A stretch of DNA of 39,800 nucleotides from Actinomyces sp. Its GTDB lineage: Bacteria; Actinomycetota; Actinomycetes; Actinomycetales; Actinomycetaceae. Positions 1-39,800 of this stretch are shown here, piece by piece (positions within the stretch are counted from its first letter, which is position 1; each line of letters begins with the position of its first letter). The position numbers and the translations under genes were made by a program. Below the pieces are notes generated by a model. That model ran no database searches, had not been told where the DNA came from, and saw only the letters and a program-made list of their open reading frames with translations. The stretch spans positions 1-39,800 of the forward strand of contig JAHACW010000019.1 of NCBI GenBank assembly GCA_018375675.1. The letters run 5' to 3'.

Positions 1-37
1 GTCTGAGGCGGGCTTCGCTATTCATCGTGACATCCCA

Positions 38-43
38 TACAAT
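38..43 (+). promoter_or_regulatory. Candidate -10 element for ppgK
   Basis: TACAAT matches the sigma-70-type -10 consensus at 5 of 6 bases and lies about 60 nt before the ppgK start, implying a leader of roughly 55 nt. No convincing -35 hexamer is visible upstream. The gene's own ribosome binding site is strong. Confidence 0.4.
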
Positions 44-104
44 TCAGTTACGACGGGCTTCAGGGGCCCGCGGACAACAGGATTTCATTACCCGAGGAGG
101 GGTC

Positions 105-857
105 ATGGCTCAGGTCGCATGCGGCATCGATATCGGCGGATCGGGCGTCAAGGGCGCGCTCGTTGATCTGGAAACCGGTGAGTACATCGGCAATCAGGTT
201 CGAATCCCCACCCCAGACCCCGCGACTCCCGACGCCGTCGCTGCGGTGTGCCGCGAGGTCATCGACCAGCTTGACGTCAAGATCAGCGTTCCGATCGGCG
301 TGACCTTCCCCGCCCCCGTCTTTGACGGCGTCATTCCCTACATGGCGAACCTCGACCAGTCGTGGGTCAACGTCGACGTCGACGAGCTCATGGAGCGCTA
401 CCTGGGCCGCTCCGTCGTCGCACTGAACGACGCGGACGCCGCGGGCATCGCCGAGGTCGCCTACGGCGCAGCCAAGGGCCGCGATGGCGTCATTGTGTTT
501 ACGACCCAGGGCACCGGAATCGGCTCGGCGATCATCGTCAACGGCACTCTCCTCACCAACACCGAGCTCGGCCACCTCGAGATCGACGGCACCGACGCGG
601 AGAAGAACGCCTCCTCGGGCCAGAAGACCCTCCAGGGCCTCGACTGGGAGCAGTGGGCACAGCGCCTCCAGCGCTACTACAGCCACGTTGAGTTCCTGCT
701 GAACCCCGACCTCTTCGTGGTCGGCGGCGGCGTGTCGGAGAACCACGAGAAGTTCATGCCGCTCCTGGATCTGAAGACGCCGATGATCCCCGCGAAGCTG
801 CTCAACACCGCCGGCATCGTCGGTGCCGCCTACTACGCGGCGCAGCACAGCGCCTGA
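105..857 (+). CDS. ppgK: Polyphosphate glucokinase (ROK family)
   Basis: Cytosolic enzyme that phosphorylates glucose to glucose-6-phosphate using inorganic polyphosphate (and usually ATP), the typical actinobacterial glucokinase. The 250-residue product has the ROK/hexokinase layout: an N-terminal phosphate-binding loop DIGGSGVKG (about residues 7-15), the sugar-binding segment NDADAAG (about 109-115), a second phosphate loop TQGTGIGSA (about 133-141) and ELGHLEI (about 152-158) before a C-terminal GGGVSE segment. The start at the ATG of MAQVACGID was chosen because GAGGAGG lies just upstream. A longer in-frame start at 27 would add a 26-residue extension with no family similarity. The gene is monocistronic and closed by a strong terminator. 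Length and motifs match PpgK, so confidence is high. Confidence 0.93.
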   Translation: MAQVACGIDIGGSGVKGALVDLETGEYIGNQVRIPTPDPATPDAVAAVCREVIDQLDVKISVPIGVTFPAPVFDGVIPYMANLDQSWVNVDVDELMERYLGRSVVALNDADAAGIAEVAYGAAKGRDGVIVFTTQGTGIGSAIIVNGTLLTNTELGHLEIDGTDAEKNASSGQKTLQGLDWEQWAQRLQRYYSHVEFLLNPDLFVVGGGVSENHEKFMPLLDLKTPMIPAKLLNTAGIVGAAYYAAQHSA

Positions 858-878
858 TCGCGGACGCACCGAGCACGC

Positions 879-910
879 AGAAGGACCCCGACGCGAGTCG
901 GGGCCCTTCT
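879..910 (+). terminator. Hairpin terminator after ppgK
   Basis: Inverted repeat AGAAGGaCCCCGAC / GTCGGGGcCCTTCT with loop GCGA, starting 22 nt after the ppgK stop. It also lies just beyond the 3' end of rnpB on the other strand, so it may serve both convergent transcripts. There is no long T-tract, as is common in high-GC actinobacteria. Confidence 0.75.
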
Positions 911-913
911 GGC

Positions 914-1279
914 ATCTGTCGGCCTATACGCCGGGTTCTGTCACGCACGCCGTTACCGGTCGTGCGGTGGCGACCATCTATCTAGGACCGCCGTTACCGA
1001 CGGCCTCCAGCAACCTACCCGCAGGCATTGGACGGGCCGCCCTGCCTGCTGCTCGGTCTTGCTCCGGGTGGGGTTTACCTAGCCGACGCGGTCACCCGCG
1101 CCGCTGGTGAGCTCTTACCTCACCTTTTCACCCTTACCGACGCATGCGCGCCGGTGGTTTGTTTTCTGTGGCACTGTCCCGCGGGTTACCCCGGGTGGCT
1201 GTTAGCCATCACCCTGCCCTGTGGAGCCCGGACGTTCCTCGAGCGTTTCCGCGCGCGGCCGCCCAGCCGGCAGATCCGC
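914..1279 (-). ncRNA. rnpB: RNase P RNA, bacterial type A
   Basis: Catalytic RNA subunit of RNase P, which removes 5' leaders from tRNA precursors. On the minus strand the conserved 5' core block GAGGAACGTCCGGGCTCCAC followed by AGGGCAG is present, as are the GGTAAACCCCACCCGGAGCAA block, the AGATAGATGGTCGCC core near the 3' side and the terminal AGAACCCGGCGTATAGGCCG. Together these cover the conserved regions of the catalytic core in the right order over about 365 nt. This explains an otherwise gene-free 470-nt gap. The exact ends are estimated: the 5' end from the -10 box, the 3' end from the closing helix. Confidence 0.95.
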
Positions 1280-1283
1280 ATCG

Positions 1284-1289
1284 ATCATA
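1284..1289 (-). promoter_or_regulatory. -10 element for rnpB
   Basis: On the minus strand TATGAT (5 of 6 to consensus) lies about 7 nt before the expected 5' end of RNase P RNA. It faces away from the neighbouring yaaA gene. No clear -35 is seen. Confidence 0.55.
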
Positions 1290-1326
1290 GCGCGCGTGGT
1301 CCCACCCCCGCGATAGGGTGGACACC

Positions 1327-2139
1327 ATGCTGATCTGGTTGCCCCCATCGGAGGGAAAGAACGCGCCCGCACAGGGCCCGTCTCTCGATGTCAACGCACT
1401 GTCCCGTCCCAGCCTCACAACGAGCCGTGGCACTGTGTGCGAGACTCTCCAGGCTCTCGGGGACGGCCCCGCAGCAGCAGCCATCCTCAAGGTTGGCGCA
1501 CGCATCGACCTGTCCGTGAACACCGCGCTCGATTCCGCCCCCTGTGCCCCGGCCTCGTCCCTGTTTACCGGGGTGCTGTACGAGGCGATCGAGGAGTGCG
1601 CGCCGAACGCCTGGGCAAGCACAGGCGCGGAACACGTGTCGATCTTCTCTGGGCTCTTCGGCGTCCTCTCCCCTAGTGACTTCATTCCGGACCACCGCCT
1701 TGCGATGGGTGTGTCGCTACCCGAGCTTGGCGTCCTGTCGACCTGGTGGGCGCCACGACTCGATGAGGCCCTGTCCGCCGAGGCATCGGAACGCATCATT
1801 ATCGATGGGCGATCCGGCCCGTATCGCGCCGCGTGCAAGGCCCCGTGGGCGCGCGTCTGGGAGCTGCGCGTCGAGCGCGAGGCGGACGGCAAGCGCTCGG
1901 TCATCTCCCACGATGCGAAGCGATGGCGCGGCGCCATCACCGGACTCCTACTCGCCTCTGACGGCTTTCGCGCCGAGGAGACCTCGGCAGCGGAGAAGGC
2001 CCTAGAGGAAGCCGCGTACTCACTGTCACTGGGGGATACGAAGGGACACGAACACCGCGTCACTGACGTGGAATACGGCCCTGAAAAACCGACGAAAAAG
2101 GGCGGATCGACACGCACAGTCACGTTGGTCACGCACTGA
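1327..2139 (+). CDS. yaaA: YaaA/DUF328 family peroxide-stress protein
   Basis: 270-residue cytosolic protein of the YaaA (UPF0246/DUF328) family. In E. coli YaaA lowers free iron and protects DNA during hydrogen peroxide stress, and the fold binds DNA; the function here is inferred from the family. The N-terminal MLIWLPPSEGK is the family signature, and conserved segments include LFTGVLYEA (about 80-88), IFSGLFGVL and the SHDAKRWRG stretch near the C-terminus. The ATG was preferred over a GTG three codons earlier because family members begin exactly there. A TAGGGT hexamer ends 7 nt before the ATG, so the message could be leaderless, although AGGGTGG can also be read as a weak ribosome binding site. 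The gene is divergent from rnpB. Confidence 0.88.
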   Translation: MLIWLPPSEGKNAPAQGPSLDVNALSRPSLTTSRGTVCETLQALGDGPAAAAILKVGARIDLSVNTALDSAPCAPASSLFTGVLYEAIEECAPNAWASTGAEHVSIFSGLFGVLSPSDFIPDHRLAMGVSLPELGVLSTWWAPRLDEALSAEASERIIIDGRSGPYRAACKAPWARVWELRVEREADGKRSVISHDAKRWRGAITGLLLASDGFRAEETSAAEKALEEAAYSLSLGDTKGHEHRVTDVEYGPEKPTKKGGSTRTVTLVTH

Positions 2140-2158
2140 GCGGTAGGCTATCCTTTTT

Positions 2159-2184
2159 CCGGAACCTGCAAGGTGCAGGACCGG
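2159..2184. promoter_or_regulatory. Two-block palindrome upstream of the fucosidase gene
   Basis: CCGG-aa-CCTGCA-agg-TGCAGG-a-CCGG forms a near-perfect 26-bp dyad, 35 nt before the fucosidase start and just after TAGGCTATCC, a possible -10 region. There is no following T-run, so an operator for a sugar-responsive repressor is more likely than a terminator. Which regulator would bind is unknown. Confidence 0.45.
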
Positions 2185-2218
2185 CCAACGCATCGGCTAT
2201 CAAACGGAAACCATAGGC

Positions 2219-3556
2219 ATGATCAACGAGGACTACCTGGCCAATATTCGGCCCACCCACCGTCAGCTCCAGTGGCAGAAAATGGAGATGTACGCGTTCA
2301 TCCACTTCGGCATGAACACGATGACGGACCGCGAGTGGGGCGAGGGCCACGAGGATCCGGCCCTGTTCAACCCGGGCAGCGTCGATGTCGATCAGTGGAT
2401 GCGCGCCCTCGTTAGCGCCGGGATGAGCGGCGTAATTCTCACGTGCAAGCACCACGACGGTTTCTGCCTGTGGCCGTCGGCCTACACGAAGCACTCGGTG
2501 GAGTCTTCACCATGGAAAGGCGGGCGCGGTGACCTCGTGCGCGAGGTGTCCGACGCGGCCGCGCGTCACGGCCTCAAGTTCGGCGTGTACCTGTCCCCCT
2601 GGGACATGACCGAGCCGACCTACGGTCAGGGCGAGGCCTACAACGACTTCTACATCAACCAGCTCATCGAGCTGCTTACCCACTACGGCCCTGTCTTCTC
2701 CGTGTGGCTGGACGGCGCATGCGGCGAGGGCCCCAATGGCAAGGTGCAGGTCTACGACTGGCAGCGCATCTACGACACGGTTCGCGCGCTGGCCCCCGAG
2801 GCCGTCATCTCGGTGTGCGGCCCGGATGTGCGCTGGTGCGGCAACGAGGCGGGCTCTGTGCGAACCAACGAGTGGTCGGTCGTTCCCGCTTCTCTGCGCG
2901 AGGCTGAGCGCACCGCCGAGAAGTCACAGAAGGCCGACGACGGCGAGTTCTCTCGTCAGGTGACTTCCGGCGACGAGGAGCTGGGCTCGCGCGAGGCGTT
3001 GGCCGACTACTCCGGTCCCCTCGCCTGGTACCCCGCCGAGGTCAACACCTCGACCCGCAAGGGCTGGTTCCACCACGACGTCGAAGACTCCCAGGTGCGC
3101 AGCGTCGAGGAACTGTTCTCAATCTGGAAGGGCTCGGTCGGCGGTAATGCCACCTTCCTCCTCAACGTTCCGCCGAACCGCGATGGTCTCCTCGCGGACG
3201 CCGACGTCGAGGTCCTGGCCCGCCTGGGTGAGAAAATCGCTGACTTCCGCTCGCGTCGCATCGAGGCATCCCGCGAGGACGAGGGTGACGCCATTACCCT
3301 GCGCTTTGACGCACCGCACGTGGTCGGCGCAATCGTCCTTGAGGAGGACATCGCCCAGGGGCAGCGCATCGACGAGGCCGTGGTGACTGCCCGCGTCGAC
3401 GGCGATAACGAGCAGGAAATCGCACGCGTGCACTGCGTGGGCTACCGCCGCATTGTCACCCTGGAAAAGCCCGTGACCGCCACCCAGGTGCGGGTGACGG
3501 TCACGAAGAGCAGGCAGGGTTTCTACCTAGCGGACTGTTTCGCTATCGAGGCCTGA
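2219..3556 (+). CDS. Alpha-L-fucosidase, glycoside hydrolase family 29
   Basis: 445-residue retaining alpha-L-fucosidase-like enzyme that would release fucose from fucosylated glycans. The catalytic barrel shows the GH29 landmarks IHFGMNT (about 23-29), the HHDGF loop of the substrate pocket (about 78-82), FGVYLSPWD (about 121-129) and WLDGACGEG (about 163-171), whose Asp is the expected nucleophile. The C-terminal 100 residues look like a beta-sandwich (galactose-binding-like) domain, as in 1,3/1,4-fucosidases of subfamily B; the assignment to B is an inference. No signal peptide is visible, so it probably acts in the cytosol on imported oligosaccharide. No transporter or other glycosidase adjoins it. 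It ends 3 nt before the convergent gene at 3560. Confidence 0.9.
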   Translation: MINEDYLANIRPTHRQLQWQKMEMYAFIHFGMNTMTDREWGEGHEDPALFNPGSVDVDQWMRALVSAGMSGVILTCKHHDGFCLWPSAYTKHSVESSPWKGGRGDLVREVSDAAARHGLKFGVYLSPWDMTEPTYGQGEAYNDFYINQLIELLTHYGPVFSVWLDGACGEGPNGKVQVYDWQRIYDTVRALAPEAVISVCGPDVRWCGNEAGSVRTNEWSVVPASLREAERTAEKSQKADDGEFSRQVTSGDEELGSREALADYSGPLAWYPAEVNTSTRKGWFHHDVEDSQVRSVEELFSIWKGSVGGNATFLLNVPPNRDGLLADADVEVLARLGEKIADFRSRRIEASREDEGDAITLRFDAPHVVGAIVLEEDIAQGQRIDEAVVTARVDGDNEQEIARVHCVGYRRIVTLEKPVTATQVRVTVTKSRQGFYLADCFAIEA

Positions 3557-3559
3557 GCC

Positions 3560-4303
3560 TCAGCGCGGCGTGTTCGCCGCAGTGCGCACGACGATCTGCG
3601 CCGTGTCTTCGGTCAGGTAGAGTTCGTCGGCGGGCGTGAGTCGAATGCGCTCGAGCTCCATCGGGCTCAGGTCGGCGGCGACACCGATTCCGTAGCCGTC
3701 GCGGACCTCGATGACGGCGAGAGCGCCGTTGCGGCGGCGAGCATCCTCGTATTCCTCGATCAGGGCGGCGGGCAGGCGCTCCGCGAGCTCGCGACGCGCG
3801 GCGATGACGCGGCGCAGCTCGTCGTCAGAGTCGGCGACGTCGGCCTCGAACTGAGCCTTAAGGGCCTCGATGTCGGCGGCAATGGCCTGGGCCTCGGCCT
3901 TCATCTGGTCCTGAGCCGCGCGGGCTGCCTCGACGCGTTCCTCGGCCTCCACCTGATCGTCCTCGAGCTTGGCGAGGCGGCGGTCCATCTGGGCGATCTC
4001 GTGTTCCATGGCCGAAATGTCCCGCAGCGGCACCTGGTTGTTGTCGATGCGGCTCTGCTGGCGCTTGCGACGCTCGGAAACCTTCGCGATCTCTTCTTCG
4101 ATGCGGGTCACCTCACGCATCGTGTCCGCAATGACGGCGCTCTGGCTGATGGCGGCGCGCTGAAGGTCAGCGACGCGGCCGGCAAACTCGCGAACCGTCG
4201 CGTGCGCGGGGTGAGAATCGCGCTTGTGGCGCAGCGCCGACTCCTTCTGGTCGAGCTTCTGGAGCTCGATAAGCTCGAGCTGGTCGGTGTGCGATGCTTT
4301 CAC
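3560..4303 (-). CDS. Coiled-coil protein of the C4 zinc-ribbon family, zinc ligands lost
   Basis: 247-residue protein equivalent in position and architecture to actinobacterial 'zinc ribbon domain' proteins (zf-RING_7, CT398-like; Rv2229c position). Residues about 20-175 form a long heptad-rich coiled coil full of Glu, Arg and Ala. The C-terminal 60 residues align with the family's ribbon (LSPMELERIR, ADELYL, QIVVRT), but the four cysteines that normally bind zinc are all absent: the usual CxxC knuckles read GYGIGV and LTEDTAQ. Start: GTG overlapping the NIF3 stop (GTGA) with AGGGAG upstream. Translational coupling with the NIF3 gene is therefore likely. The family's role is not established. 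Confidence 0.85.
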   Translation of the reverse strand: MKASHTDQLELIELQKLDQKESALRHKRDSHPAHATVREFAGRVADLQRAAISQSAVIADTMREVTRIEEEIAKVSERRKRQQSRIDNNQVPLRDISAMEHEIAQMDRRLAKLEDDQVEAEERVEAARAAQDQMKAEAQAIAADIEALKAQFEADVADSDDELRRVIAARRELAERLPAALIEEYEDARRRNGALAVIEVRDGYGIGVAADLSPMELERIRLTPADELYLTEDTAQIVVRTAANTPR

Positions 4304-5214
4304 GCTAGTTCTCCCTGGGTGACTCGGTGGCTGGTCCATGGCTCGGTGACAATCGTAGAGACTTCCACGCGAAGTTCCACATCGGCGGCGCGGGCCGCCT
4401 CGCGTATCTTGCGTGCGAGGACGGGGAGCCACGGGGACTCCGTCGCCCAGTGGGATCCGCACAGCAACGCGGGAGCGCCGCCCTCGAGGTGTTCGGACGC
4501 GGGGTGATGGCGTAGATCTGCCGTGAGGTACACGTCAACTCCAGCAGCACGCGCCGCCTCGAGCGCGCTATCCCCCGCGCCGCCCAGAACGGCTACGCGC
4601 TGCACCGTGGCGCTCTCATCGCCACCAACAAAGAGACCGGAGGGGCCCGCAGGCAGCACGGATGCAACGTGGTCAGCGAAGGCGCCGAGCGTGGACTCGT
4701 CGACGGTGCCGACGCGCCCGAGGCCGATCTCGTGCCCCTCGGCGTCGGTGCCACACGGCTCCAGCGGCGTGGTATCGCGCAGGCCGATCAGATCGGCGAG
4801 CGCCGTCGCGACGCCGTCGCAGGCCACATCCGCGTTGGTGTGCGCGTTAAACAGTGCGATACCGGAGCGGATCAGGGTCGTGACGACGCTCCCCTTCGGG
4901 TCGGTCACCGGCAGGAAGGACGCGCCACGCAGGAGCAGCGGGTGGTGCGTGATCACCATGTCGTAGGATTCCCCGTCACCGGACGGACCGGCGACGGCCT
5001 GAGCGGCAATAGCCGCGGTGGGATCAAGCGCGAGGAGAATTGACCGCACGGGCGCGGCAGGATCACCAACGATGAGGCCGACGCGGTCCCAGGACTGGGC
5101 CGTAGCCGCTGGGTACCAGGACTCCATGAGGGCCATGACGTCGCCAACAGTCCAATTCGATGCGGACGTATCGACCGAGGCAGTACGGCCGTTGGGGTGA
5201 GACGAAGACTGCAT
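4300..5214 (-). CDS. Nif3-like dinuclear metal center protein (DUF34/YbgI)
   Basis: 304-residue member of the NIF3/DUF34 family, toroidal hexamers with a two-metal centre; proposed roles include metal homeostasis and GTP cyclohydrolase-like activity, none settled. Metal-ligand motifs are present: THHPLLLRG (about 89-97) and NAHTNADVA (about 119-127) in the N-terminal half, and the C-terminal LRHHP and the GSHWATE stretch. A middle insertion (about 150-210, GLGRVGTVDE to VGGDESATV) matches the long form of the family. The ATG at 5214 has no Shine-Dalgarno but follows a -10 box by exactly 6 nt, suggesting a leaderless message. It is divergent from lipB and followed by the coiled-coil gene with a 4-nt overlap. 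Confidence 0.88.
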   Translation of the reverse strand: MQSSSHPNGRTASVDTSASNWTVGDVMALMESWYPAATAQSWDRVGLIVGDPAAPVRSILLALDPTAAIAAQAVAGPSGDGESYDMVITHHPLLLRGASFLPVTDPKGSVVTTLIRSGIALFNAHTNADVACDGVATALADLIGLRDTTPLEPCGTDAEGHEIGLGRVGTVDESTLGAFADHVASVLPAGPSGLFVGGDESATVQRVAVLGGAGDSALEAARAAGVDVYLTADLRHHPASEHLEGGAPALLCGSHWATESPWLPVLARKIREAARAADVELRVEVSTIVTEPWTSHRVTQGELA

Positions 5215-5220
5215 GCGTCA

Positions 5221-5226
5221 AGCATA
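5221..5226 (-). promoter_or_regulatory. -10 element, leaderless promoter for the NIF3 gene
   Basis: Minus strand TATGCT, then 6 nt (TGACGC), then the ATG start. With the usual 6-7 nt from -10 to the first base, transcription would begin at the start codon. No Shine-Dalgarno is present and no clear -35 is seen. Confidence 0.6.
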
Positions 5227-5262
5227 CCGGACCCCCATCTAGCAAGGGACCCTGCCCGCGAC

Positions 5263-5268
5263 TATGAT
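5263..5268 (+). promoter_or_regulatory. -10 element, leaderless promoter for lipB
   Basis: Plus strand TATGAT, then 6 nt (CACAAC), then GTG. This mirrors the divergent NIF3 promoter 37 bp away. It supports the GTG at 5275 as the true lipB start, because an upstream in-frame start would lie before the promoter. Confidence 0.62.
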
Positions 5269-5274
5269 CACAAC

Positions 5275-5952
5275 GTGCAGATTTTGAGCCTACTCGACCA
5301 GGGGTTGGTCGATTACACGCAGGTTGACGCGCTTCAGCGCTCCCTGCACGAGGAGGTCCTCGCCGGTGGCGAGGACACGCTCATCGTTTCTCAATTTACG
5401 CCCACCTGGACGGCGGGCCGCCACACGAAGCCTGAGGACATTCCTTCCACGACTGTTCCCGTGATTCGCACCGACCGCGCTGGTTCCGCGACGTGGCACG
5501 GACCCGGACAGGTCGTCGTCTACCCCGTCGTTCGCCTGCGCGAGCCCGTCGACCTCGTGCAGTGGATCCGTGCTGTCGAAGCCTCGGTCATCGACACCGT
5601 CCGCGAGGTCTGGGGCCTGCCCGTTCACCGCGTCGAGGGCCGCGCGGGCGTGTGGCTGACCGAAGAGGGGCGCCGCGACCGCAAGATCTGTGCGATTGGC
5701 CTGAAGGTGGCGCGCGGAGCGACCCTGCACGGCATCGCCCTGAACGTCGACATCGACCCGGCGCACGCCTTCGAGGGCATCATCCCCTGCGGCCTCACGG
5801 ACGCCGACGTGACCTCCCTATCGTGGGAGGGTGTCCACACGACGGTTTCCGACGCCGCATCCGAACTTCTCCCTCGCATGGTGGAGCACATCTCCCCGTG
5901 CCTGGCGACCACTCCCACTTCCGTTTCCTACACGACGAGGTCAACGCTATGA
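5275..5952 (+). CDS. lipB: Octanoyl-[acyl carrier protein]:protein N-octanoyltransferase
   Basis: 225-residue enzyme that moves octanoate from octanoyl-ACP to lipoyl domains, the first step of de novo lipoate synthesis. Signature segments: [10 protein letters not shown] (about 74-83), RVEGRAGVW (about 120-128), the catalytic lysine in KICAIGLKV (about 137-145), LHGIALNV and the catalytic cysteine in IIPCGL (about 170-175). The start is the GTG placed by the leaderless promoter; the alternative ATG at 5197 lies inside the divergent gene. The stop overlaps the lipA start (ATGA). The acceptors it serves include E2 subunits of the pyruvate dehydrogenase complex, whose E1 (aceE) lies 5 kb downstream. 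Confidence 0.93.
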
Positions 5953-7013
5953 GTACCCTGCCCGATCCCGAAGGACGCAAGCTCCTGCGCATCGAGGTGC
6001 GTAACTCGCAAACTCCGATCGAGAAGAAGCCCGAGTGGATCCGCACGACCGCCAAGGCTGGCGAGAACTACCAGGATATGCGCTCGCTCTCGCACGCGAA
6101 GGGCTTGCACACGGTGTGCGCCGAGGCCGGCTGCCCCAACATTTACGAGTGCTGGCAGGATCGCGAGGCGACCTTCCTGCTCGGTGGTGCCCTGTGCACG
6201 CGCCGCTGCGACTTCTGCGATATCGCGACCGGCCGTCCCACGGAATACGACAAGGACGAGCCGCGTCGTATCGCCGAGTCCGTGCGCGACCTTGACCTGC
6301 GCTACGTGACGATCACGGGCGTGACCCGAGACGACCTGCCCGACGGTGCCGCGTGGCTCTATGCCGAGACCTGCCGCCTCATCCACGAGCTCAACCCGGG
6401 CACGGGCGTGGAGCTCCTCGTGGACGACTTCCGCGGCCAGGCAGAGTCGATCGACATGGTCATCGAGGCCGGTCCGCAGGTGTTCGCGCACAACCTCGAA
6501 ACGGTGCCGCGCATCTTCAAGAAGATTCGCCCCGCCTTCAACTACGACCGCTCGCTCGCGATGATCAAGCGCGCCCACGACGGTGGCATGGTCACCAAGT
6601 CGAACCTGATTCTGGGCATGGGCGAGACGCGCGAAGAGATCAGCGCCGCCATGCGCGACCTGCATGCATCGGGCTGTGACCTGCTGACTCTCACGCAGTA
6701 CCTGCGTCCCTCCCCCCTGCACCACCCGATCGACCGCTGGGTCCACCCCGAGGAGTTCGTCGAGCTGGCAGCCGAGGCCGAGGAGCTGGGCTTCGCGGGC
6801 GTCATGGCCGGCCCGCTCGTGCGTTCCTCGTACCGCGCGGGTCTGCTGTGGGCCAAGGGCATGCGTGCCCGTGGCTTCGAGATCCCCGAGCAGCTGCGCC
6901 ACATCGAGAACTCCGGGTCGACGCTGCAGGAGGCCGGCTCCGTCCTGGCACGCTTGAAGGAGCGCTCGGAGCGTCACGCGGCGATGGCCGCGACGGCCGC
7001 TTCGGCCTCGTGA
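5949..7013 (+). CDS. lipA: Lipoyl synthase (radical SAM)
   Basis: 354-residue radical-SAM enzyme that inserts two sulfurs into protein-bound octanoate, completing lipoate. It carries both iron-sulfur signatures: the auxiliary cluster motif [12 protein letters not shown] (about 58-69, Cx4Cx5C) and the radical-SAM motif CTRRCDFC (about 84-91, Cx3Cx2C). A C-terminal RSSYRAG provides the conserved serine ligand of the auxiliary cluster. It starts at an ATG overlapping the lipB stop by 4 nt, and its own stop overlaps the next gene by GTGA, so lipB, lipA and the ligase are probably one transcript. Confidence 0.96.
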
Positions 7014-8494
7014 TCCCCGACTATTCGCCCGCGCGAGCGCTGCTTGCCGCCGCCCGCAGGCACCCAGGTCGACGCTCCCTCGTGGATGCGCTGACGGGTC
7101 AGGAGTGGAACGTGCGCGAGGCCGCTGATACGGTCGCGCGCTTGGCCGGGGCCTTCGAGGAGGCCGGTATCGGCGAGGGCACGCGCATCGCCGTCATCGG
7201 CGCGAACTCGCCGTGGCACTACATCGCCGCCGTGGCTGCCTCGTGGCTACGCGCGGTCACGGTTCCCCTGTCCCCGCGTATGCCATCGGCTGCGCTCGCC
7301 TCGATGTGCGAGCAGGCGGGCGTCTCGTGGGTGTTTCTCGACGAGGCCTCTTCCGCCCACGCTCCCGCGCTGACCGATGCAGGCGCACAGGTCGCGTCAT
7401 TGACGGATCTGGCCGCGTGGGTGGATCGCGCGGCGCCCATCGAGAAGACTCCCGCGCACTGCGGGACCGAGCTCGCCGCCATCTTGTTCACGTCGGGATC
7501 GACGGGCACTCCTCGTCCCGTCGAGCTCACGCACGAGGTCATGTGGTGGGGATCGACGAACTTTCGGGAGGGCTTCGACTACGCGCCGACGTCGTCGGTC
7601 GTGGGCGTATGCGCGCCCGCGAGCCACATCGGAGGCTTCAACGGCACCTCGATGGACGTGTGGACGCACGGCGGCACCCTGGTCACGCTCGGTTTTCCAG
7701 GCTCCTTCGACGCGCGCGGCGTCATCGACGCGATCGAGCGCTACGGGATCACCATGATGTTCGCCGTGCCCGCGATCGTCCGAGCGATCCTCGACGAGCA
7801 CCACCGCACCGGCGGGGACCTGTCATCGTGGGTGCGTCCCCTCATCGGCGGCGACGCGATGACGGCGGACCTCGCGGAGGCGATGCGCGCGGTCGGCCTG
7901 TCCCCCATTCACGTGTGGGGCATGACCGAGACCTCCGGGGCGGGTACGGTCGCCACACCCGATTCTTTAGCTCCAGCCGGATCGCTGGGGGTTCCCTTCC
8001 CCTACGTGGACCTGCGCGTCATGGCCACCGACAAGCGCGAAGCCGACACAGACGAGATGGGCGAAATCTGGGTCCGCGGGCCCGGCGTCGTCAGCGGCGA
8101 AGAGTGGCTGCGCACCGGCGACCTGGCAACGCGAGATGCGGACGGCTGGCTGCACATGGTGGGACGCGCCCACCGCATGATCAACACGGCCGGCGAGCTC
8201 GTCGCGCCCCCAACTGTCGAGCGGGCTCTACGCTCGCTGGACGTCGTGTCGGATGCGCTCGTCGTGGGGTTGCCGGATAAACGCTGGGGGCAGATCGTCG
8301 CCGCGCTGATCGTCGCCTCTCCGCAGGGCCGCGCCCAGGCCTCGTCACTGAGTGCCGATACGCTGTCGGAGGCCCTGCGCAATTCCCTGGCACCGTGGGA
8401 AAAGGTGCGTCGTGTCCTGGTCGTCGACGCGCTCCCGACCACGACGACGGGCAAGCCTGATCCGGTCGCGGCAGCGCACCTCTTCGACGTGTGA
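7010..8494 (+). CDS. AMP-forming acyl-CoA/acyl-acid ligase
   Basis: 494-residue member of the adenylate-forming (ANL) superfamily, which activates a carboxylic acid with ATP and passes it to a thiol. Core motifs: the P-loop [13 protein letters not shown] (about 164-176, with Arg where most members have Lys), WGMTET (about 303-308), RTGDLATRD (about 367-375), a hinge region GRAHRMI in which the usual Asp is replaced, and the C-terminal catalytic lysine in [10 protein letters not shown]. The GTG start overlaps the lipA stop (GTGA), which places it in the lip operon. The substrate is not known. A medium-chain or lipoate-related acid is an attractive guess from context only. Confidence 0.82.
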
Positions 8495-8548
8495 GGCCAT
8501 TGGGCCCAGGTGCGCCGGACCTCACAAAGTATGGGCACCATATTTAGG

Positions 8549-8567
8549 TAAGATTAGCCTTGCTTAA
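8549..8567 (+). promoter_or_regulatory. DtxR/IdeR-like iron box before ndh
   Basis: TAAGATTAGCCTTGCTTAA matches the 19-bp DtxR/IdeR consensus (TTAGGTTAGSCTAACCTAA) at 14 positions by eye. The first six bases, TAAGAT, can also serve as a -10 box, so a bound repressor would cover the promoter. The site ends 15 nt before the ndh start codon. Confidence 0.45.
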
Positions 8568-8582
8568 TTGAAGGAGAGTCTT

Positions 8583-9950
8583 ATGTCCCGCCACCGCATT
8601 GTCATCATCGGTTCCGGCTTCGCAGGCCTGACAGCAGCTCGTCGACTGAAGAACGCCGACGCCGATATCACCATCCTGGCCCGCACATCGCACCATCTCT
8701 TCCAGCCCCTGCTATACCAGGTCGCGACGGGCATTCTCTCCGAGGGCGACATCGCCCCCACCACGCGCGAGATCCTGCGCGGTCAGAAGAACGTGACCGT
8801 CCTGCAGGCCCTCGTCGAGGAGATCGACGTCGAGACTCGCACCGTCAAGTGGCGCAACCACAACAAGCACGAGCGCACCGAATACGACACGCTGATCGTC
8901 GCGGCGGGCGCAGGCCAGTCCTACTTCGGCAACGACCACTTCGCGGTCTTCGCGCCGGGCATGAAGACGATCGACGACGCCCTCGAGCTGCGCGCGCGCA
9001 TTTTCGGCGCCTTCGAGCTGGCCGAGATCGAGACCGACCCGACTGCGGTCGACAAGCTGCTGACTTTCGTCGTCGTAGGCGCCGGCCCGACCGGCGTTGA
9101 GATGGCCGGACAGATCCGCGAGCTCGCCTCTCATACACTCAAGGGCGAGTTCCGAAACATCGACCCGACCAAGGCGCGCGTCATCCTGGTGGACGGCGCC
9201 GAGCATCCGCTCCCCCCGTTCGGCGAGGAGCTCGGCCTCAAGACCGAAGAGGCCCTGGCCAAGCTTGGCGTCGAGATGAAGATGAACGCTTTCGTCACCG
9301 GCGTGGACTCCGAGGGCGTGACCCTCAAATACAAGTCTGGTGAAGAGGAGCGGATCGAGTCCGTGTGCAAGGTGTGGGCCGCCGGAGTCGCAGCGAGCCC
9401 GCTGGGCCGCGCACTCGGCGAGGCCACGGGCGCCGAGGTGGACCGTGCAGGGCGCGTCACCGTCAACAAGGACCTCACCCTGCCGGGCCACCCCGAGATC
9501 TTCGTACTGGGCGACATGATGGCTTTCCCGGGCGTACCGGGCGTCGCGCAGGGCGCGATTCAGTCTGCGCGCTTCGCTGCCGACACAATCGCCGCTCGCC
9601 TGGCGGGTCGCACCCCGAAGGCCACCGAGTTCGTCTACAACGACAAGGGCTCAATGGCGACGATCGCGCGTTTTAAGGCGGTCGTCAAGATGGGTAACAC
9701 GAAGCTGACCGGCTTCGTCGCGTGGGTTGCCTGGTGCTTCCTGCACCTGCTCTACATCGTCGGCTTCAAGTCGCAGGTGGGCACGCTCGTCAGCTGGTTC
9801 TTCAGCTTCCTGTCCGGCGCGCGCCCCCAGCGCACGACCACGAACCAGCAGCTGGTGGGACGCCTCGCCCTGGAGCAGCTCGGTGCCGGCGCATCCGGCA
9901 AGCTCGTCGTCGGCGAAGATGTCGCCGAGGAGCAGGGTCAAGAGGACTGA
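8583..9950 (+). CDS. ndh: Type II NADH:quinone dehydrogenase (NDH-2)
   Basis: 455-residue FAD flavoprotein that passes electrons from NADH to the quinone pool without pumping protons. Two Rossmann motifs are visible: IIGSGFAGLTAA (about 7-18, FAD) and VVVGAGPTGVEMAG (about 164-177, NADH). The second FAD contact GDMMAF follows at about 310-315. A hydrophobic C-terminal segment (about 375-410, WCFLHLLYIVGF) matches the amphipathic membrane anchor of NDH-2. The ATG is preceded by GAAGGAGAG. A DtxR/IdeR-like box overlaps the promoter, hinting at iron control. The gene appears monocistronic, with a strong terminator 35 nt downstream. Confidence 0.92.
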   Translation: MSRHRIVIIGSGFAGLTAARRLKNADADITILARTSHHLFQPLLYQVATGILSEGDIAPTTREILRGQKNVTVLQALVEEIDVETRTVKWRNHNKHERTEYDTLIVAAGAGQSYFGNDHFAVFAPGMKTIDDALELRARIFGAFELAEIETDPTAVDKLLTFVVVGAGPTGVEMAGQIRELASHTLKGEFRNIDPTKARVILVDGAEHPLPPFGEELGLKTEEALAKLGVEMKMNAFVTGVDSEGVTLKYKSGEEERIESVCKVWAAGVAASPLGRALGEATGAEVDRAGRVTVNKDLTLPGHPEIFVLGDMMAFPGVPGVAQGAIQSARFAADTIAARLAGRTPKATEFVYNDKGSMATIARFKAVVKMGNTKLTGFVAWVAWCFLHLLYIVGFKSQVGTLVSWFFSFLSGARPQRTTTNQQLVGRLALEQLGAGASGKLVVGEDVAEEQGQED

Positions 9951-9984
9951 CGCGCATCGCGCACACTCCTCGAAGCAAACACTG

Positions 9985-10014
9985 AGGGGCCGGAAGCTTT
10001 CGCTCCCGGCCCCT
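9985..10014 (+). terminator. Hairpin terminator after ndh
   Basis: Perfect 9-bp stem AGGGGCCGG / CCGGCCCCT with a 12-nt loop, followed by TGGCGTTTG. It lies between ndh and the convergent tRNA gene and may end both transcripts. Confidence 0.75.
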
Positions 10015-10022
10015 GGCGTTTG

Positions 10023-10096
10023 TGGGCCCTACCGGGCTCGAACCGATGACCTTCTGGGTGTAAACCAGACGCTCTAGCCAACTGAGCTAAAGGCCC
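10023..10096 (-). tRNA. tRNA-Val (anticodon TAC)
   Basis: A 74-nt cloverleaf folds on the minus strand: acceptor GGGCCTT / AGGGCCC (one G-U pair), D stem GCTC / GAGC, anticodon stem TCTGG / CCAGA with loop TTTACAC (anticodon TAC, decoding GUA), T stem ATCGG / CCGGT with loop TTCGAGC, and discriminator A. The bases after the discriminator are CA, so the CCA tail is not encoded. Confidence 0.95.
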
Positions 10097-10197
10097 CACG
10101 CACGCGCCAATCTACCAGAACAGGCACGCACGGTCACATCCGAGGCCGAGCGTCACAACACATAACAGCGCTAGGCCGCCCAGGCCTCGTCGAAAAA

Positions 10198-10599
10198 CTA
10201 GCGGCGCGAACGCGGACGCGCGGTCAGGCGCACGCCCGCCCAGTTGTCTCCCAGCGCCGTCGACGTCGTCGCGTGCAGGCCCGCGATCTCCGCAGCCTCC
10301 TCCACGTCGCCCACACGCACGGAATTGGGACGTCCAGGCTTGGGGATCAGCACCCAAATCAGCCCGCCATCATCCAGGTTAGACATCGCGTCCACGAGCA
10401 CGTCCGCGAGGTCCTCTTCCTCGGCGTCATCCGCGCGCCACCAGACGATCGCTCCGTCGACGACGTCCGCATAATCGACGTCAACGATCGGATGCCCCGT
10501 CTCCCCTTCAATCGCTTCGCGCACGGCCTGATCCACGTCATCATCGACGTAGAATTCCTGCACGATCGCATCGGACGCAAAACCCAGGCTCACTGCCAT
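10198..10599 (-). CDS. DUF3052 family protein
   Basis: 133-residue soluble acidic protein of the actinobacterial DUF3052 family. It has an N-terminal LGFASDAIVQEFYVDDDVD segment, a central D/E-rich block (DDAEEEDLADVLVDAM, about 58-73) and the conserved IWVLIPKPGRP motif (about 82-92) before an Arg-rich tail. The family has no established function, but in mycobacteria a member sits close to aceE as here. A GTG directly precedes the ATG and could be the start. The gene is divergent from aceE across a 320-nt intergenic region. Confidence 0.85.
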   Translation of the reverse strand: MAVSLGFASDAIVQEFYVDDDVDQAVREAIEGETGHPIVDVDYADVVDGAIVWWRADDAEEEDLADVLVDAMSNLDDGGLIWVLIPKPGRPNSVRVGDVEEAAEIAGLHATTSTALGDNWAGVRLTARPRSRR

Positions 10600-10602
10600 C
10601 AC

Positions 10603-10922
10603 GCAGCACCGCCCATCAAGGAGCTGGCGCTCAGTGTCATATCAACGTTCACGCCTTCATCCTAGGGCATTGGAGCTACTGGAATGCAAGGGATGGACCA
10701 CGATAAAAGACCCCTACGATGACTCCCCCGCCTGAGCTGCGGATTCATTCGACGCGGAACGCCTACCAAGCGGTGATGCGCACGTCATAGTCACAAACCG
10801 AGGCAAACACTCGCAAAGGTCTGCCAATAGTGGGACAATGGTCCCGATATGTGCGGTGTCGCCAGAGGACACCGCTCACGCACGCTGCGCAAGCAGCACC
10901 GAGTCAAGCGAGAAGGTACACC
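10603..10922. other. 320-nt divergent intergenic region between DUF3052 and aceE
   Basis: No gene is seen here. On the aceE side it holds the dyad GGGAC-aatg-GTCCC at 10832-10845 and an 8-bp hairpin at 10853-10875. GACAAT (10835-10840) and GATATG (10846-10851) are possible -10 hexamers. On the minus strand TATGAC (10636-10641) is a weak -10 candidate for DUF3052. The middle (10665-10800) shows nothing recognisable. Confidence 0.5.
10853..10875 (+). promoter_or_regulatory. Hairpin in the aceE 5' leader
   Basis: GCGGTGTC / GACACCGC is a perfect 8-bp stem with a 7-nt loop, ending 47 nt before the aceE start. No U-tract follows, so it is not an obvious terminator. It could be an mRNA-stabilising or regulatory hairpin, or the dyad of an operator. 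Confidence 0.45.
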
Positions 10923-13670
10923 GTGAGCCAACTCCACGAGTCCCATCCAGTCGTCGTCAACGGCCTGATTCCCCAGGTTCCCGACAACGATCCCCAGGAG
11001 ACCGCTGAATGGGTTGAGTCCCTGTCCGGGCTCATCAACGAAAAGGGCGGCCCCCGCGCACGCTACATCCTGCTGCACATGCTGGACGAAGCACGCCGCA
11101 ACGGCGTTCAGCTCCCCCAGGAATACACGACCCCCTACGTCAACACCATCCCCGTTGACCAGGAGCCTTACTTCCCCGGCGACGAAGCCATGGAGCGCGA
11201 ATACCGCCGTTGGATCCGCTGGAACGCCGCCGTCCAGGTGACGCGCGCACAGCGCCCCGGCGTCAAGGTGGGCGGACACATCTCGTCCTACGCCTCGGTT
11301 GCCACCCTCTACGAAGTCGGCCTCAACCACTTCTTCCGCGGCAAGGACCACCCCGGCGGCGGCGACCACGTGTTCTTCCAGGGACACGCCTCCCCCGGCC
11401 CCTACGCCCGCGCGTTCCTCGAGGGACGTCTCTCCGAAGAGCAGATGGACGGTTTCCGTCAGCAGGTCTCCACGGAGCACGGCCTGCCCTCGTACCCGCA
11501 CCCGCGCCAGCTCGATGAGTTCTGGGAGTTCCCCACGGTCTCCCTCGGCCTGGGTCCTGCCGAGGCCATCTACCAGGCCTGGTTCGACCGTTACCTGCAC
11601 ATGAACGGCATCAAGGACACGTCGCAGCAGCACACGTGGGCCTTCATCGGCGACGGTGAGATGGACGAGCCCGAGTCCCGCGGCATGCTCCAGCTCGCCG
11701 CTCAGCAGCGCCTGGACAACCTGACCTTCGTCATCAACTGCAACCTGCAGCGTCTCGACGGCCCGGTGCGCGGCAACGGCAAGATCATCCAGGAGCTCGA
11801 GGCGTTCTTCAAGGGCGCCGGCTGGAACGTCATCAAGGTCATCTGGGGCCGCGGCTGGGACCAGCTGCTTGCCGCCGACAAGGACGACGCCCTCGTCCAC
11901 GTCATGAACGAGACCCTGGACGGCGACTACCAGACCTTCCGCGCGAACGACGGCGCCTACGTGCGTGAGCACTTCTTCGGCCGCGACCCGCGCACCAAGG
12001 AAATGGTCAAGAACTGGACCGATGAGCAGCTCTGGGAGCTCAAGCGCGGCGGCCACGACTACCGCAAGGTCTACGCCGCCTACAAGGCCGCCATGGACCA
12101 CACCGGCCAGCCCACGGTCGTCCTCGCGCACACCATTAAGGGCTACGCCCTGGGCACGCACTTCGCCGGCCGTAACTCGACGCACCAGATGAAGAAGCTG
12201 ACGCTCGAGGACGCCAAGCAGCTGCGCGACCGCCTGCAGATTCCGATCACGGACGAGGAACTCGAGCGCGATCCCTACATGCCCCCGTACTACATGCCGC
12301 CGGCCGATCACCCGGCCCTGCAGTACATGAAGGAGCGCCGCGAGATCCTCGGCGGTTGGGTGCCCGAACGCCGCGCCGACCGTCAGCCGAAGCTTCCCGC
12401 CCTGCCCACGCGTCCCTTCGACGCGCTGTCCAAGGGCTCCGGCAAGCTCGAGGTCGCCACGACCATGGCTCTCGTGCGCCTCATCAAGGACCTCCTCAAG
12501 GACAAGGAGGTCGGCAAGTACTTCGTGCCGATCATCCCCGACGAGGCCCGTACCTTCGGCCTGGACGCGATCTTCCCGTCGGCGAAGATCTTCAACACGA
12601 CAGGCCAGTCCTACACGCCCGTCGACGCGGACATGATGCTGTCCTACCGTGAGTCCGAGCAGGGCCGCATCCTGCATACGGGCATCACCGAGGCCGGCTC
12701 GTCGGCCGCCTTCCAGGTCGTCGGCACGGCGTACGCCACGCACGACCTGCCGATGGTGCCGATCTACATCTTCTACTCGATGTTCGGCTTCCAGCGTACC
12801 GGTGACCAGTTCTGGGCAGCCGGCGACCAGCTGACCAAGGGCTTCGTCATCGGTGCGACCGCCGGTCGCACGACGCTTGCGGGTGAGGGCCTGCAGCACA
12901 TGGACGGCCACTCGCAGGTCCTGGCTGCCACCAACCACGCGTTCGTCTCCTACGACCCTGCCTACGCGTACGAAATCCGCTACATCATGGCCGACGGTCT
13001 CGAGCGTATGTACGGCGACGCGGGCGACCGCGATCCGAACGTCATGTACTACATCACCGTGTACAACGAGCCGATCCACCAGCCGGCCGAGCCGGAGAAC
13101 GTGGACGTCGAAGGCATCATCAAGGGTATTTACAACCTCGATGAGCACCAGAACTTCGGTGGCCCCAAGGCTCAGCTGCTCGCCTCCGGCGTGGGCGTGC
13201 CGTGGGCGCGCGAGGCTCGCGAGCTGCTGGCCCGCGACTGGGGTGTGGACGCCGCCGTGTGGTCCGTGACCTCGTGGAACGAGCTGCGTCGCGACGGTCT
13301 GGATGCCGAGGAGCACAACTTCCTGCACCCGTCCGAGCCGCGCCGCACGCCCTACGTGTCGACGAAGCTCGCGGGTCGCGAGGGTCCGTTCGTGGCTTCC
13401 TCCGACTTCGACCGTATGCTGCCCGACCAGATCCGCCAGTGGGTCCCCGGTGACTACCACGTGCTCGGCGCGGATGGCTTCGGCTTCTCCGACACCCGTC
13501 GCGCGGCCCGTCGTTGGTACCACATCGACGCCGAGTCGATGGTCGTGCGCACGCTGGCTGCCCTGGCCGACAAGGGTCAGGTTGACCCGTCCGTCGTCCA
13601 GCAGGCGATCGAGAAGTACGACCTGTTCAACTACTCGATCCAGGGCAACGACCACGCTGGCGAGGAATGA
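10923..13670 (+). CDS. aceE: Pyruvate dehydrogenase E1 component, homodimeric type
   Basis: 915-residue thiamine-diphosphate enzyme that decarboxylates pyruvate and acetylates the lipoyl group of E2. The long single-chain form is typical of Actinobacteria and Proteobacteria. Visible landmarks: GGHISSYAS (about 116-124), the ThDP-binding [10 protein letters not shown] motif (about 242-251) ending in NCNLQRLDG (about 273-281), the HTIKGYALG and NSTHQMKKL segments that contribute active-site histidines, and the C-terminal domain with [12 protein letters not shown] (about 847-858). The GTG start follows GAGAAGGT; an upstream frame extension overlaps the promoter dyads. A very strong terminator follows. 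Lipoylation of its partner E2 depends on the nearby lipB and lipA. Confidence 0.97.
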
Positions 13671-13721
13671 TCGTCGCTAGGCCCGCGCTCCTCCATCGCG
13701 GTGCCCAGCGGTCATGAGAAT

Positions 13722-13756
13722 GAGGCCGGGGATCCCCACACGGGGTCCCCGGCCTC
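13722..13756 (+). terminator. Strong hairpin terminator after aceE (copy 1 of a repeated element)
   Basis: GAGGCCGGGGAtCCCC - acac - GGGGTCCCCGGCCTC, an almost perfect 15-bp stem, followed by GTCGTTTGCGCC. Almost the same element recurs at 14411-14450 on the other side of the flavin reductase-like gene. Confidence 0.85.
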
Positions 13757-13808
13757 GTCGTTTGCGCCAAGCAATGGGATCGACGCTGCCTCTCCGCCGT
13801 ATCCGGCA

Positions 13809-13814
13809 CACAAT
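13809..13814 (+). promoter_or_regulatory. -10 element, leaderless promoter for the flavin reductase-like gene
   Basis: CACAAT (4 of 6 to consensus) is followed by 6 nt (AGACCC) and the ATG. No Shine-Dalgarno is present. Weak on its own, but it fits the pattern of several other genes in the window. Confidence 0.42.
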
Positions 13815-13820
13815 AGACCC

Positions 13821-14390
13821 ATGCACGTTCCCTACGAAACCGAAAAGTTCTACTACGGCTTTCCTGTCTACATCCTGGCCTACCCGGACGAGGCCGTCGG
13901 CGTCGGCATCACGACGGGTTCGTCGTCATACTCGCTGGGGCAGATGGTCATGATCGGCTGCGACTCAACGACACATGCGGCGCGCACGATCAAGCGCTCC
14001 GGCGTATGCTCCCTCAATCTGTTCGGTGCCGAGGCCATGGGGCTTTTCGAGTACGCGGGAACAGTCTCGGGCGGCGATAAGCTCCGCGACGCGCAAGTGC
14101 CTTCGAGCGATCACGACGGCATCCCCGTGCTCAACGGCTCTCAGATGAGCCTGCTGTGCCGTGTCCTGGAGGCCACGGATGACGGCACTTACACGCACTT
14201 CCGTTGCGAGATCACCGGGCGCCTGGTCGACTCCGCGCTGATCGATGATCGCGGCCGCTTCCGCTACGAGGACCTGCGCACCGTGGAGTACGTGGGCGAC
14301 GCGCGCAGGCGCATCTACCGGTACTTCTCGGACAGGGTGGAGCGTTTTGGCACTTTCGTGCGCTCGTTCAAGGAGTCTCTGCTCCCCTAG
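13821..14390 (+). CDS. Flavin reductase-like (FMN-binding split-barrel) protein
   Basis: 189-residue protein resembling small FMN-binding flavin reductase-like proteins. Recognised segments are YYGFPVYIL (near residues 10-18), the TTGSSSYSLG loop (about 32-41) likely to contact flavin, and SGGDKLRDA with HDGIPVLNGSQ (about 84-92 and 97-107), which follow the family's order. Whether it reduces free flavin or serves another FMN-dependent reaction cannot be told from the sequence. The ATG was chosen because similarity begins there; the 40 in-frame codons before it overlap the aceE terminator. It stands alone between two nearly identical terminators and converges on aspA. Confidence 0.75.
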   Translation: MHVPYETEKFYYGFPVYILAYPDEAVGVGITTGSSSYSLGQMVMIGCDSTTHAARTIKRSGVCSLNLFGAEAMGLFEYAGTVSGGDKLRDAQVPSSDHDGIPVLNGSQMSLLCRVLEATDDGTYTHFRCEITGRLVDSALIDDRGRFRYEDLRTVEYVGDARRRIYRYFSDRVERFGTFVRSFKESLLP

Positions 14391-14410
14391 CGACGCCGGC
14401 ACGCAACGAA

Positions 14411-14441
14411 GGCCGGGGATCCACACGCGGGGTCCCCGGCC
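14411..14441. terminator. Bidirectional hairpin terminator (copy 2 of a repeated element)
   Basis: GGCCGGGGA / TCCCCGGCC 9-bp stem, 20 nt after the flavin reductase-like gene and 25 nt beyond the convergent aspA stop. It shares GGCCGGGGATCC and GGGGTCCCCGGCCTCGTCGTT with the aceE terminator. Confidence 0.82.
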
Positions 14442-14465
14442 TCGTCGTTGGCGCGCGCCAGGCGC

Positions 14466-15878
14466 TCAGTCTTCCTCGGTGCCCGCGTACTTCGGGTTCG
14501 CGAGGTTCTCGGGCGACAGAATGCGCTCGACTTCTTCCTCCGACAGGAGCTCCATGTCGTGGATGACTTCGCGGACTGTCTTACCCTCGGCTGCGGCGCG
14601 CTTGCCGACGACGTCGCCCAGGTGGTGACCAATCACGTCGTTGAAGTACGTGACGATACCGATCGAGTTCTCCACGTAGCCGCGGCACACCTCTTCGTTG
14701 GCAGTGATGCCGGTGATGCAGCGCTCGCGCAGCGTATCGCAGGCATTCACGAGGAGGTTGATGGACTCGATGAGCGCCTGTGCGATCACGGGCTCCATGA
14801 CGTTGAGCTGGAGCTGACCGGCCTCAGCCGCCATGGTGACGGTCTGGTCGTTGCCGATAACCTTGAAGCACACCTGGTTGACAACCTCCGGGATGACGGG
14901 GTTGACCTTGGCGGGCATGATCGACGAGCCAGCAGCCATCTTCGGCAGGTTGATCTCGTTGAGGCCGGCGCGGGGGCCGGAAGCCAGCAGACGCAGGTCG
15001 TTGCAGACCTTGGACAACTTGACGGCGCTGCGCTTGATCGTGGCATGCATGGACACGTACGCGCCCGTGTCGGACGTGGCCTCAAGGAGGTTCGGCGAGC
15101 CGACGACGCGCGCACCCGTGATGCGACGCAGGTGGCGCACGACGACCTGCTGGTAGCCGTCCGGGGTATTCAGGCCGGTGCCGATGGCGGTTGCGCCGAG
15201 GTTAGTCTCCAGGAGCAGTTCGGCGTTGTTGACAAGGCGTTCGTCCTCCTCGCGCAGCGTGTGCGCGAAGGCGGAAAACTCGCTGCCAAGAGACATCGGG
15301 ACGGCGTCCTGCAGCTGCGTGCGGCCCATCGTGAGAATGTGGCGGAACTCGGCGCCCTTCTCGTCGAAGGAGTCGGCGAGCTCGTCGATGGCCTTGCGCA
15401 GGCGGTTGACCTTGCGCCACAGGGCGATACGGAAGGCCGTCGGGTACGCGTCGTTCGTGGACTGGGAACGGTTGACGTGATCGTTGGGGTTGATGATGTC
15501 GTAGCGGCCCTTCTCCTCCCCCAGGATCTCGAGCGCGAGGTTCGCAATGACCTCGTTCGCGTTCATGTTGACCGAAGTGCCGGCACCGCCCTGGAACTGG
15601 TCGACGGGGAACTGGTCCATGCAGCGGCCGTTCTCGATGATCTCGTCGCAGGCTGCGATGATCGCCTCGGCCTTAGACGGCTTCATGGCCTTGAGCTGCA
15701 TATTCGCCATGGCGCAGGCCTTCTTCACCTGCGCGAAAGCACGGATCAGCTCGGGCGCTTCATTGATCGTGCGACCCGAGATCTGATAGTTCTCGATTGC
15801 TCGCAGCGTGTGGATGCCCCAGTACGCGTCCTTGGGTACTTCGCGGGTGCCGAGCAGATCTTCTTCGGTGCGGGTCAA
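14466..15878 (-). CDS. aspA: Aspartate ammonia-lyase (aspartase)
   Basis: 470-residue tetrameric enzyme that converts L-aspartate to fumarate and ammonia. It belongs to the fumarase/aspartase superfamily. Aspartase is indicated by [12 protein letters not shown] (about 317-328; class II fumarases usually have MPGKVNP) with the catalytic serine in the mobile loop. [27 protein letters not shown] and [12 protein letters not shown] supply the other conserved active-site regions. The start is a TTG preceded by GGAAGGA, in agreement with the family's TRTEEDLLG beginning. TTCAAC and TAAAGT with 17-bp spacing about 90-110 nt upstream form a plausible promoter. It converges with the flavin reductase-like gene at a shared terminator. 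Confidence 0.94.
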
Positions 15879-15962
15879 CGTTGTTCCTTCCGTCTGTTCG
15901 CCGGCCGGTTCGTTCCGGCGGGTGCGCCTCCATGGTAGGTCCTGTAGGCCTGAAATTCCGGC

Positions 15963-15991
15963 ACTTTACGAACATTGGAAGCGTCGTTGAA
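15963..15991 (-). promoter_or_regulatory. Candidate aspA promoter
   Basis: On the minus strand TTCAAC (-35, 15986-15991), 17 bp and TAAAGT (-10, 15963-15968). The distance to the TTG start gives a leader of about 80 nt. Hexamer matches are moderate. Confidence 0.4.
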
Positions 15992-16013
15992 GCTCCGCTG
16001 ACAAGGTCTTTCG

Positions 16014-16385
16014 TTAGTGATTGGACGCGGCGTCAGAAACGGCGTCGAGCAGATCCGCGAGCGTCACCCACTCCTCCACCTGGGAGTCGTTCAGCGTCAC
16101 CTTCGCCTCGCGCTCCACGCGTGCGACGACGGCATAGAGGGACACATCATCCATATCCAGATCGCTGCGCAGCGTCAGCTCTCCGCGTGCATCGGCAGGA
16201 TCGAGCTCCGCCTCGTCGAGCACGGCTTCCATCGCTGCCTCGCGGGCACGATCTTGGGCGGTGTCGACCGCGCTTTCGGACGAGGCCGGGGCCGCGCCAG
16301 GTGCCTCGTCGGATGCATCGGGGTCGACCAGCTGCGCTAAGCCTGCACGCAGCTGGTCACCGAGGAGATCGGCGATAGAGCCCAT
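16014..16385 (-). CDS. Acyl-carrier-protein-like protein without the phosphopantetheine serine
   Basis: 123-residue acidic protein. Its C-terminal half aligns without gaps to acyl carrier proteins of the AcpM/AcpP type: DLDMDDVSLYAVV at about 80-92 corresponds to the carrier motif DLDxDSLSxxEVV, followed by helix II, VTLND and the helix III segment VTLADLLDAV. At the position of the serine that takes up 4'-phosphopantetheine there is Asp, so it should not be able to carry an acyl chain. The N-terminal 45 residues are an Ala/Ser/Asp-rich extension absent from ordinary ACPs. The ATG overlaps the DUF3145 stop by one base (TGATG), implying coupled expression. An ACP reading rests on pattern alignment by eye; its function is unknown. 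Confidence 0.68.
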   Translation of the reverse strand: MGSIADLLGDQLRAGLAQLVDPDASDEAPGAAPASSESAVDTAQDRAREAAMEAVLDEAELDPADARGELTLRSDLDMDDVSLYAVVARVEREAKVTLNDSQVEEWVTLADLLDAVSDAASNH

Positions 16386-16888
16386 CAGCCAACCCGGTTG
16401 TTGAGCCAACGCACGGGCGCACCGGCACCTGCGTGGCGGAAAGATTCGAGTTCGTCATCCCAGGCCTGGCCGAGAGCCAGATCAAGCCCCTCACGCAGCT
16501 CCTCGTACGACGTGGCGGACTCCAGGGCCGCACGGATACGGTCCTCGGGCACGACGACGTTGCCGATGGTGTCCATCTGGGAGTGGAAAATACCGAGGGA
16601 GGGCGTGTGGCACCAGCGACCACCGTCGCTCGAGGCCGTGGCCTCCTCCGTCACCTCGTAACGCAGGTGCTCCCACCCGCGCAGAGCGGACGCCAAACGG
16701 GCGCCCGAGCCGATCGGTCCGACCCACGAGAACTCGCAGCGAACCATGCCCGGCGCCGCTTCCTGGTCCGACCACTGGAGGTGAACCTCCTGGCCAAGCG
16801 CGGTGCCCAGCGCCCACTCGATGTGCGGGCACAGAGCGGGCGGTGTTGAGTGCACGAAAAGTACACCGCGGGTGTATGACCCTCTCAT
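16385..16888 (-). CDS. DUF3145 family protein
   Basis: 167-residue protein of the actinobacterial DUF3145 family. The family opening TRGVLFVHSTPPALCPHIEWALG (about 6-28), the WHLRYEV-type centre (GWEHLRYEV, about 70-78), the GIFHSQMDTIGN motif (about 98-109) and the C-terminal LGQAWDDELESFRHAG (about 138-153) are all present. Its function is unknown; in Streptomyces and relatives it follows fabF at the end of the fabD-fabH-acpP-fabF cluster. Here the fab enzymes are missing and only an ACP-like gene remains beside it. The ATG has a strong AGGAGG site. It is first in a two-gene operon. Confidence 0.9.
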   Translation of the reverse strand: MRGSYTRGVLFVHSTPPALCPHIEWALGTALGQEVHLQWSDQEAAPGMVRCEFSWVGPIGSGARLASALRGWEHLRYEVTEEATASSDGGRWCHTPSLGIFHSQMDTIGNVVVPEDRIRAALESATSYEELREGLDLALGQAWDDELESFRHAGAGAPVRWLNNRVG

Positions 16889-17000
16889 TGTTCCTCCTGT
16901 TGGCTTTGTCAGGATCGTCTTCCCCTACGCCCTAAACTGCCAAGAGTCGCAATGATCTGCGCCGAGACGACGCACACGATGTGGTTACAGAATAGTCGAA

Positions 17001-17033
17001 CGCGCCGGGGAATGCACTCCATTCCCCGGCGCG
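17001..17033. terminator. Hairpin terminator after def
   Basis: Perfect 14-bp stem CGCGCCGGGGAATG / CATTCCCCGGCGCG with a 5-nt loop. It lies 26 nt beyond the def stop on the minus strand and upstream of the DUF3145 promoter region. Confidence 0.85.
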
Positions 17034-17058
17034 TCCACGCCTGCAAGAGGCCAGATGC

Positions 17059-17550
17059 TCAGAAGCCAGCGTTGCGAATGTCGCGCAGCGCCTTCTTTCG
17101 GGTCGCCCGATCGAGACGGTCGATGTAAATGTGGCCGTCCAGGTGGTCGCACTCGTGCTGGATGCAGCGCGCCATGAGCTCCTCGCCCTCGACGACGACC
17201 TTCTTGCCGTCCAGGTCCGTGCCCTCGCAGCGCGCGTACCAGGCGCGCTCGGTCGGGTACCACAGCTCGGGAACCGACAGGCAGCCCTCGTCGCCGTCCT
17301 GGTACTCGTCCTCGCTCAGAGCAACGATGCGGGGGTTCAGCACGTAGCCGATTTCGCCGTCGATGTTCCAGGAGAAGGCGCGCAGGCTCACACCGATCTG
17401 GTTGGCGGCCAGGCCAGCGCGGCCGTCCATGTCGACACCCTCGAGGAGATCCTCGACGAGGGCCTTCACGTTCGGCGTGATCTCCGTGATGGGATCACAC
17501 ACGGTGCGCAGGACCGGGTCACCGATGATGCGGATGGGACGAATAGCCAT
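17059..17550 (-). CDS. def: Peptide deformylase
   Basis: 163-residue metalloenzyme that removes the formyl group from the N-terminal methionine of new proteins at the ribosome. All three motifs are present: GLAANQIGV (about 46-54), EGCLSVP (about 88-94, metal-binding Cys) and HECDHLDG (about 131-138, two metal-binding His and the catalytic Glu). The ATG lies one base beyond the proS stop, so the two genes form an operon that ends at a 14-bp hairpin. Pairing with proS rather than fmt is a little unusual but clear from the spacing. Confidence 0.96.
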
Positions 17551-17551
17551 G

Positions 17552-19360
17552 TCACTCCCCCCTCAGGGCCGCGTCGTGGATCTCGCGCAGGCGCGAGACG
17601 GCTTCCTCGACGGGCACGACGATGGTATCGCCCGTGGCACGCACGCGGATCTCCACCTCGCCGTCGGCCAGCGAACGACCGACGACCAGGCCGAAGGGCA
17701 CACCCACGAGCTCGTAATCCTTGAACTTCACGCCGGCGCTGACCTTACGGCGGTCGTCCACGAGGACGTCCAGACCGGCGGCGTCGAGCTGCTCGCCCAG
17801 CGACTGGGCGGTCTCGAAGACCTCGTCGCCCTTGCCGGTGGCCAGGACGTGCACGTCGAAGGGAGCAATCTGCGCGGGCCAGCTCAGGCCCTTGTCGTCG
17901 CAGTTGGCCTCGGCCAGGGCTGCCATGACGCGGGTGACACCGATGCCGTACGAGCCCATGGTGACGACCTGGGTCTTACCGTTCTCGTCGAGGACGGTCA
18001 GGCCGAGCGCCTTGGCATACTTACGGCCCAGCTGGAAGATGTGGCCGATTTCGATGCCGCGCTCCAGGTGGAGGGGGCCCGAGCCGTCGGGCGCCAGGTC
18101 ACCTTCGCGCACCTCGGCGGCTTCGATCGTGCCGTCGGCGGTGAAGTCGCGGCCCATGACCAGGTTCAGGACGTGACGCTGCTCGGCGTTCGCGCCCGTC
18201 ACCCAGGCGGTGCCCTCGACCACGCGCGGATCCACCAGGTAGCGCACGGAACCGGAGGGGTTGCCCTCCTCGTCCACGACGCGCTTGGGCGAGTTCGGTC
18301 CGAGAACCGTGGGGCCGATGTAGCCGCGCACCAGCTCGGGGTGCGGCTCGAAGTCGGAGTCCGAGGCCATGTCAACCTCGGCGGGGGCCACGGCGGCCTC
18401 CAGGCGCTTCATGTCGACATCGCGGTCGCCAGGGACGCCCACGACGAGGAGCTCGCGCTCGCCGTCCGGGTGCGTCAGCGTCACGACGACGTTCTTCAGC
18501 GTGTCGCCGGCGGTCCAGGGGCGGTCCTCGCGCGGGTACTGCTCGTTGAGCAGGTCAACAAGCGATTCGATCGTCGGAGCGTCGGGGGTGGGCACCTCGA
18601 GGGGCGCGGGCACGCCGGACGCGTCCTGAGCCTCGGGCACGGGGGTGGTCACAGCCTCGGCGTTGGCGGCATAGCCACCCGGGGACGCCACGAAGGTGTC
18701 CTCGCCGATCGGCGAGGGGTGCAGGAACTCCTCGGAGCGCGAGCCGCCCATCGCACCGCTCATCGCGGAGACGATGACGTAACGCAGGCCCAGGCGCTGG
18801 AAGATGCGCTCATAGGTGTCGCGCTCAGCCTGGTAAGAGGCGTTCAGCCCCTCGTCGTCAATGTCGAAGGAGTAAGCGTCCTTCATCACGAACTCGCGGC
18901 CGCGGATCAGACCGGCGCGCGGACGGGCCTCGTCGCGGTACTTCGTCTGGATCTGGTACAGGGTCGCGGGCAGGTCCTTGTACGAGGAGTACATGTCCTT
19001 GACGAGGAGCGTGAACATCTCCTCATGCGTGGGGGCCAGCAGGTAGTCGCCGCCCTTGCGATCGCTCAGCTTGAACAGGGTCGGGCCGTACTCCTCCCAG
19101 CGGTTCGTCGCCTTGTAGGGTTCGGCGGGGATCAGGCCCGGGAAGTGCACCTCCTGCGCGCCCATCGCGTCCATCTCCTCGCGGACGATGTCCTCGATCT
19201 TGCGCAGCGTGCGCAGGCCGAGAGGCAGCCACGTGTAGATGCCGGGCGCAGTGCGGCGAATGTAGCCGGCACGCACCAGAAGCTTGTGCGAGTTGACCTC
19301 GGCGTCGGCCGGGTCTTCACGCAGGGTTCGCAGGAAGAAAGTCGAGAGATTTCGAAGCAT
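17552..19360 (-). CDS. proS: Prolyl-tRNA synthetase, bacterial type with editing domain
   Basis: 602-residue class II aminoacyl-tRNA synthetase that charges tRNA-Pro. It has class II motif 1 around [14 protein letters not shown] (about 66-79), motif 2 around [23 protein letters not shown] with the ATP-binding Arg, a central YbaK-like editing (INS) domain with GDTLKNVVV (about 283-291) that would clear mischarged Ala-tRNA, motif 3 [11 protein letters not shown] (about 438-448), and a C-terminal anticodon-binding domain. The start at MLRNLSTFF matches the family. A -10 hexamer TACTCT ends 6 nt before the ATG and there is no Shine-Dalgarno, so the message is probably leaderless. Confidence 0.95.
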
Positions 19361-19366
19361 GCTCCA

Positions 19367-19372
19367 AGAGTA
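19367..19372 (-). promoter_or_regulatory. -10 element, leaderless promoter for proS
   Basis: Minus strand TACTCT, then 6 nt (TGGAGC), then ATG. It fits the TANNNT form of actinobacterial -10 boxes. No -35 is evident. Confidence 0.5.
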
Positions 19373-19440
19373 CGGCACGCTAAGGCCCTGGGGCCACCGG
19401 CACAGCCGTGGAGCCCCTCATGGAAGCGTCAGCGACACTC

Positions 19441-19857
19441 TCAGATGACCGCGCGGGCACCGAGCTCGCGCTCACGCGCGCCCGGGTGAGATGCGTAGTA
19501 GCGACGAGCCATCCAGCCCGGGTAGGCCCACGCGGGAAGGCCCCCCAGGTAGAGGGCGCGCACGGCAACACCGACCATTGCAGCAAGGACGAGCGCGATG
19601 AGCATGCAGGTGCCTGCAGTGGCGAAGCCGGAGGCCTCACGGGCCACAAGGTCGCCCGTCAGGAACCACAGTAGGGAAAGGAAAGGCATGAGGGGCCACA
19701 CAACAGCGGACATCTCGCCAGCAGCATTTCCTCCACCGATCTCCAGGCGCACCGCCATGCGACGAGCGCTGACACCCAGACCGAGCCACGCCCACGCCCA
19801 CACGGATGCGATGACGAGACCGACCAGTGCGATCAGAGCAGTGGAGTTGGCGACCAT
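19441..19857 (-). CDS. Small integral membrane protein, unknown function
   Basis: 138 residues with three clear hydrophobic segments: about 5-28 (ALIALVGLVIASVWAWAWLG), about 52-70 (AVVWPLMPFLSLLWFLTG) and about 83-105 (GTCMLIALVLAAMVGVAVRALYL). An Arg-rich tail (WMARRYYASHPGARERELG) follows. I do not recognise the family. The ATG is preceded by AAGGGGG; a longer start six codons upstream is possible but less well placed. It lies between the SRPBCC-like gene and proS in the same orientation, separated from the former by an inverted repeat. Confidence 0.6.
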   Translation of the reverse strand: MVANSTALIALVGLVIASVWAWAWLGLGVSARRMAVRLEIGGGNAAGEMSAVVWPLMPFLSLLWFLTGDLVAREASGFATAGTCMLIALVLAAMVGVAVRALYLGGLPAWAYPGWMARRYYASHPGARERELGARAVI

Positions 19858-19883
19858 GCGTCCCCCTTCGGACAATGCAACAT

Positions 19884-19928
19884 CCCCGTTGGCGTTGCGT
19901 ACAGGCCGATACTACAACACCAACGGGG
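19884..19928. repeat. Interrupted inverted repeat CCCCGTTGG ... CCAACGGGG
   Basis: Two perfect 9-bp arms are 27 nt apart, with a weaker outer pair GGACA (19870-19874) / TGTCC (19934-19938). It lies between the end of the SRPBCC-like gene and the small membrane-protein gene. It could be a large-loop terminator or a regulator's paired half-sites. Confidence 0.45.
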
Positions 19929-19964
19929 AGTAATGTCCAACCGAAACGGCGGGAACGAGACTAA

Positions 19965-20468
19965 TCAGGCATCAAGGAGCCCGCCGACGCATGCATCGCG
20001 CAGATCGCGCAGCATCGACAGCGAGGACAGCGACTCGGCTGCGACGCCCGCCCACGCAAGCGCGCGGTCGCGTCCCTGCGCCTCATGGCGCTCACGGATA
20101 TGCAGAAGCGTGCGCGAGGGAGACAGGGGCAGCAGGGCGATCACGCACGTGCCCGAGGCCTCGGCTCCTTCGGGGGCGGCCGGAGGCGCGACGCGCATGA
20201 GGATGTGGTCCTCGTCCTCAATATCGATGATCGTGGACTCGTCCTCCGGCTCGAACACGTGGCCGAGGACGTCCCACACGACAGATGCGGGCGCATCGAT
20301 CGCAATGCCGCGATCAACCACGACGTTCGCGCCGGGCAGGATGAGGTCGCCCGGGAGCGACACGTCCGCCTGGGAGGCCGTCAGGCCAATGCGACGGGGG
20401 AAACCGGTTGCAGCAACGGCGCACGCGCCGGCGACAAGGGACAGACAGGCGAGAGTGCGGATACGCAT
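19965..20468 (-). CDS. Exported or membrane-anchored SRPBCC-like protein
   Basis: 167 residues. The N-terminus (RIRTLACLSLVAGACAVAATG) reads as a signal peptide or anchor. The rest begins with LPGDLILPGANVVVDRGIAIDAPASVVWDVL, which resembles the entry strand and helix of SRPBCC (START/polyketide cyclase-like) domains, where a hydrophobic ligand cavity is usual. No ligand or role can be assigned. The ATG has CTAGGAG upstream. It starts 21 nt after the ispG stop, so it is probably cotranscribed with ispG. Confidence 0.62.
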   Translation of the reverse strand: MRIRTLACLSLVAGACAVAATGFPRRIGLTASQADVSLPGDLILPGANVVVDRGIAIDAPASVVWDVLGHVFEPEDESTIIDIEDEDHILMRVAPPAAPEGAEASGTCVIALLPLSPSRTLLHIRERHEAQGRDRALAWAGVAAESLSSLSMLRDLRDACVGGLLDA

Positions 20469-20488
20469 GTAATGCTCCTAGGGAAAAC

Positions 20489-21676
20489 TCAGAAGTCGAT
20501 GCCCGGGAGCTTGACGTCCGGGGCGGTAATCGGGGCGACCTCAACGCTGCCGGAACCGGGCTCCAGGCCCAGCTCCTCGGCGAGGGCATTCGCGCGGCGA
20601 ATGAGGGTCTCAACAATCTGATCCTCGGGAACGGTCTCGACGACCTCACCGCGAATGAAGATCTGTCCCTTGCCGTTGCCGGAGGCAACACCCAGGTCGG
20701 CTTCGCGAGCCTCACCCGGGCCGTTGACGACGCAGCCCATCACGGCCACGCGCAGCGGGACCGTCAGGTCCTTCAGGCCCTCGGTGACGTCCTCGGCAAG
20801 CGTCCACACGTCCACCTGGGCGCGACCGCACGACGGGCACGAGACGATCTCGAGAGTCTTCTCGCGCAGACCCATGAACTCCAGCATCTTCGTGCCCACC
20901 TTGATCTCCTCGACCGGAGGAGCGGACAGGGAGACGCGGATCGTGTCGCCGATGCCCTCGGCCAGAAGCACCGAGAAAGCGGACACGGACTTGATGGTGC
21001 CCTGGAAGGCGGGTCCGGCCTCGGTGACACCGAGGTGCAGGGGCCAGTCCCCCGCCTCGGACAGCATCCGATAGGCCTGGATCATGGTGAGCACGTCGTG
21101 GTGCTTCACCGAGATCTTGAAGTCATGGAAGTCGTTCTCCTCGAACAGGGAGGCCTCCCAGATCGCGGACTCGACCAGGGCCTCGGGCGTCGCGCGGCCG
21201 TACTTCTTCAGCAGTCGAGGATCGAGCGATCCTGCGTTCACGCCGATACGCAACGACACGCCATGATCGGAGGCGGCCTTGCAGATGTCCTTCACCTGGT
21301 CATCGAACTTGCGGATGTTGCCCGGGTTCACGCGCACGGCACCGCAGCCGGCCTCGATCGCCTGGAACACGTACTTCGGCTTGAAGTGAATATCGGCGAT
21401 CACCGGGATACGCGACTGCTTGGCGATGATCGGCAGCGCGTCCGCGTCCTTATCCGTCGGGCAGGCAACGCGAACGATGTCGCAGCCGGCGGCCGTCAGC
21501 TCGGCGATCTGCTGGAGCGTCGCGCCGATGTCGTGCGTCTTCGTCGTCGTCATGGACTGGACGGAGACTCGAGCGCCACCGCCCACGGGAACGTCGCCCA
21601 CCATGATGCGACGCGTCTGCTTGCGCGGGAACGGCGACGCCGCGACTTCGGGCATACCAAGATTGATTTCACTCAC
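20489..21676 (-). CDS. ispG: 4-hydroxy-3-methylbut-2-en-1-yl diphosphate synthase
   Basis: 395-residue iron-sulfur enzyme that makes HMBPP from MEcPP, the penultimate step of the MEP isoprenoid pathway. The N-terminal barrel has VSVQSMTTT (about 37-45), HFKPKY and NPGNI segments; the C-terminal domain provides the cluster cysteines in SCPSCGR (about 281-287) and [11 protein letters not shown] (about 314-324). The GTG at VSEINLG was chosen over an upstream ATG at 21721 because GATAAT lies exactly 6 nt before it with no Shine-Dalgarno, which points to a leaderless message. dxr of the same pathway lies 1.3 kb upstream beyond rseP. Confidence 0.95.
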
Positions 21677-21682
21677 CGTGTC

Positions 21683-21688
21683 ATTATC
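21683..21688 (-). promoter_or_regulatory. -10 element, leaderless promoter for ispG
   Basis: Minus strand GATAAT (5 of 6), then 6 nt (GACACG), then GTG. The strongest single example of the 6-nt pattern. It suggests ispG has its own promoter in addition to any read-through from rseP. Confidence 0.62.
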
Positions 21689-21773
21689 GCGCACAGTGGC
21701 CTTCCTTCCCACACGGACCACAAACGCGTGGTCAGAGTCGCTTTTCGGGCAGATATGTGTGACGTGCCGGCGC

Positions 21774-23021
21774 TCAGCCGAGCGACACCGGCTTCACGAT
21801 GTCTGCAACGATCAAAATAATGCTCATCGCAACGAGCAGGCCGCCAACAACCCAGGTAACGGGAACAAGGCGAGCCGTGTCCGCCGGGCCGGGGTCCTCC
21901 GCCCCACGCACGCGGGCCACCGTTCGACGCACTCCCTCATAGATCGCCCCGAGAATGTGCCCGCCGTCCAGCGGCGGCAATGGGATGAGGTTGAAAACGA
22001 AGAGGGCCATGTTGAGCGACGCCAGGAGGCTCAGCAGTACGGCCACAACCTGACGCGTATCGCGCAGTCCCAGCGCCTGCGAATCACCCGTCACCTCACC
22101 AGCCAGGCGCCCCACGCCCACAACGGACACGACGCCCGAGGAGTCACGCTTTTCGTCAGTAAACACAGATCGACCGACCTGCCACACGGCCTGCGGAAGC
22201 CGGGTCACGACCGCCGTCGTCCCGGTGAACATCTGCCAGTTCGCCGCTGCCACATCGCCCAGAGACGCCGACACGTACTCGTATCCAGCCGTCACGCCCA
22301 CCAAGCGAGCCCCCTGGGCTCCCGTCACCGGAGAAACCGTCAAGTCCACAGGGGTGCCGTCGCGCTCCACCGTCAGCACGGCGGACTCCCCCTCCTGGGT
22401 GGCCCCGACCGCGCGCTGCAGCTGCGCGAAGGTGGCAACCGGCTGCCCATTCCACGCGAGAACCGTGTCCCCGGGGCGGACCCCTGCCTCGTAGGCGGGA
22501 GAAGCGACCTCTCCGGAAGCACTCGTGATCGTGGTCGGGACATCCGCAATCGTGCGCGAGGCCGTGGGAGCGCCGATGCCGATCATCGTCACTGCCGACA
22601 GGACGATACAGATCAGCAGATTCATGAGCGGGCCACCGAGCATGACCGCGATCTTCTTAGGGGCGCTCAGGCGGTAGAACGCGCGATGTTCTTGACCCTC
22701 GGGGATCTCCTCTGCCGAGGCCTCACGGGCCTCCTGCGCGAGCGTCGGCTTACCGCCGCGCCCCACAAGCCGAGTGCCCGGACGCGCCGGCGCATACATG
22801 CCGACGATCTTGACGTAGCCGCCCAGCAGAATCGCACGCAGCGCGTACGTCGTGTCACCGATCTTCTTCTTCCACAGCGCCGGACCAAAACCCACCGCGT
22901 AATCAGGGACCAGCACCCCGAACTTCTTCGCGGGGAGCATATGCCCCACCTCATGCAGGGCAACCGATGCCAAGATTCCGATAACGACAACGACGATACC
23001 GACGATTGAGCCCACGCTCAC
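21774..23021 (-). CDS. rseP: RIP metalloprotease RseP (site-2 protease)
   Basis: 415-residue intramembrane zinc protease that cleaves membrane-bound anti-sigma factors and similar substrates. The zinc motif HEVGH (about 23-27) lies in the first transmembrane segment. A PDZ domain (about 185-245, [17 protein letters not shown]) follows the second membrane region. The third ligand motif [12 protein letters not shown] (about 339-350) and a final hydrophobic segment complete the family layout. Start: a GTG overlapping the dxr stop by 4 nt (GTGA); a second GTG two codons later has a better distance to GGAAGGA and is equally possible. Confidence 0.93.
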
Positions 23022-24289
23022 ATATCCTTCCACTGGCCTGCGCTAACGAGTTCGCGCGCACGCTGATCAGCCCAGCGCTGTGCGGCCACAATGTCTTCCA
23101 ACGAGGGGTCAGCGACGCCCTCATGCTCATGCACGACGGTCGACACCGTGTCCACAATCGCGAGCCACGGCACCTCCCCCGCGATAAACGCATCGACCAG
23201 CACCTCGTTCGCGGCGTTGAGCACCGCGGGATGCGTCGCAGAGGCCGCGACCGCGAAGCGAGCGAGGTTGATCGCGGGGAACGTCTCGTTATCCACCGGC
23301 TCAAACGTCCATTCAGACGCAGACGCCCACGTCAGGGCCTTCTCGACATCCGCAAGGCGCTCAGGCCAGGTCAGTCCGAGCGCGATCGGCAAACGCATGT
23401 CCGGAGGCGACGCCTGGAGCGTCGTCGCACCGTCACACCACGTCACCATCGAGTGCACGATGGACTGCGGGTGAACGGTCGCAACAATGTGCTCGGGTGC
23501 CACATCGAACAGCAGATGAGCCTCGATGAGTTCCAAACCCTTGTTGATCAGGGTCGATGAGTTGATCGTGACGACGGGACCCATCTGCCACGTGGGATGC
23601 GCCAACGCTTGCTCGGCGCGCACGCCGCGCAGCTCCTCGCGCCTGCGGCCGCGGAACGGGCCTCCCGAAGCGGTCAGAACGAGGTCAGCGACCTCGGATC
23701 GGCCGGAGACAACCAGAGAGGTCAAACCGCGTTCATGCACGCCCGAGGCCAACGCCTGGGCGATCGCGGAGTGCTCGGAATCCACCGGAACGATCTGGCC
23801 CGGAAAACGCATCGCGTTCTTGACCAGCGCACCGCCGACGACCAGCGACTCCTTATTCGCTAGCGCCAGGCGGGCACCGCACTTCAAAGCCGCAAGCGTC
23901 GACGACAACCCCACGCCACCCGTGATGCCGTTGAGCACCACCGGCGTCGCCGCCGGATACAGCTGCGCCGCACGCTCAACCGACGCGCAGACGACCTCGA
24001 CCGAGGCGTGTTCGCCGACGAAAACCTCCGGGCACGTGCCGCCCATCGACTCCACAGCAGCCGACAATTCCTCGCGCACGTCGCGAGCCACGCCCACGTA
24101 CGCGGGATTCAACACAACGATCTGCACGGCAAGCTCAGTGATCGACGCACCGCCGGCGCTAAGGCCAAGGACGTCGAAACGCCCAGGGTTCGCCTCAATC
24201 ACCTCACGCGCCTGGGTACCGATCGAACCCGTGGAACCTAGCAGGACAACGGGAATCGTGGGAGCATGTTCCTCCACCGACACGGGCAT
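23018..24289 (-). CDS. dxr: 1-deoxy-D-xylulose 5-phosphate reductoisomerase
   Basis: 423-residue NADPH enzyme that commits deoxyxylulose phosphate to the MEP pathway. NADPH-binding LLGSTGSIGTQ (about 16-26), ALANKESLVVGG (about 143-154), the metal-binding PVDSEHSAI (about 168-176), ASGGPFRG and the HPTWQMG-to-NSSTLINKGLE stretch are all conserved. A C-terminal helical domain finishes the protein. The ATG overlaps the upstream DivIVA-domain gene by one base (TGATG), and the stop overlaps rseP, so these genes form one operon. Confidence 0.96.
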   Translation of the reverse strand: MPVSVEEHAPTIPVVLLGSTGSIGTQAREVIEANPGRFDVLGLSAGGASITELAVQIVVLNPAYVGVARDVREELSAAVESMGGTCPEVFVGEHASVEVVCASVERAAQLYPAATPVVLNGITGGVGLSSTLAALKCGARLALANKESLVVGGALVKNAMRFPGQIVPVDSEHSAIAQALASGVHERGLTSLVVSGRSEVADLVLTASGGPFRGRRREELRGVRAEQALAHPTWQMGPVVTINSSTLINKGLELIEAHLLFDVAPEHIVATVHPQSIVHSMVTWCDGATTLQASPPDMRLPIALGLTWPERLADVEKALTWASASEWTFEPVDNETFPAINLARFAVAASATHPAVLNAANEVLVDAFIAGEVPWLAIVDTVSTVVHEHEGVADPSLEDIVAAQRWADQRARELVSAGQWKDM

Positions 24290-24837
24290 CAGTCAACCGC
24301 AAGCAGAATTTCGACAGCACGCCCGAGGTAGGCGTCCACGGGGCCCTCCATGTAGGCCTTCTTGCCGCGCTTGGGACGGAAGGTCGACAGACGAATCTCG
24401 TCAGCAGTCAGCTCCCCGGCCTCGTCGAAGTACGCCGCGATGCGATCCAGCAGATCATCGACTTCCTCGCAGGAGTAGCCGCGTCCCGACGTCGGGTGTG
24501 CGAAGCGCTCGCCGCGCGGACGCTGCAGACGCGGGTACAGGGTCGTCGCGCGGTCGGCGACGCGGTCGTACCACGCTGCCTCACCCTCAGCAGCAACGGA
24601 ATCCGCGCGATCACGGTTGACGAAAGCGGCCTCCAGGCGGTTCATCGCACCGTCCACGGCATCGATGTTGTAGCCGCGATTCTTCAGCTCAAAAGTCGCC
24701 AAGCGCACCTGCTCAGAGCTGAACTGCTCCGGCGGGACGCCACCCTCGTAGGCACGGCGAGCATCTTCGAAGAACGCATCGACCTGTGCGCAGTCGTAGC
24801 CCTTCGAGAAGAGACCAACCCTAGGAAACTCAGTCAT
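24289..24837 (-). CDS. DivIVA-domain repeat protein
   Basis: 182 residues made of about four copies of the short DivIVA-type motif [F/VR..F]-x-RGY-xx-xxVDxxxxR: around SKGYDCAQVDAFFEDA (11-26), KNRGYNIDAVDGAMNRL (52-68), GRGYSCEEVDDLLDRI (118-133) and the divergent PKRGKKAYMEGPVDAYLGRA (155-174). The motif is the N-terminal curvature-sensing part of DivIVA/Wag31, but no long coiled-coil tail is present, so this is not Wag31 itself. A role at the membrane or pole is a guess. It is sandwiched between a smaller DivIVA-type gene (ATGA overlap) and dxr (TGATG overlap). Confidence 0.78.
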   Translation of the reverse strand: MTEFPRVGLFSKGYDCAQVDAFFEDARRAYEGGVPPEQFSSEQVRLATFELKNRGYNIDAVDGAMNRLEAAFVNRDRADSVAAEGEAAWYDRVADRATTLYPRLQRPRGERFAHPTSGRGYSCEEVDDLLDRIAAYFDEAGELTADEIRLSTFRPKRGKKAYMEGPVDAYLGRAVEILLAVD

Positions 24838-25238
24838 GACTGCTCCTTTTCCTGTGTCATGGAACGAAGAATCTGTTCGACGGCCTCAGGCGTGCCGAAA
24901 TCAGCATACTCAGAGAAAGCGGTAGTCGGCTCCGCACCTGGGAGCGTCGCAGCGTCGACGTCACTGCCCGCACTATTCTCATGCTGCGCCGCTCGTCTGC
25001 GCTCGGCATGACGCAGCATCTCAATAAGACGGTCGATCTCCGCGTCGACCTCCTCGTCATTAAAGCCGCGCAGCTTCACAGAAAACTCCACATCCAGAGC
25101 CTTCTGAGCGGTCACGACCTTTTCGGGGTCCGTCTCCTGGCCCGTCAGCGTGCGCTCGACGTCCCCGAGAAAGGTCAGGACCTCGCTCACGTCGTAACCC
25201 ATGCGCAAGAAACTGCGAGAAAAGTCTGTCCTGATCAC
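24834..25238 (-). CDS. Small DivIVA-domain protein
   Basis: 134 residues. Two DivIVA-type motifs, [19 protein letters not shown] (about 9-27) and [21 protein letters not shown] (about 55-75), are followed by an Arg/Ala helix and an acidic, Ser/Ala-rich tail. The GTG start overlaps the rlmN stop (GTGA) and the stop overlaps the next DivIVA-domain gene (ATGA). The two proteins probably derive from one duplication and may act together; that is inference from adjacency. Function is unknown. Confidence 0.72.
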
Positions 25239-26515
25239 GCGCGCTCCTCCCCGACCGGGCGCTTACCGTCAGCAACCGCCGTCGCCAGCTGCCCGCACGC
25301 GCCGTCAATGTCCGAGCCGCGCGTATCGCGGATCGACGTCGCAATTCCGTTGTCCTGCAGGCGCTTAACGAACGCCTCCTGAGCAGCCCGCGTCGATGCC
25401 GTCCAGATGGACCCAGGCGTCGGATTCAGGGGAATGGGGTTGACGTGCACCCAACCATGGCCACGCTTGTTCAGCTCATCGGCCAGCAGCTGCGCGCGCC
25501 ATTCCTGATCGTTCATATCCTTAATGAGCGCGTACTCGATCGACACGCGCCGCCCCGTCGCCAGGAAATACCCGCGCGCCGCATCAAGGAGCTCACCGAC
25601 CTTCCACCGCGAGTTGATGGGAATCAGCTCGTCGCGAAGATCGTCGTCGGGCGCATGGAGCGAGACCGCGAGCGTCACAGGCATGCCCTCCCCCGCCAGT
25701 TTCTTGATCGCGGGAACGAGGCCGACCGTCGATACGGTGATATTTCGGGCGCTCATACCGAATCCCTCGGGCGCCGGATCAATCAAACGGTGAAGCGCGG
25801 CGACAACCGTCTTGTAGTTGGCGAGGGGCTCGCCCATGCCCATGAAGACGACGTTCGAGAGCTTCGTAGGCCCGCCCGCAAGCTTGCCATCGCGGCACGA
25901 CGCCTGTGCCTCGCGAACCTGATCGACAATCTCCGCCGTCGACAGGTTACGCGTCAGGCCCATCTGTCCCGTCGCACAGAATGGACACGCCATGCCGCAG
26001 CCCGCCTGCGACGAGACGCACAGTGTCGTTCGCTGGGGGTAGCGCATGAGAACAGACTCGACCTGCGCGCCGTCGTACAGGCGCCACAAATCCTTGATCG
26101 TACGCCCGCCGTCAGCCTCCAGTGACACAACCTTCGTCACAAGATTCGGCAGCAGGGCATCCGAGACAGCGTCGCGCATCCCGGCCGGGATATCGCTCAT
26201 GTTCGCGGGATCGGCCTCAAAATGCGTGAAGTAATGGCGCGACAGCTGATCGGCGCGAAAAGCGGGCAACCCCAGGTCCTTCAGCACCTGCTTACGGGAC
26301 GCGGCATCCAGATCAGCGAGATGCGACGGAGCCTTTCCACGCCGCTTCGCGGTGAACGACAGGACCGGCTTGGCGTCCTTATGCGTCGCGCCCTCCGGCG
26401 GCTGATCGGTCGGACGAACCTCACGGCGCGGGCTGCGACGCTGAAGATCCGACACGCCCAGGGCGTTCGGCGTATGTGCCTGCGCCCCGCGGGGCCCCTT
26501 CGTCGATTGGCTCAA
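25235..26515 (-). CDS. rlmN: Dual-specificity 23S rRNA/tRNA adenine-C2 methyltransferase RlmN
   Basis: 426-residue radical-SAM enzyme that methylates C2 of A2503 in 23S rRNA and A37 in some tRNAs. The radical-SAM motif CGMACPFC (about 173-180), GMGEPLANY (about 226-234), the SVSTVG-type strand and the two conserved catalytic cysteines (in the CVSSQ region and in the late GACGQ segment at about 408-412) are visible. The first 50 residues are Arg/Pro/Ser-rich with no family similarity. The TTG overlapping the cdsA stop (TTGA) was taken as start, with GGGAG upstream; a start further in cannot be excluded. Confidence 0.93.
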
Positions 26516-27423
26516 TGGCTAGACTCCCAAGAAATACCCGGCAGCGCCCACGCGAAAATGAAGTAGGCGACCGGCGCGCTCATGAGCAGCGCGTCCACTC
26601 GGTCGAGAACACCACCGTGGCCCGGCAGGATCTGCGACATGTCTTTCAAGCCGGCCTCACGCTTAATGAGAGACTCGGTCAGGTCGCCCATCGTACCCAC
26701 AAAGGCGATGGAGATACCCGCAACGACACCCCACCACCAGGAAGCTCCCAGCAACCACAGACCGACCACACCGACGCCGATGGCCGTCAGGGCGGAACCA
26801 GCGAAGCCTTCCCAGGATTTCTTCGGAGACAGAGCGGGAGCCATGGGATGCTTGCCGAACATGACGCCGGCAGCCCAGCCTCCAGTGTCATTAGCAATGA
26901 CCATCAGTTCAAAGACGACAAACACCCAGGCGTTGTGCCACGCCGCCATCATGAGCACCACGAACGAGGCCAGGAACGGCACGTAGACGGCCGCAAACGT
27001 TGACGACACGACGTCGCTCATCCGGGACTCTTGACGACGGTCCAGGAGTCTCCACGCCGCGCAGACGAACACGGTGATGTACAGGGCGAAGAGCATACCC
27101 TCTGTGCCCAGCCACCACGCGCAGGTCACCATGCCGATAGCGCCGACATACAGAGGCGTCACCGTCAGTGTGATGCCCATGCGCGCGAAGGCGCCCGCGA
27201 GTTCCCAGATTCCAACCAGGCACACGAAGGCGATAACGCCGACGAACGCAGGCAGCGACGTGAACAGAGGGATGGCAACCGCAGCGATGAGGACAACTGC
27301 GGTCGTGATCGCCTGCGGAAGATTACGCCCAGCCTTCCCCGTTGCCCCACCCGCGGGATGATTGTCGGGAGTGGGGCCCGGGGAGAAGACTCGGGCAAGA
27401 AGTGAACGATCCGTCGACGCCAT
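26512..27423 (-). CDS. cdsA: Phosphatidate cytidylyltransferase
   Basis: 303-residue integral membrane enzyme that makes CDP-diacylglycerol, precursor of all phospholipids. About eight hydrophobic segments follow a 35-residue hydrophilic N-terminus. The C-terminal family signature is intact: NDTGGWAAG (about 178-186), LSPKKSWEG (about 199-207) and [16 protein letters not shown] with [13 protein letters not shown] (about 247-277). The ATG overlaps the frr stop by one base (TGATG), continuing the coupled series pyrH-frr-cdsA-rlmN that is common in Actinobacteria. Confidence 0.95.
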
Positions 27424-27980
27424 CAGATCGTCAGCAGTTCGCTTTCCTTCGTCGCGAGCATCTTATCGATCTGCTCGGTGTGGGCCTTCGTCAGCGCATC
27501 GAGCTGCTTTTCTGCGCGCTCGACGTCGTCCTCAGAGGCCTCACCGTCCTTCTTCAGGCGATCGAGCTGATCCTTGGCCTTACGACGCACGCCGCGCACG
27601 GACACACGACCGTCCTCGGCCTTGCTCTTGGCCTGCTTCACGTACTCCTTACGGCGTTCCTCCGTCAGGGCGGGCAGAACGACGCGCACGACATTGCCAT
27701 CGTCGGTCGGATTCACACCGAGGTCCGACTCGCGCAGAGTACGAATGATCTCCTGGGTCGCGGTGCGATCGAAAGGAGAGATCAGAACGGTACGAGCCTC
27801 GGGAATCTGGAAGCTAGCAAGCTGCTGCATCGGCGTCGGCGCACCGTAGTAGTCCACCAGAAGCTGCTCGAACATCGAAGACGTCGCGCGTCCGGTACGA
27901 ATGTTCGAAAACTCGTGGCTGGCCGCTTCCACGGCCTTGTCCATCTTTTCCTCGGCCTCGAGGAGAATATCGTCGATCAC
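27423..27980 (-). CDS. frr: Ribosome recycling factor
   Basis: 185-residue factor that splits post-termination ribosomes together with EF-G. The length and the two-domain L shape are typical: three-helix bundle segments (VEAASHEFSNIRTGRAT at about 17-33 and the C-terminal RRKAKDQLDRLKKDG) enclose the beta domain with YYGAPTPMQQLA (about 44-55) and ISPFDRTA. The GTG start has AAGGAG upstream. It follows pyrH by 38 nt. Confidence 0.96.
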   Translation of the reverse strand: MIDDILLEAEEKMDKAVEAASHEFSNIRTGRATSSMFEQLLVDYYGAPTPMQQLASFQIPEARTVLISPFDRTATQEIIRTLRESDLGVNPTDDGNVVRVVLPALTEERRKEYVKQAKSKAEDGRVSVRGVRRKAKDQLDRLKKDGEASEDDVERAEKQLDALTKAHTEQIDKMLATKESELLTI

Positions 27981-28018
27981 TATGAGCTCCTTTAAGTCAG
28001 TGGTCTGTGAAGGTTATA

Positions 28019-28729
28019 TCACGCCGTCACTAGGGTACCGATTTCATCGCCCATCAGCGCGCGGGTCACGGCTCCGTCGCCACCCATACCAAAGATGCGA
28101 GTGGTCAATCCGTTGTCGCGGCACAGGGCCAGCGCCGAACCGTCAATCACCTTGAGATCGCGACGCAGAGCCTCAGAATAGGTCAGCGTGTCGAAGCGGT
28201 GAGCATCGGGATTCTTGTTCGGATCATCGTCATAAACGCCGTCCACGCCGTTCTTGGCGACGAGCAGCTCATCGCAATGAATCTCCAGAGCACGCTGCGC
28301 GGACACCGTATCGGTCGAGAAGTACGGCAGGCCCGCGCCAGCGCCGAAGACAACGACACGTCCCTTCTCCAGGTGACGAATCGCTCGAAGCGGCAGGTAG
28401 GGTTCGGCAACCTGAGCCATCGTGATGGCCGTCTGCACACGGGCGGGGACACCGGACTGGTCGATAAAGTCCTGGAGTGCGAGCGCGTTCATAACGGTGC
28501 CGAGCATGCCCATGTAGTCCGCACGTGAGCGCTCAAGCCCCTCGCGGGCGAGCTGGGCGCCACGGAAGAAGTTACCTCCACCGACGACGATCGCCACCTG
28601 GATGCCCTCACGAACAGCAGACGCGACCTGCTCCGCGATGTTACGGACAACCTTGGGGTCCAAACCGATCGATCCACCCCCGAATGCCTCTCCGGACAGC
28701 TTGAGCAAAACGCGGCGGTTCGTCGACAT
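28019..28729 (-). CDS. pyrH: Uridylate kinase (UMP kinase)
   Basis: 236-residue hexameric kinase of the amino-acid-kinase fold that phosphorylates UMP to UDP. The N-terminal [11 protein letters not shown] (about 8-18), [10 protein letters not shown] (about 48-57), the [16 protein letters not shown] helix, [19 protein letters not shown] (about 125-143) and the [11 protein letters not shown] motif are conserved. The ATG at [10 protein letters not shown] was chosen because AAGGAG lies just upstream; an earlier ATG at 28780 overlaps the presumed promoter. It is separated from tsf by a strong terminator and probably starts the long operon that runs to the dxr region. Confidence 0.96.
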
Positions 28730-28778
28730 GACGCTTCTCCTTTGTAACGGCCCGGGAAGGGCGGAACGGTTAAGAACC

Positions 28779-28784
28779 ATACTA
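28779..28784 (-). promoter_or_regulatory. Candidate -10 element for pyrH
   Basis: Minus strand TAGTAT, directly downstream of the tsf terminator, giving a leader of about 45 nt before pyrH. No -35 is clear, because the upstream sequence is terminator stem. Confidence 0.42.
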
Positions 28785-28791
28785 CCTGGTA

Positions 28792-28833
28792 AAAGGGAAG
28801 CGGCCCCGCCGTTCGGCGGGACCGCTTCCCTTT
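28792..28833 (-). terminator. Hairpin terminator after tsf
   Basis: Long stem AAAGGGAAGCGG / CCGCTTCCCTTT continuing into GCCGCC-type pairing across a TTC loop. On the minus strand it ends in TTTT. It separates rpsB-tsf from pyrH. Confidence 0.88.
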
Positions 28834-28859
28834 GTCAGCAAACTGACGAGGTGGCCAGA

Positions 28860-29687
28860 TCAGGCACCCACGTGCACGCGCACGAAGTTGGTGACCGTGG
28901 CGCCGGCCTCCTTGAGGACCTGGCCGACGGACTTCGAGGGGTCACGGGCGTAGGCCTGGTCAACGAGGCAGTTGTCCTTGTAGAACGCGTTCAGGCGGCC
29001 CTCAACGATCTTGGGAACGATGTTGGCGGGCTTGCCTTCCTCGAGGGTAATCTTCTCGAGGGTGGCGCGCTCCTTCTCGAGCACGTCGGCGGGAACCGAG
29101 TCGCGATCGAGGTAAGCGGGCATGTAGGCGGCGACGTGCATCGCGATGTCGTGGGCAACGGCCTTGCCGGCAGCGTCAGTCACGACGAAGACGCCAACCT
29201 GCGGGGGCAGGTCCGGGCTGGTCTGGTGCAGGTAGAGGTCGACGTTCTCGCCCTCAACGCGCACGATGCGGCCAACCTGCAGCTTCTCGCCGATGATCGC
29301 GGCGAAAGCGTCCAGGCGGTCCTTGACGGTGCCCTCGCCCATGGGGGCGGCGAGCAGCGCGTCCAGGTCGGCGGCGCCAGAAGCGACGGCGGCGGCCAGG
29401 ACCTCGTTGGAGAAGTCGATGAACTTCTGGTTCTTCGCGACGAAGTCCGTCTCGGAGTTGACCTCGACCAGCACGCCGACGGTACCGTCGGTCTGCGCGG
29501 CCAGCAGGCCGGCGGAGGCCTGGCGGCCCTCGCGCTTGGACAGGGACTTCAGGCCCTTCAGGCGGATGATCTCGAGAGCCTTCTCGGCGTCGCCGTCGGC
29601 CTCGGTCAGAGCCTTCTTGACATCCATCATGCCGGCGCCGGTCTGCTCACGCAGCGCCTTCACATCTGCAGCGGTGAAATTCGCCAT
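28860..29687 (-). CDS. tsf: Elongation factor Ts
   Basis: 275-residue nucleotide exchange factor of EF-Tu. The N-terminal module has the signature VKALREQTGAGMMDVKKAL (about 9-27), which contacts EF-Tu. The core contains EVNSETDFVAKN (about 75-86, including the TDF that displaces the EF-Tu magnesium) and the IAMHVAA helix (about 144-150). The ATG follows GAGAGGAA. It is 25 nt downstream of rpsB in the universal rpsB-tsf operon and closed by a hairpin. Confidence 0.97.
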   Translation of the reverse strand: MANFTAADVKALREQTGAGMMDVKKALTEADGDAEKALEIIRLKGLKSLSKREGRQASAGLLAAQTDGTVGVLVEVNSETDFVAKNQKFIDFSNEVLAAAVASGAADLDALLAAPMGEGTVKDRLDAFAAIIGEKLQVGRIVRVEGENVDLYLHQTSPDLPPQVGVFVVTDAAGKAVAHDIAMHVAAYMPAYLDRDSVPADVLEKERATLEKITLEEGKPANIVPKIVEGRLNAFYKDNCLVDQAYARDPSKSVGQVLKEAGATVTNFVRVHVGA

Positions 29688-29712
29688 CGGATGATTCCTC
29701 TCAGTAAAAAGT

Positions 29713-30543
29713 TCAGTCCTGCTTGGTGGTCGACTCTTCGGCGACCTCAGCGGCGGCAGCTTCGTCAGCCTTGACCTCGCCCTCGAGGAGCTCGCGCTCC
29801 CACTCAGCCAGCGGCTCGGCGGCGGCCTCTTCGCCCTTGCCCTTGCGGACGTCGGAGCGAGCGATCAGGCCCTCGGCGACGGCGTCGGCGATCACGCGGG
29901 TCAGCAGCGCGACGGCGCGGATGGCGTCATCGTTGCCGGGGATGCGGTAGTCGACCTCGTCCGGATCGGCGTTGGTGTCGAGGATGGCAACGATCGGGAT
30001 GCGCAGCTTGCGAGCCTCGGAGACCGCGAGGTGCTCCTTCTTGGGGTCGACGATCCACACGGCCGAGGGAACCTTGGTCATGTCGCGGATGCCGCCCAGG
30101 GTGCGCGAGAGCTTGTCCTTCTCGCGGCGCATCATGAGCAGTTCCTTCTTGGTGTGACCGGAGGAGGCCACGTCGTCGAAGTCGATCTGCTCGAGTTCCT
30201 TCAGGCGCTGCAGACGGGTGGCAACGGTCGAGAAGTTGGTGAGCATGCCGCCGAGCCAACGGTGGTTCACGTAGGGCATGCCGACGCGCTGGGCCTGCTC
30301 GGCCACGGCTTCCTGGGCCTGCTTCTTGGTGCCAACGAAGAGCAGGGTGCCACCGTGGGCGACGGTCTGCTTCACGAAGTCGAAAGCGATGTCGATGTCA
30401 GCAATGGTCTGCTGCAGGTCGATGATGTAGATGCCGTTGCGCTCGGTGAGGATGAAGCGCTTCATCTTCGGGTTCCAACGGCGAGTCTGGTGGCCGAAGT
30501 GGACACCGGACTCGAGGAGCTGACGCATGGTAACGACTGCCAT
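29713..30543 (-). CDS. rpsB: 30S ribosomal protein S2
   Basis: 276-residue ribosomal protein. [21 protein letters not shown] at the N-terminus and the later [22 protein letters not shown] and [13 protein letters not shown] segments are diagnostic. The last 40 residues are an acidic Ala/Glu-rich tail common in actinobacterial S2. The ATG is preceded by GGAAAGGAC. A long leader of about 200 nt separates it from a promoter at 30749-30777. Confidence 0.97.
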
Positions 30544-30748
30544 GGTTCGTCCTTTCCCCGCAAGTCGCGAGTGATCAGTGGGGTTTCCCCCGGGGTTATC
30601 GGTTTGCTGTGCGCGTTGCGCACCCTGGTGCCATGACCGGCGACCATCCCCGAAGGGACCGAAGCCGCCGCGCCTCGCTCCCCTGGCGGTTTCCCGTGGG
30701 GCGCGACAATGGCACGCGAAGTCACCTGCACAGGGCAAGTGCCCGGCT

Positions 30749-30777
30749 ATCTTACCTCACAAGTGCGCAAATGTCCG
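30749..30777 (-). promoter_or_regulatory. rpsB promoter
   Basis: Minus strand CGGACA (-35, 30772-30777), 17 bp and TAAGAT (-10, 30749-30754). Both hexamers match well. The implied start near 30742 leaves a structured leader of about 200 nt before rpsB, a place where S2 autoregulation could act. Confidence 0.6.
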
Positions 30778-30861
30778 AAACCAGGCGGATGAGACGTTGC
30801 CTACTGGATTCTTCGTCGACGAGGCCGGGGAAGCTCCACACAACTACGCGCCCTTCGCCCG

Positions 30862-30870
30862 TTATCCACA
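30862..30870 (+). promoter_or_regulatory. TTATCCACA box (DnaA-box consensus), pair A box 1
   Basis: Exact match to the DnaA-box consensus in sense orientation to the M23-like gene. Its partner starts exactly 30 bp further on, with TTTCGCG between. The rest of the 408-nt gap between rpsB and the M23-like gene holds the rpsB leader and promoter and no gene. Confidence 0.7.
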
Positions 30871-30891
30871 AGGGAATTTCGCGCCGCGGCG

Positions 30892-30900
30892 TTATCCACA
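30892..30900 (+). promoter_or_regulatory. TTATCCACA box, pair A box 2
   Basis: Second exact DnaA-box match, 51 nt before the ATG of the M23-like gene. See the matching pair at 35674-35712. Confidence 0.7.
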
Positions 30901-30951
30901 ACCAACGCCGGGCGACTAGACCTGTGCGGCTTCTCCACTCACGCTGATGTT

Positions 30952-31482
30952 ATGACCTCTACAATCGCGCACCGCAGCCTCTTCAGAGTGCTTTCACTGA
31001 TCGTTACCTTCGTCGCGACACTGCTCATCATCGCCACACCGCCTGGCGCAGCAGCACCGCACCGCGAGCGGTGGCAGTGGCCAACAGGTGGGCCCGTGGC
31101 CGTCGTCGAAGGATTTTCCCCACCTGCCCACGACTGGTTGCCTGGACGTCGCGGCGTGACGTTGCAGTATCCGGCTCCCTCCCCGGTGTACGCGTGCGCA
31201 TCGGGGATCGTGACCGTTGCGGGGCCCATCGCCGGGCGGGGGGTCATTTCGATTCGTCACGACGTCGGTGGACGTGTCGTCTGGTCAACGTATCTGCCGG
31301 TGACGCCATCTGTCGCTGTTGGCGATCACGTCGAGAAAGGAGATGTTGTCGGTGTCGTTGAAGGGGCTTCACCCACGCTGCACTGGGGCGCGAAGACTGG
31401 CAGGCGTACGTACATCGATCCAATACGTCTGACGCTCGGACGCCCACGCCTTCTCCCCTGGGACGACGCGCCGGCTCGCTAG
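30952..31482 (+). CDS. Exported LytM/M23-like protein lacking metal ligands
   Basis: 176 residues. An N-terminal hydrophobic segment (about 14-34, VLSLIVTFVATLLIIATPPGAA) is a signal peptide or anchor, so the domain acts outside the membrane. The rest follows the M23 (LytM) fold: GRRGVTLQYPAPSPVYACASGIVTVAG, then GVISIRH, GDHVEKGDVVG and LHWG with a final YIDPIRL. In active M23 peptidases the first block is HxGxD and the last HxH; here these read RRGVT and TLHW, so three of four catalytic or zinc-binding residues appear changed. It is more likely a regulatory or scaffold LytM protein than an endopeptidase. No Shine-Dalgarno is seen before the ATG. Confidence 0.75.
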   Translation: MTSTIAHRSLFRVLSLIVTFVATLLIIATPPGAAAPHRERWQWPTGGPVAVVEGFSPPAHDWLPGRRGVTLQYPAPSPVYACASGIVTVAGPIAGRGVISIRHDVGGRVVWSTYLPVTPSVAVGDHVEKGDVVGVVEGASPTLHWGAKTGRRTYIDPIRLTLGRPRLLPWDDAPAR

Positions 31483-31548
31483 CCGCATGCGAACTGCTGA
31501 ACGCGGGCGGCGATCGCCGACGAGACGGCACGTCCCACGCCGCGGTTG

Positions 31549-32460
31549 CTAGGCGCGAGGGTGCGCCCGCTGATAGATCGCGCTCAGACGAGCGGTATCC
31601 ACGTGGGTGTAGCGCTGAGTAGTCGACAGCGACGAGTGACCGAGCATCTCCTGGACCGCGCGCAGATCAGCGCCTCCCTGCAGGAGATGCGTCGCAGTCG
31701 AGTGCCTCAGCCCGTGTGGCGCAATGTCATGCACGCCGGCACGCGCCGCCATCTTGTGCACCATCGATCGCACAACCCGCGGATCGATACGGCCACCCTT
31801 ATCGCCGAGGAAGAGAGCGTGCCCGCTGCGCTCCCCGGCTAACTGCGGACGGCCTCGAACCAGCCAATGGTCGAGGGCATCGGCAGCGGGAGGCCCGTAG
31901 GGAACCACACGCTCTTTGTTTCCTTTGCCGACGACCCGCACAGTGAGGGCCTCGCGGTTCAGCGATGAGATGTCGAGGGCGCAGACTTCGGAGACACGAA
32001 GGCCACACGCGTACGTGAGCTCGAGGATCGCCCAATTGCGAATCTGGGAGGCTCCTCCCGCCGCGGCTTCATCGCGCGCAGTATTGAGGAGCGCCCTCGC
32101 ATCGGATTCGTCGAGCGGAGACGGCAGACGCTGGTCGGCACGCGGGGACGACAGGAGCGCTGCGGGGTCGCTCGCCAGGATTCCTTCACGCATTGCCCAG
32201 GAGGTGAAGTTGCGAATCGCGGCGGTGTGGCGCGCGATTGTCGAGCGCGCTCCCCCGTCCGCGAGGGTGCGAGCAAGCCAGGAACGCACAGCGCGTTGCG
32301 TCAGCACGTCTCGGAGCTGCTCAGGGGTCGCATCGGTGCCGAGCGAGAGAAACTCCATGAGCGAGTGCAAGTCCCCGAGGTAGGCGGCAACGGTGTGGGG
32401 GCTCATCCGTCGCCCAAGGCGCAGGTACTCTTCCCAGCGCTCCCCCACATTGCGTGTCAT
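31549..32460 (-). CDS. xerC: Tyrosine recombinase XerC
   Basis: 303-residue recombinase that resolves chromosome dimers at dif together with XerD. The N-terminal core-binding domain (about 1-90) precedes a catalytic domain with all expected residues: Arg in GLRVSEVCALD (about 151-161), Lys in GKGNKER (about 177-183), HGLRHSTATHLLQ (about 247-259), GHSSLSTTQRYTHV (about 273-286) with the nucleophilic Tyr. It follows dprA by 9 nt. TAGGAT, which includes the dprA stop, ends 6 nt before the ATG, so an extra leaderless promoter is possible; the nearest SD-like GGGAGG is 18 nt away. Confidence 0.92.
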   Translation of the reverse strand: MTRNVGERWEEYLRLGRRMSPHTVAAYLGDLHSLMEFLSLGTDATPEQLRDVLTQRAVRSWLARTLADGGARSTIARHTAAIRNFTSWAMREGILASDPAALLSSPRADQRLPSPLDESDARALLNTARDEAAAGGASQIRNWAILELTYACGLRVSEVCALDISSLNREALTVRVVGKGNKERVVPYGPPAADALDHWLVRGRPQLAGERSGHALFLGDKGGRIDPRVVRSMVHKMAARAGVHDIAPHGLRHSTATHLLQGGADLRAVQEMLGHSSLSTTQRYTHVDTARLSAIYQRAHPRA

Positions 32461-32469
32461 ATCGATATC

Positions 32470-33630
32470 CTACGGTCTGCCTCCCCCTGTTCGCGTCCAG
32501 CCACGCGTCGATCCGGCCACTAGGCCCGCAACCGAAAGTTCCATGAGCGCATAGTTCACTTCTTCGCGTGACAGCGCCGCAGCGACACAGATCGCTTCGA
32601 CCGATGCGGGAGCACTCCTGGGAAGCGCCTCCCACACCCGACGCTGAGTCGGCTCCAGGGCATCAACCCCGTGATCGTCGTCGACTGGCATACCAAACAG
32701 AGGCTGGGCGGCGTCAACGCTCACCGGGCGCACAAGTTCGAGGGCGTCGCGCCCATCGCGGATGATCGTGGCTCCGTTGCGCGCAAGCTCGAGACACCCG
32801 ACCGACATCGGGGCGTCGACCGCGCCGGGGACTGCGCCTAGCTCACGCCCGTATTCCATGGCGCGACGCGCCGTCGCAAGGGCTCCGGACCGCGCCCCCG
32901 CCTCGACGACCACGGTAGCCCCGCTCCATGCGGCAATCAGGCGGTTACGGGTCAGGAAACGCCACTTCGCCGGCCTGGCGGTCGGCGCGACCTCGGAGAT
33001 GAGGGCCCCACCGCCATCGATGACAGCGCGAAAGTCGCCGCCGTGGCACGCAGGGTAGGGATTGCACACGCCGCCAGCGAGGATGCAGATCGTGCGCCCA
33101 CGCGCGGACAGGGCACCGCGGTGAGCCTCAATGTCAATGCCAATCGCACCGCCTGACACCACCGTCACCCCTGCCGCAGCGACGAATGCAGCCATGTTGC
33201 GCGCACACCTGTTTCCCGCGCCGGTGGACGCTCGAGCTCCCACGATAGACAGATGATGATCCGCACACGGAGCCTCGGGCAGGTCGCCGAGGAACCACAG
33301 CCCCATCGGCTCTTCCTCCCCCAGGCACGCGAGGTGGTCTGGCCAGCGTGGATCGCCAGGTGTCATGAATCCACCACCCGCATGAGCGACGCGCTTGAGT
33401 TCACTGTCAATATCGACCGAGAGAGCGCGCTGCCTCCACCGATTCCACTGCGTGTGCCAGTCAATCCTCGAATGACGGGCAAGCGACAACGGCGGTGCCG
33501 ACCAGCTTCCGATCAGCCACGCGCGCGCATCTCGATCCCCTAAAGCCTGACGTAGGACGCGTGCGCACGGATCAGCCGGCTCCGCGACGGCAGACCACCA
33601 AGCAGCCTCCCATAGTGCTGTGTCATTCAT
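32470..33630 (-). CDS. dprA: DNA-processing protein DprA (Smf)
   Basis: 386-residue protein that binds incoming single-stranded DNA and loads RecA during transformation. The Rossmann-like core has VGARASTGAG (about 131-140), the signature SGGAIGIDIEAHRGAL (about 161-176), LAGGVCNPYPACH and a FLTRNRLIAAWS segment (about 219-230). A C-terminal winged-helix (about 320-386) completes it, and the N-terminal 100 residues form a SAM-like extension. The ATG overlaps the comM stop by 8 nt (ATGAATGA). Grouped with comM and yraN in the typical actinobacterial order. Confidence 0.93.
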   Translation of the reverse strand: MNDTALWEAAWWSAVAEPADPCARVLRQALGDRDARAWLIGSWSAPPLSLARHSRIDWHTQWNRWRQRALSVDIDSELKRVAHAGGGFMTPGDPRWPDHLACLGEEEPMGLWFLGDLPEAPCADHHLSIVGARASTGAGNRCARNMAAFVAAAGVTVVSGGAIGIDIEAHRGALSARGRTICILAGGVCNPYPACHGGDFRAVIDGGGALISEVAPTARPAKWRFLTRNRLIAAWSGATVVVEAGARSGALATARRAMEYGRELGAVPGAVDAPMSVGCLELARNGATIIRDGRDALELVRPVSVDAAQPLFGMPVDDDHGVDALEPTQRRVWEALPRSAPASVEAICVAAALSREEVNYALMELSVAGLVAGSTRGWTRTGGGRP

Positions 33631-35170
33631 AGTGATCCGCTCCGTTCCGCAGCTGCTGCGCTGCAACAATGTGGTCAAAGGTCGGCCGAGGCGCGGCCTC
33701 AAGATCGGCGAGCGTCCACGCCAGGCGAAGCATCCGGTCGATCCCGCGCATGGACGAGTGACCGGAATCGACGAGCCGATCAAGTTGATGAATGAGCGAG
33801 GCATCGATGCCTGAGTGGTGGCGCAGCCACGCTCCCGGAAGTTGCGCGTTCATGGTCCACGGCGTGTCCTTAAGACGCGTGCGCGCCCTCGAGCGCGCCT
33901 CTATAACACGCTGGCGTATCGACGCCGAATCATGCCTTTGTGTCGACGCTAGGTCCGCCCGACTGGGGGTATGCACGTCGATGCGGATGTCCATTCGATC
34001 CAGCAACGGCCCAGACAATCGCGCGAGGTACCTGCGTCGATTCACCGACGAACATGTGCACCGCCGCCCTCCGTATCCGCCTCCGCACGGGCAGGGATTG
34101 GACGCCATCACCAGTTGGAATGCGGCAGGATAACACGCCTGAACGCCGGAGCGGTGCACATGGATGACACCTGATTCAAGGGGTTCACGCAGCGAGTCAA
34201 GGACCGAGGGAGCAAACTCGGCGGCCTCGTCGAGAAAAAGGATCCCTCCATGCGCCAGCGACGCTGCCCCAGGCACGAGCGTGCGCGTGCCACCACCGAT
34301 AAGGGCCGGCATGGTCACCGAGTGGTGCGGCGCTTGGAATGGGGGTCGCGTCATCAGCGATAGCGAGGAGGGCAACAGGCCCGCGACCGAATGCAACGAG
34401 GTAGTGACAAGAGCGGTGTCGGCGTCAAGATCTGGAAGTATCGTCGGGAGTCGGGACGCGAGCATCGTCTTGCCGGATCCAGGCTCTCCCAGAAGAAACA
34501 CGTGGTGCCCACCGGCGGCTGCAACTTCCATGGCGGCAATTGCCTCGGGCTGACCGCGCACGTCCGCCATGTCTGCAAGGGTCATATCGCCGTCGCGTTC
34601 CCCCTCGCAGCGGATGCCCATCCGCCCATGGAACGGGGCCTTCACAGCCTCTCCCCCCGCCCACGCAATCATGTCAGCCAAATGCGCGAAGTCCAGGACC
34701 TCAATGCCGCTCACCAGACGCGCCTCCTGGGCGCATGCCGACGGCACGATCACGCGGCGCACGCCCCGCGAACGCGCGGCGAGCACTGCCGGCAACACCC
34801 CGCGCACCGGCTGAATACTGCCATCCAACGCAAGCTCACCAACGAGGACGGCGTCTTCAAACGCCACCGGCGACACGAGGCCCGTGGCCAGAGCGATGGA
34901 CGCCGCGATCGAGAGGTCAAAAGCCGACCCCGACTTCGGAATGCCAGCAGGGGACAGATTCACGGTGATGCGTTGGTCCAACACGTCCAGGCCGCACGAC
35001 TCGAACGCAGCGCGCACCCGATCGCGGGCCTCGCGCACCGAGGTGTCGAGCAGGCCGACGAGAGTGAACGCTACAAGTCCCGACCCCGCGTATGTCTCCA
35101 CGTCAACCAGGTGCCCCTCGATCCCGACGATACTCATGGAATACGTGCGCGCAAGCCCCGGGCCTCTCAT
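33623..35170 (-). CDS. comM: YifB/ComM family AAA+ Mg-chelatase-like ATPase
   Basis: 515-residue hexameric helicase of the ComM (YifB) family, which promotes branch migration when incoming DNA is integrated. The N-terminal lon-protease-like fold (about 1-170) precedes the AAA+ module with Walker A GEPGSGKTMLA (about 216-226) and Walker B GGILFLDEAAEF (about 286-297), a C-terminal zinc-like cluster CPCGGGYGGRRCTC (about 342-355) and a helical lid. The ATG overlaps the yraN stop by 4 nt (ATGA). Positions are counted from MRGPGLARTY. Confidence 0.92.
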   Translation of the reverse strand: MRGPGLARTYSMSIVGIEGHLVDVETYAGSGLVAFTLVGLLDTSVREARDRVRAAFESCGLDVLDQRITVNLSPAGIPKSGSAFDLSIAASIALATGLVSPVAFEDAVLVGELALDGSIQPVRGVLPAVLAARSRGVRRVIVPSACAQEARLVSGIEVLDFAHLADMIAWAGGEAVKAPFHGRMGIRCEGERDGDMTLADMADVRGQPEAIAAMEVAAAGGHHVFLLGEPGSGKTMLASRLPTILPDLDADTALVTTSLHSVAGLLPSSLSLMTRPPFQAPHHSVTMPALIGGGTRTLVPGAASLAHGGILFLDEAAEFAPSVLDSLREPLESGVIHVHRSGVQACYPAAFQLVMASNPCPCGGGYGGRRCTCSSVNRRRYLARLSGPLLDRMDIRIDVHTPSRADLASTQRHDSASIRQRVIEARSRARTRLKDTPWTMNAQLPGAWLRHHSGIDASLIHQLDRLVDSGHSSMRGIDRMLRLAWTLADLEAAPRPTFDHIVAAQQLRNGADHYE

Positions 35171-35607
35171 TGCACACCCCGCAACCACACGAGCTGTGCC
35201 CCCAGAGTGCGAAGATCCACGACCTCGTCCATGGACCCTGGCCACGATTCCAGCATCCGCGCGTCCACCGTGATGGCGACGACGTCGATACGCACACGCG
35301 TACCAAGGTGACCGTGGGCCCTGCACCACGCACCCGTCAGCGCTCGAAGCCGCGCCACCTTGCGATGGTCGACCGATGCAAGCGCGCTCCCCTTTTGGCG
35401 CCCCACCCTGGTACGGACCTCGACGATGACGGTCCACGAACGCGACGGATCGGTCTCGTCGCGCGCGATGATATCGAGCTCGCCCCGACGACCATCACGC
35501 CAGTTGGTGTCGAGAATGCGCAGACCATTTTCTCCCAGCACCAGCCGGGCGGTATATTCGCCCGCAGCACCTATGGCCCGACGATCGGGCCGTGTTAAGC
35601 ATCCCAT
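35167..35607 (-). CDS. YraN/UPF0102 family endonuclease-like protein
   Basis: 146-residue protein of the YraN family, with a restriction-endonuclease-like core. GAAGEYTARLVLGENG (about 12-27), RGELDIIARD (about 41-50, catalytic-type Asp in the E/D-D-ExK order) and the VEVRTR strand (about 62-67, E...K replaced by E...R) are visible. The exact biochemical role is not established. It has an 11-nt Shine-Dalgarno perfectly complementary to the 16S 3' end. A GTG directly before the ATG could also be the start. It heads the yraN-comM-dprA-xerC operon, behind a pair of TTATCCACA boxes. Confidence 0.87.
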   Translation of the reverse strand: MGCLTRPDRRAIGAAGEYTARLVLGENGLRILDTNWRDGRRGELDIIARDETDPSRSWTVIVEVRTRVGRQKGSALASVDHRKVARLRALTGAWCRAHGHLGTRVRIDVVAITVDARMLESWPGSMDEVVDLRTLGAQLVWLRGVQ

Positions 35608-35610
35608 CAC

Positions 35611-35621
35611 GGATCACCTCC
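35611..35621 (-). promoter_or_regulatory. Exceptionally long Shine-Dalgarno for yraN
   Basis: Minus strand GGAGGTGATCC is perfectly complementary to GGAUCACCUCC at the 3' end of 16S rRNA over 11 bases. GGAGG is 6 nt before the GTG and 9 nt before the ATG, consistent with either start. Confidence 0.75.
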
Positions 35622-35673
35622 GCCCCCACAGTGCGCCCGAGGCCATCGGGCACACAATGCGAAAACCGCCCCC

Positions 35674-35682
35674 TGTGGATAG
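35674..35682 (-). promoter_or_regulatory. TTATCCACA-like box, pair B box 2
   Basis: Minus strand CTATCCACA, one mismatch to the DnaA-box consensus, 66 nt before the yraN ATG. It is exactly 30 bp from its partner and shows the same orientation to the gene as pair A. Confidence 0.6.
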
Positions 35683-35703
35683 GGAGCGGTTCGCGAAAAG
35701 GCC

Positions 35704-35712
35704 TGTGGATAA
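35704..35712 (-). promoter_or_regulatory. TTATCCACA box, pair B box 1
   Basis: Exact DnaA-box consensus on the minus strand. Between it and box 2 lies TTTTCGCG, at almost the same place as TTTCGCG in pair A. Confidence 0.7.
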
Positions 35713-35734
35713 CCGCGGAGTGGCTCATCCGCGA

Positions 35735-36034
35735 TTAGGGGATGTCGAGCTCCGGCTTGGAGAGTTCCTCGACGTTCACGTCCTTGTAGGTGATGACGCG
35801 CACAGAGCGCACAAAGCGCGACGAGCGGTAGATGTCCCACACCCACGCGTCGGAAAGCGTCAGCTCGAAAAAGACGTCGCCACCGACCGGGCGCGCCTGC
35901 ACATCCACGTGGTTACACAGGTAGAAACGCCGCTCGGTTTCCACGACGTACTTGAACAACCCGATCACGTCGCGGTACTCCTTGAAGAGTTCCAGCTCCA
36001 GATTGTTTTCGTAACCTTCGATTTCTTCGCTCAC
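35735..36034 (-). CDS. DUF2469 family protein
   Basis: 99-residue protein of the actinobacterial DUF2469 family, always found beside rnhB and lepB. The characteristic LELELFKEYRDVIGLFKYVVETERRFYLCN (about 12-41) and SDAWVWDIYRSSRFVRSVRV (about 60-79) are present. Function is unknown. The start is a GTG; CATGAT ends exactly 6 nt before it and no Shine-Dalgarno is present, so it may be leaderless, independent of rnhB 54 nt upstream. Confidence 0.9.
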   Translation of the reverse strand: MSEEIEGYENNLELELFKEYRDVIGLFKYVVETERRFYLCNHVDVQARPVGGDVFFELTLSDAWVWDIYRSSRFVRSVRVITYKDVNVEELSKPELDIP

Positions 36035-36040
36035 GCAACC

Positions 36041-36046
36041 ATCATG
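36041..36046 (-). promoter_or_regulatory. -10 element, possible leaderless promoter for DUF2469
   Basis: Minus strand CATGAT (4 of 6), 6 nt (GGTTGC), GTG. Suggestive mainly because it repeats the pattern seen at other genes. Confidence 0.4.
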
Positions 36047-36088
36047 CCGGGCCGCGCGCCGCGCTGGGCCACGCCACCCCGGCGCGCC

Positions 36089-36760
36089 CTACTTTGTGGC
36101 CTGCGTCGGCATCTTCCACGAACGACGATGCTGCTCCGACACGCCGAGCTCGACGATCGCGCGAGTGTGGGCGGCCGACCCGTAGCCCTTATTCGACGCC
36201 CAGCCGTAGCCCGGGTCCTCAAGCTCCTGCATGTGGCGATCACGCTCGACCTTCGCGAGGACTGACGCCGCGGCAACGACCGCGCAGGATGCGTCGGCCT
36301 TCACCTGCATCTGGACGGGCAGCTCGACGCCAAACGGATCCTCAGGCCCGTCGATGGCGCCAAAAAGATCGTCAGGTGCGGACAGCCAATTGTGGGAGCC
36401 GTCCAGCAGTACGCCACCGGGAACGAGGCCGTGGCTGGCCACCTCGGCGAGAGCGCGGCGGCCCGCGAGGCGAAGCGCAGCGATAATGCCCCAGTCGTCG
36501 ATCTCCTGCGGAGAGGCGTAGCCAACTGCGCAAGCCAACGCCCAATCCCGCACGGGACCGACGAGAGCCTCACGCCGACGAGCGGTCAGCGCTTTTGAGT
36601 CGGTGAGGCCTTCCGGAACCGGTGCAGCATCGACGCCGATGAGCGCCACACCCACGGCGACCGGACCGGCCAGAGCTCCACGCCCCACCTCGTCCATCCC
36701 CGCAACAATCCCCCACCGACGCGCGAGGGAGACCTCGAGATCACGCGAGGCGGTCGTCAT
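36089..36760 (-). CDS. rnhB: Ribonuclease HII
   Basis: 223-residue endonuclease that removes ribonucleotides and RNA from RNA-DNA hybrids. The N-terminal AGMDEVGRGALAGP (about 20-33) supplies two catalytic acidic residues (Asp, Glu). LTDSKAL (about 52-58), LLDGSHNWL (about 117-125, catalytic Asp) and KADASCAVVAAASVLAKVERD (about 153-173, catalytic Asp) complete the active site. The length and the GYGWASNKGYGS segment match RnhB. It overlaps lepB by 4 nt (ATGA). Confidence 0.95.
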   Translation of the reverse strand: MTTASRDLEVSLARRWGIVAGMDEVGRGALAGPVAVGVALIGVDAAPVPEGLTDSKALTARRREALVGPVRDWALACAVGYASPQEIDDWGIIAALRLAGRRALAEVASHGLVPGGVLLDGSHNWLSAPDDLFGAIDGPEDPFGVELPVQMQVKADASCAVVAAASVLAKVERDRHMQELEDPGYGWASNKGYGSAAHTRAIVELGVSEQHRRSWKMPTQATK

Positions 36761-37503
36761 GAGGCGTCCGGGACAGACGCGAATACCTCGTGGTGCGCGA
36801 TGCCTGTCGTCCAGCGCGACGTCGGCCAGATGACCGCCTGAACGGTACCGACGACCGAGGACACCGGCACGTAGGGAGACTGACCCGAGCCCATGTGGTA
36901 GCGAGAATCGGCCGAGTTCGAACGGTTGTCACCCATCACCCACAGGTGTCCCTCGGGAACAACAACATCGAAAGTGCGCTCGCCACACGGCACCTGGCCA
37001 TCGGGCACGTAGGTCTCGTCTAGCTCAACTCCGTTGACGCTCACCTTGCCGTTGGCACTGGTGCATGACACACGATCGCCACCGACGCCGATGACGCGCT
37101 TCACCAGCGTCTGCTCACTGCCTCCCGGGACGAAACCGGTGAACTCCCCCAGACGGCGCAGCACTGAGGAAGAGGTCGCCTGCGAGGAACCCAGCCAGCC
37201 GAGCGTGTCATCGAAGACGACGACATCCCCGCGCTGCACGTTCGAACGAAGTGCATCGATACGCGAGACGGCAATGCGGTCATCCTCCACCAGCGTATTG
37301 TGCATCGACGGTGAGGGAATCCAGAAAACCTGAACGATGAAGGCACGCAGCAGCGACGAAATCACGAGGGCAACGACGATGATCACGAGGATCTCGCGCA
37401 GCCACACGAGCGGGTTGCGACGAGCTCGGGCCTCCGCGCGATCACGATCCCGCAGAGAAGGCGAATGCAGCGGTCCGAGCGACGGTCCTGCTGTCGGGGT
37501 CAT
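36757..37503 (-). CDS. lepB: Signal peptidase I
   Basis: 248-residue membrane serine protease that cleaves signal peptides of secreted proteins. A hydrophilic Arg-rich N-terminus (about 1-34) precedes one transmembrane segment (about 35-58, EILVIIVVALVISSLLRAFIVQVF). The catalytic Ser lies in IPSPSMHNTL (about 59-68), the catalytic Lys in LVKRVIGVGGDRV (about 127-139), and GDNRSNSADSR (about 198-208) is the third family box. The ATG follows AAGGAG at 5 nt; an upstream start would have none. It is adjacent to rnhB as in most Actinobacteria. Confidence 0.96.
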   Translation of the reverse strand: MTPTAGPSLGPLHSPSLRDRDRAEARARRNPLVWLREILVIIVVALVISSLLRAFIVQVFWIPSPSMHNTLVEDDRIAVSRIDALRSNVQRGDVVVFDDTLGWLGSSQATSSSVLRRLGEFTGFVPGGSEQTLVKRVIGVGGDRVSCTSANGKVSVNGVELDETYVPDGQVPCGERTFDVVVPEGHLWVMGDNRSNSADSRYHMGSGQSPYVPVSSVVGTVQAVIWPTSRWTTGIAHHEVFASVPDAS

Positions 37504-37545
37504 GCAATCTCCTTGTCGTTGCGTCAACCATCCCAGGATACGGCG

Positions 37546-37576
37546 AGGCCCGACACCGGCGCGCGGTGTCGGGCCT
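37546..37576. terminator. Hairpin terminator after rplS
   Basis: Perfect 12-bp stem AGGCCCGACACC / GGTGTCGGGCCT with a 7-nt loop. It lies 38 nt beyond the rplS stop, between rplS and lepB, so lepB needs its own promoter or read-through. Confidence 0.85.
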
Positions 37577-37613
37577 TTCCGTGAAAAATGCCAAGGCGTA
37601 TGCCTGGCAAGCC

Positions 37614-37970
37614 TCAGGCGGACTTGCCGGAACGGTGTTCCTTGATCTTCGCGGCCTTGCCGTGACGCTCACGCAGGTAGTAGAGCTTCGCGCGACGCAC
37701 GTCGCCCTTGGTGACGACCTCGATGTGGTCGATCGTGGGGGCGTGAACCGGGAAGGTACGCTCGACGCCCACACCGAAGGAAACCTTGCGGATGGTGAAC
37801 GTGGAGGACACACCGTGACCGCGACGAGCGATCACGACACCCTGGAAGACCTGGATACGAGAGCGGTTGCCTTCGATGACCTTGACGTGCACCTTGAGGG
37901 TGTCGCCAGCTCGGAACGAGGGGATGTCATCGCGCAGCGAAGCCGCATCAACGGCGTCCAGCTTCTGCAT
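37614..37970 (-). CDS. rplS: 50S ribosomal protein L19
   Basis: 118-residue ribosomal protein at the interface of the subunits. [32 protein letters not shown] (about 19-50), [11 protein letters not shown] (about 66-76) and [11 protein letters not shown] (about 90-100) are signature L19 segments. The ATG follows CAAGGAGAAGAA, preferred over an earlier TTG. It has a leader of about 120 nt with a GCGGG / CCCGC hairpin and follows trmD after 172 nt. Confidence 0.97.
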
Positions 37971-38099
37971 TTCTTCTCCTTGACGCAACTGCCGCAGGTC
38001 GGAAGCGCCTGGTTGGGCGGGTCGAACCCGCTCACTTGACGTGTGATCGTGCGCCTTGGTGTCCCCCTGCGGCAGGATGAACCGCGCACAATCCCGGCT

Positions 38100-38105
38100 A
38101 TTATC
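38100..38105 (-). promoter_or_regulatory. Candidate -10 element for rplS
   Basis: Minus strand GATAAT (5 of 6) about 130 nt before rplS, in the 172-nt gap after trmD. No good -35 hexamer is found at 16-18 bp. Confidence 0.45.
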
Positions 38106-38142
38106 CCACAGCAGGACGCACCGGGGCTAGTGCGTGGACGTG

Positions 38143-39495
38143 TTATGCGGTGAGATCACGCACCATGACGACGTCGTAGTTGCGTACACCGCCCACATCA
38201 AACGTACGGCTCGATCGCTTCCGGAACCCGTGGCGCTTGTAAAAGGCTTGCGCCTCCTTGTTACCGCGATTGGTGCCGAGCACAACAGCGGCATGCCCCA
38301 AGTCCCGCGCATCGGCGATGGCACGCTCGATGAGCGCGTCCGCAACACCGCTGCCTCTCCACGCCTCGTCGACATAGCACTTGGACAGGTAGGCGCTTCC
38401 CGCATCGACGCGTCCGGGACGCACGAGATCGCTCGGCAGCGCATCGGGTCCAACGTGGGTGAGCACGTAACCGACGAGGCCACCCCAGACCTCGGCGACG
38501 AACAGGCGGTGACGCTCAGGATCGGAAATAAGGGCGTCAAACACATCGGCGCTGAGCTGCGTGGCGATGTGCTCCGCAATCGCTTCCTCGGGCAGGTTCT
38601 CCGGGCAAGCATCCGGGAACGTGCGCGCCGCAAGCTCGCTGACTGCGACGACGTCCTCAAGCTCAGCCTGTCGCACGTCGAGCCATTCCGCCGCTCCAGC
38701 TCGCGGGTAGGCAACACCGCAGCGGGCCAGCGTCGCACGGTCCTCGCGCGTCAGGGACGAAGCGTCCAGCGACAGCGCGAGATCGGGGCGCACGCGAGCT
38801 GTCTTCTCAATCGCACGATCGCGTCGCCAACGCTCAATAGCCGCGTGATTACCACCGAGAAGCACCTCGGGAATCTCGAGCGAGCGAAACTCCCTGGGCT
38901 TGGTGAACACGGGGTATTCGAGGAGGCCCGCACCCGAGTGCGATTCTTCAACAAGGGAGTCCGGGTTTCCCATGAAACCGTCGAGAAGACGTGCAACAGC
39001 CTCAGTGAGAACCATCGCGGCGACCTCGCCGCCGTTGAGGACGTAGTCGCCGATGGAAAACTCGACGACCTCAACGCCGGCGCCACGATAGTGTTCGGCG
39101 ACGCGGGCGTCGATGCCCTCGTATCGACCGCAGGCAACGATGATCTGGTCGGCGCGCGCGAGGTCCTCCACACGCGGCTGGGTCAGCGGTGTACCGGACG
39201 GCGTCGGAATCGCGAGGACGCGGCGCGGCGAGGCCTGGGTCCCATCGCCGTCACGCTCCCGGAGCGGCATGGCGAGGACCTCGTCGAGGGCACGAGCCCA
39301 CACATCCGCACGCATCACCATGCCTGCACCACCGCCGTAGGGGGTGTCATCGACGCTGCGATGCTTGTCGGTGGCCCACTCGCGCAGGTCGTGCGCCTGG
39401 AGATGCACGAGGCCGGCGTCCTCTGCTTTCCCCATCAACGACAGGCGAAGGGGAGCAAAATAGTCCGGGAAAATCGAAATAAGGTCGAATCGCAC
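38143..39495 (-). CDS. trmD: tRNA (guanine-N1)-methyltransferase TrmD fused to a GNAT acetyltransferase domain
   Basis: 450 residues, almost twice the usual length of about 250 for TrmD. Residues about 1-250 are a complete TrmD, which methylates G37 of tRNAs: TPYGGGAGMVM (about 49-59), the SAM-binding knot region VACGRYEGIDARV (about 120-132) and FSIGDYVLNGGEVAAM (about 147-162), and a C-terminal helical part with LLGGNHAAIERWR. Residues about 265-450 are a GNAT fold: WRGSGVADALIERAI (about 380-394) as acetyl-CoA loop, then GTNRGNKEAQAFYKRHGF (about 409-426). The reading frame is continuous with no stop or start-like break at the junction. The GTG start lies 4 nt after the rimM stop. Confidence 0.9.
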   Translation of the reverse strand: MRFDLISIFPDYFAPLRLSLMGKAEDAGLVHLQAHDLREWATDKHRSVDDTPYGGGAGMVMRADVWARALDEVLAMPLRERDGDGTQASPRRVLAIPTPSGTPLTQPRVEDLARADQIIVACGRYEGIDARVAEHYRGAGVEVVEFSIGDYVLNGGEVAAMVLTEAVARLLDGFMGNPDSLVEESHSGAGLLEYPVFTKPREFRSLEIPEVLLGGNHAAIERWRRDRAIEKTARVRPDLALSLDASSLTREDRATLARCGVAYPRAGAAEWLDVRQAELEDVVAVSELAARTFPDACPENLPEEAIAEHIATQLSADVFDALISDPERHRLFVAEVWGGLVGYVLTHVGPDALPSDLVRPGRVDAGSAYLSKCYVDEAWRGSGVADALIERAIADARDLGHAAVVLGTNRGNKEAQAFYKRHGFRKRSSRTFDVGGVRNYDVVMVRDLTA

Positions 39496-39499
39496 GGTG

Positions 39500-39800
39500 T
39501 CAGTTGTCCTCGCGCTCCGAGACCGCATCATCGTCAAACAAGCCGGGCGGCGCGTCGATGACAACGACCCCGCCCTCGACATCGACCGTAGGAACGAGCG
39601 CTGTCACGAAGGGAACCATGACAGTGCCTCGGTCCGTGGCAACGAGAAGCAAATCCTGAGCCGCGCCAGGAGTCAGCCCGCTGACGGTACCGAGAACATC
39701 GCCGGACGGAGTGCGCGCCTGGAGCCCCTTGAGTTCATGCGGGTACCAGGCGTCCTCCTCGGGGTGGGCGTCGACGAGCAGGCGGGCGCCGCGCAGAGCC
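39500..39800 (-). CDS. rimM: Ribosome maturation factor RimM, C-terminal part (cut by the window end)
   Basis: The last 99 codons of a gene whose start lies beyond 39800, read in the frame ending in EREDN before TGA at 39500-39502. The sequence WYPHELKGLQ, then GTVSGLTPGAAQDLLLV and VMVPFVTALVP is the PRC-barrel domain of RimM, which binds S19 during 30S assembly. It is directly upstream of trmD, in the usual rpsP-rimM-trmD-rplS order. Confidence 0.88.
   Translation of the reverse strand, partial: ALRGARLLVDAHPEEDAWYPHELKGLQARTPSGDVLGTVSGLTPGAAQDLLLVATDRGTVMVPFVTALVPTVDVEGGVVVIDAPPGLFDDDAVSEREDN

Follow-up and report, generated by a model that had tools for sequence, protein, structure and literature searches.

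Pairs of directly repeated TTATCCACA boxes very probably form the operator of a regulon for natural competence in actinobacteria, as judged from their motif, spacing, orientation, place, target genes and conservation, all of which can be read in the genomes themselves. In the proposed mechanism, a sequence-specific protein would bind direct repeats of (TTA)TCCACAGG, of which there are two or in some cases three, with centres at about -56 and -86 relative to the transcription start. Once bound, it would jointly turn on the sigma70-type promoters of genes that take up DNA, handle ssDNA, carry out recombination and build Flp/Tad pili; to this set the Schaalia odontolytica clade would add an EccC-like type VII ATPase, a WXG100 protein, DUF559-like proteins, tag and M23. 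Within this model we infer the binding of a protein, activation rather than repression, the transcription start and the joint rise of the genes.

Two promoters of the window carry paired boxes

The window, by which we mean the whole stretch of 39,800 nucleotides that was analysed, contains four boxes in two pairs, and re-reading it confirmed the positions given in the original prediction as well as the distance of 30 bp within each pair. On the plus strand, box 1 (30862..30870) and box 2 (30892..30900), both TTATCCACA, precede a gene of the M23 peptidase family (30952..31482, PF01551 in Pfam), and a scan of the window for pairs revealed a weak third box (AGCTCCACA / AGCTCCACACA, 30832..30842) on the same strand, 30 bp 5' of box 1. 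The gapless alignment of sites points to CTAGAC (30916..30921) as the putative -35 of this gene, whose message is probably leaderless. On the minus strand, box 1 (TTATCCACA, 35704..35712) and box 2 (CTATCCACA, 35674..35682) are likewise 30 bp apart, with ATTGTG (35653..35658) as putative -35, and precede yraN (UPF0102, 35167..35607, PF02021), a comM-like gene of the Mg_chelatase/ChlI type (33623..35137, PF01078 and PF13541), dprA (32470..33630, PF02481) and a gene for an xerC-like tyrosine recombinase (31549..32460, PF00589 and PF02899), all on that strand. As had been claimed, both pairs are oriented toward the downstream gene, with the M23 ATG at 30952 lying 51 nt past box 2 and the yraN ATG at 35607, which is the chosen start, 66 nt past it. 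The M23 gene is preceded by a box pair also in G001, G007, G014, G021 and G024, and triple arrays at 30 bp are seen again in G001, in front of ssb and of a gene encoding 184 aa.

Strict pairs mark a set of competence genes in the Schaalia odontolytica clade

In order to search further genomes we used the strict pattern TTATCCACA-N21-TTATCCACA, with the reversed pattern as control. With up to three mismatches, the nearest genome (Schaalia sp. ORNL0103, G001) has 16 strict pairs at 14 places and no reversed pattern on either the forward or the reverse strand, which bears out the claim that the two promoters of the window have a regulatory element in common and that its architecture is beyond chance; with up to two mismatches, the reversed pattern is absent from each of 35 genus genomes. 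Nine genus genomes hold 11-14 strict pairs apiece. Listing the pairs of the genome and its relatives and then their downstream genes, as the original prediction had suggested, led to a coherent competence regulon. In a set of ten genus genomes, which leaves out G006 (14 pairs) and G025 (13 pairs) and counts overlapping pairs within triple arrays separately, 97 of the 99 pairs precede members of 16 gene families, which according to Pfam and NCBIfam belong mainly to competence, pilus formation and recombination. Placement at random or inside genes had been named as an argument against the element, and only one of these 99 pairs lies inside a predicted gene. The families include comEA-comEC, yraN-comM-dprA-xerC, a competence-type ssb and Tad pilus genes, together with those of the EccC-like ATPase, WXG100, tag, M23, DUF559-like proteins and others. 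One cis-element thus stands before several unlinked transformation genes in G001 and its relatives, namely comEA-comEC, yraN-comM-dprA-xerC, ssb and the Tad pilin unit. Mismatches in the 99 pairs fall at box positions 1-3, except that position 5 has four of them and position 6 has one. No Rfam match was found for two ssb leaders.

The boxes of both window pairs enclose TTTCGCG, as had been noted, but this observation does not extend to the element as such, since only 4 of the 99 pairs of the ten genomes contain it, every one at M23 or yraN. Among relatives, TTTCGCG is retained at M23 of G006, G007 and G025 and at yraN of G014, and it is altered or absent at M23 of G024, G014 and G021 and at yraN of G006, G007, G025, G024, G021 and G022. 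We therefore rule out TTTCGCG as a common core, and the suggestion of a composite box-TTTCGCG-box as the site of a regulator is unsupported because the core is unconserved.

With regard to the type VII-like genes, the WXG100 protein scores above the cut-offs of TIGR03930 (57.5 versus 44.85) and PF06013 (60.3 versus 27.3); the EccC-like ATPase matches EccC/EssC models at E values of 5.6e-52 and 2.6e-53, yet remains under the curated cut-offs. The link of type VII genes to the box set is known from one clade.

Outside the Schaalia odontolytica clade, genus members have few strict pairs. Any strict pair with at most one mismatch occurs in 19 of 213 family genomes, and more than two occur only in that clade and in G033, so that the strict 30-bp TTATCCACA pair does not characterise the family as a whole; the wide feature is a looser pair, described below. 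Exact 30-bp pairs are found at Tad or ssb genes in MAGs of Propionibacteriaceae and Streptosporangiaceae. Among the non-Schaalia loci with an exact pair (65, being the 80 loci listed out of 104 stretches minus 15 counted as Schaalia), 57 are without a match to any regulon protein.

The boxes lie at set distances from a predicted promoter and from each other

A gapless alignment profile was built from the 81 of 99 pairs with at most two mismatches, omitting G007, G018 and G019. It places a sigma70-like -35 (CTTGA) 16 bp 3' of box 2 and would put the boxes 5' of a distinct -35/-10-like promoter whose spacer is 17 bp long. For the 77 pairs with a called start, which comes from a simple caller and is absent or wrong in some genes, the start codon is found 51-52 nt past box 2 in 13, 66 nt past it in 4, 85-94 nt past it in 37 and elsewhere in 23.

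Unlinked promoters of one genome tend toward equal spacing when pairs scoring at least 33 are considered, and at scores of at least 35 the spacing agrees exactly in 10/20, 9/17 and 11/17 comparisons (p = 0.0004, 0.0006 and 0.0002, by a permutation that ignores kinship). Four f4 genomes have spacings of 29/29/29, G517 has 30/30/30 and G527 has 36/36/37 (scores of 33-35); the spacing is 50 at both comEA and yraN of G504, and 29 in the non-Schaalia genome G295. Between genomes the spacing shifts, mostly within 27 to 30 bp and at times by about one helical turn. Such genome-specific spacing suggests a pair of proteins that measures distance.

Looser pairs precede comEA and ssb in the genus and, with yraN, in many families of the order

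Pairs of a looser TCCACAGG type, whose spacing is mostly 26-31 bp, precede comEA and ssb throughout the genus; in the wider order, many families have them in front of comEA, ssb and yraN. In the genus, 23 of 30 comEA upstreams (the best-scoring 30 of 33 genomes with a match) and 29 of 30 ssb upstreams (the best-scoring 30 of 34) were unmatched by any of 200 shuffles; the comEA pair is absent in G015, G004, G026 and G029 in this test. Loss of the boxes does not amount to loss of the competence genes, an explanation ruled out because comEA is present in 33 of 35 genus genomes and 34 of the 35 have a match to competence-type ssb, although some of these matches may be housekeeping SSB.

Order-wide, a pair was called at comEA and ssb at a score of at least 35. 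At comEA it was present in 38 of 90 upstreams, versus 4 antisense and none reversed; comEA occurs in 116 genomes, of which the 90 used here comprise 30 returned loci (16 reach 35) and 60 chosen to span families (22 reach 35). For ssb the figures are 28 of 50 upstreams versus 4 antisense and none reversed, in a partly chosen set (50 of 112) of 30 returned loci, of which 13 reach 35, and 20 taken mostly for their comEA pair, of which 15 do. Finally, yraN has a pair in 21 of 30 upstreams versus 1 antisense and none reversed, the whole set being chosen and its genomes mostly picked for having a comEA or ssb pair. The remaining 52 of the 90 comEA upstreams score below 35, including 21 of 21 in families f5, f73, f74 and f79, and many genomes have comEA and ssb without a recognisable pair.

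DnaA and a dedicated activator as candidate binders

As binder, DnaA and a dedicated activator of competence are about equally likely, since the boxes have their core in common with those of oriC. A dedicated, undescribed activator, whose two DNA-binding units would recognise TCCACAGG repeats separated by a fixed distance and whose site would resemble a DnaA box by convergence, has close to an even chance. It would account for a spacing that is near-constant inside a genome and different between genomes, for the activator-like position of the boxes upstream of the -35, and for the GG extension of the competence boxes, in which GG occupies positions 10-11 in 151 of 178 boxes versus 8 of 36 oriC boxes of the clade. 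It sits less easily with the oriC boxes, which have most of the motif, and the scan of the target proteins brought up no regulator; a TPR protein among them gave a weak RNPP_C match, below the cut-off.

The chance that the binder is DnaA falls a little short of even; two protomers on the paired boxes would then activate the competence regulon and tie uptake to the DnaA-ATP level or to replication stress. As first proposed, the TTATCCACA 9-mer agrees with the DnaA-box consensus, a TTATNCACA-type word, and the oriC regions of the same genomes, assigned by inference as the stretches behind dnaA, share its TCCACA core. Positions 1-2 are similarly free in both sets, with TT in 56 of 153 oriC boxes and 20 of 75 competence boxes, and in the clade position 10 is G in 34 of 36 oriC and 161 of 178 competence boxes. 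Set against this, G at position 11 is a mark of the competence boxes (158 of 178 versus 10 of 36 oriC boxes in the clade), and DnaA_C is highly conserved, yet spacing varies by genome. A DnaA paralogue as the regulator is ruled out, a single DnaA_C match being present in 34 of 35 genus genomes (none in G013) and in each of 119 order genomes, which leaves DnaA without a second DnaA_C protein as alternative. Taking the families together, the variant TCCCCAGG, which f73, f74 and G527 have at their competence promoters, is enriched at oriC (15 copies in 69 genomes versus about 2.3 expected; 4 versus 0.31 in f73; 2 versus 0.04 in G527), although the eight f74 genomes have it at 4/8 comEA and 1/8 ssb upstreams and none at oriC. 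We dropped TCCCCAGG as proof against DnaA; being enriched at oriC too, it decides nothing on DnaA. In M. luteus, the available text of one study describes two low-transformation mutants linked to amino-acid auxotrophy (PMC6667448). An essential gene such as dnaA would presumably be missing from such a mutant library. Among the papers listed for DnaA and competence, none concerned this layout. The link of the competence genes to the replication cycle through DnaA is offered as a hypothesis only, because the two box sets differ in how often position 11 is G and the spacing is genome-specific. Wider still, and on balance somewhat doubtful, is the proposal that DnaA is a direct competence activator order-wide, and that its boxes, paired at a distance particular to each genome, make the replication state govern DNA uptake, the protection of ssDNA, recombination and also, in the oral Schaalia, a type VII-like secretion module.

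It is very unlikely that the pairs form clusters that titrate DnaA or resemble an origin and take no part in transcription: they are exact DnaA-box words, and 19 of the 28 exact TTATCCACA copies in G001 sit in 29- or 30-bp pairs, but they face gene starts, are followed at a fixed distance by a -35-like hexamer and precede functionally coherent genes, a geometry unnecessary for titration sites. An origin by chance, or as repeat DNA spread by a mobile element, is scarcely credible: G002 does have a comEA and an ssb promoter pair in two copies each, but the reversed-pattern controls for strict pairs are empty and the 21 bp between boxes vary from promoter to promoter around constant boxes.

Discussion

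In the ComK box (K-box) of Bacillus subtilis, AT-box half-sites separated by fixed helical distances precede competence genes. The operator proposed here likewise has two half-sites at a set spacing, the K-box serving one activator for several genes; unlike the ComK half-sites, the present boxes are TCCACAGG and not A/T runs. DnaA boxes and DnaA-regulated promoters have in common with it the exact 9-mer and, at oriC of the same genomes, the core, from which it differs in that its boxes are paired head-to-tail, with a fixed spacing, in front of competence genes, and in the GG extension. The streptococcal ComX (SigX) element, described in the available text as short, conserved, in front of many competence genes and read by a sigma factor (PMC8467076), is similar in being a single short conserved element before many competence genes. 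Unlike it, the paired boxes appear separate from the predicted -35/-10-like promoter downstream, and this position speaks against their being the -35/-10 of an alternative sigma factor of the ComX type.

With its overlapping comEA-comEC, dprA and Tad/Flp pili, the regulon resembles the competence genes of Micrococcus luteus, for which the available text of four papers gives no master regulator or promoter motif (PMC4322843, PMC8467076, PMC12849477, PMC6667448); a 2026 paper among them states, in the text available, that the regulatory cascade is yet to be identified. This actinobacterial model is reported to lack a ComK homologue (PMC4322843, PMC6667448), and competence control in the phylum is described as largely unknown (PMC12849477, PMC8467076). 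In agreement with the original prediction, no regulon of such layout was found in the actinobacterial competence papers searched, none of which names such a motif or a master regulator in its available text. Among the matches listed for papers combining TCCACAGG and competence, no title concerned actinobacterial competence.

The element before comEA, ssb, yraN-comM-dprA and Tad genes offers a bait for the competence regulator, and it allows the regulon to be listed in further genomes and tested by reporter mutations; M. luteus already has a comEA-lacZ reporter (PMC8467076). In Vibrio cholerae, competence-coupled killing reportedly joins the T6SS with DNA uptake. The grouping of secretion-system genes with DNA-uptake genes is alike here, the genes being, unlike those of that T6SS, for an EccC-like ATPase and a WXG100 protein of an actinobacterium. 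If DnaA does bind the boxes, DNA uptake would be wired straight to replication. The type VII-like genes in the set would suggest a coupling of secretion and uptake, as in Vibrio with its T6SS.

Box pairs in the window and in related genomes

The four DnaA-box-like 9-mers of the original prediction, two direct-repeat pairs, were confirmed at their positions in the window, where the genes around them were assigned by Pfam as rpsB, M23, xerC, dprA, comM, yraN, DUF2469 and rnhB. The M23 and yraN starts lie 51 and 66 nt past the second box, respectively, and a third, weak box precedes the M23 pair by 30 bp. The window also carries a class A RNase P RNA (911-1274) and a tRNA (10023-10096) on the minus strand.

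The proposed search for the spaced pair was run on the nearest genome of the set searched, Schaalia sp. ORNL0103 (G001, 2.4 Mb), which shares 22% of sampled 31-mers with the window; allowing up to 3 mismatches, TTATCCACA-N21-TTATCCACA gave 16 pairs at 14 places, versus 0 for the reversed pattern. With up to 2 mismatches, nine genomes of the genus (G001, G002, G006, G007, G014, G021, G022, G024 and G025) have 11-14 pairs each, G033 has 6 and the remaining ones 0-4, and the reversed pattern is absent from all 35. Unlike the 30-bp pairs, three CTATCCACA boxes at C1:420823, 420842 and 420861 of G001 are spaced by 19 bp on one strand. In G002 the comEA and ssb promoter pairs occur in two copies each (C7:116603/119843 and 208448/216457), possibly an assembly effect.

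Genes preceded by the pairs

Matching the DNA downstream of 99 pairs from ten genomes to G001 proteins gave the table of downstream genes that the prediction had called for: 97 of the 99 pairs precede one of 16 gene families. The seven genomes examined from the Schaalia odontolytica clade (G001, G007, G024, G021, G014, G022, G002) all carry a pair ahead of yraN, an EccC-like gene, comEA, a pilin/TadE unit and one DUF559-like gene; the count is 6/7 each for ssb, WXG100, a 184-aa gene, a 106-aa plus 563-aa unit and tag, and 5/7 each for a TPR gene, M23 and another DUF559-like gene. Family matches among the targets include SLBB and HHH (comEA), Competence (comEC), SSB, Adenine_glyco and WXG100, together with T2SSE, T2SSF, DUF4244 and Tad pilus genes; the EccC-like protein matches FtsK/SpoIIIE, with EccC/EssC similarity under curated cut-offs.

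Three diverged DUF559/MTES_1575-like proteins of G001 (L047, L057, L058) each follow a box pair, with a spacing of 29 bp at L058; the L058 protein alone passes the Pfam DUF559 cut-off, the other two matching weakly. Palindromic TATCCRGATAGG-type repeat clusters flank the L047 gene on either side (3720-3850 and 5160-5270), and occur also at L015 and L029. Between promoter and ssb, several Schaalia genomes have a similar GGTTTCCTGGA...CCGG stretch (leaders L257-L267); Rfam returned no match at the gathering threshold for two of these leaders (L257, L267).

Promoter geometry

Aligned without gaps, 81 pairs show (T)TATCCACAGG twice, 30 bp apart, followed 16 bp past box 2 by a CTTGA-like -35 hexamer and about 17 bp later by non-uniform -10-like words, e.g. 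TAGCGT or GATCGT. The 21 bp between the boxes vary from promoter to promoter, so copying of one block does not account for the shared boxes. Start codons were called for 77 pairs: 13 at 51-52 nt past box 2 (EccC-like, tag, comEA in G002, some DUF559-like), 4 at 66 nt (yraN), 37 at 85-94 nt (ssb, WXG100, pilin, TPR and others) and 23 elsewhere, the caller having picked a later start codon in several. By inference, messages with the start codon at 51-52 nt are leaderless. Relative to the predicted transcription start, the box centres would then fall near -56 and -86, an activator-like position.

Conservation and spacing

In the genus a looser pair, at spacings of 26-31, precedes comEA and ssb; none of 200 shuffles equals it at 23/30 comEA upstreams (exceptions G019, G012, G034, G029, G004, G026, G015) and at 29/30 ssb upstreams (exception G026). 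In the sample taken from the order, spacings of 20-60 were scanned and pairs counted at a score of at least 35. For comEA, 38/90 upstreams have a pair (antisense 4, reversed 0), with 27/38 at 26-31 bp and 8/38 at 37-41 bp; all 7 upstreams of family f4 have one, f2, f68, f70 and f72 have few (6/26, one of the six at 26-31 bp), and f5, f73, f74 and f79 have none at this score (0/21). In the ssb and yraN sets, which were partly or wholly selected, mostly because pairs were present, the pair is found in 28/50 (antisense 4, reversed 0; 23/28 at 27-31 bp) and 21/30 upstreams (antisense 1, reversed 0; 18/21 at 27-30 bp), respectively. Five Propionibacteriaceae MAGs have the exact 30-bp form at Tad genes, one of them at ssb as well, and a Streptosporangiaceae MAG has it at ssb. 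Another 57 loci outside Schaalia carry this form but match no regulon protein, and one with a weak xerC match was left out of the counts. Records L124, L140 and L171, titled Sanguibacter keddieii 250_SKED and Xylanimonas cellulosilytica 352_XCEL, look mislabelled, their proteins being 84-97% identical to Schaalia sp. ORNL0103.

Spacing tends to be characteristic of each genome, with promoters often, though not always, in agreement. At comEA/ssb/yraN it is 29/29/29 in G542, G295, G566 and G554, 30/30/30 in G517 and 36/36/37 in G527, and G504, which has no ssb pair, shows 50 at comEA and yraN. Exact agreement, uncorrected for kinship, reaches 13/29 for comEA-ssb, 13/24 for comEA-yraN and 14/23 for ssb-yraN versus permutation means of 4.6, 4.6 and 5.4 (each p <=0.0001), and 9/13 versus 2.9 in the genus outside the clade. 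Disagreement occurs at one or more promoters in G196, G095, G508 and G483. It also occurs in G547 and G559 (f71), where comEA has 39 and both ssb and yraN have 28, a difference of about one helical turn. In our reading, the agreement between promoters points to a protein pair that gauges the box distance.

Candidate binding proteins

The box word is the DnaA-box consensus, and each genome has one DnaA, except G013, in which none was found. The TCCACA core of the competence boxes recurs in the regions behind dnaA, with similar freedom at the first two bases. In the clade, G occupies position 10 in 34/36 oriC and 161/178 competence boxes, and position 11 in 10/36 oriC versus 158/178 competence boxes; the GG extension separates the two (Fisher p 4e-13). 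Among 28 competence upstreams of f73, f74 and G527, TCCCCAGG occurs 14 times versus 2 for TCCACAGG, and neither is found on their antisense strand. Taken alone, this use of TCCCCAGG would seem decisive against DnaA, but the word is over-represented at oriC too (15 in 69 genomes versus about 2.3 expected; none at oriC of 8 f74 genomes). We therefore rate DnaA and a dedicated activator as roughly equally likely binders.

Relation to known competence systems

Within the open-access literature searched, no described competence motif or master regulator was found for Actinomycetota. For M. luteus, a 2026 paper gives the upstream signal or cascade of competence as still to be identified (PMC12849477), and a 2019 paper mentions neither a promoter motif nor a binding site (zero occurrences of the terms) and reports that loss of two DNA-binding proteins lowers transformation via auxotrophy (PMC6667448). 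The genes behind the pairs resemble the Flp/Tad-pilus transformation genes studied in M. luteus (PMC4322843), with a type VII-like module in addition. The box pair is probably the operator of an actinobacterial competence regulon.
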